Both the position numbers and the translations under genes were made by a program. DNA of 64,000 nucleotides from Arsukibacterium sp. UBA3155 (GTDB lineage: Bacteria; Pseudomonadota; Gammaproteobacteria; Enterobacterales; Alteromonadaceae): the NCBI GenBank assembly GCA_002364615.1, contig DEYP01000023.1:1-64000 (forward strand), read 5' to 3'. The notes under the pieces were generated by a model. That model was not told the DNA's origin. It did no database searches and worked only from the letters and a program-made list of their open reading frames with translations. Shown one piece after another: positions 1-64,000 of the stretch (position 1 is the stretch's first letter; every line of letters starts with the position of its first letter).

Positions 1-190
1 TGGCATTGCGAAACACTTCCCTGTGTTTCGCCCTTCGGGCCGTCGCTATGCAACGTCCAAAACTGCTCCCGGCAGTTTTGTCGCCATGCGAGAGTAGTAC
101 AGTGATGCCGAGGCAAGCTTAGGAATCTTCAGCTGGTCCCGCACGGGCGAGGCTCAGGAAGCGTCGAGCAATGTAGTATACCGCTGGGAG
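1..190. repeat. Structured repeat with a 5S-rRNA-like tail
   Basis: Three hairpins stand in a row: a 9-bp stem at 8-16/23-31, a GCCC-TTC-GGGC hairpin at 30-40 and a 9-bp stem (CAAAACTGC/GCAGTTTTG) at 58-66/72-80. They are followed at 84-97 by CCATGCGAGAGTAG, identical to the 3' arm of enterobacterial 5S rRNA. The rest of a 5S gene is missing. I read it as an intergenic repeat or rRNA-operon-distal remnant rather than a gene; the short open frame through it is probably not coding. Copy number cannot be judged from this window. Confidence 0.4.
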
Positions 191-251
191 GCCAGCCCCG
201 TGGTAGGCCAGCCCTCTTGCAAGCGAGCCCCGCCTGCCCCTAATAAAGCAA

Positions 252-278
252 AAAAGCCCACTCGCAGAGTGGGCTTTT
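252..278. terminator. Bidirectional rho-independent terminator
   Basis: An 11-bp perfect stem (AAAAGCCCACT / AGTGGGCTTTT) with a CGCAG loop and A/T runs on both sides. It lies just past the stop codon of the minus-strand gene at 325 and can serve transcription from either side. Confidence 0.85.
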
Positions 279-324
279 CAATAGCTAAGCATAGGTTTGA
301 TGAAACGCAGGAGATTTACAAAAT

Positions 325-1122
325 TTATCTGCGCTGCAAATTGCCCTGAATATCAAAATGCCATTCCGGTTTGCCGAGCAAATTCAGATAAGTTTTAGCG
401 TTGGCTTCACTAAATACCTGAATAAACTGGTTATGCTGGTCGAGCAATAACAACCAGTTTTTAGGACTTGCTGCAAACTGCTGGTCTGTCAGATAGCTTT
501 GCATTCCCATATATCTTGATGGAATGTTACGCCAACCCTGATCGACCTTATAAATGTAACGCCCCTTATACTCCGGGTGTAAAAAATTGGCTTGTTCCAG
601 CGTACTTAGACTATTACGATCAACAATGCTGACCATTGCAACTGCCTTGCTGCGCTCAAGCAGCTCAGCCGCCTGTTTAACTTTAAGTTGCTGGTTCTGT
701 TTACGCTGGCTTTCAGGGCTCTGTTTGCTGACTTTAACAGGAGTGGCAATTTCTAACGCGAATAACTCCAGTTCATACCTATCTAATATTCGCTGGTAAC
801 CGGCATGATTCGTACAGTCAGTCAGCGTGATATCATCTGGTACGCGCTGCTGAAATTTAGGGTTAGCGTTGACATAACTGATAAATTGCTCGACATCGAG
901 CTGTAGCTGAAGCTGCAACAAGCTATGAAGACGCGTGTTATCAGGCTGCTTGACCATGTATTGCTCAGGGTCCTGCTCATTACACTGGCGGTAAAATTGC
1001 TCAAGAGATGTGCTGTAAGCATAACTGTTTACCGCATACTGCAACGTACGCAATTCTGTCTGGCTGTAACCTGCTGTGCTGCTCATAGCCAGGCTTAATA
1101 ATAAAGGTGCAATCATCGTCAT
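325..1122 (-). CDS. Secreted hypothetical protein
   Basis: 265 aa that I do not recognise. The N-terminus (MTMIAPLLLSLAMSSTAGYS) resembles a short signal peptide, so a periplasmic or outer location is likely. The body has Leu/Gln-rich helices (around residues 65-75) and a charged Lys/Gln-rich stretch near 135-155, followed by a segment rich in aromatic residues. Two cysteines remain in the mature part (near 48 and 103). The start could be either of two ATGs six bases apart; neither has a clear Shine-Dalgarno. The gene stands alone, ending at a terminator and starting about 95 bases downstream of tmcA's end on the same strand. Confidence 0.6.
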   Translation of the reverse strand: MTMIAPLLLSLAMSSTAGYSQTELRTLQYAVNSYAYSTSLEQFYRQCNEQDPEQYMVKQPDNTRLHSLLQLQLQLDVEQFISYVNANPKFQQRVPDDITLTDCTNHAGYQRILDRYELELFALEIATPVKVSKQSPESQRKQNQQLKVKQAAELLERSKAVAMVSIVDRNSLSTLEQANFLHPEYKGRYIYKVDQGWRNIPSRYMGMQSYLTDQQFAASPKNWLLLLDQHNQFIQVFSEANAKTYLNLLGKPEWHFDIQGNLQRR

Positions 1123-1217
1123 AGAAGGGTTGAACTATCAGCATTAAATGAAAAAATCGCCGAACATTAGCACTTTTCTCAGCGTTAAAACAGTGTTAGT
1201 GGCAGGACCAGTTTCAA

Positions 1218-3281
1218 CTAATCGCAAATACCCTGGCGCATAACATTAATACATGCTGCTTTACCTGCCAGGTTAAACCGCTGGCTGATCTGCTGCCAGC
1301 TTTGCTTTTGCCATAAGCGTGCTGCCAAAACGCTGGCCGAAGCAACATCGGTTCGCTGAAAATTAAGATTAAACCAGTTTAATAACACACCAGCGACCAG
1401 CTCGTAAGGGCGCTGGCCAGCAGTAAATAGTTGCAGCTGGGTCATCTCGGTTTCGCTCATTGCGCGGCCAGCTGGTTTAATTAATTTACGCAGTACTTTG
1501 AAATCCAGCGTTGCAGGATACTCTGGCAGGCAATGGTACAGCTGCTCTCCAAACGCGTCGGATAACATTTCAGCAATGTCCTTATTCGCTAAAAGAGGTT
1601 GTATCATCAGCAGTGACGGTTCACTGCTGGCGTTGTCGGCAAAATGGCTAAGCCTGATCGGAATATAGTGTGCCTGCTGCCAGAATGCCAACAGCGTCGG
1701 GCTTACCCCATAGCTGGTACCCAGCCAGTTAACACCTTGATGTTTCAAGCTGCTGGCCAGCTCCGCTAACAATAGACTGCCAAGTCCCTGGCGTTGCAGG
1801 CTTTGCTCAACGGTAATTCGCATTACCCGAACCAAGCGCTCAGTGGCAAGATGTGGTTGTGCTAAATGAAACGCCAGGCTTTGTGCCAGTAAATGACCCT
1901 GTACCCGTCGTTTTCCCTGATAAATTTGCTGGCAAAGTTCTGGCTCCAACTCGCCCTCATGGCTGAGTAAAGCGCAGGCTAACAGCTGCTCATGTTGATA
2001 GATCGCAAACACACTAAGCTTAGGGTTATCAAGCAATGCGGCCAGATCTTTTATCTGAGTCTGGTAATGGGCCTGGCTAAGCAGGTGAAATACTGCCGCC
2101 AGTTGCACAGGTGCTGCCAGCCAGTCTTCGGCCTGAAACTGTCGCAATTGCACCGGCTCATCTGGCTGATAGCGTGGCGCTATTAAAGGCTGTCGCAGCA
2201 AGAAGCTTTGAAAAATAAGCTGCTCCAGCGGATCATGCTGCTGATAACGAACCGGCTCTGTCAGCTGTAACCGTTTCCACCCGGGTTGGGTTTGTTCAAG
2301 ATAGTGTTGAAAACGCAACTGAAAGCCACGCCCGGTGCCTTCATAACCATGTTCGGTAGTGGCAAACACAACTCTGCTGTAGTTGTCGGCAAGTTGTTTT
2401 AAAACGGTGGTGGGCAGGGCAGCAGCTTCATCTACAAGCAGTAGATCTAAATCTGGTTTTTCTGACAATAACTGGTCAACCGGAATAAAGTACAAGCCCG
2501 GCGTATCTGACACTTGCTGCTGATAATGGTTGATTGCGGTATTGGCAGCATGTGGACTGGCGGCGGTGATGGCCAGTCGTTTTTTTCCTTGCTTTACCAG
2601 TAACGCTGCAGCCAGCCCCAGCGCAGCAGACTTACCGCGGCCCCGGTCTGCAACCAGCACCAGTGGCCGCTTACGATGGCCGGACACCACTTTTACTATT
2701 GCCGCTACGGCGTGCTGTTGCCCGTTGCTGGCATAAGGTGCTGCAACAGCGCTCGGCGCGATATAATCGGGTAAGGTGAGCTGCCTGCGGGTATCGAGCT
2801 TATTATCGTGCAGAATAAGGTTTAACAAGGGGCCGTTTGCCAGTTGCGCTAACCAGAAGCGGGTAAATTGACCCTGATAATGTTGCGGGTTTAATGGATA
2901 AGGCAATAATGCACTGTGGCCCGGGTTTGGCTGCTGGCACCACTGTGTATCGGGTGGCGCCAATAATAGCCACAAGCCACCTGCTTTTAAGCAACCGGCG
3001 CTGGCAGCAATAAGATCGGCATTAAATCCATTAAAGGCGTTAATGATCAGCATATCGCATTCGCTGCCAAGTAGCTGATAATTATGGCCGGCTTGCAAAG
3101 CCGTGCTGTTAACCGGGGCGTGGTCGCCCAGCCAATACAGTTTTTCTGGCTGTAATTGCGCCACTAAGGCCAGAACCTGCTGCAACAGTGGCCCCGCATC
3201 GCCTTGCAGCAATACCGGCAACCGACAATGTCGAGTTGCTGCTTGCGTCAGTAGCGGCTGCAAATAGTCAGCTAACGGCAT
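1218..3281 (-). CDS. tmcA: tRNA(Met) cytidine acetyltransferase TmcA
   Basis: Makes N4-acetylcytidine at the wobble position of elongator tRNA-Met using acetyl-CoA and ATP. The order of domains matches the family: an N-terminal DUF1726-like part, a RecD-like helicase domain with a Walker A (ADRGRGKS) and Walker B (VDEAAALP), a GNAT acetyltransferase part (RVMRITVEQSLQRQGLGS) and a C-terminal tRNA-binding part. I start it at ATG 3281, one base after the uvrD stop, because this fits the E. coli N-terminus (687 aa against 671). An in-frame ATG at 3308 would overlap uvrD by 26 bases; neither start has a good ribosome site. Probably co-transcribed and coupled with uvrD. Confidence 0.92.
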   Translation of the reverse strand: MPLADYLQPLLTQAATRHCRLPVLLQGDAGPLLQQVLALVAQLQPEKLYWLGDHAPVNSTALQAGHNYQLLGSECDMLIINAFNGFNADLIAASAGCLKAGGLWLLLAPPDTQWCQQPNPGHSALLPYPLNPQHYQGQFTRFWLAQLANGPLLNLILHDNKLDTRRQLTLPDYIAPSAVAAPYASNGQQHAVAAIVKVVSGHRKRPLVLVADRGRGKSAALGLAAALLVKQGKKRLAITAASPHAANTAINHYQQQVSDTPGLYFIPVDQLLSEKPDLDLLLVDEAAALPTTVLKQLADNYSRVVFATTEHGYEGTGRGFQLRFQHYLEQTQPGWKRLQLTEPVRYQQHDPLEQLIFQSFLLRQPLIAPRYQPDEPVQLRQFQAEDWLAAPVQLAAVFHLLSQAHYQTQIKDLAALLDNPKLSVFAIYQHEQLLACALLSHEGELEPELCQQIYQGKRRVQGHLLAQSLAFHLAQPHLATERLVRVMRITVEQSLQRQGLGSLLLAELASSLKHQGVNWLGTSYGVSPTLLAFWQQAHYIPIRLSHFADNASSEPSLLMIQPLLANKDIAEMLSDAFGEQLYHCLPEYPATLDFKVLRKLIKPAGRAMSETEMTQLQLFTAGQRPYELVAGVLLNWFNLNFQRTDVASASVLAARLWQKQSWQQISQRFNLAGKAACINVMRQGICD

Positions 3282-3282
3282 T

Positions 3283-5454
3283 TTAGCCAACAGCCTGCAG
3301 TCTGGCATAGGCTGTCATCAGCCATTTACTACCAAGCTGATCAAAATTAACCTGAATGCGCGATTGCGGGCCAACCCCCTCATAATTAAGAACTGTGCCT
3401 TCACCAAACTTTTCATGCAGCACCCGCTGGCCTAAATTAAAACCGGTATTTTCAAATGCGACATGGCTGGCGGCGCTACCAAAACGGTTAGACTGCGCAG
3501 GCCGGCTAACCTGGGTGGTTAAACGAATTTCTTCCAGGTATTCCGCCGGGATCTCCCGGATAAACCGTGACGCTTTATGGTATTGCTCCTGACCATATAA
3601 ACGGCGACTTTCAGCATGGCATAAATACAGCTTTTGCATGGCGCGCGTCATACCGACATAACATAGCCGGCGTTCCTCCTCAAGCCTCGTCGGGTCATCA
3701 CCACTTTGCTGGCTGGGGAACATGCCTTCTTCTAAACCACAAATAAACACCAGCGGGAACTCGAGGCCTTTGGCACTGTGCAAGGTCATCAGTTGCACCG
3801 CGTCTGAGTGCTCTTCCGCCTGATAATCGCCCGCTTCCAGCGCAGCCTGGGATAAAAACGCGGCCAGCGGCGTCATATCCTCAACGGTATTGCTGTTAAA
3901 GTTCTGGCAGGCGGTTACTAACTCGTTTAAGTTTTCTATCCGGGTTTGCGCTTTCTCGCCCTTTTCAGCCTGATACATGGCATACAAACCGGATTGTTTA
4001 ATAATATGCTCGGCCTGTTCAAACAGGGGTAAGTCGGTCAGCTCCTGTTCCAGGCGGTCAACTAATTGCATAAACTGCTCTATGGCATTAGCCGCGCGGC
4101 CACTAAGTTGCTTTTGTTGTAACATCTGCTGCAATGCTTGCCACAGGGTTTGCTGTTCACTGCGGGCATGCAGCCGAACTTTGTTCATGGTGGTATCACC
4201 AATGCCACGGGCCGGAGTGTTAATAATCCGCTCCATCGCCGCATCGTCCTGGCGGTTGCTGATCAGCCGTAAGTAAGCCAGCGCATCTTTAATTTCCTGG
4301 CGCTCATAGAAGCGAAGTCCACCATAGATGCGATAGTGCAGGCCTTCCTGAATTAAGGCTTCTTCTAATACCCGTGACTGGGCATTATTCCGGTATAAAA
4401 TCGCGCTCTCGGTTAAGCTGCCGCCCTGGTTATGCCAGCTGCGAATGCGGCTGACAATAAAGCGCGCTTCGTCCAGTTCGTTAAAGGCGGTATACAGTGA
4501 AATGGCTTCGCCTTCGCTATCTTCCGTCCATAAGTCTTTACCCAGCCGGCCGCTGTTATTGGCGATAACCGCATTAGCGGCTTTTAAAATAGTGGCAGTT
4601 GAGCGGTAGTTTTGTTCCAGCCGAATGGTTTCAGCACCATCGAAATCACGTAAAAATTGCTGAATATTTTCTACCCTTGCCCCACGCCAGCCATAAATAG
4701 ATTGATCATCATCGCCAACTATCATTACCTTGGCCGCCGTACCAGCCAGCAAGCGCAACCAGTTATACTGAATAGCATTGGTATCCTGAAACTCGTCTAC
4801 CAGAATATGGCGGAACCGTTGCTGATAATGACCCCGCACATCGGCGTGGTTTTTCAGTAGCTCAAAGCTGCGTAGCAGTATTTCGGCGAAGTCCACAAGG
4901 CCTGCGCGATCACACATTTCCTGATACGCCGCATAAATTTTAACCATTTGCTGCAGGCTGAAATCGCCGCCGGCGTCAATCATACCCGGGCGCTGACCAT
5001 CGTCTTTGCGGCCATTAATAAACCATTGTATTTGTTTAGCCGGCCAGTGTTTCTCATCCAGGTTTAACGCTTTTAATACCCGCTTCACCAGGCGGTACTG
5101 ATCGTCTGAGTCGATGATCTGAAAACCCTGCGGCAAACCAGCCTGTTGATAATGCGCCCGTAACATGCGGTGCGACAAGCCATGAAAGGTACCCATCCAC
5201 AGGTTATTCAAGCTTACGCCAATAGTGCTTTCTATCCGGCCGCGCATTTCCTGTGCCGCTTTATTGGTAAACGTCACCGCCAATAAGCTGTAGGGTGCGA
5301 CGGTCTCCACCTGCATTAACCAGGCTAAACGATGCACCAGAACCCGGGTTTTACCACTACCGGCACCGGCTAAAATCAGCATATGCTGCGCCGGAGCCGC
5401 CACCGCGTCACGTTGTTTATCGTTTAAACCATCCAGCAGGTTGGATACATCCAT
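3283..5454 (-). CDS. uvrD: DNA helicase II UvrD
   Basis: SF1A 3'-5' helicase of nucleotide excision and mismatch repair. 723 aa from the ATG at 5454 (MDVSNLLDGLNDKQRDAV), nearly the E. coli start; an ATG two codons upstream also exists. Visible motifs: Walker A AGAGSGKT at about 29-36, VDEFQDTN (motif II), GDDDQSIYGWRGA (III), QNYRST, VQLMTLHSAKGLEF (V) and CYVGMTRA (VI). The C-terminal Tudor-like tail (GQRVLHEKFGEGTVLNYEG) contacts RNA polymerase in the family. It belongs to the E. coli-like dapF-xerC-yigB-uvrD block but is now separated from yigB by an inserted region. Confidence 0.97.
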   Translation of the reverse strand: MDVSNLLDGLNDKQRDAVAAPAQHMLILAGAGSGKTRVLVHRLAWLMQVETVAPYSLLAVTFTNKAAQEMRGRIESTIGVSLNNLWMGTFHGLSHRMLRAHYQQAGLPQGFQIIDSDDQYRLVKRVLKALNLDEKHWPAKQIQWFINGRKDDGQRPGMIDAGGDFSLQQMVKIYAAYQEMCDRAGLVDFAEILLRSFELLKNHADVRGHYQQRFRHILVDEFQDTNAIQYNWLRLLAGTAAKVMIVGDDDQSIYGWRGARVENIQQFLRDFDGAETIRLEQNYRSTATILKAANAVIANNSGRLGKDLWTEDSEGEAISLYTAFNELDEARFIVSRIRSWHNQGGSLTESAILYRNNAQSRVLEEALIQEGLHYRIYGGLRFYERQEIKDALAYLRLISNRQDDAAMERIINTPARGIGDTTMNKVRLHARSEQQTLWQALQQMLQQKQLSGRAANAIEQFMQLVDRLEQELTDLPLFEQAEHIIKQSGLYAMYQAEKGEKAQTRIENLNELVTACQNFNSNTVEDMTPLAAFLSQAALEAGDYQAEEHSDAVQLMTLHSAKGLEFPLVFICGLEEGMFPSQQSGDDPTRLEEERRLCYVGMTRAMQKLYLCHAESRRLYGQEQYHKASRFIREIPAEYLEEIRLTTQVSRPAQSNRFGSAASHVAFENTGFNLGQRVLHEKFGEGTVLNYEGVGPQSRIQVNFDQLGSKWLMTAYARLQAVG

Positions 5455-5643
5455 CAGCACATCTCAGTAAACCATTTGCGGCCATTATAACAGCCCTGCG
5501 GTAAGCGCCAAGTAAAGCGATAGAATTAGTGGATAAATAACCAGTATCTTGGCTAGTTATTTCATTGTCTCTGAACAAAAAGCTGGTATTTATTTCAGGG
5601 ACTGGTTATCTTTTGCTTAAAAAATAAGCGCAAAGACGACAGC

Positions 5644-6393
5644 ATGCCGTATAAATTAATTTTTAGTCTTGCAGGTATGGTGGCTTTAGCGGTGGTTTTG
5701 CTGTCGCTGGCGATCGGCGGTGAAAACCAACCGGTAACCGGTACGGCGCACAAACAAATTAGCGTTGAACTACCGCTTGATATGACACTTAACCGGTTTG
5801 CCGATACAGTGCCTGCCAGTTGCCGGCAAAGTAGTGAGTTATTGGCTATCGAGCATACTTTCGATACCACCAGACTGAGTCAATTAAATGTGGCAATGCA
5901 AACATTGCATAACAAAACTGCCGATTCTTTCTGGCAACCGCTGGCTGATGTATTTAAACCTAAGTCGATTTGGCTTAACCCTGCCGATTTCACGGTTGGC
6001 TACTCTGGGCATGCAGTTGAGGTGAATCGACAGGTTAAACGTATTGTTGTGAACTACCCTGAGCGGGATAACAACAGCAGCGTTTATTTGAGTTATGACC
6101 TGCTGATATCAGCTGCGGGCAAGGTAGACGTTATTGCCAATAAATTAGCTGAAAAACACAGTCTGACTATTCCGGTTGAGCTAATTAAAGATAAAACCTT
6201 CATTGGTGTAACTAAGCCACTCCATGGCGGTCGAGTTTCGGATTGCGCAGTAACACTACTACCATTTTTGTTGCCGGAACTTAGCTGGCGCACTGCGCTA
6301 GTGCCTGATAAGTCTTATTGCCTGCTCCATGGTTTGCACGATACTAAGGCCGTTATCGATTTTTATATCAACTGTCCTCAGTTACCAGGGTAA
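5644..6393 (+). CDS. Membrane-anchored hypothetical protein
   Basis: 249 aa, family not recognised. An uncleaved anchor or signal peptide spans about residues 4-25 (LIFSLAGMVALAVVLLSLAI), followed by a periplasmic domain with five cysteines, one near residue 60 and four in the last third. It lies convergent to yigB. Its TAA stop is the first triplet of the left 60-bp direct repeat, so the gene ends exactly at the junction of the mini-island. The ribosome site is weak. Confidence 0.6.
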   Translation: MPYKLIFSLAGMVALAVVLLSLAIGGENQPVTGTAHKQISVELPLDMTLNRFADTVPASCRQSSELLAIEHTFDTTRLSQLNVAMQTLHNKTADSFWQPLADVFKPKSIWLNPADFTVGYSGHAVEVNRQVKRIVVNYPERDNNSSVYLSYDLLISAAGKVDVIANKLAEKHSLTIPVELIKDKTFIGVTKPLHGGRVSDCAVTLLPFLLPELSWRTALVPDKSYCLLHGLHDTKAVIDFYINCPQLPG

Positions 6394-6450
6394 TTAACTG
6401 CTGCACATCAGTCAGCCGGATATGCGGCAATACGTTTACCGGTTGCTGAT
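6391..6450. repeat. Left direct repeat: duplicated yigB 3' end
   Basis: Bases 6391-6430 are identical to 7727-7766 and the following 20 bases match at 15 positions, so 55 of 60 are the same as 7727-7786. The right copy is the last coding part of yigB. Read on the minus strand, this left copy continues in frame to a different end (QQLITLVTEDS then stop at 6368), probably the original yigB terminus. Confidence 0.9.
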
Positions 6451-6535
6451 CTCTGTTCTGGGCAGGCTCTAAAACTACGTTTTGAGATTTCAGAACTCAC
6501 AAGCATTTTCTAAAACCCATATAACTAATAAATAG

Positions 6536-6565
6536 TTGACCTAAGAAAATGGGGGGGGGTATTAT
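6536..6565 (+). promoter_or_regulatory. Sigma-70 promoter with a G9 tract in its spacer
   Basis: A -35 box TTGACC (6536-6541) and a -10 box TATTAT (6560-6565) are 18 bases apart, and the spacer ends in nine G (6551-6559). Slippage to eight G would give the optimal 17-base spacing. Promoters of this build drive phase variation in Neisseria (porA, opc). The start of transcription would be near 6572, about 120 bases before the gene at 6695. Confidence 0.6.
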
Positions 6566-6694
6566 TATTTATCAATAATTACTTTTAATTAACATTCTGC
6601 TCGATTTTAAGTGTCAGTAGTCCATGTTTGGTTATAAGAAAGGATTTAATCTACAAATATCTATTAATCAGAAATACGTCAAGGAACGAAGAAA

Positions 6695-7609
6695 ATGAAT
6701 TATTTGAGACAATATTTAATTGCTTTAATTTTATTCGGTATTACAGCGATTAGTCAGGATGCTAAGGCTGCAACCGACCCGTGTTTTTACTCAAAAAATC
6801 AGTCTGCCAGTAATTGTCGGCATTATGCCTATGATAGCCTCGAGGTGTACTTCCGCGATGCTGATAATCTGGAGCAAAAAGTCATTGCTAAAAGAGTAAA
6901 GTCAAAAAGCACTCAGCAGTTGCTTCATGTCAACTATGATTTTCAAGCTGTTTGTAATGGCACCTGTATTGATCAGAACACATTGGCTGGTGAAATATTA
7001 TGGGCATTTCGCAATGCAATAGTTGAAAACAGACTATATGTTAAAGAAATAATAGATATACACTGCGACCCGACAATGGAAGTGTGCTGTGATGATACTG
7101 GTTGTAATCAAATCTATGGTGTAAATGACACGCAAGACAAAAGCCATACATCAAAGCCGAAAGCTGGTGTTAAATCAGAGCCTATAACCCTGGCAGGAAA
7201 GAAGAGTAAGAAGGTTGACCGGGCCATTCAAAACACCGAAGCAATAACAAACATTATGGATAATGTAGTCCGCAATAGCAGAAACCCGGCTGATTTTACA
7301 GAAAAATGTACGACGGAAGTGTTTGTTGATATGCCAGCTTTCAGTTACTCACCTTTGGGTACCGGTAATTATAAGGTCTGTAAATTAGAAACTAGCGGCT
7401 ATTGTGAACCGATTGAAGGTTATTTAACAGAGTATGAAAACAGTGGATTTGCAGAGTTTAAACATACCCAAGGGCAAATATTCAACGAGCAATTACGCTC
7501 TTTTGTGAGTGAGTTTTTCATGCAGCAGCGTGGAATGTTTTGTAATCAAAACATGTCTTGCGATGCGATAGGTAATTGTACTGTCAGAATGACCTGTCAA
7601 AGATATTGA
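6695..7609 (+). CDS. Secreted cysteine-rich orphan protein
   Basis: 304 aa, family not recognised. A typical signal peptide ends with DAKA before residue 26. The mature part has 15 cysteines, including VCNGTC, MEVCCDDTGC and the C-terminal cluster FCNQNMSCDAIGNCTVRMTC, which suggests a disulfide-stabilised extracellular or periplasmic protein. A good ribosome site AAGGAA (6681-6686) sits 8 bases before the ATG. It is the only gene on the mini-island, its codon use leans to A/T, and its promoter spacer contains nine G. A surface or secreted effector whose expression varies is possible; no catalytic motif was seen. Confidence 0.75.
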   Translation: MNYLRQYLIALILFGITAISQDAKAATDPCFYSKNQSASNCRHYAYDSLEVYFRDADNLEQKVIAKRVKSKSTQQLLHVNYDFQAVCNGTCIDQNTLAGEILWAFRNAIVENRLYVKEIIDIHCDPTMEVCCDDTGCNQIYGVNDTQDKSHTSKPKAGVKSEPITLAGKKSKKVDRAIQNTEAITNIMDNVVRNSRNPADFTEKCTTEVFVDMPAFSYSPLGTGNYKVCKLETSGYCEPIEGYLTEYENSGFAEFKHTQGQIFNEQLRSFVSEFFMQQRGMFCNQNMSCDAIGNCTVRMTCQRY

Positions 7610-7709
7610 AGGAAATGTTATCCTTTTTCATAAATAATTAGCCAAAAATAGTCAGGGTTAATTGGTGTTATAAAGGAGTACTATTTGATAGGTAAATTTA
7701 AAAAACTCA

Positions 7710-8414
7710 CTAATGTGGAAGGAAGTTAATTAACTGCTGCACATCAGTCAGCCGGATATGCGGCAAGGTGCTTACCGCTTGCTGATGGTGATCGAGCCAG
7801 GCAGCCTGGCAGCCGGCGGCTAAGGCGCCCATTACATCGGCGCGGTGACTATCACCAATATGCAGAATTTGCGAAGGAGCCAGCTTCAGTCGCTGTGCTG
7901 CCGCCTGAAACATATCCGGATAGGGTTTCATTTTTCCGGCGGGCCCGGCCTGCAGGCTGAATTCAAATAGCTCGCCTAAGCCCATTTTATTAATACAGGC
8001 ATTGCCATTAGTAATAGCAATTAGCCGGTACTGTGTCGAAAGGGCAGTGAGTAAATCATTCACCTCGGCAGTTAAACTGATTTTAGTGCGGGCATCTAAA
8101 AAAGCATCATAGCCTTGCTGAGCAACCACTTTGGCTTCATCAGTGGCGATACCCAGTTCCAGCAAACCGGCTTCAATGCCAAGCAGGCGCCAGCGGCCGA
8201 TATCGTGCCGAAGTTCCGGTTCAATTTTCGCCAGCTTTAAGCGATGTTGCCACCAGAAATCACTATCTTTACCCTTACTCGCCGGTGCATGTTTAAGCAA
8301 CGCGTCAAGCATCGCCTGCTCTGCTGCAGCGATCACCGGTTTGTTGTCATATAAGGTGTCATCTAAATCAAAAGATAGCGCTTTAATAGGGCTGAGCGCT
8401 TTATAAATATGCAT
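7710..8414 (-). CDS. yigB: HAD-family phosphatase YigB
   Basis: HAD hydrolase resembling E. coli YigB, which dephosphorylates the riboflavin precursor 5-amino-6-(5-phospho-D-ribitylamino)uracil and FMN. 234 aa. The nucleophile motif DLDDT is at 16-20 (ALSFDLDDTLYDN is close to E. coli), ITNG is motif II and GDSHRADVMGA motif IV. Start ATG 8414 has GTGAGAAG just upstream; an in-frame GTG at 8426 also exists. It overlaps the end of the M14 peptidase gene by 14 bases. Its last codons (NFLPH) come from the right repeat of the mini-island, and an older 3' end survives at 6368-6450. Confidence 0.88.
   Translation of the reverse strand: MHIYKALSPIKALSFDLDDTLYDNKPVIAAAEQAMLDALLKHAPASKGKDSDFWWQHRLKLAKIEPELRHDIGRWRLLGIEAGLLELGIATDEAKVVAQQGYDAFLDARTKISLTAEVNDLLTALSTQYRLIAITNGNACINKMGLGELFEFSLQAGPAGKMKPYPDMFQAAAQRLKLAPSQILHIGDSHRADVMGALAAGCQAAWLDHHQQAVSTLPHIRLTDVQQLINFLPH
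7727..7786. repeat. Right direct repeat: current yigB 3' end
   Basis: The partner of 6391-6450: the first 40 bases are identical and 55 of 60 match overall. This copy is in use as the C-terminal codons of yigB (HIRLTDVQQLIN). The five differences cluster in the part most distant from the junction, as expected if the left copy has drifted. Confidence 0.9.
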
Positions 8415-10449
8415 TGGACTTCTCACAAACTCTGCGGATAAACAGCAACAATAACAGGCTGAAAAAGCCGCTGATACTGCCGCTACTACTGCCTTCTAAG
8501 GTATTGGCTGACGGGGGAGTCGGCTGTGGCGGAGCGCTGACTGTAATTGTTTTACTGATGCTGGCGCTTAACGTATTGCTGTCGGTGATGGTTAACCTAA
8601 CCTGATAACTGCCGGCACTGGCAAACTGATGGGTTGTTGCCGCGCCGCTTAAGGTGCTGCCATCGGAAAGTTGCCACTGATAACCGGTTATTTCTGAATC
8701 AGTGCTGCTGGCACTACCATCAAAACTGCAGCTAAGGGCACTACACTGACTGCTAAAATCGGCCACGGGACTGCGCAGCTCACCTACTGTGATAAATACC
8801 GCACTTACTGCACCGAGATTACCTGCGCTGTCCTCTGCTTGCACATATAACAGCTGTTCACCGGCCGGCCAGTCGTTAGTCAGTAGCTGGGCCTGCATAT
8901 TTTTAACAGAGCCGTTATCGTTACTATTAATGGTTTCCGCTGTGGCTAACTCAACACTGGCGCTGTGCCAGGGCGGTGCATGCCGGTAGACCCGGGCGGC
9001 AACAACGGCCTGGCTTTGCTCACTGCCATTGCTTTGATTAAAGAGTTGATCGTCGGCGTTAAAGTTCAGGGTCAGGATGTCACCCGCCTGAATATAGGCA
9101 TGGCTGGCACCGTTAGCATTAAGCCCGGCAATGTCGGGCCCGGACGGCAGCTGATAAGGCGCCTTGCTAACTTTTGCAGCATACTGCAGCAGCGGTAAAT
9201 TGGCCGGCAGCAATGAATTGGTAAAAAAGCCGCAGCCTTGAAAAAAGCCGGTGCCAAGCTCCAAAGTTATGGCTGCAACGCCACGCTCACCATAACTGAC
9301 GCTGTCACTGGTGCCATCGGTCGGGTATAAGCCAATGCTCTGGCTGGGGAAGTAATTATTAAACCAAGCCAGCTTGCGGCCGAGAGTGCGCAGCTGGCTG
9401 GCATTAGGTGCAGGATTGTTAGTGTGTCCCCAGGGCCAGAGGATCAACTCGCCAGCACTGTGTAAGTCGAGGTGCAGCCCCATGGTGTCTGCTGGCGCCG
9501 GGTCCTGAAAGCTGCTGCCACGACGATCGCTATACAGCTGGCGAATATAGTTCTCTACTGCCTGAGTTTCCGGCTCAGAGCCTGCTTCTGGCCCGCGGTA
9601 AATGGTAGAGCAGGCCTCGCCACTGGAGCCATTGCTGCTGATATTCCAGCTGTAGCTGAAATTGCGGTTTAAATCGACACCGGGCTCATCCTGCGGGCAG
9701 TGAGTAAGATTAGCATTTTTGCGCCACAACTGGCCCTGTTCGGCGTATTTGCGACCATCCGGGTTCATCTGAAACAGTAAATGAATCTCGGTGAAATTCA
9801 GCAGCCAATGGGCATCAGCCTGCTGCTGATAATTCTGCAGCAGCTGTCTGGCAAAGTGCAGGTTAAGCTCCGCCGTAACATATTCGCGGGCATGCATGGC
9901 ACTTTGCACAAATAAGATTGGTTTGGTATCAGCCGGGTTAGCAACCGGTTCGCGCCGACCCAGCCGCAATACCATCAATGGGTAGCCGCCGTCGCCCTGA
10001 GTATGCTGCCACGAGCTGCCAATACTGAACCACTGGGCAATTTCAGGGTAGTCAGCGGCCAGTTGGGCGGCTTGCTGGTAGGTGCCTTCAACGGTGTGGT
10101 AGCAAGGATAGCCGGCAATAGTATCGCTACTTACACTGCTGGTTGCAGTAGTTTGACTAGCTGCGCTGAGCTCCGGATAAGCATCGGCTGGCAGGGGTTG
10201 CCAGCTCAGGCCGTAGTTTCTCAGTGCTGCCAGTTCTGTTCCAGGCAGCCGCACATCTAAAGTTAGCGCTGCGCGGTCAGTTGCCAGAATATAAGGGTGT
10301 AGGCTGATACTTGCCTGCGCATACTGCGCCATGTCGCTGACGTGCAAGCGAACATGCTGGTATGTCGGGTCTGTTGTTGCCGTATGGCTACTGGCCAGCA
10401 ATGGCCATAGCAGTACAACAAATAAAGCGAAACCATACAATTTGCTCAT
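8401..10449 (-). CDS. Secreted M14 zinc carboxypeptidase with PKD domain
   Basis: 682 aa. Signal peptide at 1-22, then a peptidase M14 domain: zinc ligands in HAREYVTAEL and in LDLHSAG, substrate residues in NPDGRKYAEQ and DLNRNFSYSW, and catalytic Glu in AAITLELGTG. A PKD-like domain follows at about 565-640 (YQWQLSDGSTLSGAATTHQF). The C-terminus (GSSSGSISGFFSLLLLLFIRR) looks like a GlyGly-CTERM sorting tail: Gly/Ser stretch, hydrophobic helix, Arg pair. The start codon overlaps the xerC stop (TAATG), so translation is probably coupled. In E. coli yigB directly follows xerC, so this gene was inserted into the operon. Confidence 0.87.
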   Translation of the reverse strand: MSKLYGFALFVVLLWPLLASSHTATTDPTYQHVRLHVSDMAQYAQASISLHPYILATDRAALTLDVRLPGTELAALRNYGLSWQPLPADAYPELSAASQTTATSSVSSDTIAGYPCYHTVEGTYQQAAQLAADYPEIAQWFSIGSSWQHTQGDGGYPLMVLRLGRREPVANPADTKPILFVQSAMHAREYVTAELNLHFARQLLQNYQQQADAHWLLNFTEIHLLFQMNPDGRKYAEQGQLWRKNANLTHCPQDEPGVDLNRNFSYSWNISSNGSSGEACSTIYRGPEAGSEPETQAVENYIRQLYSDRRGSSFQDPAPADTMGLHLDLHSAGELILWPWGHTNNPAPNASQLRTLGRKLAWFNNYFPSQSIGLYPTDGTSDSVSYGERGVAAITLELGTGFFQGCGFFTNSLLPANLPLLQYAAKVSKAPYQLPSGPDIAGLNANGASHAYIQAGDILTLNFNADDQLFNQSNGSEQSQAVVAARVYRHAPPWHSASVELATAETINSNDNGSVKNMQAQLLTNDWPAGEQLLYVQAEDSAGNLGAVSAVFITVGELRSPVADFSSQCSALSCSFDGSASSTDSEITGYQWQLSDGSTLSGAATTHQFASAGSYQVRLTITDSNTLSASISKTITVSAPPQPTPPSANTLEGSSSGSISGFFSLLLLLFIRRVCEKSNAYL

Positions 10450-11405
10450 TACGGCTTTTTCCGGGCTCTCGGGTGGGCGTTATCATACACCGCTGCCAAA
10501 TGCTGAAAATCAAGATGGGTGTATACCTGAGTAGTACTAAGATTAGCATGACCCAGTAAGTCCTGCACCGCACGCAAATCACCGCTTGATTGCAGCACAT
10601 GACTGGCAAACGAGTGGCGCAGCATATGCGGGTGTAATTGCTGGCCAAGGCCTTGTTGTTTGGCCCAGTGATTTACCCGCTGCCTGACCTGACGGGCCGA
10701 CATACGTAGCTGCTGTTTACTTAAAAACAGCGCATTGTGATCAGCCTCTGGTGTAGCGGCACCCAGTAACAGATGGCGCTGGCTTAGCCAGTGTTGTAAG
10801 GCCGTTATGGCCAGCGAGCCAATGGGAATTTGCCGCTCTTTACTGCCCTTGCCACGCACCCGGATTAACTTCTCGCGCCAGTCGATATCGTTAATATTAC
10901 TGCCAACGAGTTCTGCCAGTCGCAGGCCGGAAGAATAAAACAATTCGAGCATGGCCTTATCACGACAGGCAAGCACGTCACTGCTGCTATCGAAACTAAG
11001 TAAATGCTGTAGCGCGTCTATATCAAGGTTTTTCGGTAGTTTTGGCTTTGGCTTGGGCACGGTCAGGTATTGCGCCGGGTTGTCCGACACGAGCTGTTGT
11101 TGCTGCAGGTAACGATAAAGACCGCGCAGCGCTGCAACAACCAGCGCCAGGCTGCGGGCACTTAAGCCGCGACGCCGGCCATTTGCCAGATAGGTTTGCA
11201 GGCTGCTTTCAGTTTGGCTGTACCAGCTAAACGCTGTGGGGTCATCGGTTATGGTCTGGCTGGCAACTTCAGCCTGGCTGTTTGCCACCAGGCTTAGCTG
11301 TTGCTGGTAGGTTTGTAGGGTACGGCTGGCATAACCGCGCTCAAAGCGCAGGTAGCTAAGGTAGGCGTCAATATCGGTTTGCCACCGCGGCTCAGCTTTG
11401 GTCAT
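10449..11405 (-). CDS. xerC: Tyrosine recombinase XerC
   Basis: Works with XerD at the dif site to resolve chromosome dimers at FtsK. 318 aa from the ATG at 11405 ([20 protein letters not shown]); the open frame extends upstream into DUF484, but only the downstream start fits the family. The catalytic set is complete: Arg in SGLRLAEL, Lys in GKGSKERQ, His/Arg in HMLRHSFASH, His in LGHANL and nucleophile Tyr in QVYTHL. It overlaps the DUF484 gene by 14 bases, as in other gammaproteobacterial dapF operons. Confidence 0.95.
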   Translation of the reverse strand: MTKAEPRWQTDIDAYLSYLRFERGYASRTLQTYQQQLSLVANSQAEVASQTITDDPTAFSWYSQTESSLQTYLANGRRRGLSARSLALVVAALRGLYRYLQQQQLVSDNPAQYLTVPKPKPKLPKNLDIDALQHLLSFDSSSDVLACRDKAMLELFYSSGLRLAELVGSNINDIDWREKLIRVRGKGSKERQIPIGSLAITALQHWLSQRHLLLGAATPEADHNALFLSKQQLRMSARQVRQRVNHWAKQQGLGQQLHPHMLRHSFASHVLQSSGDLRAVQDLLGHANLSTTQVYTHLDFQHLAAVYDNAHPRARKKP

Positions 11406-12048
11406 TACCGGGTAACACCTGTACCAGCAGTTTGGCCAGGTGCCGGATAAACAACCGGTCCATTGCCGGCTGAAAATGGTCGTCCTGTTCACTGCCAAAA
11501 GCCAGCAGCGCCAACCCGGGGCCACTGCCAATTTGTACCAACGCTACTGAATGAATGGCGTCGCCAAACAATGGCTGCTGCTCTTCTTTGTTTAAACGGC
11601 CCAGATATACATTGTCGCTGCTTAAACGGCGCGACAACAGCAACTGATACTTGCTAATGGCGCTGCTGTCGGGTTGCAGACACACCAGACGACACGCGTG
11701 AACCTGCGGCATGCTCTTGGCAAACTGCTGCAGTGCCTGTTCTGCCGCTTCCAGCGAAGGTTTATGCAATAAGCTTAAGTGCAGGGTGTTCAGCGCATGA
11801 AAAATATGTTCATTCTGACGGGCAACGGACATTAAGCGGGTAATGTCATCTTCCAGGGCGGCAATTTTGCTTCGTTGCATTTCCAGCTGACGTTCTACCA
11901 GCGACACGCTACCGCGTTGCTGATGCGGTAAACGCATCTGTTGTAACAACTGCGGATGGTGCTGAAAAAACGTGGGATGATCCTGTAAGTAGTCAAGCAC
12001 CACACTGGCGGCGATTGCCTCTTTATCCTTTGCAAGGGTGTCGTTCAT
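11392..12048 (-). CDS. DUF484 family protein
   Basis: 218 aa. Same position as yigA in E. coli, between dapF and xerC. The family has an N-terminal helical part ([20 protein letters not shown] is characteristic), a short coiled coil at about 50-85 and a GAF-like C-terminal domain. Its function is not settled. The ATG overlaps the dapF stop by four bases (ATGA), and the 3' end overlaps xerC, so the three genes form one tightly coupled transcript. Confidence 0.88.
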
Positions 12049-12875
12049 AACGAAAGTTGTCCATCGAATACGTGTTCAGCCGGGCCGGTCATTTTAACCA
12101 TCTGGCCCGGGCCATTCCAGCGAATGTGTAAGCTACCACCGGGCAAGTCGACCTGCACCTGTGGCCCGAGTTTCTTCTGCAGCTGGCCAACTACCACTGC
12201 CGCGCAGGCACCGGTGCCGCAGGCCAGTGTTTCACCGGTACCGCGCTCCCATACCCGCAATTTAATGTGCGAGGGCGAAATTACCTGCATAAAGCCGATA
12301 TTGGCTTTTTGTGGAAAACGTTCGTGTACTTCCAATAGCGGCCCTAACTCTGCCACGTTGGCACTGGCAATATCGTCTACCTCAAGCACGGCGTGCGGGT
12401 TGCCCATTGACGCCACACCGCAAAGTACCGTGTGTTCGTCGGCCCGCATAATATAGGTGGCTTCCTGTTTCTGGGCTTTGAACGGCACCATTGCCGGGTC
12501 GAGCTGTGGAATACCCATGTTCACCGTTACCTGGCCGTCCTGTTCAACATACAGGGTAATTCTGGCCGATTTGGTACTTACCTGAATTTTACTTTTATTG
12601 GTCAGGCCGCGGTGGCGCACAAACTTAGCAAAACAGCGGGCACCATTGCCGCATTGCTCTACTTCACTGCCATCGGCATTGAAAATACGGTAATGAAAAT
12701 CCAGTTCCGGATCATAAGGCGGCTCTACCATCAGTAACTGGTCGAAGCCGATACCAAAATTACGATCGGCCAGTTGGCGGATTTGCTCTTTGGTCAGAAA
12801 AATGTTCTGGCTGACGCTGTCGACCATCATAAAGTCGTTGCCCAGGCCCTGCATTTTCGAGAAATTAATGATCAT
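12045..12875 (-). CDS. dapF: Diaminopimelate epimerase
   Basis: Converts LL- to meso-diaminopimelate, needed for peptidoglycan and lysine. 276 aa (E. coli 274). Both catalytic cysteines are present, in [11 protein letters not shown] and in [10 protein letters not shown], together with [10 protein letters not shown] near the N-terminus. AAGG stands six bases or so before the ATG. It follows lysA, the next enzyme of the pathway, by 10 bases. Confidence 0.97.
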
Positions 12876-12885
12876 TGGCGCCTTA

Positions 12886-14145
12886 TTACTGTTCAGTTAG
12901 CAGCTGCTCGCCGCGCCATAAATCCTGCCATTGTTCGCGGGCCCGGATAAGGTGGCTGCGATTGCCCACCACCATAACTTCGGCCACCCGCGGCCGGCTG
13001 TTGTAGTTCGAACTCATGGTAAAGCCATAAGCACCGGCGGAGCGCACGGCCAGCAAATCACCCTGGGCAATGGCCAGCATTCGATCTTTACCCAGAAAAT
13101 CGCCGGTTTCACATACCGGGCCTACCACATCGTACAAATGTGGCGTGGCAGCACTTTTCGGGTTTACCGGCACAATATTCTGCCAGGCGCTGTACAGTGC
13201 CGGCCGGATTAAATCGTTCATGGCGGCATCAACGATGGCAAAGTTCTTTTCCTGACCTGGCTTTAAGTATTCTACCCGTGTTAATAAGATACCCGCATTG
13301 GCCATAATGGCCCGGCCGGGTTCCATGATCAGTTCCAGCTCAGGGTACTGTTGTAACCGTTCCACCACTTTGCTGATGTAGGCATAGGGTTCAGGTGGGG
13401 TCTCTTTATCGTAGGTGACACCAAGACCACCACCGATATCGATATGGCTAAGCACAATGCCATCTTGTTTAAGCGCATCAATTAAACTCAGTAGTTTTTC
13501 CAGCGCTTCTAAAAACGGTTGGGTTTCAGTAAGCTGCGAGCCGATATGGCAATCTACCCCTACCAGCTTAACGTGGCTCATCTGGCTGGCTGACCGGTAT
13601 ATTGCCGGTGCAGTTAAAATATCAATACCAAATTTATTGGCTTTTAAACCGGTTGAAATATAAGGGTGGGTTTTGGCATCAATATCCGGGTTAACCCTTA
13701 GCGACACCGGGGCCTTAACATTTAAACTGCTGGCGACCTGTTGCAGGCGCTCAAGCTCAGCCTCAGACTCAACATTAAAACACTTTATTCCCAGTTGCAG
13801 CGCAAATCGCATGTCGTCAACGGTTTTTGCAACGCCGGAAAACACCACTTTCGCCGGGTCGCCGCCGGCGGTAATAACCCGGCGCAGTTCGCCACCGGAG
13901 ACGATATCAAAACCACTACCCAGTTTACTCAGTACATTTAACACCGCCAGATTGCTGTTAGCTTTAACCGCATAACATACCAGGCTGTGCGGATGCGCCG
14001 ATGCAGCACTGGCAAAGGCCTGATAATGGCGCTCGATAGTCGCTTTTGAATAGACATAGCAAGGGGTGCCAAACTCGGTTGCCAGCGCATTTAAATCGAC
14101 CTGTTCGGCATACAGGCAATCGTGCTGGTAATTAAAATGGTCCAC
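12886..14145 (-). CDS. lysA: Diaminopimelate decarboxylase
   Basis: PLP enzyme that makes L-lysine from meso-diaminopimelate. 419 aa (E. coli 420). I place the start at GTG 14145 because GAGGAG lies seven bases upstream and the protein then begins as the family does; a longer frame reaches back through lptM to 14259 but is not supported. Signature parts: YAVKANSN (PLP lysine), [26 protein letters not shown] and [11 protein letters not shown]. The 5' end overlaps the lptM 3' end by 14 bases. Confidence 0.95.
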
Positions 14146-14335
14146 GGATCTGCTCCTCGCTGGAAGGTTCACTCGGATTGGGCTGACCAGGCTTTTCTGG
14201 CGCTGGCTCTGCCACTTCGGGTGCAGCTTGTGGTAAGGTAAGAGGCCCTTTTTGACCACAGGCAGTAAGCATAATGCTGCCCAGCATTAAGCAGGCAGGC
14301 AAAAGAAACTGGGATAAAGTGCGCTTCGTTTGCAT
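14132..14335 (-). CDS. lptM: LPS-assembly lipoprotein LptM (YifL)
   Basis: 67-aa lipoprotein. The signal sequence ends in a lipobox (MLTAC) and is followed at once by GQKGPL, the hallmark of this family (GLKGPL in E. coli), then a Pro/Glu-rich disordered tail. In E. coli LptM assists maturation of the LPS translocon LptD/LptE. It heads the minus-strand lysA-dapF operon and is divergent from cyaY, the arrangement known from enterobacteria. Confidence 0.9.
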   Translation of the reverse strand: MQTKRTLSQFLLPACLMLGSIMLTACGQKGPLTLPQAAPEVAEPAPEKPGQPNPSEPSSEEQIRGPF

Positions 14336-14407
14336 GGTTTCTATTTCTTTAACGGCTTGACGCTCTATAATCGCATCCTTAGCGATAAAAGCAAACAGGT
14401 GACGCAG

Positions 14408-14743
14408 ATGAATGACTTAGAATATGAAGAACTAACCGATAATACCCTGTTAGCGGTAGAAGAGGCGATTGAGCAACTCGATCTTGATTTAGACTATGAA
14501 TCAAACGGCGGGCTGTTATCAGTAACCTTTCCTGATCAAAGCAAAATTATTATTAACAAACAACCGCCATTGCAGCAGCTGTGGGTGGCGACAAAATTTA
14601 ATGGCCATCATTTCGAATGGAAAAACGGCCAGTGGATTGATAACCGCACCGGCAGTGAGTTCTGGCAACTGTTATCCGATGCAGCCTCTAAGCAGGCTGG
14701 CACTGCGGTGGTGCTAACGGCACAACAACCTGGAACTGAATAA
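14408..14743 (+). CDS. cyaY: Iron-sulfur assembly protein CyaY (frataxin)
   Basis: 111 aa. Bacterial frataxin that binds iron and tunes IscS activity. An acidic first helix (DLEYEELTDNTLLAVEEAIEQ) and a beta sheet with LLSVTFPDQSKIIINKQPP and QLWVATKFNGHHFEW are typical. Start at ATG 14408; the open frame upstream to 14330 would overlap lptM on the other strand and is not expected. The stop overlaps the next start (TAATG). Confidence 0.94.
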   Translation: MNDLEYEELTDNTLLAVEEAIEQLDLDLDYESNGGLLSVTFPDQSKIIINKQPPLQQLWVATKFNGHHFEWKNGQWIDNRTGSEFWQLLSDAASKQAGTAVVLTAQQPGTE

Positions 14744-15423
14744 TGGCGTTACTTTCTTTTGTTGATGTAAAACCAACCGGCCCGGTTAAGGCTGCAGTAA
14801 TTTGGTTGCATGGCCTGGGCGATTCGGGCCACGGTTTTGCGCCGATAGTGCCAGAACTGCGCTTGCCCGCCGATGCTGGCATCCGGTTTTTATTCCCACA
14901 TGCGCCCGAGCAGCCGGTAACGATAAATGGCGGCATGCGGATGCGGTCCTGGTACGATATTAAAACCATGGATTTAGCCCATCGGGCTGATGAAGACGGT
15001 GTGCGGCAGTCTGCCGCAGCTGTGCAAAAACTACTGGATAAACTGATTGCTGATGGTTTAAGCAGCGAGCAAATTGTACTGGCTGGCTTTAGTCAGGGCG
15101 GGGTAATTGCATTGCACTTACTGGCCCGCCTGCCCTATAAGCTGGCCGGTGTAATGGCATTATCAACCTACATGTGTGCTGTAGAAAAACTCGGGTCAGA
15201 GGCATTAACCATTAACAAGGCTACGCCGGTGTTTTTTGGTCATGGTAGCCAGGACCCCATGGTACCAATGGCAGCAGGGCAACAGGCATTTCACGCCTTA
15301 AAAAGTGCCGGCTTTAGCGTAAGCTGGCACGATTACCGGATGGAGCACAGCGTCTGTGCCCAGGAAGTTGCTGATATCAGCAGCTTTTTGCAACGCCGTT
15401 TAATGCAGGCAAAGGACGATTAA
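14743..15423 (+). CDS. Carboxylesterase / phospholipase family hydrolase
   Basis: 226 aa alpha/beta hydrolase of the esterase/phospholipase family (PF02230 type). It has the oxyanion segment [12 protein letters not shown], nucleophile serine in GFSQGG, Asp in GSQDPMVP and His in RMEHSVC. No signal peptide, so cytosolic; substrates may be short acyl esters or lysophospholipids. It is coupled to cyaY by a TAATG overlap and lies two bases from hemC. In E. coli this spot next to cyaY is held by cyaA instead. Confidence 0.88.
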
Positions 15424-15424
15424 C

Positions 15425-16357
15425 ATGAGCCAGGTTGTACGTATAGCCACCCGTAAAAGCGCGCTGGCGCTGTGGCAGGCCGAATTTGTTAAAGCAGAGC
15501 TTATCCGCCATCATCCGGCACTGCAGGTAGAGTTGGTGCCGATGTCGACCCAGGGCGATAAAATTCTCGACACCCCGCTGGCGAAAATTGGCGGTAAAGG
15601 GTTGTTTGTTAAAGAGCTGGAAACCGCCATTCTGGATGGCCGGGCCGATATTGCCGTACACAGCATTAAAGATGTGCCGGTGGCTTTTCCTGACGGCCTG
15701 GTGCTGCAAACCATTTGTCAGCGTGAGGACCCGCGCGATGCGTTTGTATCAAACCAGTTTCAGCAGCTAGAGCAGTTACCTCATGGTGCGGTAGTGGGCA
15801 CCTCTAGTTTGCGTCGACAATGCCAGTTAAAAGCGTTGCGGCCCGATTTAACCGTGCGCGATTTGCGGGGCAATGTTAACACCCGGCTGGCCAAACTGGA
15901 TAACGGCGAGTTTGCCGCTATTATTCTGGCTGCCGCGGGTTTAATCAGGCTCGGTTTCGCCGATCGGATTGCCAGCTATATTGAACCAGAGCAAAGTTTA
16001 CCGGCGAATGGCCAGGGTGCGGTCGGTATTGAATGCCGTAGTAGCGATAACGCGATCCAGCAACTGTTAGCGCCGCTGGAGCACCAGGCTACGCGCTATT
16101 GTGTGCTGGCCGAGCGGGCAATGAACCGCCGTTTGCAGGGGGGGTGTCAGGTACCCATCGGCGCCTTTGCTACCCTTAATGGTGAGCAGTTGCATTTACG
16201 CGGCCTGGTCGGTTCACTGGATGGCGGTCAGATTATCCGGGCTGAAACAACGGGTGACGCGGCACAAGCAGAGCAGCTGGGCCTGGCTGTGGCGGAGCAG
16301 CTACTGGCCCAGGGGGCGGGGGTTATTTTACAGCAGGTGTATCAGGCAAACGCATGA
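15425..16357 (+). CDS. hemC: Porphobilinogen deaminase
   Basis: Condenses four porphobilinogen molecules to hydroxymethylbilane in heme synthesis. 310 aa (E. coli 313). [15 protein letters not shown] at the N-terminus, [26 protein letters not shown], and the dipyrromethane cofactor cysteine in [12 protein letters not shown]. An AGGA lies eight bases before the ATG. First gene of hemCDXY; it overlaps hemD by four bases. Confidence 0.97.
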
Positions 16358-17106
16358 TGATCGCCACGCCTTTTTTGATCACCCGGCCAGCAGGTAAGGC
16401 CGATAACTTGCTGGCTAGTCTGGACGAGAGAGGCATTGCTTATAGTTATCAGCCACTCATTACAACCCAGCAAGTGGTATTAAAAGCCAAAGACCATGCA
16501 TTACTGGAACACGCAGAGCTGCTTATTTTTGTCAGTGTCAGTGCGGTACACGCGCTGGAGCAGCAAATCCAGCCGGAGCAACTAAGTGGCCATTTGTTTG
16601 CTGTTGGTAGCACCACAGCCAGCGTGTTGCAGCGCTGGAGTGGGCGTGAAGTAATAGTCCCGCACGATCAGCGTAGTGAAGGATTGCTGGCGCTACCACA
16701 GTTACAGCAAGTCAAGGGCAGACAAATTGTGGTGGTGCGTGGCAACAGTGGCCGGGAGCTGATTAAGCAGCAATTAATAGCCCGGGGTGCTACCGTTAAG
16801 TATGTGCAAAGTTATAACCGGCTACCACTTCCGCTGGACGGGGCCCAGCTGTGGCAGGTGTGGCAGCAACAGCAAGTACGTTGTATTGTAGCCACCAGTA
16901 ACGAAATTTTGCAGCAGTTGTTTGCCATTATTCCAGAGGGCGGTGTCGCCTGGCTGCAGCAACGGCACTGGTTGCTGGTAAGCCCGCGAATGCAGGAGCA
17001 GGCACTGGCTCTGGGTATCAATCCCCAGCAGATAAGCTTGGCAGAAAATGCTAATGATCAGGCGTTGCTGCAGCAAATTATTCAGCTTAAGAAGGAAATA
17101 TTATGA
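16354..17106 (+). CDS. hemD: Uroporphyrinogen-III synthase
   Basis: Cyclises hydroxymethylbilane with inversion of ring D. 250 aa. The sequence of this family is weakly conserved, but [19 protein letters not shown] at the start, the [10 protein letters not shown] segment, the [10 protein letters not shown] segment and the place between hemC and hemX identify it. Starts inside the hemC stop (ATGA) and its own stop overlaps the hemX start in the same way. Confidence 0.93.
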
Positions 17107-18233
17107 GTGAACAGGCAGAGTTAACCCCGGCTGAAGAATCAGATGCACCGCTGGAGCAACTAAAACAGCAGCTTGCTGAACAAGAGCAGCGGCCGCCTCG
17201 TGGCGGTCGCGCGTTGGCGGCGTTGGCATTGCTATGCTCGTTGTTGATGGCAGCAGCCCTGGTGTGGGCTGTATATTGGTTATGGCCACAGTGGCAACAA
17301 CTGCAAAGTCAGCAACAGCAGCTGCAACAAGCGCAGCAGGAGATTAGCAGGAACAGTGCTGAACTGCTAAGCAATAACGAGAGCCAGTTACAGCAAAGCC
17401 TGAGTCGTCAGCAGCAGAGCGTGAGCGAGTTGACGCAGCAAATAACGGCACAGCAACAACGCCAGCAACAGCAATTGCAGCAGCAAATGCAAGGCGTACG
17501 TGAACTGGTGCAGCAAAGCGACGGTGCGCCACCAAGGCACTGGGCACTGGCTGAAATTCAGTTTTTGTTAAAACGGGCGGATTACAGTCTTTGGTTAAAT
17601 CGGGATATTAACACTGCCAGGCTGTTGCTGCAGCGTGCCAGGCAGCAGCTTGCTGAACTGGATGATGCGTCGCTGATTAATGTGCGTCAAGCCATCGCCG
17701 ATGATTTAGCGGCGCTGGCCACCATACAAACCCCCGATCTGAGTGCCGTGCATGTCGAGCTGGCGCAAATGCGTAAAACCAGTATGCATTTACCGTTAAA
17801 GCAGCAGCATACTGAGCTCAGTGTTACCGTCGCCGAGCCAGAGGGGGAGCTGAAAAACTGGCGCAGCACCTTAAGCTATTACTGGCACAGCAGCTTGCAA
17901 AAGTTATTTTCCGCCCGGCTGGCCACACCAGAAGATTATTTCAGCTTAACGGCAGAGCAACAGCTGATGGTAAGGGTTGCTCTGAACCAGCAATTGCTGC
18001 TGGCACAACTGGCGGTATTGCAGGGAGAGCCCGCGGTGTATCGCAGCGCATTGCAACAAGCCAGCGATCAGTTGCAGCGTCATTTTCAGGCAGCCGAACC
18101 GGCCGTGCAACAACTGAGTGAACAATTGCTGGCGCTGGCGGCCATGCATATCAGCGAGCAACAACTGCCAACACTGCAAAGTAGTGCTCAGCTGCAGGAC
18201 TACCTGCAAAGCCTGGCGGAGACCGACCTATGA
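17103..18233 (+). CDS. hemX: HemX, inner-membrane protein of the heme operon
   Basis: 376 aa. A single transmembrane helix at about 38-60 (ALAALALLCSLLMAAALVWA) follows a Glu/Gln-rich cytoplasmic head; then comes a long Gln-rich coiled coil at about 65-140 and a globular periplasmic part with YWHSSLQKLF. The family is often annotated as uroporphyrinogen-III C-methyltransferase but lacks the SAM-binding fold; its role is unproven. ATGA overlaps join it to hemD and hemY. Confidence 0.92.
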   Translation: MSEQAELTPAEESDAPLEQLKQQLAEQEQRPPRGGRALAALALLCSLLMAAALVWAVYWLWPQWQQLQSQQQQLQQAQQEISRNSAELLSNNESQLQQSLSRQQQSVSELTQQITAQQQRQQQQLQQQMQGVRELVQQSDGAPPRHWALAEIQFLLKRADYSLWLNRDINTARLLLQRARQQLAELDDASLINVRQAIADDLAALATIQTPDLSAVHVELAQMRKTSMHLPLKQQHTELSVTVAEPEGELKNWRSTLSYYWHSSLQKLFSARLATPEDYFSLTAEQQLMVRVALNQQLLLAQLAVLQGEPAVYRSALQQASDQLQRHFQAAEPAVQQLSEQLLALAAMHISEQQLPTLQSSAQLQDYLQSLAETDL

Positions 18234-19309
18234 TCAAAGCCATTATACTGATCGTTGTGCTGGCGCTGGCCATGTTTTTAGGGCCGGTGGTAACCAATAA
18301 CCCGGGTTATCTGAAACTGGTGCTGGCCGGCTATGTTATTGAAATGACCGCACTGGGCTTTGTAATCGTGTTAACGGTTACTCTGCTGGCAATTATGCTG
18401 GTAGTAAAGTTGTTAAAGTACCTGTTGCGGATCCAGCACGGCTCATTTAATTTTTTCCGCTCACGGCGGCAGAAAAAAGCGCAGCAGGCCTTTGCTAATG
18501 GCTTACATGCTTACGCGAGGCGCCAATGGCCAAAGGCTGCCAGCGAGCTTCAGCTAGCGCTGCAAGCGGGAGGCTTTAGCGATGAAAAGCGTTTCCTGGC
18601 AGCTTATGCGGCGTTTTATGCCGGTGATTACCAACAAGCTAACACACTGCTAGCCGAACTGGCTGCAGATGACCCAAACCGCCAATACCTTGAGGCCGAT
18701 ATGTTATTGCACCAGGGTCAGACTCGTCAGGCAGTGGTGATCCTCGAGGCCTTGTTGCAGCAGCCGCCGGTTGATGCAGCGCTCGGCCAGTTATACTTGC
18801 GCGCACTACAGCAGGCGGGCCTCTGGCAACCGTTGCTGAGCGCTGCAGGGCGTGCTGCTACAGAGCATTGGTTTGATAAACACAGCTGGCAACTACAACG
18901 TTTTGCTATTTACCCTCAAGCCGTTCGGCATTTAGCAGGCGAGGCTGGCTTTGACCAACAGCAGGATTACTGGCAAGCCTTACCTGCAAAAGAGCGCAAG
19001 TCGGCAGCCGCGGCTGTTGGCTTAGCCTGGGCTGAAGCGAATGCCGGGCACCCTGACGCAGCAGAAAAGCGCCTGGTGGCGGCGTTGTCGCTGACCGATG
19101 TGGCACCGGCATGGCCACATTTACGGCAGATAACGCTTGGCCGTTCGGTGTTAAGATTACGCAAGCAGGTTCAGCACTGGCTGCGCGATAACCCCAGCAA
19201 TGGCTATCTGTATGCTGTTTTGGCGTATCTGGCCGAGCAGGAAGGTGAACCGCAACAGGCGCAGCAAGCCTGGCAAAAAGCCCGGCAGTACCAGCCCGAA
19301 CTGCGTTAA
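18230..19309 (+). CDS. hemY: HemY, TPR membrane protein of the heme operon
   Basis: 359 aa. Two N-terminal membrane helices (about 3-20 and 38-62) precede TPR-like helical repeats on the periplasmic side; FFRSRRQKKAQQAFANGLHAYA is typical. It is not the oxidase of the same name from Bacillus; it is the E. coli type HemY found next to HemX, with an indirect role in late heme synthesis. It overlaps hemX by four bases and the next gene by TAATG. Confidence 0.92.
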   Translation: MIKAIILIVVLALAMFLGPVVTNNPGYLKLVLAGYVIEMTALGFVIVLTVTLLAIMLVVKLLKYLLRIQHGSFNFFRSRRQKKAQQAFANGLHAYARRQWPKAASELQLALQAGGFSDEKRFLAAYAAFYAGDYQQANTLLAELAADDPNRQYLEADMLLHQGQTRQAVVILEALLQQPPVDAALGQLYLRALQQAGLWQPLLSAAGRAATEHWFDKHSWQLQRFAIYPQAVRHLAGEAGFDQQQDYWQALPAKERKSAAAAVGLAWAEANAGHPDAAEKRLVAALSLTDVAPAWPHLRQITLGRSVLRLRKQVQHWLRDNPSNGYLYAVLAYLAEQEGEPQQAQQAWQKARQYQPELR

Positions 19310-19812
19310 TGGCAGAGGGGATATCCTGCCTGGCGGCGGTGGCGCGACCCGATGCCAGATTGTTAATTCTGGGTAGCATGCCAGGCGAAAAGTCGCTGCA
19401 ACAGCAGCAATATTATGCCCATCCCCGCAACGCGTTCTGGCCAGTGATGTCCAGCTTACTTGAGCTTGAATCCGGGCTAAGTTATGCCGCGCGGCTGCAG
19501 GCTTTGCTGAACCGGCAGATAGCACTATGGGATGTGCTTGGTTATTGCCAGCGCAAGGGTAGTCTGGATAGTGCCATCAGTGCCGAGCAGCCAAACGACT
19601 TTGCTGAATTTATGCAGCGACATAGCAAGGTGACTGCTATCGCTTTTAACGGTGCTAAAGCCTGGCAAAGTTTCCGGCGTTATGTTCTCAAAACTCAGCA
19701 CTTACCTGAAACACTACAGCTTATTCCGCTGCCCTCCACCAGCCCGGCCCACGCCAGTCTTAGCTTTGCCGGTAAGTTACAACAGTGGCAGCAACTTACT
19801 CCCTATCTATAA
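19309..19812 (+). CDS. Family-6-type DNA-deoxyinosine glycosylase
   Basis: 167 aa, uracil-DNA glycosylase superfamily. The motif ILGSMPGEKSL, then YYAHPRNAFWP with the catalytic Asn, and PLPSTSPAHA near the C-terminus match the hypoxanthine-DNA glycosylase (UDG family 6) pattern. It would remove deaminated adenine (hypoxanthine) from DNA in base-excision repair. The start overlaps the hemY stop, so it rides on the heme operon transcript although its role is unrelated. Confidence 0.85.
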   Translation: MAEGISCLAAVARPDARLLILGSMPGEKSLQQQQYYAHPRNAFWPVMSSLLELESGLSYAARLQALLNRQIALWDVLGYCQRKGSLDSAISAEQPNDFAEFMQRHSKVTAIAFNGAKAWQSFRRYVLKTQHLPETLQLIPLPSTSPAHASLSFAGKLQQWQQLTPYL

Positions 19813-19869
19813 ACGCAAATACCTGTGCCAGCTATCTCTCTGGTTTTTTACATCAATCCAAATGTTTTC

Positions 19870-19898
19870 TTGACAGATCTGTAAATCAGCACAATATT
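19870..19898 (+). promoter_or_regulatory. Candidate sigma-70 promoter
   Basis: A perfect -35 TTGACA (19870-19875), 17 bases, then AATATT (19893-19898) as a fair -10. It points at the small open frame at 19921 and at the peptidase gene at 20177. Confidence 0.45.
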
Positions 19899-19920
19899 GA
19901 ATAGTAATTAAACCGTCATC

Positions 19921-20067
19921 ATGCTGTGTTATGAACCCACGCTTATGAAAAAACTATTATGCAGAGCCAGTAAATTACTGAGGTCGGTTGCCAAACCGAC
20001 TAATCTGCATAGCAATTTGCATGAGTGCTCCACCGACTATCACCTGTCTGAGTGGTTCGACGAATAG
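19921..20067 (+). CDS. Candidate 48-aa small protein
   Basis: An open frame in the 364-base gap between the glycosylase and the first cyanophycinase-like gene. It may begin at 19921 or at the second ATG 19945 (MKKLLCRASKLL). The head is basic and the tail acidic and aromatic (ECSTDYHLSEWFDE), which looks more like protein than random translation. A good promoter lies about 20-50 bases upstream, but the ribosome site is weak. Within it GGTCGGTT/AACCGAC forms a small hairpin. The rest of the gap (20068-20160) has two short hairpins and nothing else I can name. Confidence 0.35.
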   Translation: MLCYEPTLMKKLLCRASKLLRSVAKPTNLHSNLHECSTDYHLSEWFDE

Positions 20068-20176
20068 ACCCCACCCTCTGAGTAAGCTCCAAAATCTTTT
20101 GCAAGGCGTTTTGCCGTGCGAAGAAACCTGGCCTGTTGGCCATTTCCTATAACAAAACTACATGCAGGAAGTAAAA

Positions 20177-21571
20177 ATGAAAGCACTAAGTCTGTTAGGC
20201 GTCGTTGCGCTATTGCTTTGTGGCAATGCGCAGGCCTGTTTAATCCAGGAAAGCGAAAATAATAATAATGAAAGTGCTGCCGATGGCCCGCTGTGCAGTG
20301 ATGTCGCCGTGCAGGGCGCCATTGGCAGCCGCACCGATCAGGACTGGTTTTACTTTGACACCAGTTCTGCCGGTAATATTTCGGTAAGCCTTAGCCATGC
20401 CAATAATGACGATTTTGATTGGTTCTTATACCGCGCCAGTGGCAGTTACATTGCCTCTGGCCAAAGCAGTGCTAATCCGGAAACAGGTACCTATGTTGAC
20501 TCTCCAGCCGGCGCCCATTTTATTAAAGTGAGCCGCTACAGCGGTACCGGTAGTTACCAGTTAACCGTTAATTTTAGCGGAGCGGGTGGTGGAACCACGG
20601 ATCCTGAGCCAGAGCCTGAACCGGAAAATTGCAATTACGGCAGTCGTCCGGCAAAGCCCGGTGGCTTATCAGCAACCTTGCTGGGCAGTAGTACCGATGT
20701 TTGTATCAGTTTATTCAACCCGGCATTGTTATTGATGGGCGGAGGTGCTGATGTGGATGCGGCCTTCGTCAACCGGATTAAACCCCATATAAACGGCGGC
20801 AATGTGGTGGTACTGCGTACCTCTGGTACGGCAGCTTATAACGACTATTTACAGGGTTTAACTGACGCGGCTTCAGTAGAAACCTTAATTATAAATACCC
20901 GGACCAAAGCCAACAGTGACTATGTCGACTGGGCAATTCGCAGTGCCGAGTTTGTCTTTATTGCCGGTGGTGACCAAGCTGATTATCTGAACCAGTGGCA
21001 GGGTACCAGGGTGCAGAATGCGCTAATGCACGTTTATAACAAAGGTGGTGCTTTGGGTGGTACGTCGGCGGGTAACCATGTATTGGGCGAGTTTATCTAT
21101 GATCCGGATGGGGTTCTGGGTGCAATAAGCTCTGAAGCTGTTACCGATTTTTGCCATGAAACGGTTAATATCAGCAGCAACTTTCTTGGTTTGCCGCTCT
21201 TGGATGGCATTATTACCGATACCCATTTTAAACAGCGTGATCGGATGGGCCGCTCGGCAGTATTTCAGGCCAAATTGGGAAGTTCAAGCCGGGTAGTGGC
21301 GGTATCAGAGGCAACTTCGCTGTTTGTCACGGCAGACGGTAACAGTGTGGTTGATGGTAGCCACGAGGTATACGTTTTGCGCGCCGACAGTCAGACCCAG
21401 TATCAGCAAGCCAGTTGTGGCCAGCCTGTAATTATTAACAACTTACTGCGTTATAAGCTGTTACCCGGTCAGAGCTACAACCTGCTGAACAATAGCAGCA
21501 GTGTCAGCCCAACGCGGCTGAGCATCGATGGTCGTAGTGGTAGTTTCTACAATCCGGCTAATCCTTATTAA
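20177..21571 (+). CDS. Secreted cyanophycinase-like S51 peptidase with PPC domain
   Basis: 464 aa from ATG 20177, chosen for AGGAAG five bases upstream; an ATG at 20162 adds five residues. Signal peptide to about AQA, then a pre-peptidase C-terminal (PPC) beta domain at about 25-135, a Pro/Glu linker (TDPEPEPEPE), and a catalytic domain like cyanophycinase. The nucleophile serine is in GGTSAGNHV, His in DTHFKQRDRMGR and Glu in VSEATSLFV, so the triad looks intact. Cyanophycinase cleaves the Asp-Arg polymer cyanophycin to dipeptides; the true substrate here is unknown. It is followed by a lipoprotein paralog with the same C-terminal end (NPANPY). Confidence 0.85.
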   Translation: MKALSLLGVVALLLCGNAQACLIQESENNNNESAADGPLCSDVAVQGAIGSRTDQDWFYFDTSSAGNISVSLSHANNDDFDWFLYRASGSYIASGQSSANPETGTYVDSPAGAHFIKVSRYSGTGSYQLTVNFSGAGGGTTDPEPEPEPENCNYGSRPAKPGGLSATLLGSSTDVCISLFNPALLLMGGGADVDAAFVNRIKPHINGGNVVVLRTSGTAAYNDYLQGLTDAASVETLIINTRTKANSDYVDWAIRSAEFVFIAGGDQADYLNQWQGTRVQNALMHVYNKGGALGGTSAGNHVLGEFIYDPDGVLGAISSEAVTDFCHETVNISSNFLGLPLLDGIITDTHFKQRDRMGRSAVFQAKLGSSSRVVAVSEATSLFVTADGNSVVDGSHEVYVLRADSQTQYQQASCGQPVIINNLLRYKLLPGQSYNLLNNSSSVSPTRLSIDGRSGSFYNPANPY

Positions 21572-21592
21572 GCCAGCTTTAGTAGAGAAATA

Positions 21593-21620
21593 CAGCTTGC
21601 TATCCTGAGGTGGCAAGCTG
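21593..21620. other. Hairpin between the two cyanophycinase-like genes
   Basis: An 8-bp stem (CAGCTTGC / GCAAGCTG) with a 12-base loop in the 68-base gap between the paralogs. There is no T-run after it, so it may be a processing or stability element rather than a terminator. Confidence 0.4.
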
Positions 21621-21639
21621 ATTAAAAGGTTAAGCAAAG

Positions 21640-22698
21640 ATGAAATATTATATGATGTCACTACTGTTATTGTTAGCCGGTTGCAGCCAGCAAGGTTCAG
21701 GCACAGACGCTGTCCCAGCGCTGGGCGCATTAGCGAATGCAGAACAATGTGGCTTTGGGCCGCGGCCAGCAAAACCGGGAGTATTGCAGCGATATGCCGT
21801 TGGCTACAACGAAGATGTTTGTGTGCCGCTGGTACCCGCTGATGCTGGTATTATTCTGATGGGCGGCAGTACTGACGTAGACAGCATTTTTAGCGACAAA
21901 GTACGCCCTTATATCCAGGGTGGCAACGTACTGGTGTTACGCACTCAGGGCGCTGCCGGCTATAACGATTATTTCTTACACTTACTGCAGGCCGCTTCGG
22001 TGGAAACGTTGCTGGTTGATAGCAGAGATAAAGCCAATAGCGACTATGTGCGATGGGCAGTACAAAGTGCCGAGTTTATCTGGTTTGCTGGAGGGGATCA
22101 GTCTACTTATATTTCAAATTGGCAAAATACTGCGTTGCAACAGGCACTGCATGCTGCTTATCAGCGCGGCGCCATTATTGGTGGCACTTCGGCGGGCAAT
22201 ACCATTCTCAGTAGTATTATTTATAATCCTGATGGCGTTGGCAGTGCGGTGTCACAAGAGGTGGTACAAGATTTTTGTGATACCAATATTGCGTTCAGCC
22301 CCGATTTTTTAAACGCGCCAATGCTGGGTAATACCCTTGCCGATACCCATTTTAAACAACGCGACAGAATGGGCCGGCTTATGGTGTTTCTTGGTCACCA
22401 CCAGCAACATCTGCTAACGGGTATTGGCGTGTCAGAGCGCACAGCGTTATGGGTAGAACGTAATGGCCATACTGAAGTTTTCGGCGAACATGAGGTCTAC
22501 ATAGTACGCTCTGATCAACAAACGATGTTCCGGCAAACGGAATGTGCAAAACCGGTAATTATTGATGATATGTTGTACTACACATTGCGCGCCGGCAACC
22601 ATTATCACCTGTTTAACCATACCAGCTCGGTGCCGCCGAGCAGGCTGAGTATTAATGGCAATAACAGTGTCTTTTATAGCCCGGCTAATCCTTATTAA
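21640..22698 (+). CDS. Lipoprotein cyanophycinase-like S51 peptidase
   Basis: 352 aa. A short lipoprotein signal with lipobox LLAGC places it in the outer or inner membrane leaflet facing the periplasm or outside. It lacks the PPC domain of the upstream gene but matches its catalytic domain throughout: GFGPRPAKPG, GGTSAGNTI (Ser), DTHFKQRDRMGR (His) and VSERTALWV (Glu), ending FYSPANPY. The pair arose by tandem duplication and has diverged well. One form secreted, one lipid-anchored suggests two places of action on the same type of polymer. Confidence 0.85.
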   Translation: MKYYMMSLLLLLAGCSQQGSGTDAVPALGALANAEQCGFGPRPAKPGVLQRYAVGYNEDVCVPLVPADAGIILMGGSTDVDSIFSDKVRPYIQGGNVLVLRTQGAAGYNDYFLHLLQAASVETLLVDSRDKANSDYVRWAVQSAEFIWFAGGDQSTYISNWQNTALQQALHAAYQRGAIIGGTSAGNTILSSIIYNPDGVGSAVSQEVVQDFCDTNIAFSPDFLNAPMLGNTLADTHFKQRDRMGRLMVFLGHHQQHLLTGIGVSERTALWVERNGHTEVFGEHEVYIVRSDQQTMFRQTECAKPVIIDDMLYYTLRAGNHYHLFNHTSSVPPSRLSINGNNSVFYSPANPY

Positions 22699-22739
22699 CT
22701 AATAGAAAACTGTCGCTAAGTTAATACCGCAACGAAACT

Positions 22740-22799
22740 AATTGCTGCCATCAGGGTCTGAGACTGACCTAACAGTTTCACCCCTGGGCAGCAATTTTT
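22740..22799 (+). terminator. Long imperfect terminator hairpin
   Basis: AATTGCTGCC-AT-CAGGG pairs with CCCTGGGCAGCAATT (15 bp with a 2-base bulge) and the loop can pair further (GAGACTG with CAGTTTC). A T-run follows. It ends the cyanophycinase-like pair. The TTG proposed as start of the next gene lies in this T-run. Confidence 0.65.
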
Positions 22800-23526
22800 G
22801 GCAGCTGTTACACACCCTTTACAGCGCTTGATCAGTGAATATGGCAACGCGGTTTTGCTGGCCGTTTTACTGCATATCGTCATTCTGGCGTTGCTGCTAA
22901 CATCAAAATTCAGCGAGCCTGCTGCGTCGCCGGTCGCTGAGCCCATAATATCTTTCCTGTATCAGCCGCAGCCCGCTGCAAAACAGTCCCCTGAAGCCAC
23001 TCTGCCGGACAATCCATTGACGGATGAGCAAAGAATAGCCGATGAATTGATCGAGCAGACTATTGTCAGAGATGGTAGCGCAGGAAGCTCGCGGCCAGAA
23101 TTAAATCCGCCCACGATAACGCCAGATGTCGCTGGCCACATTACCCGTTCAGCTGATGACCAAACGTTAGTTCAAGGAAAAGGCCTGGCGCAACGAGCAC
23201 TGAACCAAGTCGCAAAACCAGACTACGCAGCAATCGATCGCGCTGCATCGGCCAGCTATCAGCAGTTTTTACAAAGACAACAACCGCGGCTAACGGTGGA
23301 TAAAAAGCACTGGCCGGTTAGTGAGAACCCGGCACAACAGGTAATTGCCCAGCTGGATGACGGTCGGCAGATTGTTCGTATCAGAAAAGGGGTTTGCGTT
23401 GTGGGCGACCCAATGCTGGATGGTTTTGAAGCGCTGATGGCGGCAAAAAAAATGCCATGCGGCGATGAAATAAAAACCAGTGAACTGCTAAAGCAGGCAT
23501 TAGACAAACATATCAAAAAGCTGTGA
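22798..23526 (+). CDS. TonB-like membrane-anchored protein
   Basis: 242 aa as drawn. An N-terminal membrane helix (about 17-36, AVLLAVLLHIVILALLL) followed by a Pro-rich periplasmic stretch resembles the TonB/TolA head, but there is no TonB C-terminal domain; the end carries a segment with two cysteines (KGVCVVGDPM, KMPCGDEI). No ATG is available before the membrane helix: TTG 22798 or TTG 22828 must be used, and neither has a clear ribosome site. The next gene does contain a TonB-C domain, so the two may work together. Confidence 0.55.
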   Translation: MAAVTHPLQRLISEYGNAVLLAVLLHIVILALLLTSKFSEPAASPVAEPIISFLYQPQPAAKQSPEATLPDNPLTDEQRIADELIEQTIVRDGSAGSSRPELNPPTITPDVAGHITRSADDQTLVQGKGLAQRALNQVAKPDYAAIDRAASASYQQFLQRQQPRLTVDKKHWPVSENPAQQVIAQLDDGRQIVRIRKGVCVVGDPMLDGFEALMAAKKMPCGDEIKTSELLKQALDKHIKKL

Positions 23527-23622
23527 ACACCTGCTAGCCAGCATTGATGAATGTCTTTGTAATCGGTCCTGACATCACTTATATTGCTTGTAAACGGGCG
23601 GTAAATTGTCTTGGAGCAAAAA

Positions 23623-24948
23623 ATGGTAAGAGTATGGTTGGCTATTGTTGGCGTTTTGATGACTAGCCCACTGCGGGCAGACTGGTTACAGGCAGTGAAA
23701 GCTCACCAAACTCAGAATTACGCGTTGGCGAAAGTACAATTCACCCAATTAATCCCATATGGAAATAAAGATGCCGCCTTTAATCTCGCTACGATGCATT
23801 TGTACGGCGAGGGTATCGCTGTTGACTACAGTATGGCATTAGCTTACTTCAAACTTGGCGCGGCACTGGGACATACAAATACAGTAGAAGTCATAGCACA
23901 ATTGCAGCAAAACCTGGACGATACACAGTTAGCCAGAGCAGATCAGGAATTAGTAAAGTTACAACACGTTGCCAGGTGGTGGCTATTGCCACATAGCAGC
24001 AATATTGATGCAGTTTTATCACCGTCGCCCATTAAACGAGAAGCACCGCTTTACCCTTTAAATGCCTACCGCACTGGTGCAATTGGCTACGTTACACTGC
24101 GTTTTCTCGTCGATGAGCAAGGCGTCGTGAAAACTGCGAAGGTTATGGATGCATTCCCGGAAAAGACGTTTGACCAAAGTGCGTTGCGTGCATTAAAAAC
24201 CTGGCGGTATGAGGCAACGGGTGCAAAGCAAATACTCACCACTCGACTTGACTATTCGCTTAACGAGGAGTTGAACATTGATGCGGTAGAGTTACTCATA
24301 GAACAGCATCAACTTTGGCGTGGCGCGTTATTGGGATCGGCCCAGCATCAGTTTTTACTTGGAAGTTTGTTGCAACTGTTAGATACCCAAAAAGTAAAGC
24401 TAAGCGTTATCGATAATGACATGCCGGTCAGCGCCAAGCTTGATTTGTCAGCATTCAGGACAATGAGCCAGGTAACAGCGGATTTTTCCGGTTTTGTCGG
24501 CAATGCAGAAGTGCGGGTTGCAGAAGATGGCACCATCATTGAGCTGCTAAGAACTGACTTTTCAGATGAAAATAAGCTGCAAACGCTGATTGGCTTAAAG
24601 TTAACGGGAACATTGGAGTCGGATGTTTATCGTCTCAACAGGTCAGCTGAACGGCAGACAGAGTCTGTACTTGTTATGCCAATAATGACAATACCACCCA
24701 GTTTAACCGCTCGGTTCTGGTGGGACAAAGCTGCCAGAAACGGCAGTAAGGCTGCGCAACGGATTGTGGCGCCTCACGACCAACGCTGGGAACATATTTT
24801 GGTTGAGGAGCAAGATGCTGAAGCGATGGCATGGGCAGGCAGTAGGATGCTACTTGAAGGCGATCGCGAGGCGGGACTCGCGTTACTTGAAGCGGCAATT
24901 GCTAAACAATACACACCTGCGCTGGAGCTAAAAAGACTGCTTATGTAA
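23623..24948 (+). CDS. Sel1-repeat protein with internal TonB C-terminal domain
   Basis: 441 aa. Signal peptide (MVRVWLAIVGVLMTSPLRA), Sel1/TPR-like helical repeats at about 35-115 (AAFNLATMHLYGEGIAVDYS), a TonB-C domain at about 140-215 (YVTLRFLVDEQGVVKTAKV, YPLNAYRTG), then a beta-rich part and more helical repeats at the end. Start ATG 23623 has GGAG six bases upstream; the frame also runs back to a TTG at 23611. It is a full-length paralog of the protein at 58463-59980. TonB-C domains bind partner proteins at the cell envelope; here the domain sits between repeats, not at the C-terminus of an anchored TonB. Confidence 0.8.
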   Translation: MVRVWLAIVGVLMTSPLRADWLQAVKAHQTQNYALAKVQFTQLIPYGNKDAAFNLATMHLYGEGIAVDYSMALAYFKLGAALGHTNTVEVIAQLQQNLDDTQLARADQELVKLQHVARWWLLPHSSNIDAVLSPSPIKREAPLYPLNAYRTGAIGYVTLRFLVDEQGVVKTAKVMDAFPEKTFDQSALRALKTWRYEATGAKQILTTRLDYSLNEELNIDAVELLIEQHQLWRGALLGSAQHQFLLGSLLQLLDTQKVKLSVIDNDMPVSAKLDLSAFRTMSQVTADFSGFVGNAEVRVAEDGTIIELLRTDFSDENKLQTLIGLKLTGTLESDVYRLNRSAERQTESVLVMPIMTIPPSLTARFWWDKAARNGSKAAQRIVAPHDQRWEHILVEEQDAEAMAWAGSRMLLEGDREAGLALLEAAIAKQYTPALELKRLLM

Positions 24949-24956
24949 CATCGCTT

Positions 24957-24983
24957 AAAATAGCGGCACGCAGCCGCTATTTT
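24957..24983. terminator. Bidirectional terminator
   Basis: An 11-bp perfect stem AAAATAGCGGC / GCCGCTATTTT with an ACGCA loop between two convergent genes; A and T runs serve both strands. Confidence 0.85.
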
Positions 24984-24985
24984 AG

Positions 24986-25393
24986 TTATTCCTGCAGATG
25001 TTGCTCCAGCCGCTGTTTTAATTCGCCGTCAATAACCACCGGCTTACCGGTTTTTTGATCCAGGCAAACAATGGTCACCTGGGCATCAGCGGCAATGGCA
25101 TCTTTGCCGGCAATCCGCACTTCCTGTGTAACCACGGCGCTTTTGCCACCAATTTTGCTAAAGCGAGTAAATACTTGCAAGGTGTCGCCCATAGTGGCCG
25201 CTACCCGGTAATTAATATTAATGTTAACAATTATCCACGCCAGGTTATGTCTGGCAAACCACTCGATATCGCCACTGTCTTCCAGATAGCCCCAACGAGC
25301 TTCTTCCAGAAATTCCAGATAACGCGCATTGTTTACATGCTGATAAATGTCTAAATGATAACCGCGTACTTTTATTAAGGTTTGGTGAGTCAT
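24986..25393 (-). CDS. fadM: Long-chain acyl-CoA thioesterase FadM
   Basis: 135 aa hot-dog thioesterase (E. coli FadM 132 aa). The segment VRGYHLDIYQHVNNARYLEF holds the catalytic Asp, and VNININYR and GKSAVVTQ follow the E. coli protein closely. It hydrolyses acyl-CoAs left over from beta-oxidation. The start is ATG 25393 (MTHQTLIKVRG); ten more in-frame codons lie upstream but are not conserved in this family. Confidence 0.92.
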   Translation of the reverse strand: MTHQTLIKVRGYHLDIYQHVNNARYLEFLEEARWGYLEDSGDIEWFARHNLAWIIVNININYRVAATMGDTLQVFTRFSKIGGKSAVVTQEVRIAGKDAIAADAQVTIVCLDQKTGKPVVIDGELKQRLEQHLQE

Positions 25394-25456
25394 ATCCGGG
25401 CTCTGTCTGTGTTTCGGGTGCAATTATTGTGGCATATCGCCACTGGCCAAACCAGT

Positions 25457-26182
25457 CTAAATATAAGCAAAAGCATCAGCAAACATATACTCGCGATGAG
25501 CGCCTTGTTCTGTGAAGGCATCGCGGGCTATTCCGGCCATGGCAAAAGGGCCGGCAATATAAATATCGTAGGCCTCCAATGACACAAAGTCTGCTAGTAC
25601 GGCTTCATGTACCAGACCGGTGCGGCCCTGCCAGTCAGCAGAGGGTTGCTGTACTACCGGGATAAAGCGGAACTGTTTACTGCTACTGGCCCACTGCTGC
25701 AGCTGTTGCTGGTAATATAAAGCGTCTTCTGAGCGAACACCCCAGTACAAATATACCGGCTGGCTGGTGTTGGCTGCACGTAACGCCTGGGCAATGGCAT
25801 AAACGTAGGAAAAACCAGTGCCTCCTGCCAGTAATATCACCGGTCGTTTGCTATTTTCACGAAGCTGCGCCTGGCCCAGACCAATTTCTGCCATTACCGG
25901 TAAGCCCGCCTGAAATTGCTGCTCAATATGGGTCAGGGCTGCGCTTGACCAGGTATCACCTGCCGGTGTGCCAATATGCAATTCCAGCAGGTTGCTGCTG
26001 GCAATGCTGGCAATCGAAAAAGGGCGTTTATCGGCAGCACTTAACACCAGTTGCAAATAGTGGCCGGCACGGTAATCAACCGCCTGCTCAGGGCTTAACA
26101 CGACTTTGCTGATACCTGAGGTCAGCGCTGCTACCGAATGTATCTTGCAGGCAATAGCAGAGGTGTTGGCAGTGTTGGTCAT
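25457..26182 (-). CDS. fre: NAD(P)H-flavin reductase Fre
   Basis: 241 aa, FNR-superfamily reductase of free flavins (E. coli Fre / LuxG type). FAD contact KRPFSIAS, NAD(P)H-binding GGTGFSY, and ELHIGTPAGDTW, YWGVRSEDALYY and YIAGPFAMAGIARDAF match E. coli. It supplies reduced flavin, relevant to the prenylated FMN used by UbiD. It is 39 bases downstream of a 2Fe-2S ferredoxin gene and in one operon with ubiD. Confidence 0.95.
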   Translation of the reverse strand: MTNTANTSAIACKIHSVAALTSGISKVVLSPEQAVDYRAGHYLQLVLSAADKRPFSIASIASSNLLELHIGTPAGDTWSSAALTHIEQQFQAGLPVMAEIGLGQAQLRENSKRPVILLAGGTGFSYVYAIAQALRAANTSQPVYLYWGVRSEDALYYQQQLQQWASSSKQFRFIPVVQQPSADWQGRTGLVHEAVLADFVSLEAYDIYIAGPFAMAGIARDAFTEQGAHREYMFADAFAYI

Positions 26183-26221
26183 AAAACTCTCATGTTCTGG
26201 TGGCGTATTGGTTAACGGTAA

Positions 26222-26500
26222 TTAGCCACTGATAAAAGGGTGGTGCAATACTACATCGCTTACCGGGTATGCCAGGCAACAATAAGTAAACTGCTGTTGT
26301 TTGTCTACTTCAGTCAGTGGTTGTGGCTCGTTGTAGCGCACTTTACCGCTTTTTAACTTGCAGACGCAGCTGGTGCAAACGCCCTGGCGACAGCGGTTTG
26401 GAAAATCTATACCACTGCGTAGTGCCGCGCCAAGAATGGTTTCGCCGTCCTGTACGGCAAAGCTAAGCTTTGCAGGAACCACTGTTACGGTAAAACTCAC
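26222..26500 (-). CDS. Plant-type 2Fe-2S ferredoxin
   Basis: 92 aa. Cysteine ligands in [11 protein letters not shown] and a distal CC in FTYCCLAYP are the plant-type pattern (C-x4-C-x2-C ... C). The start is GTG 26500, overlapping the ubiD stop (GTGA), so it is translationally coupled to ubiD. Together with Fre it equals the ferredoxin-plus-reductase halves found fused in oxygenase reductases. The partner is unknown; electron supply to UbiD-related flavin chemistry or to a ubiquinone hydroxylase is possible. Confidence 0.88.
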
Positions 26501-27996
26501 AGCGTAGTGTCCTTTGAGGGCAACACAATGCCCAGGCTGTCCCAGATGGAATCTACCCGTTGTTTAGTCTGCGAGTCCATAACAATGGGTTCGCCCCATT
26601 CGCGCGTGGTTTCGCCCGGCCATTTGTTGGTGGCATCCATCCCCATTTTTGATCCAAGGCCGGACACTGGCGAGGCAAAATCCAAATAGTCAATCGGCGT
26701 ATTTTCTATCAGGGTGGTGTCTCGGGCCGGGTCCATCCGTGTGGTAATGGCCCAGATAACATCCTGCCAGTCGCGGGCGTTAATATCGTCATCGCAGACA
26801 ATCACAAACTTGGTATACATAAACTGGCGTAAATAAGACCAGACGCCCATCATTACCCGTTTGGCATGGCCAGGGTACTGCTTTTTCATGGTAACTACTG
26901 CCAACCGGTATGAGCAACCCTCAGGGGGCAGGTAAAAGTCGGTTATTTCCGGAAACTGTTTTTGCAGTATCGGCACAAACACTTCATTTAATGCCACGCC
27001 CAGAATAGCCGGTTCATCTGGCGGCCGGCCAGTATAAGTGCTGTGATAAATCGGGTCTTTTCGCATGGTAATGTGGGTCACGGTAAATACCGGAAAGCTG
27101 TCTACTTCGTTGTAATAACCGGTATGGTCACCATAAGGGCCTTCTGGTGCCATTTCACCCGGTGCAATATAGCCTTCCAGTACTATTTCGGCACTGGCCG
27201 GCACCTGCAAATCGTTGCTGATACATTTAACCACTTCGGTATTATCACCGCGCAGCAAGCCGGCGAAACCGTATTCTGACAAGGTATCCGGTACGGGCGT
27301 CACAGCGCCAAGAATAGTCGCCGGATCGGCACCTAATGCGACAGACACCGGATAGTTTTCTCCCGGATTGGCTTTTTGAAACTCATAGAAATCCAGTGCA
27401 CCACCGCGATGCGATAACCAGCGCATAATCAGTTTGTTTTTGGCCAGCACTTGCTGGCGGTAGATGCCTAAATTTTGCCGCGCTTTGTGCGGCCCTTTAG
27501 TGACGGTTAAGCCCCAGGTAATTAAGGGTGCCGCATCGCCCGGCCAACAGGTCATTACCGGCAGCTGGCTTAAATCAACCTGATCACCACTTAGCACTAT
27601 TTGCTGGCAGGGCGCTTTTTTTACCTGTTTCGGTGACATATTCAGCACTTGTTTGAATAACGGCAGCTTACTAAACGCGTCTTTCAGGCCTTTTGGTGGC
27701 TCGGGCTCTTTTAAAAAAGCCAGCAGCTTTCCCACTTCCCGAAGTGCAGAGACATTTTCCTGGCCCATACCCAGTGCCACCCGTTGCGGCGTGCCAAACA
27801 GGTTGGCCAGTACCGGCATACTGTAGCCTTTGGGGTTTTCAAATAAAATAGCCGGGCCGCCTGCTCGCAGGGTGCGATCGGCAATTTCGGTCATTTCCAG
27901 TACCGGGTCTACTTCTGCGGTTACCCGCACCAGTTCACCGCGCTGTTCTAACTGACTGATAAAATCACGTAGGTCTTTATATTTCATACTTGGCAT
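26497..27996 (-). CDS. ubiD: 3-octaprenyl-4-hydroxybenzoate decarboxylase UbiD
   Basis: Ubiquinone synthesis: decarboxylation of polyprenyl-hydroxybenzoate with prenylated FMN made by UbiX. 499 aa (E. coli 497), with high identity along the chain, e.g. [58 protein letters not shown] and [14 protein letters not shown]. Start ATG 27996 (MPSMKYKDL) is chosen from homology and an AGGG about six bases upstream; the open frame continues to 28080 without support. Confidence 0.96.
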
Positions 27997-28268
27997 CAGG
28001 CCCTGTAGGGTATTGCCGGCTATTATACAGCTCTGGCTTGCGCTTGCCAGTTTTGGCCTGCTATGCGGCTGGTTTGGCAAAGTAGCGGGCTTATCATAGC
28101 GGCAGGTTAGTCAACGCAGAGTGATACGATGGCCCAGCAGAAAGGGGTTATAAAATTTCAATTTAATTATGCAGCAACAGCGCATTTTTGCTATGCCAGG
28201 CCATGAAAATGGCGTCGTAGCTTTTAGGCCTTCAGCAGAGCAAGCCGCTCAGTGTTCAATTTGAGTTT

Positions 28269-28349
28269 ATGCTTTGGCTCTTGGTCTTGGTCTTGGTCTT
28301 GGTCTTGGTCTTGATGTTGCGGCAGATTGACGTTTTTACCGATCTTTAG
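28269..28349 (+). CDS. Candidate 26-aa hydrophobic micro-ORF encoded by a hexamer repeat
   Basis: ATG 28269 opens a frame giving MLWL followed by five Leu-Val pairs, then LMLRQIDVFTDL and a stop. The Leu-Val pairs are coded by the TTGGTC repeat. The product could be a tiny membrane peptide or leader. There is no good ribosome site, so coding is uncertain. It lies between ubiD (minus) and the EAL gene. Confidence 0.25.
   Translation: MLWLLVLVLVLVLVLMLRQIDVFTDL
28281..28310. repeat. Hexanucleotide microsatellite (TTGGTC)x5
   Basis: Five perfect tandem TTGGTC copies with partial copies at both ends, in the 416-base gap between ubiD and the EAL gene. Copy-number change would shift spacing by 6 bases and keep any frame. 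The remainder of the gap (28081-28268 and 28350-28412) contains no other structure that I can name. Confidence 0.9.
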
Positions 28350-28412
28350 TTGGTAATAACGCTGAAAAATCGCTAAAGTTTATCTGGGTTTTTTTAAGAT
28401 TTAAGGTTGTTG

Positions 28413-29183
28413 ATGGATTTTCCTGCTCAAATTAAACAACAAACCTGCAGCGACTGTTTAAGTGGTCAGTCGTTAGGTTTTCAGATCCGCATGGCATTTC
28501 AGCCGATAATCGATTGGAAGTATCAGGTTATCTGTGGCTATGAAGCCTTGGTGCGAGGCCCACAAGGTCAGGGGGCTGGCTGGGTGTTTGAGCACATTAA
28601 CGACGATAACAAGTATTATTTTGACCAGGCTTGCCGGGTAAAAGCAATTGAAACGGCCGCTAAGTTAGGCTGCAGCACTTATTTGAATATCAATTTTTTA
28701 CCCAATGCGGTCTACAATCCGGAAACCTGTATTAAAGCGACCATTGAAGCGGCAGATTTATACGGGTTCGATTTAACCAAATTGGTATTTGAAGTGACTG
28801 AAGGTGAACAAATTCCGGATAAAGATCATTTAAACCGGATTTTCCGCAGTTATGCAAAGCGTGGTTTTAAAACCGCCATTGATGACTACGGTGCGGGTTA
28901 CGCCACGCTCGACTGGCTGGTTGAGCTTAAGCCTCATATCTTAAAACTGGATATGGAACTGATCCGCAATATTCAGAGCAACCCGGCTAAACAGTTTATT
29001 ATTGAACAAACCATTGCCCAGTGTGAGTTACAAGGCACCCTGGTACTGGCCGAAGGGGTAGAAACCAAGGTGGAGCTGGATTGCTTATTGGGCCTGGGTA
29101 TTCGTTATTATCAGGGCTACTATTTTGCAAGGCCGGAACTGGAACGGCTAATTACCACCGCTGAGCTTAACGGTCTGAAATAA
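28413..29183 (+). CDS. EAL-domain cyclic-di-GMP phosphodiesterase
   Basis: 256 aa, a single EAL domain with a short Cys-containing head (CSDCLSG). Catalytic and metal residues appear intact: YEALVRG (EAL motif), NINFLP, FEVTEGE, IDDYGAGYATL, LKLDMEL, EGVET and YQGYYFARP. It would linearise c-di-GMP in the cytosol and promote motility over biofilm. Start ATG 28413 has AAGG six bases upstream; two in-frame TTG codons precede it. It stands alone between a microsatellite-bearing leader and a terminator. Confidence 0.93.
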   Translation: MDFPAQIKQQTCSDCLSGQSLGFQIRMAFQPIIDWKYQVICGYEALVRGPQGQGAGWVFEHINDDNKYYFDQACRVKAIETAAKLGCSTYLNINFLPNAVYNPETCIKATIEAADLYGFDLTKLVFEVTEGEQIPDKDHLNRIFRSYAKRGFKTAIDDYGAGYATLDWLVELKPHILKLDMELIRNIQSNPAKQFIIEQTIAQCELQGTLVLAEGVETKVELDCLLGLGIRYYQGYYFARPELERLITTAELNGLK

Positions 29184-29206
29184 CCAAGGCGCAAAGCGCC
29201 TTGGTT
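29182..29206. terminator. Terminator after the EAL gene
   Basis: An 11-bp perfect stem AACCAAGGCGC / GCGCCTTGGTT with an AAA loop and a following T-run on the plus strand. It begins in the EAL stop codon and may also end the convergent receptor gene. Confidence 0.88.
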
Positions 29207-29224
29207 TTTGCTTAAACCCCCTCG

Positions 29225-31726
29225 TTAAAAATCGTAACTTACCCGTCCATACACCAGCCGGCCAGAGCGGCCATAGGGTGAATAGTTAGAAAACGGCGTG
29301 TTGCCGGTACCGTTTAAATTAATGGGAAAGGCATCCGGGTATTCGTCTAACAGGTTATCGGCGCCAAATGCCAATTTCATATTATCGGTTAGCTGATAGC
29401 GTGCTTCCACATCAATTAAGGTTGCTGCATCCAGGGTAAAATCATTGGCGGGGTTGGCGTTAGGCGTTAACACCTCACCGTAGCGGGTTGCCCGGAAAGT
29501 GGCACCAAAGCGGTCTAAACTCCAGTTAACATGCGCACCTAACTTGTTTTTTGGGTTACCTTTTTCAAAGGTCAGCACATTCACCCTGCCAAACAGTTCC
29601 GGCGCCGGATCAAGCGCCGACAACTCGGCTGTTTCTGGTGTGCTGGTAACATCAGTACTGTTAACGTTTGCCACCAAAGTTAAGTCAAAGCGGCCCATAT
29701 CTGCAGTAAAAACCGGATAATTGGCAACAATATCAATGCCCTGCGTTTCGGTATCGACGCCATTGATAAAGAAGCGACCGCCACCAATACCAATTAACCC
29801 CAGTGACTCCAGATAGGCACGCACGTTAGGCTGGGTCAGGTTTTCTGATAACACTATTCTGTCGTCAATATTAATCTGATAGCCATCAATGGTTAAGGTT
29901 AAATCTCCAAGCCGGAATACCGCACCGAGCGAAAGATTAATGGACTCTTCAGCATCCAGCGGGCTTGAACCTAACGCTATAGCCGCCGGATCGTTAACCG
30001 GGAAGGTCGTAATATCGAACGGGATACCACCAATAAAGTTTGTCGACGTACTGGTAAAATATTGTTGTTGCAATGATGGTGCCCTGAATCCGTTCTGGAC
30101 GCTGCCACGCAAACCAACGCTGTCACTGACATCGTAACGCAGTGCCAGTTTGCCGGTAACATTGTTACCAAAATCAGAATAGTCCTCTGCCCTCAAGGCT
30201 ACCGAACCCAGCAGGTTATCTGTAACGTTGGCTTCTAAGTCAACATATACGCCGATTGCCCGCCGGCTCTCGTCAACGGCATTGGCAGGCCTGAAACCCG
30301 GAAATACCTGAGCGCCAGACTGGGTTGGATTGCCGTTAGGCAACAACACGCCGCCATTACGATAGGAGTCAGGTTCACCGGCGAAGATAGAGTAGCCTTC
30401 GCGCCGAATTTCAATACCAGTGGCCAGGTTAACTGGCGATGCAAAACTGGCAACATCAAAAGAGGTTACACCCGATAGGTTAAACACCCACTGGTCGTAA
30501 TCAAAACCACCGGCATCAAACTCGGTTTTGCTGCTGGGGCCAATGGAGCGGTTTACGGTGTTTTCGATGGTAAAGGCCATTTCATTCATGCCGTAAACCA
30601 CAGAGGCATCCATACTCCACTCGGCCAGCTCCCATTCATAACCAACGGCAAAACTGGTGTCGGTTACCTCAGGTGCAATAATGGGTAAAAAGCCGTCCGG
30701 GTGAACTTCAATCACATTGCGGTCATCCTGGGCCCGCCGGTAAAAGCCGCCAGAGCGGGCTGAGCGATCCTGAAAGCTGGCCCAGCCATAAAGTTTGCCA
30801 TCGTCTAACATCATGCCGGCGTTGGTAAACAAGGTAAATTGCTGCAGTTCCGGCTCGCCGTACCAGGCGTTAAAACGTTCAATTGTTTGCTCGCGGGGAT
30901 CATACTCGCCGTCAATTAATGGGTATTGCTGGCGGTAATCGTAACCGCCGCGCTCGGTGCGCTCTGCATCTTTAATTTCTGCAGCCAGGGTAAGGTAACC
31001 ATTGTTCGGCAGGGCAAAGCCTTTCCAGCCTGATAGATTGAGAGTTTCACCATCATTGACACTGCGTTTTATCTCGCCAGGTGCACTCCAGGTGGCGTTG
31101 GCTGGTGGCGGGGTAGTGGGCACTGTATATTCTGAATCCCGATAACCATAAGACAAACTAACACTGCCGCCTTCGCTGGCGTCACGCAGCCTAACGTTAA
31201 TTACCCCGGCAATAGCATCCGAGCCGTATTGAGCTGAAGCGCCATCGCGAAGAACTTCAACACTGCGAATGGCAGCGGTAGGTATGGTATTCAAATCGAC
31301 TGCCGAGCTGCCGCGGCCCACGGTGCCGTTAACATTTACCAGTGAAGCGGCATGGCGCCTTTTGGAATTAACCAGCACCAGCGATTGGTCCGGGCCAAGG
31401 CCACGTAAGGTGGCGGGACGAATGGTATCAGTACCATCTGCCAGGCCAGGGCGTGGAAAATTAAACGATGGCAACGCCACAGATAATACCTGATTCAGCT
31501 CGGTAGAACCGGAACGCTCCAGTGTTTCCACGCTAACAATATCAATCGGTACTGCAGTATCATCCACCGAGCGTCCGGCTACCCGGGTGCCGGTAACCAC
31601 AATTTGTTCAATTTTTTGTTCGTCAGCGTTTGGGTTGCTGTTTTCCTGCGCCTGCGCCAGCATGGCGGGGCTAAGTAAAGCAGTACTGATCGCCAGTACC
31701 AGAGGGTGTAGTGCAGCACTGCGCAT
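29225..31726 (-). CDS. TonB-dependent receptor
   Basis: 833 aa outer-membrane receptor. Signal peptide to about AQAQ, a TonB box-like segment (IEQIVVTGTR), a plug domain (RGLGPDQSLVLVNSKRR, VEVLRDGASAQYGSDAIAGVINV), then a 22-strand barrel ending in an aromatic residue (VYGRVSYDF). Large polar loops fit uptake of a carbohydrate or other organic ligand, but the ligand cannot be told. AGGAG lies six bases before the ATG. No Fur box was seen in the 214-base gap shared with metC. There is no adjacent transporter or enzyme to suggest a substrate. Confidence 0.9.
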   Translation of the reverse strand: MRSAALHPLVLAISTALLSPAMLAQAQENSNPNADEQKIEQIVVTGTRVAGRSVDDTAVPIDIVSVETLERSGSTELNQVLSVALPSFNFPRPGLADGTDTIRPATLRGLGPDQSLVLVNSKRRHAASLVNVNGTVGRGSSAVDLNTIPTAAIRSVEVLRDGASAQYGSDAIAGVINVRLRDASEGGSVSLSYGYRDSEYTVPTTPPPANATWSAPGEIKRSVNDGETLNLSGWKGFALPNNGYLTLAAEIKDAERTERGGYDYRQQYPLIDGEYDPREQTIERFNAWYGEPELQQFTLFTNAGMMLDDGKLYGWASFQDRSARSGGFYRRAQDDRNVIEVHPDGFLPIIAPEVTDTSFAVGYEWELAEWSMDASVVYGMNEMAFTIENTVNRSIGPSSKTEFDAGGFDYDQWVFNLSGVTSFDVASFASPVNLATGIEIRREGYSIFAGEPDSYRNGGVLLPNGNPTQSGAQVFPGFRPANAVDESRRAIGVYVDLEANVTDNLLGSVALRAEDYSDFGNNVTGKLALRYDVSDSVGLRGSVQNGFRAPSLQQQYFTSTSTNFIGGIPFDITTFPVNDPAAIALGSSPLDAEESINLSLGAVFRLGDLTLTIDGYQINIDDRIVLSENLTQPNVRAYLESLGLIGIGGGRFFINGVDTETQGIDIVANYPVFTADMGRFDLTLVANVNSTDVTSTPETAELSALDPAPELFGRVNVLTFEKGNPKNKLGAHVNWSLDRFGATFRATRYGEVLTPNANPANDFTLDAATLIDVEARYQLTDNMKLAFGADNLLDEYPDAFPINLNGTGNTPFSNYSPYGRSGRLVYGRVSYDF

Positions 31727-31891
31727 AGTTAACTCCTTGTTGTTATCTTTAAACCGTAGGTGGCGGCAGAACGCTTGTCAAACTTCTGCAAACTTTGTTT
31801 TTATGATGCAATACTGTTGTTAACAGCGAAGCGATCAGCAGGCTGTGTTTTAGTATCGTGATCTTTTAGTAAAAACAGGTTAGCATGCTAC

Positions 31892-31907
31892 AGACATCCA
31901 GATGTCT
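31892..31907 (+). promoter_or_regulatory. Probable MetJ operator (two met boxes)
   Basis: AGACATCCAGATGTCT is two adjacent 8-base met boxes (consensus AGACGTCT; 6 and 7 of 8 match) and a perfect 7-2-7 inverted repeat. It ends 33 bases before metC, where MetJ with S-adenosylmethionine would block transcription. Confidence 0.75.
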
Positions 31908-31940
31908 TATCTATCCAACTAAGGTCGCAGTGGGGTAAAA

Positions 31941-33119
31941 ATGCATAAAAACACTAAACTTATCGATGCCGGCCGGGCAAAAAAATATACCGGCTATGCG
32001 GTAAATCCGCCGGTTGTGCGGGCGTCTACTATTGTTTTCGATACCTTCAGCGAACTGAAACAAGCCACCTTGCAACGCGGCAACCGGGTGCCTTTTTATG
32101 GCCGGCGTGGCACCGATACCCATTTTGCCTTGCAAGAGGCGATTTGCGAGCTCGAAGGCGGGGCAGGTTGTGCGTTGTACCCTTGTGGTGCCGCCGCGGT
32201 AAGCGGTGCCTTGCTGGCTTTTTTAAAAAGCGGGGATCATCTGCTGATGGTCGATAGCGTATACGAACCCACCCGGGCATTGTGTGATAAGTTGCTCAAA
32301 GGCTACGGTATCGAAACCAGCTATTATGATCCGCAAATTGGCAGTGCTATCGAAGGTTTAATTAAAGCCAACACCAAAGTTATTTTTCTGGAGTCTCCAG
32401 GCTCTCTTACTTTTGACATACAGGACATACCGGCCATTTGCGCGGTGGCGCAGCAGCGCGATTTAGTCACTATTTTAGACAATACCTGGGCGTCGCCCAT
32501 TTTATGCCAGCCGTTTCAGTTGGGAGTAGATATCTCCATTCAGGCAGCCACTAAGTATATAGTGGGTCATTCCGATGTCATGCTGGGAACTGCCAGTGCG
32601 AATGAAAAACATTGGCCTCAGTTGCGTGAACACAGTTATTTAATGGGTTATTGCGCCTCAGCCGATGATGCCTACACCGCACTGCGCGGGTTGCGCACCT
32701 TAGCGGTACGCCTGCAGCAGCACGAGCAAAGCGCCCTGACTATTGCTAACTGGCTTACACAACGGCCAGAGGTTGAGGCGGTTTTACATCCGGCACTGCC
32801 CAGCCATCCGGGCCATGCTATTTTTCAGCGTGATTTCTGCGGCAGCAATGGCTTGTTTTCCTTTGTGTTAAAACAGGGCAATCAACAGCAGGTAGCGGCA
32901 TTTATTGAGGGCATGCAGCATTTCAAAATGGGCTTTTCATGGGGCGGCTATGAAAGCTTAGTAACGGCGACCATGGCGTTGCAAAAGCTACGTACGGCCA
33001 GCACCTGGCCATACCAGGGGCCGCTTATCAGATTACATATCGGGCTGGAGCATGTCGATGATTTATTGGCAGATTTAACAGCTGCGTTTGTCAGGTTTAA
33101 CGAAGCGGCATTAGCTTAG
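31941..33119 (+). CDS. metC: Cystathionine beta-lyase
   Basis: PLP enzyme of methionine synthesis: cystathionine to homocysteine, pyruvate and ammonia. 392 aa (E. coli 395). PFYGRRGTDTHFALQEAICELEGG, ILDNTWASP and the PLP lysine in QAATKYIVGHSD are those of the MetC branch, not of MetB. A GGGG ribosome site precedes ATG 31941. A MetJ-type operator lies upstream, which supports both the function and methionine control. It is followed at 41 bases by the convergent DUF2383-like gene. Confidence 0.95.
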   Translation: MHKNTKLIDAGRAKKYTGYAVNPPVVRASTIVFDTFSELKQATLQRGNRVPFYGRRGTDTHFALQEAICELEGGAGCALYPCGAAAVSGALLAFLKSGDHLLMVDSVYEPTRALCDKLLKGYGIETSYYDPQIGSAIEGLIKANTKVIFLESPGSLTFDIQDIPAICAVAQQRDLVTILDNTWASPILCQPFQLGVDISIQAATKYIVGHSDVMLGTASANEKHWPQLREHSYLMGYCASADDAYTALRGLRTLAVRLQQHEQSALTIANWLTQRPEVEAVLHPALPSHPGHAIFQRDFCGSNGLFSFVLKQGNQQQVAAFIEGMQHFKMGFSWGGYESLVTATMALQKLRTASTWPYQGPLIRLHIGLEHVDDLLADLTAAFVRFNEAALA

Positions 33120-33159
33120 CAGCAAACTAGACCGAGGTTAGCGTGCCAGCAGTGGTGCA

Positions 33160-33600
33160 TTAACTTTTTAACGCATGAAGTTGTTTTTTTGTGTTTTGGA
33201 CATGCTTAGCCAAGGCGTTGAGCAATGATTTGAAGTCTGCCGACTGTTCTGCCAAAGAGCTTTGGTTCAATACCTCAGCAAGTTCTTGTTCTTTATCCAG
33301 GCATCTGTCCAAAATCGAATTTGTTGAGTCACTTGAAAATAATTTCGTAATTTCTCCACCAAGTTGCTGCATAAATTCTTTATCGGGATCGGGTTTGGCC
33401 GGTAATTCACCTAATTGTCTTACGACATTTTCAAATGGTTCGATGTAGGTTGCTCGTTCGTTGGCAATTTCATCAAGGCTGTTTTGCAGATTTTGCTCAG
33501 CTAACAACTCCGCCATTGCACGATAATAATCTCGTGTTTCGATAACGAGTTTCAGCATTTTCAGGCTGTCAGCCTGATTGTCAGAACGTATTATTGACAT
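33160..33600 (-). CDS. Ferritin-like DUF2383-type protein
   Basis: 146 aa, all-helical. The pattern of two helical hairpins (MLKLVIETRDYYRAMAELL, LDEIANERATYIEPFENVVRQLG) resembles the ferritin-like DUF2383 / PA2169 family, often stress-linked. The metal ligands are not obvious, so the assignment is tentative. ATG 33600 has AAGG upstream and begins just after the stop of the lipid kinase gene, hence coupled to it. Confidence 0.6.
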   Translation of the reverse strand: MSIIRSDNQADSLKMLKLVIETRDYYRAMAELLAEQNLQNSLDEIANERATYIEPFENVVRQLGELPAKPDPDKEFMQQLGGEITKLFSSDSTNSILDRCLDKEQELAEVLNQSSLAEQSADFKSLLNALAKHVQNTKKQLHALKS

Positions 33601-33601
33601 A

Positions 33602-34501
33602 TTAAACCTTGTTTGTGTTTGGCATGGGAATATCACCTGCAATAACTTCAATGGCCTGAGGCAACACTACCAGGGTTGCAGGTGTTTTTGTTTTAAACTC
33701 ACCATCAGCTTCAACGTGTATCGGTTTGGAGGTTCGGATCCTGAATTCCTTTGCTGTTCTGCAAACAACCCGCTCTGCCTTTTTTAGTTTGCCAGTTCGA
33801 AGGCTTGGGCCCAACAGTAATAATTGCCACCAGGGTTGTGCTTTAATGCAAAATAAATTTAACTGCTCATCCAGTAACGTCGACTCGTTATCAACGATAT
33901 TGCCGCCACCATAGTAGCGACTGCTCCCTACAGCCAGATGAATCGCCTTGGCAGAGTAGCTCCAGCCTTCAGTTTCAATATTTACGCTGAAACTTCTGTT
34001 ACGTTTTATCGCTCTGAATAATGCGCCCAGATAAGCAAACACGCCAAAATATTTTTTCTTATCAGGAGTCAGCTCATGGGTTACATCTACACCTAATCCG
34101 ATATGCGCCACATTAATAAAAAGTTTGTCGTTCACTTTTGCCAGATTAATGCGCTCTCGCTTTGCATTAATAATAACCTGTGCTGCACCTGCAAGCTCCT
34201 GCGGTACGCCAAGCGAACGTGCCAAGTCGTTGGCGGTTCCCAACGGTAAAATAGCCAGTGTGCGCTGATTCGAGTAAATAGAGTGTAGCGCGGAGCTAAT
34301 GGTTCCATCTCCTCCGGCAATAATAACGATACCATTTTGTTGCTGGTAATCGGCAATTTTTGCAAGCATCTGAGATTCACTCTCAGAGATATAAACCGTT
34401 AATTCAATGCCTGAGGCCCGGAGTAATTCGATGGCTACTTCCAGTTCCTTAGCCTGGCCGTTACGGCTGTGCGGGTTAACAATTAACAATGCGTGCTGCA
34501 A
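33602..34501 (-). CDS. Diacylglycerol-kinase-like lipid kinase
   Basis: 299 aa of the YegS/DgkB family. NPHSRNG at the N-terminus, IIAGGDGTISSALHSI (nucleotide loop), LPLGTANDLARSLG and HVEADGEF are the family motifs. It would phosphorylate a membrane lipid using ATP at the inner membrane. The start is a TTG at 34501 with AAGGA eight bases upstream. Its neighbours, a DUF1206 membrane protein and a PAP2 phosphatase on the same strand, suggest a lipid-phosphate or envelope-stress cluster (inference). Confidence 0.88.
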   Translation of the reverse strand: MQHALLIVNPHSRNGQAKELEVAIELLRASGIELTVYISESESQMLAKIADYQQQNGIVIIAGGDGTISSALHSIYSNQRTLAILPLGTANDLARSLGVPQELAGAAQVIINAKRERINLAKVNDKLFINVAHIGLGVDVTHELTPDKKKYFGVFAYLGALFRAIKRNRSFSVNIETEGWSYSAKAIHLAVGSSRYYGGGNIVDNESTLLDEQLNLFCIKAQPWWQLLLLGPSLRTGKLKKAERVVCRTAKEFRIRTSKPIHVEADGEFKTKTPATLVVLPQAIEVIAGDIPMPNTNKV

Positions 34502-34563
34502 CGATATATTCCTTCTTTAATGAAGCGGCACCAAAAAATCAGTTGTGCTTTAAGTGTCTTAAG

Positions 34564-35349
34564 TTAGGTATCAATTCGACGGTACAGAGACTCGATAAAG
34601 CTGTAGATACCAAATGCAAACAAGCCTATTGAAACAATAAGAATTAACCAGCTGCCGTAAGGCGCAGTACTAAGCCACTCAAACGCTTCGCTAATACCTT
34701 TGTCCTCATTGCTGCCTGCAACGAAAGTTGAACGCAGAATAATCCAGCCAATAATGCACCACACGATGCCTCTGGAAATCAGGCCGAAGCGACAGATTGG
34801 AACGAGCCAATTTTTTTTATCGGCTGGGAACTCAATGTATTTTTTAAAGCCGGATTTGAAGCCTTTAACGAGATGAGCAATACCTACAATGATGACTACG
34901 ATGCCAATTATTGCAAACAGTACGGTAACTATATCTGAGCTAAGGTATTCAGAAGCTGTCGCTGAAGCAGATTGTCCTGACGAGTCGTCAGTCTCGTGAA
35001 GTAACAGCTTAACAACCCAAAACGCTAAAACGCTATGAGATATTGCACTGCTAACAAGACCACTTCTTATAGCCAGCCCTTTAGCAGAGTGGCCATGATT
35101 GTCAGTATCGGTTATGCCCTGTAAAAAGCGCCAGACAATATAACCAAACAAGCCAATAACCAAAATGAGCAATAAAAACTCACCAAAAGGTTGTTCTTTA
35201 ATGTTTAAAATAGCACCTTTGCTACCGGTTTTTTCTCCCTGCCAGCCCATGGCAGAAAGAAAAGCCAGCAGACCAATTGTCAGATAAATTAGGCCCCGGG
35301 CGGCATAGCCCATCTTGGCCCAGGGTTTGGGGTGTGTAAGTTTAAACAT
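34564..35349 (-). CDS. DUF1206 membrane protein
   Basis: 261 aa with about six membrane helices arranged as three two-helix repeats; each repeat starts with an Arg-Gly segment (GYAARGLIYLTIG; FGLISRGIVWCIIG; IRSGLVSSAISHSVLA), which is how DUF1206 is built. Function unknown; it is often found near stress and lipid genes. AGGACG stands upstream of ATG 35349. Confidence 0.82.
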   Translation of the reverse strand: MFKLTHPKPWAKMGYAARGLIYLTIGLLAFLSAMGWQGEKTGSKGAILNIKEQPFGEFLLLILVIGLFGYIVWRFLQGITDTDNHGHSAKGLAIRSGLVSSAISHSVLAFWVVKLLLHETDDSSGQSASATASEYLSSDIVTVLFAIIGIVVIIVGIAHLVKGFKSGFKKYIEFPADKKNWLVPICRFGLISRGIVWCIIGWIILRSTFVAGSNEDKGISEAFEWLSTAPYGSWLILIVSIGLFAFGIYSFIESLYRRIDT

Positions 35350-35391
35350 TTTAGCGTCCTTTATTAGTAAGCTATTTATATTCGTTAACCA

Positions 35392-36090
35392 TTAGTGTGG
35401 GTCAGCCTCCAAAGGTAGCCTGGTTATGTGGCGCGCCAGAAAAGAGCAGGCTACTGCCCATACCGAGCCTGCAGCCCAGCCTGCAACAACGTCAGTTGGC
35501 CAGTGTACGCCCAGGTAAACCCGGCTGAACCCAATTAACAGCGTTAGAAAAACTGAGCTGATAATGATAAGGGCTTTAACTCTTTTTCTTGGTTGCGATT
35601 GGGCCAGTAGCGCGCCCATGGTGAGATACGCACTTGCTGCTAACATAGAATGCCCACTTGGGAAGCTTGAGGTATAAACCAGTGTTGCGTGCGCTACCAG
35701 ATCAGGTCGGGGTCGATCAAAGCCACTTTTTAATAGCAGGCTAGCCACTAAAGCGCCGCCTGTTGCCAGCAACACCACCAGGGCTAATTTACCTTTATGG
35801 GTGAGCAATAAAAAAAACATTACCCAGATACTGATGAGTGATAACACGGCATTGCCACCCAGTGCGGTTATGTCCTGGCCTATCTGTTCCAGCCAGGGAG
35901 GGCCAAGGGTATCTTCAAGGTTGTCAGCGTCTCGCATCAGCAGCAGTATGGTTTCATCCAGAGTATAACCGTCACCCGCTGTGACTTCAGTGGCAATAGT
36001 CATAAAAAGCCAGAGTGACACTGTTACCAGAGCCAGCAACATCCAAAATGATTTTTCCCGCTTTCCCAACCAGGCTAAATTATCTCTCAC
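35392..36090 (-). CDS. PAP2-family phosphatase
   Basis: 232 aa, about six membrane helices. All three signature pieces of the acid phosphatase / lipid phosphatase family are present: KSGFDRPRP, SSFPSGHSM and SRVYLGVHWPTD. It would dephosphorylate a lipid such as phosphatidate, phosphatidylglycerophosphate or undecaprenyl diphosphate on the periplasmic side. The start is GTG 36090 with AGAGGGG eight bases upstream. Probably co-expressed with the lipid kinase, giving opposite reactions in one operon. Confidence 0.9.
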   Translation of the reverse strand: MRDNLAWLGKREKSFWMLLALVTVSLWLFMTIATEVTAGDGYTLDETILLLMRDADNLEDTLGPPWLEQIGQDITALGGNAVLSLISIWVMFFLLLTHKGKLALVVLLATGGALVASLLLKSGFDRPRPDLVAHATLVYTSSFPSGHSMLAASAYLTMGALLAQSQPRKRVKALIIISSVFLTLLIGFSRVYLGVHWPTDVVAGWAAGSVWAVACSFLARHITRLPLEADPH

Positions 36091-36281
36091 CGCAAATACC
36101 CCTCTGAATTATTTTGCTCCAACAATTGTAGGTTAATGGCTTTCGCCGATTGCGATTTTCTGGTTAAGCTTATGTAACCTTTTCCAGTGCGGCAAGTTTT
36201 GTACCCTCTGCAAACAATGAATTTTTTGGCAACGCTTACGCACTCACATACAATAGCGCCAGTTTAATTTTGAGGTGCGGT

Positions 36282-37124
36282 ATGAGTAGTAACAGTTTGC
36301 CCGGAGTAAGCCCTTTTCGGCATAAAGTAGGCCATTTTTTGCAGCGTAGCAGTGTGCAGCGCAGTTTGCTGGCGCTAATTTTACTGAATGCTGTATTACT
36401 TGGGCTGGAAACCTCTAACGCCATTATGCAGGCGGTCGGTCCGGCGCTGTTGTTGTTTGATAAAATAATTCTGGCCGTTTTTGTATTGGAAATTGGCCTG
36501 CGTATTTATGTACACCGGTTAGCATTTTTTAAAGATGGCTGGAGTATCTTCGACTTTATTGTAGTGGGTATTGCCTTAGTGCCGGCCAGTGGCCCTTTTG
36601 CGGTGTTACGGGCGCTGCGGGTGCTTCGGGTATTGCGAGTGCTGACCTTCGTGCCCTCTATGCGCAAAATAGTTGGCGCGTTAATTAAATCACTCAACGG
36701 CATGTTGTCGATTGCCATGGTGCTGGCGCTGATTTACTACGTAGCGGCGGTTATGGTAACCAAGTTATTTGGTGAAGCCTTTCCAGAGTGGTTCGGCAGC
36801 CTTGGAGCGTCTTTATATACCCTGTTTCAGATTATGACGCTGGAAAGCTGGTCGATGGGTATCGCCCGGCCTGTTATTGCAGAGTTTCCTTATGCCTGGG
36901 CATTCTTTGTGCCTTTTATACTTATCGCTACCTTCACCATGCTAAACCTGTTTATCGCGGTTATTGTTAATGCCGTGCAAAGCATGCATGACGAAGAGCA
37001 TAAAGAAGAGCATGATGCCGATCAGGCCACGCAGCAGCAACTCCTGCTGCAGATGCAACTGTTGCAGCAGGAATTAGCGGCGCTCAGATCTGATATAAAG
37101 GCAACTAAACCTACTGCAGAATAA
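36282..37124 (+). CDS. Bacterial voltage-gated sodium channel (BacNav)
   Basis: 280 aa, one 6-helix domain acting as a homotetramer. S4 carries regularly spaced arginines (LRALRVLRVLRVLTF), the pore holds the selectivity filter TLESWSMG, the NaChBac/NavMs signature for sodium, S6 is FTMLNLFIAVIVNAV, and the tail is an acidic neck followed by a Gln/Leu-rich coiled coil (about 240-275). Start ATG 36282 has GAGG six bases upstream. Its end overlaps the convergent gene by 14 bases. Likely role: sodium signalling or pH and motility adaptation in a marine cell. Confidence 0.93.
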   Translation: MSSNSLPGVSPFRHKVGHFLQRSSVQRSLLALILLNAVLLGLETSNAIMQAVGPALLLFDKIILAVFVLEIGLRIYVHRLAFFKDGWSIFDFIVVGIALVPASGPFAVLRALRVLRVLRVLTFVPSMRKIVGALIKSLNGMLSIAMVLALIYYVAAVMVTKLFGEAFPEWFGSLGASLYTLFQIMTLESWSMGIARPVIAEFPYAWAFFVPFILIATFTMLNLFIAVIVNAVQSMHDEEHKEEHDADQATQQQLLLQMQLLQQELAALRSDIKATKPTAE

Positions 37125-37827
37125 AGTCTTCTAACGATTGTCTGGTCAGTTTACCAATCTGGCTGAACATATAAATAATGGCGCCCATCAGCATTACCAT
37201 GACCGGCAGTACGATAACCGGATAGCTGAGCCAGGTCATCCGGCCCAGCTCTTCGGCATACGCCGTAGTGCCGGGCTGGCTTACTACGATGGCTTTTGCC
37301 AGCACATAATTGAGGGTGGCCGACACAAAAAAGGCCGCGGCAACAATATAGCCAGCGCGTGCTACCCGTTGCTCAAACAATTCGCGGTTACTCTGCTTAG
37401 CTAACGCCTGATAAAGCTTTTCGGTATCAAGTAACTCGGGGTTAATCAGCAACTTTTTTACCAGCGGGAAAGGTGTGTACTGGCTAACCAGCACCACAAT
37501 ACCGATAATAGCCGGGATCATTGCCTCTTTTATTGCAATATAAGAAGGGTCCAGTTGCAACAGGCTGATGCCACCGGTAAGCATGACGCTGATAATGCCC
37601 AGGATCGAATAAAAGTTTACCTTGCCCAGTTTAACCAGCTCCCACAGGCCAAACAGTAGCGGAAAAGCCAATGCGATGACCACACCCCATACCGGCCCCA
37701 GCGTGTCTTCACTGCTAAAGCGGCTGAGAATAACAGCCGGTACCACAATATTAAAAATCATGTTACTTAAAAAACCGGATTTTTTCTGCTTAACCGGGCG
37801 GGGTGAGCTACTTGCTGGTGTGGTCAT
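37111..37827 (-). CDS. VC0807-type multi-pass membrane protein
   Basis: 238 aa with about six membrane helices (for example MIFNIVVPAVILSRF, IIGIVVLVSQYTPFPLVKKLL, AGYIVAAAFFVSATLNYVLA). It resembles the VC0807 family of uncharacterised inner-membrane proteins. The 3' end overlaps the sodium channel gene tail to tail. No catalytic motif is seen. Confidence 0.7.
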   Translation of the reverse strand: MTTPASSSPRPVKQKKSGFLSNMIFNIVVPAVILSRFSSEDTLGPVWGVVIALAFPLLFGLWELVKLGKVNFYSILGIISVMLTGGISLLQLDPSYIAIKEAMIPAIIGIVVLVSQYTPFPLVKKLLINPELLDTEKLYQALAKQSNRELFEQRVARAGYIVAAAFFVSATLNYVLAKAIVVSQPGTTAYAEELGRMTWLSYPVIVLPVMVMLMGAIIYMFSQIGKLTRQSLEDFILQ

Positions 37828-37991
37828 GAAACGGATTCCGGATAGTTGGCTGGCCGCAGTAAGGTATACAGCACTACTGCAGTGTGCGCTTAGGTTAGCG
37901 AAAAGATAACATTGGTTCCGAGCTGACAGCCAGAGTTTTTTGTACTACACCTTAAGTCTAGTCAGTTGCATGACGCCGCCAGGTTGCAACA

Positions 37992-39419
37992 GTGGATCAT
38001 TTAAAGCATAACCACACAGAGTTAACCAACATTGATTTTGCCCGGCTGATAGATACAGCAGGGATCGGCGTTATTGTGCATCAGTGGGACACTACTGTGG
38101 TGTATGCCAATCCAACCGCGTTAACCATGCTTAATTTAAGCTACGAGCAGTTAATTGGGTCAGTGGCGGTAGATCCACAGTGGCATCTTATCGATGAGCA
38201 TCATAAACAATTACATGTATCAGAATTTCCGGTTAATAAGGTAAAAGCCTCAGAGTCTTCATTGTATGGCGAAGTGGTAGGCGTGCTTGATTTTAAACAT
38301 GACGACACCAACTGGTTTAAAGTGAATGCGGTAATAGAGAAGTCGTCTGAATCGGGCATGGCATTTATTGTTGTCACCTTGTACGCCCTGGAAAATATCG
38401 GTAGCTTATTTTCGTTTGAACAGATTGTACAAAGTGCTGACGATATTATTATCGTTACGGAGGCGGATGATATTGAAGAACCATCAGGCCCCAAAATTGT
38501 TTATGTGAATAATGCGTTTGAACGTCTTACCGGTTACAGCGCAAAAGAAGTGATTGGCGATACACCAAGGTTATTGCAGGGAAAGTTTACCGACAAAGCA
38601 GCCAGGGAACGAATTAAAACCTCGCTGGACAAAAAACAGGCTGTGCGTGAAACATTATTGAATTATACGAAAAGCGGTCAGCCGTACTTTATCGATATGA
38701 ATATTATTCCGTTGAAAAACCGCAATGGTGACATTACCCATTTTGCTGCGATTGAGCGTGACGTCACGGAGCAGACTTTTTACGCGGAACAGCTGGAAAA
38801 ACGTAATCGCGATTTAAAACAGTTAAAAGAGAATCTGCAAGATGTTGTCCGGCAGCGCACCGTTGACTTGATTGCCGCAAACAGAAAGTTGCAACGTCAT
38901 GCTTATTACGACGTGTTAACGGATGTGCCTAATCGTCGTTATTTTCTGGAAATGAGTAATTCTTTCTTAAGCCTGACCCGCCGAAAAGGGCAAAGCCTGG
39001 CGGTAGCTATGATTGATGTTGATGATTTTAAAAGCATTAATGATAAATTTGGCCATGCCGCAGGTGATGCGTCACTGCACCTTCTGGCCTGCTGTATGAA
39101 AGAGTTTTTTCGGGCAGAAGATATTATTGGCCGTTTGGGGGGCGAGGAGTTTGGTTTAACCATGCTGTTTGATAACCCTGCTAAGGTGGTTAACACCCTG
39201 CAACGATTCCAGCAAAAACTGGCGGAGCAATTTCGGCAGGAAAAACAATCTGCAGATAGTGTTACGTTGCAGCCTTTTACCGTAAGCATAGGAGTATGTG
39301 TTATTGAGGCTGAGCAAACCGGTGAATTAGATACGTTATTAAAGTGCGCTGATGAGGCGCTTTATCAGGTAAAGCATCAGGGGAAAAATGCCGTCATCTT
39401 GTATGACGGCACGCAATAG
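37992..39419 (+). CDS. PAS-PAS-GGDEF diguanylate cyclase
   Basis: 475 aa, soluble. A first PAS-like domain (about 10-120), a second PAS/PAC (about 140-260; VYVNNAFERLTGYSAKEVIG, IERDVTEQTFY), a coiled coil at about 265-300 and a GGDEF domain with GRLGGEEFGLTM, so the active site is intact and should make c-di-GMP. The second PAS has no cysteine like LOV (the segment reads GDTPRLLQG), so light sensing is unlikely. The start is a GTG at 37992 with a poor ribosome site (AGG nine bases upstream); this is the least certain part. Confidence 0.9.
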   Translation: MDHLKHNHTELTNIDFARLIDTAGIGVIVHQWDTTVVYANPTALTMLNLSYEQLIGSVAVDPQWHLIDEHHKQLHVSEFPVNKVKASESSLYGEVVGVLDFKHDDTNWFKVNAVIEKSSESGMAFIVVTLYALENIGSLFSFEQIVQSADDIIIVTEADDIEEPSGPKIVYVNNAFERLTGYSAKEVIGDTPRLLQGKFTDKAARERIKTSLDKKQAVRETLLNYTKSGQPYFIDMNIIPLKNRNGDITHFAAIERDVTEQTFYAEQLEKRNRDLKQLKENLQDVVRQRTVDLIAANRKLQRHAYYDVLTDVPNRRYFLEMSNSFLSLTRRKGQSLAVAMIDVDDFKSINDKFGHAAGDASLHLLACCMKEFFRAEDIIGRLGGEEFGLTMLFDNPAKVVNTLQRFQQKLAEQFRQEKQSADSVTLQPFTVSIGVCVIEAEQTGELDTLLKCADEALYQVKHQGKNAVILYDGTQ

Positions 39420-39449
39420 CGCCACGACTGCCCTGCGACAATATTTTAT

Positions 39450-39941
39450 TTACCTTGCCGGGTAGCTGTTGCCGCCGTCTGGCATTACCCCTTTGCCCAT
39501 GCGGATTTCCAGCACGGCTTCAACCTGTTCTTTGCCGCCGGCCGCTATGCCTACTTCATAATTTGGCTGTTGCACCGTGCGACTACTACACCCGAGCAGG
39601 CCGCAATCCCGGACAGTGGTGGTTTGATAACCGGCACCCAGCCGGTTAGCGCTATCCTGTTGACGCTCAGTCATGGTTTCTTTGTCGACAACAATAAACC
39701 AGTCATAACCTTGCGCTGCCGTCAGCTCGGTAGCCCGGCGCATCGCATAGGCTTTGGCTTCATCGCTGTTATCACCACGGGCTTTGTAGCTTACCCGGTA
39801 GAAATTAGCGCTGATTTGCTGCTCTTTGTAACCAAAACCGTTGCCGTTAGCTGGCCGGTAATCTGGTTGGCTGCTACACGCCGTTAACAGCAGCGCCGTT
39901 AACAGCATAAAAAAGCTGATGAGTTTATTAAGTTGCTTCAT
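39450..39941 (-). CDS. Lipoprotein of the CC0125/CC1285 type
   Basis: 163 aa. Lipobox LLTAC at about 18-22. The fold signature YRVSYKARGDNSDEAKAYAMRRATELT with GYDWFIVVDKE is that of a small family of envelope lipoproteins of unknown role. It follows the anti-sigma gene by 15 bases on the same strand, so it probably belongs to the sigma operon. Confidence 0.75.
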   Translation of the reverse strand: MKQLNKLISFFMLLTALLLTACSSQPDYRPANGNGFGYKEQQISANFYRVSYKARGDNSDEAKAYAMRRATELTAAQGYDWFIVVDKETMTERQQDSANRLGAGYQTTTVRDCGLLGCSSRTVQQPNYEVGIAAGGKEQVEAVLEIRMGKGVMPDGGNSYPAR

Positions 39942-39956
39942 GTTTCACCTCAGTAA

Positions 39957-40673
39957 TTAATAAGCGTTATTCTTGGTTAAATAGTCCTGCTCCGCGGCCA
40001 AACTTAGTGGTGGGCTGGCCATTAGCTCATCTAAAATGCTGTCTAACGCCTGCGGGCCTGATGCGGTTTGATAATTACCGGCATCGGCTTGACGGGCAGT
40101 AGCTAAGCTTGCCTGCAGCGCCCATTCCCCTTGTTGCCGACAAGCAATATTTTCAGTATTCAGCGCCTTGTCTTGCAGGCTGTACTGGCGGCAGAAATCA
40201 CCATCCTGGCTGATAAAACTCAGCCGTGGGGTCAGTTGTTGCTCGTCAACGTTATAGGTTTTACCGCTGGCTGCACTATTTAACAGTTGGGCGACAGTGT
40301 GGCCAACGGTTGTGGGGGAGCTTTGCTGCTGACCGCCAATCTGCGCTGCACCATAACCGGCAAAAACGGCAATACAGGCAACGGCGGCGGCATGTTGTTG
40401 CAACTGCTGTTGCGCCCGGCGCCACCAGGGAAATGCTACAACATCGCTGCCGGTTGCGGGTTCTGTTTCCAGCAGTTGCAATACGCTTGCGGGCATGGGT
40501 TTGTGATCAATTTGCTGGTAGTGCTGTTCTACCATGCTGTCTACCATGGCGATCTCAGCCAGCCGCTCAGTTAGCTGCTCATTGTTAACAAGCTGCTGTC
40601 TTATCAGCTCCATTTGCTGCTCGGGCAGGGCGGCATCTAAAAAAGCAGATAACATTTCATCGGTAATTTTCAT
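39957..40673 (-). CDS. Transmembrane anti-sigma factor
   Basis: 238 aa. The N-terminal cytoplasmic part (MKITDEMLSAFLDAALPEQQ) has the anti-sigma helical look but lacks a zinc HxxxCxxC motif. One membrane helix (about 93-112, HAAAVACIAVFAGYGAAQIG) and a periplasmic domain with two cysteines follow. It starts inside the stop of the sigma gene (ATGA), the normal arrangement for a cognate pair. It would hold the sigma factor at the membrane until an envelope signal releases it. Confidence 0.85.
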   Translation of the reverse strand: MKITDEMLSAFLDAALPEQQMELIRQQLVNNEQLTERLAEIAMVDSMVEQHYQQIDHKPMPASVLQLLETEPATGSDVVAFPWWRRAQQQLQQHAAAVACIAVFAGYGAAQIGGQQQSSPTTVGHTVAQLLNSAASGKTYNVDEQQLTPRLSFISQDGDFCRQYSLQDKALNTENIACRQQGEWALQASLATARQADAGNYQTASGPQALDSILDELMASPPLSLAAEQDYLTKNNAY

Positions 40674-41155
40674 GCCAGACTTCCTTTTTGTTGCAGAGCG
40701 CTAACCATCGCGATCCGGGCGCGGGCTAGCCGGCTCATAATAGTGCCTGCCGGGATCGCCAGTATAGTGGCGGCTTCGGCGTAGCTTAACCCTTGTACTG
40801 CGACGAGCGACAATACTTCACGTTGTTCGTCGGGCAAGGTGTTCATTGCGGTATTGACTTCAGCCAGCTGAATGTCATTCAGCATATCCTGTTCGCCATC
40901 AGTAAAGTTTTCCTGTTGCAATTCGGGTTTAGTGGCAGCCTGCTGCCGGACTTTTTGGGCCCGGTAGTCGTCTATCCACAGGTTACGACATATTTTAAAA
41001 GCCCACTGCGGTAGCGGTATGCCGGCAGCGGGCGGTGAATCGAGCAGCCGCAGCACGGTGTTTTGCAATAAATCATCGGCATCGGCCATACTGCCGGTTA
41101 ACGAATAAGCAAAGCGGCGCAAGGCGGGTAATAGTAGTTTTAGTTCTGCTTTCAT
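40670..41155 (-). CDS. ECF-type RNA polymerase sigma factor
   Basis: 161 aa. Region 2 (ADDLLQNTVLRLL, WAFKICRNLWIDDYR) and region 4 (LPDEQREVLSLVAVQGLSYAEAATILAIPAGTIMSRLARAR) are clear. It is coupled to the anti-sigma gene. A GGAAT-N17-CGTTATC element upstream fits an autoregulated promoter, and similar elements precede the protease gene and the low-complexity secreted protein gene. Confidence 0.92.
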   Translation of the reverse strand: MKAELKLLLPALRRFAYSLTGSMADADDLLQNTVLRLLDSPPAAGIPLPQWAFKICRNLWIDDYRAQKVRQQAATKPELQQENFTDGEQDMLNDIQLAEVNTAMNTLPDEQREVLSLVAVQGLSYAEAATILAIPAGTIMSRLARARIAMVSALQQKGSLA

Positions 41156-41180
41156 GGTTAGGTTATACTCCTGTTTACCC

Positions 41181-41210
41181 TGATAACGGCTCAGCAGCGA
41201 AAGTTATTCC
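41181..41210 (-). promoter_or_regulatory. ECF-type promoter of the sigma operon
   Basis: On the minus strand GGAAT (41210-41206) and CGTTATC (41188-41182) are separated by 17 bases. The same boxes and the same spacing occur at 44382-44410, and a close form with 16 bases at 41220 on the plus strand. Transcription would start near 41178, about 20 bases before the sigma start codon. Confidence 0.65.
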
Positions 41211-41219
41211 AGCATAGAG

Positions 41220-41247
41220 GGAATATTTTTACCAGCCAGCCGTTTAA
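41220..41247 (+). promoter_or_regulatory. ECF-type promoter of the S8 protease
   Basis: GGAAT (41220-41224), 16 bases, CGTTTAA (41241-41247), pointing to the protease start at 41280. It is divergent from, and about 10 bases away from, the sigma operon promoter. Confidence 0.55.
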
Positions 41248-41279
41248 TGTTGTACCACTGGGGTTAAGTTGCAGGGAAT

Positions 41280-42671
41280 ATGATGAAAAAGCATCTGTTA
41301 TTAGTTACGGTTTTGCTGGGTATGCCCCAGCAAGGCTTCAGTAAGGTAATGGCGCCTGATGTACTACCTGGTGCACTACCTGAAATTGTGCCGCAGGTTA
41401 CTGAGCGGGTGCAGCGTAATACCGGGCAGTTGCGGCAACAGCTGATACAGCAGCAACAATTGGCGCAGCATTTAGCCAAGCAGGCGGCGTTGCCGGATCC
41501 GTTAACCGCACTGCCACAAACCCTGGATATCGTAAACCAACGCGGCGAGCTTAGCTGGCGTGAAGTTGAGGTAGAACTAGGGTTTCGCGCTATAGAGCGT
41601 GAATGGCTGTTACTGCTAAGTGGTAGCGAGTGGCAGCAATTGCTTGGCGACTGGCCACAGTTGCCCGACTTAGTGCAAAGCGAACATAAACTGCATGCCC
41701 TTGGCTTACTGCTGATCAAGATAAAAGTGCCTGCAGAACTGGATTCAGCTAAGGCATTAGATACTAAATTAACCAGCACGCTAACCACGTTGGCCGGGCG
41801 AAACCATTTATACCAGCCACAAAGCGCGCCACCCAATCAGTCACAAACAGCGCCAAGTGCGGGCAAAGATGCCTTAGCATACGGTAATGTTGCGATGTGC
41901 CAGCAGCCGGTAACCCTGGGTATGGTTGATACGGCTATTGCTCTGCAGCACCCGGCATTACAACAGAACGGACAGTTGAAAATTGAACAACGCAACTTCT
42001 TGCCTGCAGAAATAGCACAAAGTTATGGCCATGGTACCGCCGTTGCCGGGGTGCTGGCGGGTCAGCATGTTACTTCACCCTTGTTGCCAAAGCTAAGTCT
42101 TTATAGCGCCAGTGCTTTTTATTCCAGTAATCTTTATCAGCAATCGGCCACGCTGTCGCATATTGTGCAGGCATTAGATTGGCTGGCAAGCCAACAGGTG
42201 CGGGTGATTAATATGAGCCTGACCGGGCCTGATAACCCGGTGCTGGCGGCAGTGGTAAGGCAGTTAGCTGCGCAGCAGATAGTACTGGTGGCGGCAGCAG
42301 GCAATGGTGGCCCTGCGGCTGCGCCATTATTTCCGGCCGCTTATGCTGATGTGCTGGCGGTGACGGCGGTTGACCCGCAACTGCAACTGTATCGTTGGGC
42401 TAACCAGGGCGATTATATTGATTTTGCTGCATTGGGGGTAAATGTACCGGCGCTGCGCGCAGACGGCGATGTACTTAAGCAAAGTGGCACCTCTATCGCT
42501 ACTCCAGTAGTCAGTGCCGCTGTGGCCTGCTTACGGGCACTGCAGCCGGAGCTTAGTCTGGTAAAAATTCGTCAGGCGTTAATAGCACAAGCCCGCGATT
42601 TAGGCGGGCCAGGTAAGGATACGCAGTTTGGATATGGCGTGATAGCTGCGCCACTAAAAGCCCAGCTGTAG
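41280..42671 (+). CDS. Exported subtilisin-like S8 protease
   Basis: 463 aa. Signal peptide (MMKKHLLLVTVLLGMPQQGFS), a Gln-rich helical propeptide-like region (about 22-190), then the catalytic domain with Asp in LGMVDTAIAL, His in YGHGTAVAGVLAG, AAGNGG (oxyanion Asn) and Ser in SGTSIATPVVSA. Smaller than most secreted subtilases, with no C-terminal add-on domain. AGGGA lies upstream of ATG 41280. It is divergent from the sigma operon, with an ECF-type promoter. It may process the low-complexity protein or act on the anti-sigma factor (inference). Confidence 0.9.
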   Translation: MMKKHLLLVTVLLGMPQQGFSKVMAPDVLPGALPEIVPQVTERVQRNTGQLRQQLIQQQQLAQHLAKQAALPDPLTALPQTLDIVNQRGELSWREVEVELGFRAIEREWLLLLSGSEWQQLLGDWPQLPDLVQSEHKLHALGLLLIKIKVPAELDSAKALDTKLTSTLTTLAGRNHLYQPQSAPPNQSQTAPSAGKDALAYGNVAMCQQPVTLGMVDTAIALQHPALQQNGQLKIEQRNFLPAEIAQSYGHGTAVAGVLAGQHVTSPLLPKLSLYSASAFYSSNLYQQSATLSHIVQALDWLASQQVRVINMSLTGPDNPVLAAVVRQLAAQQIVLVAAAGNGGPAAAPLFPAAYADVLAVTAVDPQLQLYRWANQGDYIDFAALGVNVPALRADGDVLKQSGTSIATPVVSAAVACLRALQPELSLVKIRQALIAQARDLGGPGKDTQFGYGVIAAPLKAQL

Positions 42672-43553
42672 CAGCAACGCGCTGCGGGTTTCGCGGTAAT
42701 CTGCACTGTCTATGGTAGAGCTGAAATCACCATGTTCAACTTTACCTATGACTGCAAAACGCTGATTTAGACTGACTTGCCAGCTTGCCTCTACGACAGC
42801 CTGGGTATCAGCGCGCTCAGCAGTTTGATAGTCGCGTTGACTTACCCTGGCGCCAAGTTGTAGCTGCTGCTGATATTGCCAAAGCGTAAAACGATGGGAG
42901 AGTTTGGCTCTTGCCCCTGGCGCGGTATAACTAAATACATTATCGCGGCTGCTTTCATCTTCCCATACCAGGCCTATCGAAAAAAAATGCTGGCCAGACT
43001 CAGAAAACCAGAAGCTGTCAGCGCTGGCACTGAATGTGCTGGCGTCACGCTCATCATTGCGGGCAAACACTTTTTTGGCCATGGTCAGTGCCGGGCGGAT
43101 AAACCAGGTGTCACTGCCACTTACCATTGTGTATAAGCTCGCCTGATTAAGCTTAAGAAACGCTGCGCTATCCAGCTGAGCGTTGGCATGATAAATATTG
43201 GCGCCAACACTATGCTGGCCCAGTTGGTAACTGGCATCGACATAAGCCAGCTGCAAACGGGTATCAAAGTCACTCGCCTGCCGATAAGCTTTATTTTGGA
43301 TACTGTAACCGGCATCAAGTTTAAAGTTAGCGCTTGCCTGCCAGCTTGCTGCAAGTTCCGCTTCCAGTAACGTGGCACTGTCTGACTGGCCACTGGCCTG
43401 CTGTAGTGCACTGATGTTTACATTTGACTGATATTCACTGCCCAGCCGGGCTTTGCCGCTAAAACTAAGTGGATCAGCACCATGGCTTGACCCACTGCTG
43501 CAGATTGCCGCCAAGGCTGAGGTGATCAGTACGAATCGTTGGATAAGCGCCAT
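42654..43553 (-). CDS. Outer-membrane beta-barrel protein
   Basis: 299 aa. Signal peptide (MALIQRFVLITSALAAICSSGSSHG), then alternating amphipathic beta strands throughout and a C-terminal phenylalanine (SALLLQLGF), so an outer-membrane barrel of roughly 12-16 strands. I do not recognise the family; the strand pattern (ARLGSEYQSNVNI near the start) resembles surface-assembly or porin-like barrels. Start ATG 43553 has AGGAGA six bases upstream; a longer frame to 43586 is not supported. The 3' end overlaps the convergent protease gene by 18 bases. A terminator hairpin separates it from the gene in front. Confidence 0.78.
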   Translation of the reverse strand: MALIQRFVLITSALAAICSSGSSHGADPLSFSGKARLGSEYQSNVNISALQQASGQSDSATLLEAELAASWQASANFKLDAGYSIQNKAYRQASDFDTRLQLAYVDASYQLGQHSVGANIYHANAQLDSAAFLKLNQASLYTMVSGSDTWFIRPALTMAKKVFARNDERDASTFSASADSFWFSESGQHFFSIGLVWEDESSRDNVFSYTAPGARAKLSHRFTLWQYQQQLQLGARVSQRDYQTAERADTQAVVEASWQVSLNQRFAVIGKVEHGDFSSTIDSADYRETRSALLLQLGF

Positions 43554-43572
43554 AATTTTTCTCCTGCATAAA

Positions 43573-43600
43573 AATAAGCGCCGCATTGGCGGCGCTTATT
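43573..43600 (-). terminator. Intergenic terminator / attenuator hairpin
   Basis: A 12-bp perfect stem AATAAGCGCCGC / GCGGCGCTTATT with a 4-base loop, followed on the minus strand by TTTTTATG and then directly by the AGGAGA ribosome site of the barrel gene. Readthrough would set the ratio between the low-complexity protein and the barrel. Confidence 0.8.
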
Positions 43601-43605
43601 AAGCC

Positions 43606-44346
43606 TTACAGTCCGGTTGATAAATTAATGGTGTTACGTACCGTGTTGGTAACCTGGGCATTTACTGCCTGAGTAACGCTTTGGGCAACTTCAGCGTTTG
43701 CGCTTTGTTGCAGCATTTGGCTGGCGTTGCCCATAATCTGCTGCTGAACGGCGCCGCTGGTGTCGGTTGTTAACGCAGCGGACAACTGGTTACTGGCTTG
43801 GGCAGCGACCGAGTTCAGGGCGCTGCTGGCATTGCCGCTCACAGCGCTGGCCAATTCAGTATTAGCATTGACTGCTGCAGACGTTACGCCAGTTAAGGTA
43901 GCAGTTGCGGCTACGGTTTCGTTGACCAGAGCTGAGCTGTCGGGTAATAACGTTGTGCTACTATTGCCCAGGTTGGCAACCAGGCCAGTGGTAGCTGCTG
44001 CCGTGCTGTTAATATTGCTGGCTAGCGAGGTTTCAGGCATGGTTGCTGATTCGCTGTCGTCTGACTCATTTTGGGCAGTGGTATCGACTTCAGCATCGGT
44101 TTCGCCGCTGTTGTCAGTTTCTGCCGAACCGGCCACCGGCGCAGGCGCCGAGCTCGCTTCTGCCTGGGCTTGCTGGTTGCTGCTGGCTGAACCGGATATT
44201 TGCACTGGGTTGCTTGCCATTTGCTGCTGACTAACGTTTAACTGAGCGTCGTTATTGCTTTGCGCGGCAATGCTAACATCGGCAGCGTGGCCAAAGGCTG
44301 ACAAACACGCTAAGGCAAGTAAAGTAGGGGTTAAAATCTTTTTCAT
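43606..44346 (-). CDS. Exported low-complexity Ala/Ser/Gln-rich protein
   Basis: 246 aa. Signal peptide MKKILTPTLLALACLSAFGHA, then a chain built almost only of Ala, Ser, Thr, Asn, Gln and Val with an acidic stretch near 75-100; no cysteine in the mature part and very few aromatic or basic residues. Such composition occurs in fibre-forming or functional-amyloid-like surface proteins, though no repeat unit is exact. Start ATG 44346 is favoured by AGGAA seven bases upstream over ATG 44352. It has an ECF-type promoter and lies upstream of a beta-barrel gene. Confidence 0.72.
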   Translation of the reverse strand: MKKILTPTLLALACLSAFGHAADVSIAAQSNNDAQLNVSQQQMASNPVQISGSASSNQQAQAEASSAPAPVAGSAETDNSGETDAEVDTTAQNESDDSESATMPETSLASNINSTAAATTGLVANLGNSSTTLLPDSSALVNETVAATATLTGVTSAAVNANTELASAVSGNASSALNSVAAQASNQLSAALTTDTSGAVQQQIMGNASQMLQQSANAEVAQSVTQAVNAQVTNTVRNTINLSTGL

Positions 44347-44381
44347 GGTCATGTTCCTCGATTTGTCGTGATTGACATAGC

Positions 44382-44410
44382 GATAACGGTGCAGCGAGTT
44401 GTTTTATTCC
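44382..44410 (-). promoter_or_regulatory. ECF-type promoter of the low-complexity protein
   Basis: On the minus strand GGAAT (44410-44406), 17 bases, CGTTATC (44388-44382): both boxes and the spacing equal those in front of the sigma operon, and the spacers share CGCTGC. Start of transcription near 44376, about 30 bases before the gene. Confidence 0.65.
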
Positions 44411-44448
44411 CGATGAAATAAAAAATAGTGCTAAATTCATTTTTGGTA

Positions 44449-44465
44449 ATTTGGTCTGACCAATT
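44449..44465. promoter_or_regulatory. PdhR-like operator upstream of ppc
   Basis: ATTTGGTCTGACCAATT differs in one base from the palindrome AATTGGTCTGACCAATT, the form bound by pyruvate-sensing PdhR; other FadR-type GntR regulators bind similar sites. It is 88 bases before ppc, in the divergent gap with the low-complexity protein gene. Confidence 0.5.
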
Positions 44466-44552
44466 ACGTTGCTGCATTTGTAATCTATCAGTGTTGAGTA
44501 CCAATAAAGAACAGGCTAGGGTAGTGCTATCTGTCACCATGGAGACACACTA

Positions 44553-47183
44553 ATGGATCATTACGCGGCACTAAAAACCAATGTTGGCTTGCTGGGGACT
44601 CAGCTGGGTGACACTATTCGTAGCCAGCTTGGGGATGCTCTGCTGGAGCGGGTAGAGCAAATTCGAATGCTTTCTAAAGCGGCGCGTCAGGGAGAAGAAT
44701 TACAAGCAGATAAATTAAAGCAGGTACTGCGCAGTTTAAGCGACGATGAATTACTGCCAGTCGCCCGGGCGTTTGCTCAGTTTTTAAACCTGGCGAATTT
44801 AGCTGAGCAGCACCATACCATCAGCCGGATTGGCCATGCCAGTATTGAAAAACCTGAGCCTTTGCAGGAGTTGTTCAGCTTGCTGGACGATAAAAAGCTG
44901 GACAACACCAAAGTAACCGAGGCGGTAGCCAACTTATCAATTGAGCTGGTGCTGACTGCCCACCCCACTGAAGTGTCGCGCCGCACGCTTATTCATAAAC
45001 TGACCGAAATTGCTGCTTGTTTAACTAAACTGGAGCAGGATTTAACCGCTACAGAGCAGCAAAAAGTTGAACTAAGGCTCAGTGAGCTGATTGCCCAAGC
45101 CTGGCATACCAACGAAATTCGTGAACAGCGGCCGACACCGGTCGATGAAGCTAAATCGGGTTTTGCGGTGATTGAAAGCTCGTTATGGCAGGCGATACCG
45201 GATTTTCTACGGGAACTGGATCACAAGCTGCTGGACGCTACCGGCATAGGCCTGGCGCCAGATGCCGCGCCGGTGAAGTTTTCATCCTGGATGGGCGGTG
45301 ACCGCGATGGTAACCCTTTTGTTACGGCCAAAGTCACCCGCCAGGTGTTGTTGTTAAGCCGTTGGAAAGCGGCCGACTTATTTGCTGCTGATTTAGATTT
45401 ACTCAGCAGTGAATTATCAATGTCTCAGGCCAACGATGCGCTGCAAAAGGCAGCGGGCGACGCCAGTGAGCCTTACCGTCTGGTACTAAACCAATTGCAG
45501 GCAGGGTTGCTACGCAGCCGTGACTGGCTGACCGAAGCACTGAAACATGACCGGCTGCAGCGGCCAGAAAATTTAATCTGGCACAATCAGCAATTACTCG
45601 AACCTTTACAACTTTGCTACCAGTCTTTGCTGGACTGCGGTATGGCCGTGATTGCCAATGGCCGGTTGCTAGACACTATTCGCCGGGCTTACGCCTTTGG
45701 TTTAACTCTGCTAAAGCTGGATATCCGCCAGGATGCCGGCCGCCATGCTCAGGTATTTGCTGAATTAACCCAGCATCTTGGATTGGGCGACTACAGCGCC
45801 TGGGACGAAAACGCCCGTCAGGCTTTCTTGCTGACGGAACTGGCCAACCGCCGGCCATTATTTCCAAAACAATGGCAGCCGTCTGAAGATGTGCAGGAAG
45901 TGCTGGATACCTGCGATATCGTTGCCCGCCATGGCAGCGAAGCGCTAAGTACCTACGTCATCTCGATGGCTGGTAAGCCCTCTGATGTGCTGGCGGTGCA
46001 ATTGCTGTTAAAAGAGGCCGGCAGTAGCTTCCCGATGCCGGTAGCGCCGTTATTTGAAACCCTGAGCGATTTACAAAACGCGCCAGATTGTATGCGGCGT
46101 CTGCTCAGTATCGATTGGTATCGGGGTTATATTAACGGCAAACAGGAAGTGATGATCGGTTACTCTGATTCGGCTAAAGACGCTGGCGTGTTTGCCGCGG
46201 CCTGGGCCCAGTACAGTGCCCAGGAAGCGTTGGTCGCTATTTGTCAGCAGGCCAAGGTGCAACTGACTTTGTTCCACGGGCGCGGCGGTACCATCGGCCG
46301 TGGCGGCGGCCCGGCTCATGCCGCTATTTTATCCCAGCCACCGGGCTCGCTGGCTGGCGGCTTGCGGGTTACCGAGCAGGGCGAGATGATTCGCTTTAAA
46401 TTTGGCCTGCCAAAGTTAGCCGAGCGCAGTCTGGCGTTGTATGCCAGTGCCGTGCTGGAAGGCTTACTGCTGCCACCACCGGTACCGAAACAAAGCTGGC
46501 GCCAAATGATGCAGCAGCTGGCAGATGATTCGTGCGAGGCGTATCGGGCGGTGGTACGCCACAATAAAGACTTTGTTGGTTACTTCAGGGCAGCCACGCC
46601 GGAGCAGGAACTGGGCCAGTTGCCGCTCGGTAGCCGGCCGGCGAAACGCAACCCGACCGGTGGCGTGGAAAGCCTGCGGGCAATACCCTGGCAATTTGCC
46701 TGGTCGCAAAATCGCTTAATGTTGCCCGCCTGGCTCGGCGCGGGTTCCGCCTTAGCCAAAGTGGCAGAGCAGAACAACACCGCACTGCTAGATGAAATGC
46801 AGCAGCAATGGCCATTTTTTGCGACCCGAATGTCGATGTTGGAAATGGTGTTTTTGAAAGCGGATGTTGATATCGCGGCCTACTACGACAAGGTGCTGGT
46901 ACCGGACGAGTTTAAACATTTAGGACAGGAGCTCAGAGCGCAATTGACCGCCGACCGACAATTGCTGTTAAAGCTTATTCACAGCGACACGTTAATGGCC
47001 AAAGAGAGCTGGATCCGTGAATCCATTATGTTGCGTAACACCTACGTCGACCCACTGCATATTTTGCAGGCAGAACTGTTACACCGCGTACGCCATCAGC
47101 CCGAGCGGGTAAACCCGATGATCAGCCGGGCGTTGATGGTCAGCATTGCTGGTATCGCGGCGGGAATGCGTAACTCCGGCTAA
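44553..47183 (+). CDS. ppc: Phosphoenolpyruvate carboxylase
   Basis: Anaplerotic enzyme: phosphoenolpyruvate plus bicarbonate to oxaloacetate. 876 aa (E. coli 883). Catalytic His in VLTAHPTEVSRRTL, then SSWMGGDRDGNPFV, GYSDSAKDAGV, FHGRGGTIGRGGGP and the C-terminal MLRNTYVDPLHILQ and GIAAGMRNSG, which ends in the conserved Gly needed for activity. GGAGA lies upstream of ATG 44553. A PdhR-like site upstream suggests pyruvate control. Confidence 0.97.
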   Translation: MDHYAALKTNVGLLGTQLGDTIRSQLGDALLERVEQIRMLSKAARQGEELQADKLKQVLRSLSDDELLPVARAFAQFLNLANLAEQHHTISRIGHASIEKPEPLQELFSLLDDKKLDNTKVTEAVANLSIELVLTAHPTEVSRRTLIHKLTEIAACLTKLEQDLTATEQQKVELRLSELIAQAWHTNEIREQRPTPVDEAKSGFAVIESSLWQAIPDFLRELDHKLLDATGIGLAPDAAPVKFSSWMGGDRDGNPFVTAKVTRQVLLLSRWKAADLFAADLDLLSSELSMSQANDALQKAAGDASEPYRLVLNQLQAGLLRSRDWLTEALKHDRLQRPENLIWHNQQLLEPLQLCYQSLLDCGMAVIANGRLLDTIRRAYAFGLTLLKLDIRQDAGRHAQVFAELTQHLGLGDYSAWDENARQAFLLTELANRRPLFPKQWQPSEDVQEVLDTCDIVARHGSEALSTYVISMAGKPSDVLAVQLLLKEAGSSFPMPVAPLFETLSDLQNAPDCMRRLLSIDWYRGYINGKQEVMIGYSDSAKDAGVFAAAWAQYSAQEALVAICQQAKVQLTLFHGRGGTIGRGGGPAHAAILSQPPGSLAGGLRVTEQGEMIRFKFGLPKLAERSLALYASAVLEGLLLPPPVPKQSWRQMMQQLADDSCEAYRAVVRHNKDFVGYFRAATPEQELGQLPLGSRPAKRNPTGGVESLRAIPWQFAWSQNRLMLPAWLGAGSALAKVAEQNNTALLDEMQQQWPFFATRMSMLEMVFLKADVDIAAYYDKVLVPDEFKHLGQELRAQLTADRQLLLKLIHSDTLMAKESWIRESIMLRNTYVDPLHILQAELLHRVRHQPERVNPMISRALMVSIAGIAAGMRNSG

Positions 47184-47247
47184 AATTGCGGCAATAGGAA
47201 CCTGCTATAGTTAGCATACTGAAAAATAAGCTTAAGCTGGAGGATTA

Positions 47248-48618
47248 ATGCGCCAATGGTTATCGCTGGCACTACTGATTGGGGTATTTGGTTGTCATGG
47301 GGCTTTCGCGCAGCAGGCAGACAGCGAGCAGCCTGATACAGAAATAAAAGTAGTTAATGCACCGCAGGATCAGGCAATTGCAGCGCGGCTTGGCGAGATA
47401 ACTGCGGCCATTAACGGTCTGGAACAGGTTGATATTAGTGTCAGCGCCGGCGTTGTCACGCTGCAGGGAGAGATTGCCAGCGCCCAGCTGAGGAATGAGC
47501 TAACGACCATCGCCAGCCGGCTCGAAGGGGTAGTGCATGTGCAGAACCAGTTGCAGGAGCCGCTGGCGGTGCGCTCCCGTTTGGCACCAGCTGCCGAAAA
47601 ATTCCGCGAGATGCTGGCTACCACAGTACAAATGTTGCCGTTGTTGTTGCTGGCGGTGTTGGCGGTTGTGCTGTTTTCATTGCTAGGGAGCTGGCTATCC
47701 AGGCGAAACGCTTTACTGCGCCGGATAGGGCTTAGCGAACTGGCCACTAACCTGGGTATGCGCTTTGTCAGGTTAATTGTGACCAGTATTGGCATTTTAA
47801 TTGCGCTGGAGTTGCTGGATGCCACCGCGTTGGTTAGCGCCATGCTGGGGGTTGCCGGAGTTATTGGTATAGCATTGGGTTTTGCCTTTCGTAATATTGT
47901 CGAAAACTACCTGGCCGGCGTATTACTCAGCACCCGCAACCCCTTTGCTATCGGCGATTTTATTCAGGTTGATGAGATGACCGGCAAGGTGATACGCCTG
48001 ACGTCGCGCGATACCGTGCTGATGACTCTGGATGGCAATCATTTACGCATCCCGAACAGCCAAATTATTACCTCGCCAATGACCAACTTTACCCGCAACC
48101 CACTGCGCCGCTTTGAGTTTAATGTCGGTGTATCGGTAGAACTGGACTTAGTGCGGGTGCGCGAGCTGGCCATCAGCACCTTAAGCAACATGCCAGGTAT
48201 TTTGACCGAGCCCAGGCCGCGGGTGCTGGTATTGGAACTGGGTGACAGTGCGGTAACGGTCAGGGTAATGGCCTGGATTGATCAGCGGCAGACTGATTTT
48301 CTGAAAGCGCGCAGTGAAGCGATCCGGCTGGTGAAAACAGCCTTCGACCAGGCTGGTATTGAAATGCCTGAACCGATTTACCGGCTGCATATGGTTGATA
48401 TGGCGGCTCAAAACAGCTCCTACACGCCTGACAACAGTACCGACGCGCCTGAAGCGACGTCAGCGGCAGCAGCAATTAGCGCGCCAGAGGTGGCGGTGGT
48501 GGATGTCAGTGCCGACACCGCAATTGAGCAACAGCTGAATGACGAGCTGAAACAATCGGCTGAGGAGAACCTGCTGCCGGCAGCCGATAAAAAAGCTGTC
48601 GGTAAACCAGCAAGTTAA
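47248..48618 (+). CDS. MscS-family mechanosensitive channel with BON domain
   Basis: 456 aa. Signal peptide (to FAQQ), a BON domain at about 40-105 (ITAAINGLEQVDISVSAGVVTLQGEI, VHVQNQLQEP), three membrane helices (about 127-148, 165-190, 195-215), the pore helix and Gly/Ala-rich gate (GVAGVIGIALGFAFRN), the MscS beta domain (IGDFIQVDEMTGKVIRL, RIPNSQIITSPMTNF) and a disordered acidic tail. It would release solutes on hypo-osmotic shock; the BON domain could bind phospholipid or the envelope. GGAGG is five bases before ATG 47248. The 3' end overlaps the convergent msr gene by four bases. Confidence 0.93.
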   Translation: MRQWLSLALLIGVFGCHGAFAQQADSEQPDTEIKVVNAPQDQAIAARLGEITAAINGLEQVDISVSAGVVTLQGEIASAQLRNELTTIASRLEGVVHVQNQLQEPLAVRSRLAPAAEKFREMLATTVQMLPLLLLAVLAVVLFSLLGSWLSRRNALLRRIGLSELATNLGMRFVRLIVTSIGILIALELLDATALVSAMLGVAGVIGIALGFAFRNIVENYLAGVLLSTRNPFAIGDFIQVDEMTGKVIRLTSRDTVLMTLDGNHLRIPNSQIITSPMTNFTRNPLRRFEFNVGVSVELDLVRVRELAISTLSNMPGILTEPRPRVLVLELGDSAVTVRVMAWIDQRQTDFLKARSEAIRLVKTAFDQAGIEMPEPIYRLHMVDMAAQNSSYTPDNSTDAPEATSAAAAISAPEVAVVDVSADTAIEQQLNDELKQSAEENLLPAADKKAVGKPAS

Positions 48619-49907
48619 CCGGCTTCTGGGCGTGGTACAAAGTCCAGTACCGTGGCATTAATGCAATAGCGCGGTCTGCCATTAGGGCCATCATCAAATA
48701 CATGGCCTAAGTGGATGCCGGACACTTTGGCGCGAATTTCCGTGCGCCGCATACCAAAGCGATTATCCTGCTTTTTAATAACAGAACCTTTCACCGGTTT
48801 GGTAAAAGATAACCAGCCAGTACCTGAATCAAAGCGATCGCGGGTGTCAAACAATGCGGCACCACTTAACTTATCAACAAAAATGCCGTCTGGTGTGTTT
48901 TTGAAAATTTCATATTCTTTACAAAATTGCTGATCGGTGCCCTTGTCAAATGCCACATTAAAGGCCTCGCTGTCACCGAGCTTAAATTTACCTAACAACA
49001 GATAAAATTCTTCAGGCGCCAGATACCCTTTAAAAGCAAACACTTCACGACCATCTTGCAACAGCATAATGGTTGGGGTTGCGGTGGCTTCGGTTTTAAT
49101 TGTTAAGCCCTGTAGCTGACGGGCAAACCGGAAGTGCATCGGAATATCGCCCTGATAGCTGCTGGCGACCTCTGCTTTAAACTTTTCGCAATACGGACAA
49201 TAACTTTCTGAGTCAATGACCAGCACATGCTTTCCCTTTAGCATCGCCCTATTATCCACATCAGCGGAAAGTGCCTCTGCATCGCGGTTAAAACGGACTC
49301 CGGTAGAATGGTCAGGGCAATACCCGTTGGGGTTTTTAGCAATATAATCCTGGTGATATTGCTCTGCGGGGAAAAACTCGGTAAGTGGTTTTAACCGGGT
49401 GACAATCTGACCATAGCCGGCTGCGGTTAACAATGGTTGATACTGCTGCATTACCGCTTCAGCCCGGGCTTGCTGCTGCTCACTGTTGCTCAGAATAATG
49501 GAGCGGTACTGAGTACCAATATCATTGCCCTGACGGTTTAGCTGGGTAGGATCATGGCTTTCAAAGTAATGTTGCAACAGCGCTTCCAGGCTGATCAGCT
49601 GCGGGTCAAACGTTACTCTGACCACTTCAGCATGGTTATCCGGGTTGTTTTTATTACTACGTTTAGTAATTGCCCGGTACGTAGGCTTTACTCCGCTGCC
49701 GTCAGCATAGCCCGACACCGCATCAACGACGCCTGGCAGCTGTTCATAGCGCATCTCTGCACCCCAGAAGCAGCCCGAGCCAAGGACAATGCTGTCAAGT
49801 TTAGCAGCGGTTGGTTGTACAGCAGGTGTTTCCTGTGCCGGGGCACGAACAGAAGAAAACACCAGCAACGATAGTAGTAGGGCGACGAAAAAGCTCAGAT
49901 ATTTCAT
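48615..49907 (-). CDS. msrAB: MsrA-thioredoxin-MsrB fusion methionine sulfoxide reductase
   Basis: 430 aa, exported (signal peptide to about residue 24). MsrA domain at about 38-205 with catalytic GCFWGAE and SHDPTQLNRQGNDIGTQYRS; a thioredoxin-like middle at about 215-310 with YCPYC; MsrB at about 320-425 with GTGWLSF, GHVFDDG and nucleophile Cys in RYCINATVL. The MsrB part lacks the usual zinc cysteine pairs. It repairs both epimers of oxidised methionine in envelope proteins. The order MsrA-Trx-MsrB differs from PilB of Neisseria (Trx-MsrA-MsrB). The electrons could come from the DsbD-type protein at 55607 (inference). Confidence 0.92.
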   Translation of the reverse strand: MKYLSFFVALLLSLLVFSSVRAPAQETPAVQPTAAKLDSIVLGSGCFWGAEMRYEQLPGVVDAVSGYADGSGVKPTYRAITKRSNKNNPDNHAEVVRVTFDPQLISLEALLQHYFESHDPTQLNRQGNDIGTQYRSIILSNSEQQQARAEAVMQQYQPLLTAAGYGQIVTRLKPLTEFFPAEQYHQDYIAKNPNGYCPDHSTGVRFNRDAEALSADVDNRAMLKGKHVLVIDSESYCPYCEKFKAEVASSYQGDIPMHFRFARQLQGLTIKTEATATPTIMLLQDGREVFAFKGYLAPEEFYLLLGKFKLGDSEAFNVAFDKGTDQQFCKEYEIFKNTPDGIFVDKLSGAALFDTRDRFDSGTGWLSFTKPVKGSVIKKQDNRFGMRRTEIRAKVSGIHLGHVFDDGPNGRPRYCINATVLDFVPRPEAG

Positions 49908-50186
49908 ATCTTATTCCTGCGGTTGCTCGGGTTATATACACAGACCGGCTAACTGACCACTTACTTTCACTGTCAATTATTAAGGTTTGCCTGAACAGGT
50001 GGCGATGAATACATACGAGATTTAAGTCGGTGGCGATCAGCGTCAAATATTTTGTCGTTTTAATAGCAACTTCATGTTGCTCTTATGTAAAATTTGATGA
50101 TAATGGCATGTCAAGTTTTGCCTGTAATGGTTACAGAATAATCTGATGCCAACTCACACAATGCATATAGCTGGGAGCCCAAGGGT

Positions 50187-51911
50187 ATGAGCAACAAAAT
50201 TAGCATCGTTAGCGGTATGTTATTGCTTTTGAGCGGTTATTTTGTAAAGGCCGGCGAGATTGTTGTTATTGATCAGCTGCCAGTTGATCTGGAAAACCCT
50301 GTTAGCCTGGCGTTAGATCAAAACAGCTTCGCACTACGTGAAATGAATGAAAGCCGACTGCAGTTGTGGAAGTTGTCCGATAGCGGCATTCCGCAACTGT
50401 CGGCAGAGCTGACCGAGGTATATGCCGGTTCAGCAGCTACAGTGCAAATGGTCGGGGCTTATGCTGATAATTGGTGGGTTGCGGGCCTGGAATGGGATTA
50501 TTATGCCAGCGGTAACAGTAGTTTAATTCATATCAGCCAGATAAAAGCGGATAGCAGCAGAGTAAATATTAGTTTTGAAGCTCCGGCAGCATTGCCCTAC
50601 AGTAACAATAGCTTCACACGCTGGCACTATGCGCCGGCCCTTGACGAGCTGTTTGGTGTTTTCGGGCTTCGGGATGCCGAGTTTGTGTATGTTCTTCGAT
50701 GTACACAGGCACTGCAACTTGCCGCGGGCAACTGTGCTGTTACTGCATTGCCGTGGGGAAATTTTCTGGCATTAGACGATGGTTTTGTGTTGTGGCGCAG
50801 CGGCCAGAGTAATAATGGTTTTAGTTGGTATCAGTTTGATCAAAAAGAGCCAAACGGCATGCGGGAGCAACACTATGAGCTGGATATCAGTCGCATCAGC
50901 TATTGGCCGACTGCTGATCGGCTGCAGCTTCAAGTCAGTTCAGTCGAAAATGGCCAGATAAACTACAGCAATTATGATTTGTTTCTGCAAGGCCCGGCGC
51001 AGGGCGCGTTGATTAGCCGGATATTGCCCGGCGTTTACCCGTCGCAGCACTGCCGATATCTGAGCAGTTACCAGGCACTCTGCCAGGCTGCAGGTACTTT
51101 AATTTATGTCACCATGACTAACGGCAGCCTGACGCCTATAATCTTTGATTATCTGTCAGCACAGGCTGCTTTACCTTTTGGTGAAGTTGTCGCAGTACAC
51201 GGCCATGATACCGTGGTGCAAATGGGCATAGGGCAGCTTACTGTTTATCGGTTACCGCTGCCACAACTGAGTGTTGCAAGCATACCATCTGGTTTCCATT
51301 TAACTTATGGCGACGTAGCAATGTTACGGTTAGCCGAGATACTGGAAGATATCGACCTGAATAATGTTGATATCAGGGTGGCGTGGGACCCGCAGTATCT
51401 GACGGTGCCAACTGTCATTTTAACCGAGCTGGCTTACGGTTTGTTTCAATTTGACACCAGTAAAGCGATAGCCCGTAATAACCCAACCGGCAGGCTACTG
51501 TTAGATATCACAGATAACGACTGGCAAAGTACCTTGTCGCTACCACTTAGTATTGCCAACATAAATGAAGCGCCGGTTGCATCGGCTACTGTTATTGATA
51601 CCGAGCCGCTGGAAATAGGTGAGGTTTATGAGTTGGCGCTGCATGAGGTGTTTACAGATCCTGACGGCGACGGCCTGACATTCAGCAGCACGGCGTTACC
51701 TGCTGGTTTTGTGCTGCAATCGCCATTAATAAATGCAGCGCCACGAACGCCAGGGGCTTTCAGCTTTACCGTTACTGCCACTGATCCGGCCGGACTTACC
51801 GCCAGCATTCAGGTGAGGGGAACGATATTGCCAGAGAAAAGTTCCGGTGGCTCGATGCACGCGAGTTGGCTGCTGGGCTTGTTGCTGTTGTGGCGACGGT
51901 TTAAAGGTTAG
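50187..51911 (+). CDS. Exported protein with cadherin-like domain and GlyGly-CTERM tail
   Basis: 574 aa. Signal peptide to about KAG, a long beta-rich body (about 25-400; possibly a propeller, not recognised), a cadherin/Ig-like domain at about 470-550 (LHEVFTDPDGDGLTFSSTAL, FTVTATDPAGL) and a C-terminal sorting tail: SSGGSMHASWLLGLLLLWRR, the Gly-Gly, hydrophobic helix and Arg cluster of GlyGly-CTERM proteins that are processed by rhombosortase and moved by type II secretion. The gap before it (49908-50186) holds one small hairpin (AGCAAC/GTTGCT) and no evident regulator site. Confidence 0.75.
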   Translation: MSNKISIVSGMLLLLSGYFVKAGEIVVIDQLPVDLENPVSLALDQNSFALREMNESRLQLWKLSDSGIPQLSAELTEVYAGSAATVQMVGAYADNWWVAGLEWDYYASGNSSLIHISQIKADSSRVNISFEAPAALPYSNNSFTRWHYAPALDELFGVFGLRDAEFVYVLRCTQALQLAAGNCAVTALPWGNFLALDDGFVLWRSGQSNNGFSWYQFDQKEPNGMREQHYELDISRISYWPTADRLQLQVSSVENGQINYSNYDLFLQGPAQGALISRILPGVYPSQHCRYLSSYQALCQAAGTLIYVTMTNGSLTPIIFDYLSAQAALPFGEVVAVHGHDTVVQMGIGQLTVYRLPLPQLSVASIPSGFHLTYGDVAMLRLAEILEDIDLNNVDIRVAWDPQYLTVPTVILTELAYGLFQFDTSKAIARNNPTGRLLLDITDNDWQSTLSLPLSIANINEAPVASATVIDTEPLEIGEVYELALHEVFTDPDGDGLTFSSTALPAGFVLQSPLINAAPRTPGAFSFTVTATDPAGLTASIQVRGTILPEKSSGGSMHASWLLGLLLLWRRFKG

Positions 51912-52984
51912 CTACCGGCAAACTTCTGGATTAACAGTAGTGTGTTATTAATATCAACCCGGTTAATATCCAGATGACACACCCAGCGCAACCGCATTAA
52001 CGTGCCTTGCGTGGCCTGATAGCGGCTGGCAGTCACTTTGACACCGTGTTGGGCCAGATAGGGCAGTAAGCGTTCGGCCAGCGCCGGACTTATGTCGGTA
52101 AATACGATATTGGTTTGCGGGGCAATCACTGTCAGTGATTGTAGTGCGGGCAACTGGCTGGCCAGTTGCGTCAAGCCGTCTGCCAGAGCACGGGCATTGG
52201 CATGATCCTCTGCCAGCCGCTCAATATTGTGTTTAAGGGCATACAGGCCAGCGGCGGTAAGCACGCCGGTCTGGCGCATACCACCGCCGAGCATTTTCCT
52301 GATGCGTGTCGCCCGTGCAATAAACTCTGCTGAGCCCAGCAGTAAAGAGCCAACCGGGCAGCCAAGGCCTTTAGATAAGCACAACGATAATGAGTCGTAG
52401 CCCTGACATAACTCGCGCGCCATTTGCCGGGGGCTTAACTGATGATCGGGTGCCAGAGCGACTGCGGCATTCATCAACCGGGCACCATCTATATGACATT
52501 TCAGACCTTTCTCTTTAGCAAGGTGTGCAACATCGCGCATGTAACTGAGCGGCAGCACCTTACCGCCAATAGTATTTTCAATGACGATTAAGCGGGTTCT
52601 GGCAAAGTGCGGGTCGTCCGGTTTTATTGCCGAGGCAATATCGCTCAGCGCCAGCGTGCCATCGCTTTGCAATTCCAGCGGCTGAGGCACAATAGAGCCC
52701 AGCACTGCCATGCCGCCGCCTTCCCATTTGTAGGTATGCCATTGCTGGCCAACAATGGCTTCATCACCCCGTTGGCAGTGGCTCATCATGGCTATTAAAT
52801 TAGTCTGAGTACCGCTGGGGGCAAATAATGCCGCTTCAAAGCCCAGCAGTTCAGCGGCATAGCGCTGTAACTCAAGAGTGGTAGGGTCGTCATTAAATAC
52901 ATCATCGCCCAGGGCAGCATCATGCATTGCCTGGCGCATGGCGGCAGAAGGCTGGGTTACGGTATCGCTACGAAAGTCGGCCAT
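51908..52984 (-). CDS. ltaE: Low-specificity L-threonine aldolase
   Basis: 358 aa PLP enzyme that splits L-threonine and allo-threonine to glycine and acetaldehyde. DFRSDTVTQPSAAMRQAM at the N-terminus, GDDVFNDDPTTLELQ, APSGTQTNLIA, the His in GQQWHTYKWEGGG, HIDGARLMNAAVAL and the PLP lysine in LSLCLSKGLGCPVGS are all in place. It overlaps the convergent GlyGly-CTERM gene by four bases. A terminator for the preceding receptor gene lies about 130 bases upstream, so it has its own promoter. Confidence 0.93.
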   Translation of the reverse strand: MADFRSDTVTQPSAAMRQAMHDAALGDDVFNDDPTTLELQRYAAELLGFEAALFAPSGTQTNLIAMMSHCQRGDEAIVGQQWHTYKWEGGGMAVLGSIVPQPLELQSDGTLALSDIASAIKPDDPHFARTRLIVIENTIGGKVLPLSYMRDVAHLAKEKGLKCHIDGARLMNAAVALAPDHQLSPRQMARELCQGYDSLSLCLSKGLGCPVGSLLLGSAEFIARATRIRKMLGGGMRQTGVLTAAGLYALKHNIERLAEDHANARALADGLTQLASQLPALQSLTVIAPQTNIVFTDISPALAERLLPYLAQHGVKVTASRYQATQGTLMRLRWVCHLDINRVDINNTLLLIQKFAGS

Positions 52985-53112
52985 GGGTTTTACTCTGTTA
53001 GGTCAGTTTAGGCAGGCTGCCAGATAAACGCAGGCTAAAACGCCAATGGGGTAAAAGCAATAACGATACGCCAGAAAGCGTTAACTACAGGAAATACAGA
53101 GTAGCGAAAATA

Positions 53113-53144
53113 AAAAACCGCCCGGTGAATGCCGGGCGGTTTTT
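53113..53144 (-). terminator. Terminator after the TonB receptor
   Basis: A 13-bp perfect stem AAAAACCGCCCGG / CCGGGCGGTTTTT with a TGAATG loop, starting 17 bases after the receptor stop; T-runs exist in both directions. Confidence 0.88.
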
Positions 53145-53160
53145 ATTAAGTGTAGAGTGC

Positions 53161-55410
53161 TTAGTAGAAGTTGATTCTGAAATCGACGCCCAGTACCCGT
53201 GGCTCGTTAACAAAGCCCGTCAGGTTATTGAAGTCGATTGCGCCTTTCAGGTTATCTTCATCGGTAATATTACGACCGAAAAAGCCGACTTCATAATTAT
53301 GAGCGTAGTTGATATACGCCACTCTTAAGCCTGCCTCGAAGTTATTATCAGAGTTAAACTCTGCAGATTCATACAAGAACAGGTTGGTTTCACCCTGCAG
53401 CTGGTAATCGGCATAGATATAAATTTCGCCACTTTCGATTGGGAAGTCGTAACGGCCATTTAAGGTTAAGATGGTTTCCGGTGCTTGTGGGAACGGGTTA
53501 CCATCAATAAATACCAGATTGTCACCGGCACTTGGGTCCAGTGGCGTACAGTAGGGTTGGAAGCTCTGATTTAGCGCACCACAGTAGGCTACTGTTAAGG
53601 TGTCGTCCTGCAGTTCAGTATTGTTGTAGCTAAAACCACCGCCAAGGGTGAAGTAAGGTGTGGCACGCCAGTCAAAGTCAATTTCAAAGCCGTAGCCTAC
53701 GCCTTTGTTAGCGTTGATCAGCTGGTTGCCCTGCGTTTCACCACCAATGGCTGACAGCTGAATGTCATCTATGGTGTAGTAAAACAAGGCGCCGTTCAAG
53801 CGCAGGGTGTTATCCAGTAAGTCTGACTTTGCACCTACTTCAAAAGACAAGATAGTTTCTGAGTCAGCCACTGATGGTGGTGCTTCAAATGCTACATCAC
53901 GGCCCTGAATAGATTGGGCACGGAAGCCGTCAGCTACGCGGGCAAAAAGGCTGGTGGTAGAAGTTAAGCGGTAGTTAGCACTTAACTCCCAGCTGATCTG
54001 ATCGTCAGACACTTTAATCGGATCATACTGTTGAATACTGGCATCACCGGTTACCAGTGCAAAACCATTAACGTTTTGCTCGCCAACATAAAAGGTTTTT
54101 TCATCGTCGGTGTAGCGGATACCGGCAGTGATATCCAGCTGGTCATCAACTTTATAAGAGCTCTGGCCAAATACAGCCCAGCTGGTATTGCCGTGGAACA
54201 CTTCAGTGGCGCCAAAGTAACCATCAATACTGTTTACGCCAAATGATGAATCGAAATAGAAACCACCCACCTGCCAACTTAAAGCATTGCGGGTGTCACT
54301 GGCTAAGCGAACTTCCTGCGTGAATTGCTCTAAATCTTTTAATTGGTCTTCGGTTACCGCCTGAAACAAGATAAAGCCAGGACCAGTCGGGTTGCCGCCG
54401 TCGATATCACCAATACCGCCGCCATCAGCTTTCTCGACAGCAGAAATAGTGGTTAAGGTCATATTCGGCAGTGCAAAGTCCATTTTCAATGAACCGCCCC
54501 AGGCATCGTAGCTTTGCGGGTTATTACGCCCTTCGTTATACGCGACCGAATCACGGTCATAATTTTCATTCAGCTCGTTGCTGCCGGGCGTTAAAATATT
54601 GGCACGGAATAAGCTGGAGGTACCGTCGTAATTACGGCTGTGCAAGTTTAATAAGGCATCAAAACCGGCACCTTCATATAAAAACTGCACCCGGCCGGCC
54701 TTTTCGTCATAGCCACCCATCACATCGCTCTCGCCGGTAAAGCTGTTGCTAACCCAGTCGTCGCGATGGTTTGACATTAATGAAAGCCGGGCAGAAAGTT
54801 CATCCGTTAAGCCGCCGCCGACAGCGCCTTCTACGTTCAGCATACCTAAGCTACCGATACTGCTTTTAAAGTACCCATCAAACTCCTGGCGCGGTTTTAC
54901 CGTATCAAACTTAATAATACCGGCAGTGGTGTTACGGCCAAATAATGTGCCCTGCGGGCCACGGATAACTTCTACTGCCTGCATATCGAACAATGGAAAG
55001 CTTTTTAAAATCACATTTTCCATTACCACCTCGTCCATAATAATGGACACCGGCTGAGAGGCGGCTAAGTCAAAATCGGTATTACCTAAACCGCGAATAT
55101 AAAAGCGTGGGGCAGCCCGGCCATTCGACGTTTCAGCATACAAACCAGGCACTTTAACGGCCAGGGCGGTGATATCATCGCCGCTTGAAAAAATCGCATT
55201 GAAACGATCCTGGCTCATGGTCGCTACCGAAATAGGCACTTCCTGAATACTCTGGCTGCGCTTCTGAGCGGTAATGGTAATGGTTTCAAGCTTATTATCT
55301 TTTTGCTCGCTGTCAGTTTCCTGTGTTTGTGCCATCGCAGCAAAACTTGCAACGCCAAACAAACCGGCGCAGATTGCCAGATTCAGAGCAGACTTTTTCA
55401 TGCCTTTCAT
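53161..55410 (-). CDS. TonB-dependent receptor (Caulobacter-type)
   Basis: 749 aa. Signal peptide to about AMAQ, TonB box-like LETITITAQKRSQSIQEVPIS, plug (FYIRGLGNTDFDLAASQPVSI, VEVIRGPQGTLFGRNTTAGII) and a barrel ending in GVDFRINFY. The plug sequence belongs to the large group typical of sphingomonads and alteromonads, whose ligands range from siderophores to aromatic compounds and sugars; no ligand can be named. ATG 55410 has GAAGG nine bases upstream, while ATG 55401 lacks a well-spaced site. No Fur box was seen in the 196-base divergent gap with the DsbD-type gene. Confidence 0.9.
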   Translation of the reverse strand: MKGMKKSALNLAICAGLFGVASFAAMAQTQETDSEQKDNKLETITITAQKRSQSIQEVPISVATMSQDRFNAIFSSGDDITALAVKVPGLYAETSNGRAAPRFYIRGLGNTDFDLAASQPVSIIMDEVVMENVILKSFPLFDMQAVEVIRGPQGTLFGRNTTAGIIKFDTVKPRQEFDGYFKSSIGSLGMLNVEGAVGGGLTDELSARLSLMSNHRDDWVSNSFTGESDVMGGYDEKAGRVQFLYEGAGFDALLNLHSRNYDGTSSLFRANILTPGSNELNENYDRDSVAYNEGRNNPQSYDAWGGSLKMDFALPNMTLTTISAVEKADGGGIGDIDGGNPTGPGFILFQAVTEDQLKDLEQFTQEVRLASDTRNALSWQVGGFYFDSSFGVNSIDGYFGATEVFHGNTSWAVFGQSSYKVDDQLDITAGIRYTDDEKTFYVGEQNVNGFALVTGDASIQQYDPIKVSDDQISWELSANYRLTSTTSLFARVADGFRAQSIQGRDVAFEAPPSVADSETILSFEVGAKSDLLDNTLRLNGALFYYTIDDIQLSAIGGETQGNQLINANKGVGYGFEIDFDWRATPYFTLGGGFSYNNTELQDDTLTVAYCGALNQSFQPYCTPLDPSAGDNLVFIDGNPFPQAPETILTLNGRYDFPIESGEIYIYADYQLQGETNLFLYESAEFNSDNNFEAGLRVAYINYAHNYEVGFFGRNITDEDNLKGAIDFNNLTGFVNEPRVLGVDFRINFY

Positions 55411-55606
55411 TAAGTTTAACCTTCATATCATCACTGGGGTGGGTTCAGGCAAGCCGGAGTGATCACGACTAGCCACAGAGTAAAGCGCTGCTAATATAGC
55501 ATTTTGTCGTGAATTTTGCTGTTTTTGGCGTAATAAAACCACAATCAGCGCACTTTTTCTGAACTTAACTGGCTTAATAACGTAAAGCCAATAAAGAGGG
55601 AACACA

Positions 55607-57715
55607 ATGATCCGATTACGTAGCGGCTTGCTGCTCATTGCCGTTTTGTTTTGCAGCAGCATGCTGGCCAGCTTTTCGTTACAGGCCAAAAGCAGTGGCT
55701 GGCAGCAAGCTAAGCATATCAAGGCAGAACTGGTAAGCGAGTATAGCGTGGTTACGCCAGGCCAGACCTTTGCCATGCTGTTGCATTTCGAGCCTGATCC
55801 TGGTTGGCATACCTATTGGCAAAACCCCGGAGACTCGGGCTTGCCCACCATTATCAGCTGGCAATTACCAGGAACTATGCAGGCTGGCGAAATACAGTGG
55901 CCGACGCCACAGGCGTTTGTTATTCCACCACTGGTGAATTACGGCTTTGCCGGCCAGACTCTGCTGCTTAGCGATCTGACACTGCCCGCTGATTACGCGC
56001 AGGATACGGTGACCATTCAAGCAGACGTCGACTGGTTGGTGTGCGAAGAAGTGTGCATTCCGGCTGATGCCAGCTTTGAGTTAACGCTGCCGGTCGCCAG
56101 CCAAAGTGAGCTAGCCGTTAGTCAGCAACCACTATTTAGCTCAGCACGAGCCTCGTTACCCATCACTACCGATATATTGGGTGACTATGCCATTAGCGGC
56201 GGTGCTTTTTCGGCGCAACTATCTGCAGCATTACCGCAGCCTCCTGTGGCATTTTTTGTCGCAGGTGGCGAGCTGGTTGATCATGCTGCCAGCCAGCAAA
56301 TTATTACGCAAGAGGGCAGTGTACTGTTACAACAAGCACTGAATACTTATTTTACTGAAGCGCCCTTTGCGGTTGAGATAGTACTGGTTGATACAGCAGG
56401 CCAGGGTTATAGCGTGAGTTTTCAGCAACGCCAGCAAGACGCAGTACCGGGCGCCAGCACTGAAATTCTGGTCACTGGTGGTACCTTAAGCAGCACGCCA
56501 CTTTGGTTAATCTTGTTAATGGCGGCCGGTGGTGGTCTCATTTTAAATTTAATGCCCTGTGTGTTTCCGGTATTGTCGTTAAAAGCGCTGAGTATTGCCG
56601 CCAACAGTCAGCAGCGGCAACAGCAACGCCGGGATGCCTTATTTTATACCGCCGGTGTGGTGCTAAGCTTTTTAGCCTTAGCAAGTCTGTTAATAGCCTT
56701 GCGTGCCGCAGGTAATGCCATTGGCTGGGGCTTTCAACTGCAAAGCCCGTTTCTGGTGGGATTGTTAGTCTATTTGTTGCTGGCACTGGGCTTAAGTTTA
56801 TCCGGCCTGGTGCAATTTGGTTTGGGTTTAATGAATACCGGTGGCAGTTTGGCTGCAAAAAGTGGTAGCAAAGGCTCCTTCTTTACCGGTGTGCTGGCGG
56901 TAATTGTTGCCAGTCCCTGTACTGCACCATTTATGGGGACTGCGTTGGGTTACGCGGTAACGCAAAGTCCGCAGGTTGCATTATTCGTGTTTGCGGCCCT
57001 TGGCCTGGGTATGGCACTGCCGTTTTTATTACTGGCTTATATTCCAACATTGGCGCGGTTACTACCCAAACCTGGCGCCTGGATGGACACCTTAAAACAG
57101 CTTTTAGCCTGGCCATTATATTTAAGCGCGGTGTGGTTACTCTGGGTATTTGGCCGTCAGGCCGGTATTGATGCCATGGCATTGCTACTGGTGGGTATGG
57201 TGGCGCTAGCCGCCGCGTTATGGCTATGGGGCAGGGTGCAGTTGGGTGCAGGCTGGTTTAGCAAAGTCGCAGCGCTGGGGTTGTTATTATTGGCGCTAAT
57301 TACCTTATGGCAGGGTGCCAAGTTGCAGGTTGCCGCGAGTAATGGCCAGCAAGCGGCTAGCCAGACCCATCACTGGCAAAGCTGGTCACCCGAAACGCTG
57401 GCTGAACTGAGGCAGCAGGACAAACCGGTACTGGTGAATATGACCGCCGACTGGTGCATTACCTGTCTGGTGAATGAGCGTATCGCCCTTAATACCGAGC
57501 GCAGCAAGTCGGCATTACGTGACTATAATGTCAGTTATTTAAAAGGTGACTGGACCCGCCGCGACAGTGATATTACTGCGTATTTACAACAGTATCAGCG
57601 CGATGGTGTGCCGCTATACGTGTTGTATTGGCCAGGTCAGCCGCCACAAGTGCTGCCACAAATTTTAACGCCTGATACCCTCAGGCAAACGTTTGACTCT
57701 TTGAGTCAGCAGTAA
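55607..57715 (+). CDS. DsbD/ScsB-type protein-disulfide reductase
   Basis: 702 aa. Signal peptide to about LQAK; an N-terminal periplasmic domain of the ScsB kind (YGFAGQTLLLSDL, WLVCEEVCIPADASFEL with its Cys pair); a membrane core of about eight helices with the redox cysteines in LMPCVFPVLSLKALS and VASPCTAPFMG; and a C-terminal thioredoxin domain with DWCITCLVNE. It carries electrons from cytosolic thioredoxin to periplasmic partners. AGAGGGAA lies upstream of ATG 55607. The thioredoxin-like gene behind it, 44 bases away, is the probable partner; the exported Msr fusion is another. Confidence 0.92.
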   Translation: MIRLRSGLLLIAVLFCSSMLASFSLQAKSSGWQQAKHIKAELVSEYSVVTPGQTFAMLLHFEPDPGWHTYWQNPGDSGLPTIISWQLPGTMQAGEIQWPTPQAFVIPPLVNYGFAGQTLLLSDLTLPADYAQDTVTIQADVDWLVCEEVCIPADASFELTLPVASQSELAVSQQPLFSSARASLPITTDILGDYAISGGAFSAQLSAALPQPPVAFFVAGGELVDHAASQQIITQEGSVLLQQALNTYFTEAPFAVEIVLVDTAGQGYSVSFQQRQQDAVPGASTEILVTGGTLSSTPLWLILLMAAGGGLILNLMPCVFPVLSLKALSIAANSQQRQQQRRDALFYTAGVVLSFLALASLLIALRAAGNAIGWGFQLQSPFLVGLLVYLLLALGLSLSGLVQFGLGLMNTGGSLAAKSGSKGSFFTGVLAVIVASPCTAPFMGTALGYAVTQSPQVALFVFAALGLGMALPFLLLAYIPTLARLLPKPGAWMDTLKQLLAWPLYLSAVWLLWVFGRQAGIDAMALLLVGMVALAAALWLWGRVQLGAGWFSKVAALGLLLLALITLWQGAKLQVAASNGQQAASQTHHWQSWSPETLAELRQQDKPVLVNMTADWCITCLVNERIALNTERSKSALRDYNVSYLKGDWTRRDSDITAYLQQYQRDGVPLYVLYWPGQPPQVLPQILTPDTLRQTFDSLSQQ

Positions 57716-57759
57716 GCTAAAACCAGCAGATAATTGAACACACAACAGGAGTGAAAATA

Positions 57760-58371
57760 ATGAAATTAGCAAAACTGGTCGTGAGCGCGGGCGCCATACT
57801 CTGCGCAGCAACTTTTGCCGCCAGCCTGGCGGCAGCACCTCAGGTTGGCCAGCCGGCCCCGGATTTTACTGTTAAGGATTCCAACGGCCAAAGCCATAGT
57901 CTTAAAGACTTTGCCGGTAAAAACGTGGTACTGGAGTGGACCAATCACGACTGCCCGTTTGTGGTGAAACATTACAGCGGCAATATGCAGGCGCTACAAA
58001 GCGACATGACCGCACAAGAGGTAGTCTGGCTAAGTGTTATTTCTTCGGCGCCGGGCAAGCAAGGCCATGTTGATAGTGCCAAAGCAGCAGAGCTAACCAG
58101 CAGCCGCAACGCCGGCCCAACAGCCATTTTATTTGATGAAAGTGGCACCATGGGTAAAGCGTACGATGCCAAAACCACACCACATATGTATGTCATCGAT
58201 AAAAATGGCGTATTGCAGTATATGGGCGGTATCGACAGCATTCCATCAGCCAAGGTTGATGATATTGCCAAAGCCACCCCATACTTTGCCAATGCCGCTA
58301 AAGCCGTACTGGTTGGTAATACGCCTGATCCGGCCGTTACCCGGCCTTATGGGTGCAGTGTTAAGTACTAA
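57760..58371 (+). CDS. Periplasmic thioredoxin-like / redoxin protein
   Basis: 203 aa. Signal peptide to about SLAA, then an AhpC/TSA-like redoxin fold (PQVGQPAPDFTVKDSNGQSH). The active site is WTNHDCPFVVKHY with a single cysteine in place of CxxC; a second cysteine stands near the C-terminus (RPYGCSVKY). The family is linked to DsbD/ScsB reductases and oxidant defence. Start ATG 57760 has AGGAG eight bases upstream; a GTG at 57751 is less likely. It ends the operon before a long palindrome. Confidence 0.87.
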   Translation: MKLAKLVVSAGAILCAATFAASLAAAPQVGQPAPDFTVKDSNGQSHSLKDFAGKNVVLEWTNHDCPFVVKHYSGNMQALQSDMTAQEVVWLSVISSAPGKQGHVDSAKAAELTSSRNAGPTAILFDESGTMGKAYDAKTTPHMYVIDKNGVLQYMGGIDSIPSAKVDDIAKATPYFANAAKAVLVGNTPDPAVTRPYGCSVKY

Positions 58372-58420
58372 TTTGCTAATGGCAAAGCACTAAACTAAAG
58401 CACTAACTTAGAACCCTGAA

Positions 58421-58454
58421 CGAAAGACGGCGGCTTATAAGCCGCCGTCTTTCG
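58421..58454. terminator. 34-bp perfect palindrome between convergent genes
   Basis: CGAAAGACGGCGGCTTA is followed at once by its reverse complement, 17 bp per arm with no spacer. It sits between the redoxin gene and the convergent Sel1 protein gene, so a bidirectional terminator is likely although the T-run is short. Confidence 0.7.
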
Positions 58455-58462
58455 CATGGCTG

Positions 58463-59980
58463 TTAGTAATCTTTTAACGCTGTTTTTAACTCTTTACCAA
58501 CCTGGTAACCCATAGCAATAGCCTTATCGATATTAGCCATTCCAGCGTCTTTGTCACCATCAATAATTTGTTGTGCCCCAAACCAGGCCAGCGAACTGGG
58601 ATCTTGCTGCTGTGCTAAATAGGCCAGCCAGCCACTATGTTCCAGACTACGGTTCCGTTGCGAAGCTAAATAGCCATTTTCGGCAGCCATTTGCTGCCAA
58701 AACCAAGCTCTGCTGCTCACCGGCACTGACTGAACATAGGTTAATAGAGCATCACCATAATCAGGCCCGACAAATTGGGGTTTTGACAAAACATAATTAC
58801 CAGCAGGCAGTCCTTTATCAAACGAGCGACTCAGCAGATCTTCAGTTTTGAGGTTGCTGTTTTTAAGCCAATTTACCTTCGTTACTTTACCGTCAGCATC
58901 AAGTGTTATATTGGCCTCGCCTCTAAATTCCGGATATCTGGCAATCATTGCAAAAGATTGGTTCAGCACTGAAAAATCTGGCTGAGTTGGTTGCATTTGA
59001 GAATCTCTTAGCAGATCGAACTCATGATTGCTTTGTCCCTCAGCAAGAGAAAGTAAACGGGCCAGCTGGAACTGTGCCGCGGGCATGCCCTGAGTTGCAT
59101 TTTGCCATAGGTCATTTTGCAGCATAAGTTCATTAAACTTTTCTACATTGACGCCCGGTTGAAAACTACTGCTAACGGTCATGCCGGTAATAGTCGCTTT
59201 AGAACTCGCGCTATAACGATTTTTGCTGACAGCACTGAGAACCGATTTTTCAAAATAGTCTTCTGGCATGGCGTCAATCAGTTCTGTGACCAGCACTTTA
59301 CCTTCACGGCTTATCAGGCTGCGGGTTGTAACATAACCAAATAACTGGTCTTTCGTCACGCGCCTGCCAAATTTCACCTTACCGCGCTCAAGCAGGTACC
59401 GCTCTGAATGACCTTTGTCAAGATGAGGCTGAACTGGCAACGTTGCAGCCAGCTGAGCAGCTTGAGCTCTGGCTTGATTTTGCTGATGTTCGGTTAACGC
59501 TAACTCAATTTTCTGCACCGCAGTGGCGTTGCTAACGTCATCATAAAGTTCGGCCAGGTAAAAGTATGTCAGCGCGGTTATGTTATTTGCCGGCTGTCCT
59601 TGTCCCAACTCAGCCATCGAGGCTAATGCTGCCATAGCATAGGTATTTCCATAATGAACTAAATGACGGAATTGCTGCTCAGCAGAGCGGTAATCGCCGA
59701 CATGGTATGCAGAAATAGCGCTTAACCAGTTGATATCAGGGGCAGGAGTATTATCTTGCGGTAATTGCTGACGCAGCAAGATCAGTAAACTGTTTACCGG
59801 AGCCGTTTTGTCGTTTAATCCCATCTGTTGTAAGACTGAGCCGAAGTCCTGATCGGGCAGGCCAAGATTGCCGGGCAGTTGCATCGTCTGCATCGGAGCT
59901 GGTTCCGGCATATTGCTCTGCGCTATTACGCTACTGGCGCACAGTGCGGTGAGCCAGAATATAGATTTAATGTTTTTCAT
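58463..59980 (-). CDS. Sel1-repeat protein with degenerate TonB C-terminal domain
   Basis: 505 aa. Signal peptide (MKNIKSIFWLTALCASSVIA), helical Sel1-like repeats at about 85-165, a TonB-C-like part at about 195-265 (GYVTTRSLISREGKVLVTEL), a beta part and final helices (LAWFGAQQIIDGDKDAGMANI). It aligns along its whole length with the protein at 23623-24948, so the two form one paralogous family. Start ATG 59980 fits the signal peptide; a GTG at 59998 inside the end of the permease gene is possible. It lies at the end of the exporter operon. Confidence 0.8.
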   Translation of the reverse strand: MKNIKSIFWLTALCASSVIAQSNMPEPAPMQTMQLPGNLGLPDQDFGSVLQQMGLNDKTAPVNSLLILLRQQLPQDNTPAPDINWLSAISAYHVGDYRSAEQQFRHLVHYGNTYAMAALASMAELGQGQPANNITALTYFYLAELYDDVSNATAVQKIELALTEHQQNQARAQAAQLAATLPVQPHLDKGHSERYLLERGKVKFGRRVTKDQLFGYVTTRSLISREGKVLVTELIDAMPEDYFEKSVLSAVSKNRYSASSKATITGMTVSSSFQPGVNVEKFNELMLQNDLWQNATQGMPAAQFQLARLLSLAEGQSNHEFDLLRDSQMQPTQPDFSVLNQSFAMIARYPEFRGEANITLDADGKVTKVNWLKNSNLKTEDLLSRSFDKGLPAGNYVLSKPQFVGPDYGDALLTYVQSVPVSSRAWFWQQMAAENGYLASQRNRSLEHSGWLAYLAQQQDPSSLAWFGAQQIIDGDKDAGMANIDKAIAMGYQVGKELKTALKDY

Positions 59981-59990
59981 AGTGTCGGTA

Positions 59991-61226
59991 TTACTCACTT
60001 TGTAATGCAGTTATCGGATCCAGTTCAGAAGCTTTAATGGCCGGATACACGCCAAAGGCTACGCCGATTAGAGCGCAAATGCTGAATGATAAGCCAATGG
60101 CCAGTAGTGACCAGCTAACCGCCCAGTCGGAATAAAAAGCGATAAGCTCTGACAGTAATATGCCAAATACGATACCTAATAAGCCTCCGAGGATAGCAAT
60201 GGCAAAGCTTTCGGCCACAAACTGAATTTTAATATCCTGGCGGGTAGCGCCGATAGCCCGCAACAGGCCAATTTCCTTAGTGCGCTCCAACACTGTGGCC
60301 AACATGATATTCATAATGCCAATGCCACCGACCAGCAGTGAAATACCGGCTACGCATGACATGACAATATTAAAGATTTGCTGAGTTTGTTTTTGCTGGG
60401 CCAGCAAAGCCGCCGGCACAATTATGTTGTAGTCATCAATGTCGTTGTGGCGTTGCTTTAATAAAAAATCGAGAGCGCGGGCGCTTAAGGCATTATTGGC
60501 ATCTTCATCCAGCTGCAGCCGGAATGACGTAAGCTCGGCAGTTAACGGCTCAGCTTTAAAGCGGGTTTGCGCGGTATTTAATGGCATAAACAGCTGGTTT
60601 TGTTCACCGCCCAGTTTAATCCCCTGAAATTCATTACTACCGGCATAGGGTTCGGCCAGCACCCCGACCACCTGCAGCCAGACATGGTTAACTTTTACAG
60701 GTTTACCCAGTGCATCGCCCTCAGGAAATAAACTTTGTGCCACCCGGGCACCTAAAATGGCCACCTGTGCCGCGTAGCGGTTTTCCTGTTCGGTAAAGTT
60801 GCGACCGGAGACAAACTGCAGTTTGCTTAATGCCATATAGCTGGGTGATACCCCAAGCGCTATACCATCGCTTTTGCCGGTATGGCTGTATATGCCGTGG
60901 GTATCCAGGGTGCGTTCAGCACTGTATGAGATAACGCCCGGAATAGTCGCTACGGCCGCATCAATGTCGCTTTGGTTCAGACCAAGCGAGTGCTTGCGCT
61001 GCTCTTGCAGGGTTTTTTCGTCAAACTTGCGGCCTTCGACAATTAGATTGCGCAGGCCCATGGTTTCAATGGTTTTTAATGCTTCCCGTTCAGCGCCCTC
61101 GCCGATATTCAGCATTGCAATCACGGCGCCGACGCCGAAGATCATGCCCAGCAGGGTTAGGAAAGTGCGTAATTTGTGCTGGGCCAGCTCGGCCAGGGTG
61201 TCTTTAATCAGTGGCGTATGTTTCAT
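59991..61226 (-). CDS. MacB/FtsX-type ABC transporter permease
   Basis: 411 aa. One N-terminal membrane helix (LRTFLTLLGMIFGVGAVIAM), a periplasmic MacB-PCD domain with ETMGLRNLIVEG and LGARVAQSLFPEG, and three C-terminal helices (FtsX domain; ERTKEIGLLRAIGATRQDI). Unlike E. coli MacB it has no fused ATPase, so a separate ATP-binding gene is expected beyond position 64000. Start ATG 61226, four bases after the adaptor stop; the frame runs upstream to 61382 inside the adaptor gene without support. Confidence 0.9.
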   Translation of the reverse strand: MKHTPLIKDTLAELAQHKLRTFLTLLGMIFGVGAVIAMLNIGEGAEREALKTIETMGLRNLIVEGRKFDEKTLQEQRKHSLGLNQSDIDAAVATIPGVISYSAERTLDTHGIYSHTGKSDGIALGVSPSYMALSKLQFVSGRNFTEQENRYAAQVAILGARVAQSLFPEGDALGKPVKVNHVWLQVVGVLAEPYAGSNEFQGIKLGGEQNQLFMPLNTAQTRFKAEPLTAELTSFRLQLDEDANNALSARALDFLLKQRHNDIDDYNIIVPAALLAQQKQTQQIFNIVMSCVAGISLLVGGIGIMNIMLATVLERTKEIGLLRAIGATRQDIKIQFVAESFAIAILGGLLGIVFGILLSELIAFYSDWAVSWSLLAIGLSFSICALIGVAFGVYPAIKASELDPITALQSE

Positions 61227-61230
61227 GGCT

Positions 61231-62433
61231 TCAGCTTTCCGGATTAATAAGAGCAATTTCATCGCCGGCGGCGATACCACTGCTGATTTCAGCATGGCTG
61301 AGGCTTTTAGTGCCCAGGCTAATCGGTTGTTTGACGAAAGCGCTGCCGACACGTTTATAAACATACAGCTGTTGTTGTTCACTGAAAATCGCTTGCAGCG
61401 GTACTTTTAATACCTGCGGTTTTTCGTTTACCCAAAGGGTGGCAGTGGCTTTAATGCCGGGCATAAAATTCGGGTCTTGCTTATCGGGGGCAACAATCAC
61501 CTCAATGTATTTGCGTGGGTCGCGCCGCTCGCGTGATTGTGCAATTGCGCCGACAGAAACAATCTTTCCGTTCAGTACGGCATCGGGCCAGGCGGCTAGA
61601 TAAAACGTCACCCGCTGTTCTGCTGCCAGCCCGATGGCTTCTTGCTCGATAACCTGTAACTTCAGGTGCTGCAGGCTAAGATCGGGAATGCTGCCAATTT
61701 TAGAGCCCGGAAACACCATGCCGCCGACTTCTGGCTTTTCGCCGCGCCAGTTGGTGTCGAACAGCAAAATTCCAGCGTGTGGCGCTTTCACTTCCAGCGC
61801 CGCCAATCCACTTTCGGCCTGTTCCAACAAACTCTTTTGCTGGCCGCGTTGCAGCTGCAACAATTCTAACTCACCGCTGCTACGCTGGCTGAAGCTTTGC
61901 TCCTGCCAGCCCAGATACTCTTGCTTCTCGCCGAGGTATTCTTTATTTTGCATTGAATCGAGAATTTCCAGCTTGGAACGAATTTGCACATCGTCAATAC
62001 TGAATTGATCGGCAAAATTAAACTCCTGTGCTATCAGGGTTTGATCCAGCCCCAGCGCCTGTTGCTCATTGTTCTGCTCGGCCAGTTTTTGCTGCTCGTC
62101 GGCCAGCACGCTGTTCAGGCTGGAGCTGGCTTTTCGTTGTGACCTGACTAACTGGGTGGCATCAAAGGTCACTACCACGTCGCCGGGTTCAACTCTGCTG
62201 TATTCACGCGCCAGGCTGGCAATAAAGCGCGGACCCTGCACATTGCGCGGGGCATTAATAGTGACCGAATTAACGGCAAATAACTCACCTTCAGTTTGCA
62301 CCTTATGCACCAGGGTGTCGCGGGCTACCTTGTAAACCGGTACCTGCAACTCGGGTTCAGCACAGCCAGATAAACCGAGCAGGCCAAGGGTGAGGGTGGC
62401 GGGCAACAGCTGCCGGTAAAACTTAGTTTGCAT
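61231..62433 (-). CDS. Lipoprotein periplasmic adaptor (HlyD/MacA type) 1
   Basis: 400 aa. Lipobox LSGC at about 21-24, a lipoyl-like half (VVTFDATQL), a coiled-coil hairpin at about 105-205, the second lipoyl half (ALEVKAPHAGILLF), a beta-barrel (VTFYLAAWPDAVLNGKIVSVG) and a membrane-proximal part. It would link the permease to an outer-membrane channel. It overlaps the following adaptor gene by 11 bases and ends four bases before the permease. Confidence 0.9.
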   Translation of the reverse strand: MQTKFYRQLLPATLTLGLLGLSGCAEPELQVPVYKVARDTLVHKVQTEGELFAVNSVTINAPRNVQGPRFIASLAREYSRVEPGDVVVTFDATQLVRSQRKASSSLNSVLADEQQKLAEQNNEQQALGLDQTLIAQEFNFADQFSIDDVQIRSKLEILDSMQNKEYLGEKQEYLGWQEQSFSQRSSGELELLQLQRGQQKSLLEQAESGLAALEVKAPHAGILLFDTNWRGEKPEVGGMVFPGSKIGSIPDLSLQHLKLQVIEQEAIGLAAEQRVTFYLAAWPDAVLNGKIVSVGAIAQSRERRDPRKYIEVIVAPDKQDPNFMPGIKATATLWVNEKPQVLKVPLQAIFSEQQQLYVYKRVGSAFVKQPISLGTKSLSHAEISSGIAAGDEIALINPES

Positions 62434-63454
62434 GGTGCTCTCCTTGCAGGTTGCCCAGGCTGATATTAAGACGGGCAGACATGCCAGGGCGCATCAGCTC
62501 GGTATCCAGATTGGTCAGGCTGACGCTGGCATCGACGACCCGGCGCAGATTGTCGTTAGATTTATCGCGCACTGCATTACCCAAGCTTTGTAGTACGCCG
62601 TTAAAACGTCGCTCCGGATAAGCATCCAGCGTTACTTCAACCGTTAACCCCGGCTGCAGCTGTTTTAAATCTATTTCGTCAATTTCGGCTTTAATATATA
62701 AGCTGTCGAGCTGGCTGACTTCAGCCACTGGCTGGCCAAACTGGGCACTGTCGCCAACCGAAAACTTCTCGCCGTCAAAACCCATGCTATACACCATAAC
62801 CCCGGCAAAGGGCGCTTTTACCTGCATACTGGCTATATTGCGTTGCAACTGACTGACTTCGGACTGCAAGCGACTGACTTTGGCCAGCAGCATTTGCTCT
62901 TCGGCCTGACGCTGTTGCTGATGACTGGCGAGCCTCGCCTGCGCCAGTTGGTATTGATTGTCAGCGATGGTAAAGTCAATTTGGGCTTTACGCCGATCAT
63001 TGGCAGAACGTGACTGATCTACAATCTCGGCTTTACGCTGCTCGCGATCATATTCCATTTTCCGCTCGGCCAGCGTCAGCTTCAGCTCTTCGAACGTTTG
63101 CTCGTCGCTGCGCAGGCGGTTGGCCAGCTCCTGTTCGGCACTTTTCAGTTCAATAGTTTTATTATTCAGCTCGTCGGTCAGTCGCTGACCATCGAAAGCC
63201 ACCACCACGGCCCCCTCAGGCAACATGCTGCTTTCTGGCGCCAATTGCTTAATATTGTATTGCCACATGTTACTGACACTGGGAGGCGAGGCTTTAAAAG
63301 AATTAGCAGCGGTTAACTCGCCGGTGGCCCTGACGTGGCTGGAAAAAACTGGCGCAGCGCTGCTACTGTTTTCCTGCTGGCAAGCGTTTAGCAGCAGCGC
63401 CGTACTTAACACGGCAAGGCTTTTAACGATAGAAAGGGTTTTAAGGTTTTTCAT
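62423..63454 (-). CDS. Lipoprotein periplasmic adaptor (HlyD type) 2
   Basis: 343 aa. Lipobox LLNAC, a lipoyl domain half (EGAVVVAFDGQRL), a Gln/Glu-rich coiled coil at about 80-205 (KSAEQELANRLRSDEQTFEEL), ASMQVKAPFAGVMVY, and a barrel with TVEVTLDAYPERRFNGVLQSLG. Similar in build to its downstream neighbour but clearly diverged. It overlaps the upstream adaptor by four bases (ATGA), so the whole set is one transcript. Confidence 0.88.
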   Translation of the reverse strand: MKNLKTLSIVKSLAVLSTALLLNACQQENSSSAAPVFSSHVRATGELTAANSFKASPPSVSNMWQYNIKQLAPESSMLPEGAVVVAFDGQRLTDELNNKTIELKSAEQELANRLRSDEQTFEELKLTLAERKMEYDREQRKAEIVDQSRSANDRRKAQIDFTIADNQYQLAQARLASHQQQRQAEEQMLLAKVSRLQSEVSQLQRNIASMQVKAPFAGVMVYSMGFDGEKFSVGDSAQFGQPVAEVSQLDSLYIKAEIDEIDLKQLQPGLTVEVTLDAYPERRFNGVLQSLGNAVRDKSNDNLRRVVDASVSLTNLDTELMRPGMSARLNISLGNLQGEHHAN

Positions 63455-64000
63455 GGTTGGGCTACCTCAATCAGCATGCCCATACCCAGCATCGGACTGG
63501 CGAGCGGCAATTTGGCAGTGCTAAAGGATGCTTTGTAGTACAGGGCATTACCCCAACTCTGGCGTTTCTCGCCCTGGTTGGCTAGCTCAGTGAGGGTAAT
63601 GGCAAAAGGTTGATCCGGGGCGATATCAAAACGCGCCTGCAGGGCAGCGGCCGTTTGCAAGCGCGGTAAATCCGTTTCGTGCACCCAGGCTTCAATATAC
63701 AAATTGTCTTTGCGGTTCAACTCGGCAATGACCCAGCCCGGCTGCGCGGTAACTCCGGCATATATTTTGGTGCCGTACCAGGGGTGGTTGCCATAACTGA
63801 TATTGCCATCCTGGGTTGCATAAACACTCATCCGGCTGAGCAGGTCTTCTGCATCGGTCAGCTCGGCCTGGGTTTGCGCAATAAGTAACTGTTGCTTTGT
63901 CAAGGCAGCCTCAGCGGTTATCCGGGCCACGGCGAATTGCTCAGCCGCCTTACTGGCCTCGGTACGGGCGCGCTTTTGCTCCAGCTGATATTGCTCGTAG
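63451..64000 (-). CDS. Periplasmic adaptor (HlyD type) 3, partial
   Basis: At least 183 residues; the 5' end lies beyond the window and the frame stays open to 64000. A coiled coil (QLEQKRARTEASKAAEQFAV onwards) leads to a beta part with a barrel-like domain (LYIEAWVHETDLPRLQTAAA) and the C-terminal GMGMLIEVAQP. A third adaptor before the same permease is unusual; the separate ATPase and perhaps another permease may lie further upstream. Confidence 0.82.
   Translation of the reverse strand, partial: YEQYQLEQKRARTEASKAAEQFAVARITAEAALTKQQLLIAQTQAELTDAEDLLSRMSVYATQDGNISYGNHPWYGTKIYAGVTAQPGWVIAELNRKDNLYIEAWVHETDLPRLQTAAALQARFDIAPDQPFAITLTELANQGEKRQSWGNALYYKASFSTAKLPLASPMLGMGMLIEVAQP

What the first reader, a model, noticed from the sequence alone, without database searches (positions are those of the whole stretch)
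6391..7786. Mini-island created at the 3' end of yigB, with an old yigB end left behind
Sixty bases of the yigB 3' end occur twice in direct orientation (first 40 identical, 55 of 60 overall) and bracket 1.3 kb of A/T-rich DNA with one secreted-protein gene. The left copy still reads in frame to an alternative yigB terminus (QQLITLVTEDS), and begins exactly at the stop codon of the gene at 5644. This is the geometry of site-specific integration at a gene end, but without an integrase, so it could be a very small cargo unit of a kind not usually recorded.
Basis: partly seen in the sequence, partly recalled or inferred. Interest (0 to 1): 0.75.

Follow-up and report, generated by a model that had tools for sequence, protein, structure and literature searches.

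The report
Gene-swap spot with leftover gene ends
A small foreign gene has been spliced in at the end of a housekeeping gene, leaving an old end of that gene behind as a scar; related bacteria carry different genes at the same spot, and the scars fit ordinary recombination of incoming DNA better than a new kind of mobile element.

Summary
Sixty bases of the yigB 3' end occur twice (55/60; 40 identical) around 1.3 kb of 36% GC DNA with one secreted-protein-like gene. The own genome shows no third copy.

The yigB-uvrD gap is a gene-swapping spot. Of 38 relatives, 18 have 82-220 bp there and 20 hold other genes; no integrase was seen among the ORFs. Relatives of the insert gene (32-35%) sit at the same spot in three genus genomes; gene 5644, beside the remnant, does so in three Arsukibacterium.

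Comparable scars occur in the group: R. maricola has two extra yigB ends, one beside a piece of uvrD leader; A. indicum has a duplicated uvrD leader fused to a yigB tail; Rheinheimera sp. D18 has an old xerC end beside yigB. They lie in different genes and start at different codons.

Best explanation: incoming DNA recombined through shared gene-end sequence and was joined without homology at its other end, stacking versions of the gap. Site-specific integration is less likely, but not excluded for the window pair alone. Known kind: minimal mobile elements and displacement arrays.

The parts
7710..8426 (-). yigB (HAD-type phosphatase gene, name recalled from gene order and sequence), intact; its last codons read INFLPH-stop
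7727..7786 (-). right copy of the 60-base repeat, inside the 3' end of intact yigB
6368..6455 (-). old yigB 3' end (remnant, about 23 yigB-like codons then TEDS-stop); 6391-6450 is the left repeat copy
6451..7726 (.). inserted DNA between the two repeat copies, 36% GC, no integrase ORF
6695..7609 (+). cargo gene: 304-aa protein with 15 Cys and a signal-peptide-like start, no Pfam or NCBIfam match; relatives of 32-35% identity at the same yigB spot in three genus genomes, two of them named (Alishewanella aestuarii L052, A. tabrizica L057)
5644..6393 (+). older cargo gene of the same gap, 249 aa, convergent with yigB; 69-77% identical in three Arsukibacterium in the same gap
3283..5460 (-). uvrD, the other core gene flanking the variable gap

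Best explanation
The yigB-uvrD gap is an integrase-free gene-exchange spot between core genes. Older state (inferred): yigB - gene 5644 - uvrD. DNA from a relative carrying yigB end - insert gene entered the cell. It recombined with the resident through homologous sequence at the yigB 3' end, and its other end was joined without homology. Intact yigB thereby gained a new tail and the insert gene, and the old yigB end stayed beside gene 5644. Two sub-routes are open. One is linear homology-facilitated illegitimate recombination (HFIR), with or without later gene conversion of the 40-bp core. The other is end-joining of the fragment into a circle followed by a single crossover in the core. Shown: the repeat, the swapping spot and comparable scars in other species. 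Inferred: the order of events and the enzymes.
For: (1) The gap varies in 38 relatives: 18 of 38 have 82-220 bp; 20 of 38 hold genes of at least eight families not linked by BLASTP at 1e-4, and none of the ORFs seen is an integrase. Neighbouring gaps vary little: dapF-DUF484 -1 to 29 bp and DUF484-xerC 19 to 102 bp (34 of 38 measurable), uvrD-tmcA -30 to -15 bp (38 of 38). (2) R. maricola L053 has two more yigB 3' ends in the gap. One is 97% identical to its own yigB over 107 bp. Two bases before it lies a 20-bp stretch matching the R. hassiensis uvrD leader at 19 of 20, and the DNA in front of that resembles R. hassiensis and R. nanhaiensis gap genes. (3) Mirror image in A. indicum L035: a uvrD leader copy (71/74 to A. 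perlucidum) fused to a yigB tail of R. aquimaris type, colinear for 186 alignment columns up to the MFS gene; its final leader changes from R. aquimaris type to native type around GCTGTTATAATGGCC. (4) Rheinheimera sp. D18 L049: a 91-bp decayed xerC 3' end just before yigB, beyond a convergent 227-aa ORF. (5) Remnants start about 49, 35, 30, 27 and 4 codons before their stop (my reading), so there is no fixed boundary. (6) Among 569 ORFs of at least 150 aa in 39 sequences, one search lists 10 hits of a gene's C-terminus downstream of itself: 4 are fragments of yigB (window, L053 twice) and xerC (L049); I read the other 6 as whole-gene tandem relatives.
Against: In the window the two copies differ at 0 of 38 core positions but at 5 of the 20 bases upstream. 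P is 0.003 that all five fall there, a post hoc figure. Seven other Arsukibacterium differ from the window core at 5-7 of 38; the least of all 28 relatives compared is 4 of 38 (L054). Intact yigB upstream of the core looks native (2/20 from A. ikkense) while the remnant is 4/20 from its nearest. That is a reciprocal crossover inside the core, as in attL/attR, and simple linear HFIR does not predict it; a circle or later gene conversion must be added. The identical tracts of the window and of L053 overlap in CCGCAT, so a short common crossover point is possible for those two. The supposed older state is seen in no relative: in the three with gene 5644 a 124-aa gene lies between it and yigB. The 20-bp leader match in L053 is short (E 0.015) and overlaps by some 10 bases the end of a match to a decayed gap gene. 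No genome of the same species (nearest YigB 88%) and no donor of the insert was found.
Confidence: 0.72

Rival explanations
1. Site-specific integration: the 1.3-kb unit is a mini-element whose att core is the 40-bp yigB end, moved by a tyrosine recombinase acting in trans (like a cis-mobilizable element).
For: Identical 40-bp core with both flanks different and the target gene kept whole; the identical tract of L053 overlaps it in six bases, CCGCAT; the own genome has 16 matches to PF00589, xerC included, some of which might act in trans.
Against: Comparable scars in the group lie in the xerC end, at other points of the yigB end and in the uvrD leader; the L035 and L049 scars lack the core. 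No integrase was seen among the gap ORFs of 38 relatives. No match of the unit in plasmids or phages, and no exact match of the back-translated core peptide in viral contigs.
Confidence: 0.15
2. Plain tandem duplication of the yigB end, later split by an unrelated insertion.
For: Direct orientation and short distance.
Against: The copies differ just outside the 40-bp core on both sides. Relatives carry the insert gene family and gene 5644 separately in the same gap. A. indicum carries a unit with a foreign-type yigB tail.
Confidence: 0.05
3. Insertion by a transposable element without recognised genes, with the yigB end as passenger.
For: Single A/T-rich gene, compact unit.
Against: No inverted pair of 16 bases or more with arms at the two ends of the unit; no second copy in the own genome of 6391-6700 or of the insert protein. 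Of 7 protein matches in the genus, 4 lie at this spot, 3 elsewhere.
Confidence: 0.03

Closest known systems
Minimal mobile element (MME; Saunders and Snyder 2002, not read; definition from a passage of the review PMC3898611)
   Same: A gap between two conserved genes that holds different whole-gene cassettes, with no mobility genes
   Different: Compared here across species, not strains; old gap versions are stacked and leave truncated ends of the core genes, implying non-homologous joints besides homologous recombination
T6SS effector-immunity arrays of Vibrio cholerae (Kirchberger et al. 2017, author name recalled; PMC5361080, passages read) and Rhs C-terminal displacement (cited there)
   Same: New module added behind a conserved anchor; displaced 3' ends and old cargo pushed downstream; HFIR proposed as the mechanism
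   Different: The anchors are housekeeping genes (xerC, yigB, uvrD leader), not toxin genes; cargo is a mix of unrelated genes
Small variable segments of bacterial genomes (PMC2884548, passages read)
   Same: Short variable segments that mostly are not known mobile elements; homology-assisted illegitimate recombination proposed for a class of them; 10-18% flanked by direct repeats
   Different: There a genome-wide survey within species; here one spot across a genus with readable junctions
Cis-mobilizable elements and integrative elements at gene 3' ends (recalled, no call)
   Same: Direct repeat of a gene end around cargo, target gene kept whole
   Different: No integrase seen, no boundary shared by all scars, mirror scar at the uvrD leader

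Membership tests
Minimal mobile element | Region between two conserved genes | tested here: met
   yigB and uvrD flank the gap in all 38 relatives examined
Minimal mobile element | Different whole-gene cassettes in different strains | tested here: inconclusive
   Different cassettes in different species; strains of one species were not available
Minimal mobile element | Incorporated solely by homologous recombination of the flanks | tested here: not met
   By my reading, the uvrD leader and yigB sequence meet with 1 shared base (L035) or 2 unassigned bases (L053), so one end is non-homologous in those events; normal exchange may act in the others
HFIR displacement array | Old 3' end of the anchor gene displaced downstream together with the old cargo | tested here: met
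   Window remnant followed by gene 5644; L053 remnants followed by the 178-aa and 472-aa genes
HFIR displacement array | One homologous and one non-homologous joint per event | tested here: inconclusive
   Fits L035; in the window the crossover pattern also allows a circle
HFIR displacement array | Natural uptake of DNA by the host | not tested
   A ComEC/Rec2 match above the cut-off exists, but the family also rings in 12 of 14 control genomes (5 above the cut-off); competence itself was not tested
Cis-mobilizable / integrative element at a gene end | Direct-repeat att core at the end of the target gene | tested here: met
   40-bp identical core
Cis-mobilizable / integrative element at a gene end | Same core used by other insertions at the site | tested here: not met
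   L035 and L049 scars lack the core; the L053 tract overlaps it in six bases only
Cis-mobilizable / integrative element at a gene end | Excision as a circle by a recombinase | not testable with these tools
   Needs reads or PCR

The most novel reading that the evidence does not exclude
The xerC and yigB 3' ends are targeted by an unrecognised class of integrase-less, roughly 1-kb units. Each carries one secreted-protein gene pointing into the target plus a replacement 3' end for the target gene, and the units stack in arrays with the newest nearest the target.
Probability: 0.1. Interest if true: 0.65.

Novelty: new member of a known kind. Interest (0 to 1): 0.35.

Why it matters
Integrase-free gene exchange often leaves no trace. 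Here one operon end keeps readable scars (old xerC end, old yigB ends, old uvrD leader) in several species of one genus. The direction of stacking and the nature of each joint can therefore be read from sequence, and the process could be tested in a laboratory strain.

Tried and rejected
Tried, no result: Pfam and NCBIfam for the insert protein and gene 5644. A structure model of the insert protein, mean pLDDT 54; the PDB fold search gave nothing with E <= 0.001 and is not used. Donor of DNA 6440-6720: only 25-35 bp matches in 2 of the 30 other genomes of the genus. Plasmids, phages, viral contigs: none. Papers on yigB as an integration site: 0 for the terms; the single paper is a Salmonella Tn-seq study by its listing. 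(listings only) and the passages of PMC1538595 added nothing that I use.

Rejected: a fixed att site at yigB (other scars use other sequence); a transposable element (no second copy found); simple duplication (both flanks differ).

Limits: one search does not list the window's own short remnant, so such whole-genome searches miss short scars; the local searches do find the window remnant or its repeat. One search is a cut-off list and was not used for counts. Pfam was run on 10 representative gap proteins and the two window proteins, not on every ORF. The own genome could not be read whole, so scars elsewhere in it were not surveyed. In one search, hits in L032, L033, L041, L046, L059 and L067 were set aside as weak, low-identity or short-gap matches.

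Full report
Observation. One search finds the direct repeat 6391-6450 / 7727-7786 (55 of 60 identical; the first 40 on the + strand identical). It is the strongest self-match listed for the window, and a search of the own genome with 6391-6700 shows no third copy. The right copy is the 3' end of an intact yigB on the minus strand (7710-8426). The left copy is a truncated yigB end in the same orientation, about 1.3 kb closer to uvrD. Between them lies 36.4% GC DNA with one long gene, 6695-7609. The left copy starts at the TAA of the convergent gene 5644-6393. It reads in the yigB frame to QQLITLVTEDS-stop, but the last codons are antisense of gene 5644: L032 shares nearly the same DNA where yigB is not its neighbour.

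The spot in relatives. All 31 genomes of the genus that were searched have yigB, and one search gave 54 named loci. I used the 38 most similar (L031-L068: Arsukibacterium, Rheinheimera, Alishewanella, Alkalimonas and some MAGs) and left the 16 more distant ones (L069-L084) out of the counts; the unnamed loci L001-L030 largely repeat the same genomes and were not counted. In 18 of 38 the distance from the end of the yigB match to uvrD is 82-220 bp; in 20 of 38 it is larger, up to 4.6 kb. The contents differ: a 124-aa gene plus a relative of gene 5644 (three Arsukibacterium), the 124-aa gene plus an MFS transporter (A. indicum), the 124-aa gene alone (A. agri), MFS alone (nine), repeated 152-aa genes, a 472-473-aa gene, a 360-aa gene, and relatives of the window's insert gene (A. 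aestuarii, A. tabrizica). By my reading none of the ORFs is an integrase; Pfam on ten representatives recognised only the MFS protein above its cut-off. As a control, dapF-DUF484 (-1 to 29 bp) and DUF484-xerC (19 to 102 bp), both measurable in 34 of 38, and uvrD-tmcA (-30 to -15 bp, 38 of 38) vary little, while xerC-yigB (-13 bp to 9.7 kb, 35 of 38) and yigB-uvrD (63 bp to 4.6 kb) vary by kilobases. So yigB lies between two exchange spots.

Other scars. (a) R. maricola L053 has two more yigB 3' ends in the gap, at 12309-12395 and 13371-13505. The second is 97% identical to its own yigB over 107 bp, then the tails differ. Two bases in front of it, at 13349-13368, lie 20 bases that match the uvrD leader of R. 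hassiensis (19 of 20; its own leader shares 13). The DNA in front of that resembles gap genes of R. hassiensis (up to 61%) and R. nanhaiensis (up to 87%). The leader match is short, and it overlaps the end of a match to a decayed gap gene by about 10 bases. (b) A. indicum L035 shows the mirror image: a copy of the Arsukibacterium uvrD leader (71 of 74) runs straight into a yigB tail of R. aquimaris type. That stretch stays colinear for 186 alignment columns to the MFS gene, and the final leader changes from R. aquimaris type to native type. (c) Rheinheimera sp. D18 L049 has a 91-bp decayed copy of the xerC 3' end just before yigB, beyond a convergent 227-aa ORF. Of 569 ORFs tested in 39 sequences, ten hits of a C-terminus downstream of its own gene were listed: four are fragments of yigB or xerC, and I read the other six as tandem relatives. 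That test is too coarse for the four-codon tail of L035.

Mechanism. An att site would predict one core and one boundary. The scars instead start about 49, 35, 30, 27 and 4 codons before their stop (my reading), lie in two different genes, and include the leader of a third gene on the far side. This is what recombination of incoming DNA gives: homologous pairing in a core gene at one end and a joint without homology at the other. The window pair adds a twist. The copies share all 38 compared core bases but differ at 5 of the 20 upstream, whereas seven other Arsukibacterium differ from the window core at 5-7 of 38 and the closest of all 28 relatives at 4 (P = 0.003, post hoc). Intact yigB upstream of the core is native-like. 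That points to a crossover inside the core, reached either by a circularised fragment with a single crossover or by later gene conversion between the two copies. The identical tracts of the window and L053 overlap in six bases (CCGCAT), so a common crossover point for those two is not excluded; L035 and L049 lack it. No relative shows the inferred older state exactly: where gene 5644 occurs, a 124-aa gene lies between it and yigB. I cannot separate the sub-routes without more strains. The genome has a ComEC/Rec2 match, but that family also rings in 12 of 14 controls (5 above the cut-off) and proves nothing about competence. The 16 PF00589 matches in the genome, xerC among them, leave a recombinase in trans possible.

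Comparison with known kinds. [quoted passage not shown] The spot works like one, but the joints in L035 and L053 are not homologous. PMC5361080 (passages) describes arrays built by successive addition, with displaced 3' ends, and proposes HFIR; it cites Rhs loci as similar. PMC2884548 (passages) proposes the same for a class of small variable segments. PMC3240628 (start of the abstract in the listing) reports the process in E. coli conjugation. The finding is therefore a new example of known processes, with readable scars at housekeeping genes.

The cargo. The insert protein has 304 aa, 15 Cys and a signal-like N-terminus (my reading). Six of 31 genus genomes, the own included, have a match, seven matches in all: at the yigB spot in the own genome, G001, G008 and G029, and elsewhere in G020 (39%, plus one partial) and G021 (partial). 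No family or fold was found, so its function stays open; a secreted, disulphide-rich protein is the most I can say.

Noticed in passing
window 8427-10448 and the same gap in L031-L068: The neighbouring xerC-yigB gap is also variable (from overlapping genes to 9.7 kb in 35 of 38 measurable); in the window it holds a 682-aa carboxypeptidase-like gene (name by my reading).
   Followed up: partly
L049 9900-9989: Decayed xerC 3' end (91 bp) directly before yigB, beyond a convergent 227-aa secreted-like ORF.
   Followed up: yes
window 5583-5598: CTGGTATTTATTTCAG upstream of gene 5644 resembles a LexA box (consensus recalled); two of the three relatives with this gene keep CTG-N10-CAG there.
   Followed up: no
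window 6551-6559: Run of nine G about 135 bases upstream of the insert gene start; possibly a length-variable tract affecting expression.
   Followed up: no
window 5527-5545 and uvrD leaders printed: ACTGGTTATTTATCCACTA upstream of uvrD is exact in 15 of the 22 leaders printed (own count), nearly so in 6, absent in L052, whatever the gap holds; possibly a regulatory site.
   Followed up: no
window 20161-22695: Two similar genes in tandem (54% over the last 50 residues).
   Followed up: no
L102 5497-6417 (G020): A 39% relative of the insert gene sits away from yigB, between a Spy/CpxP-like and an ntrC-like gene (names by my reading).
   Followed up: partly
L098 (G012:C3:46692-46943): Weak relative (28%, E 2e-4) of gene 5644 upstream of yigB, that is towards the xerC-yigB gap, in the genome with the triple yigB end.
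   Followed up: no
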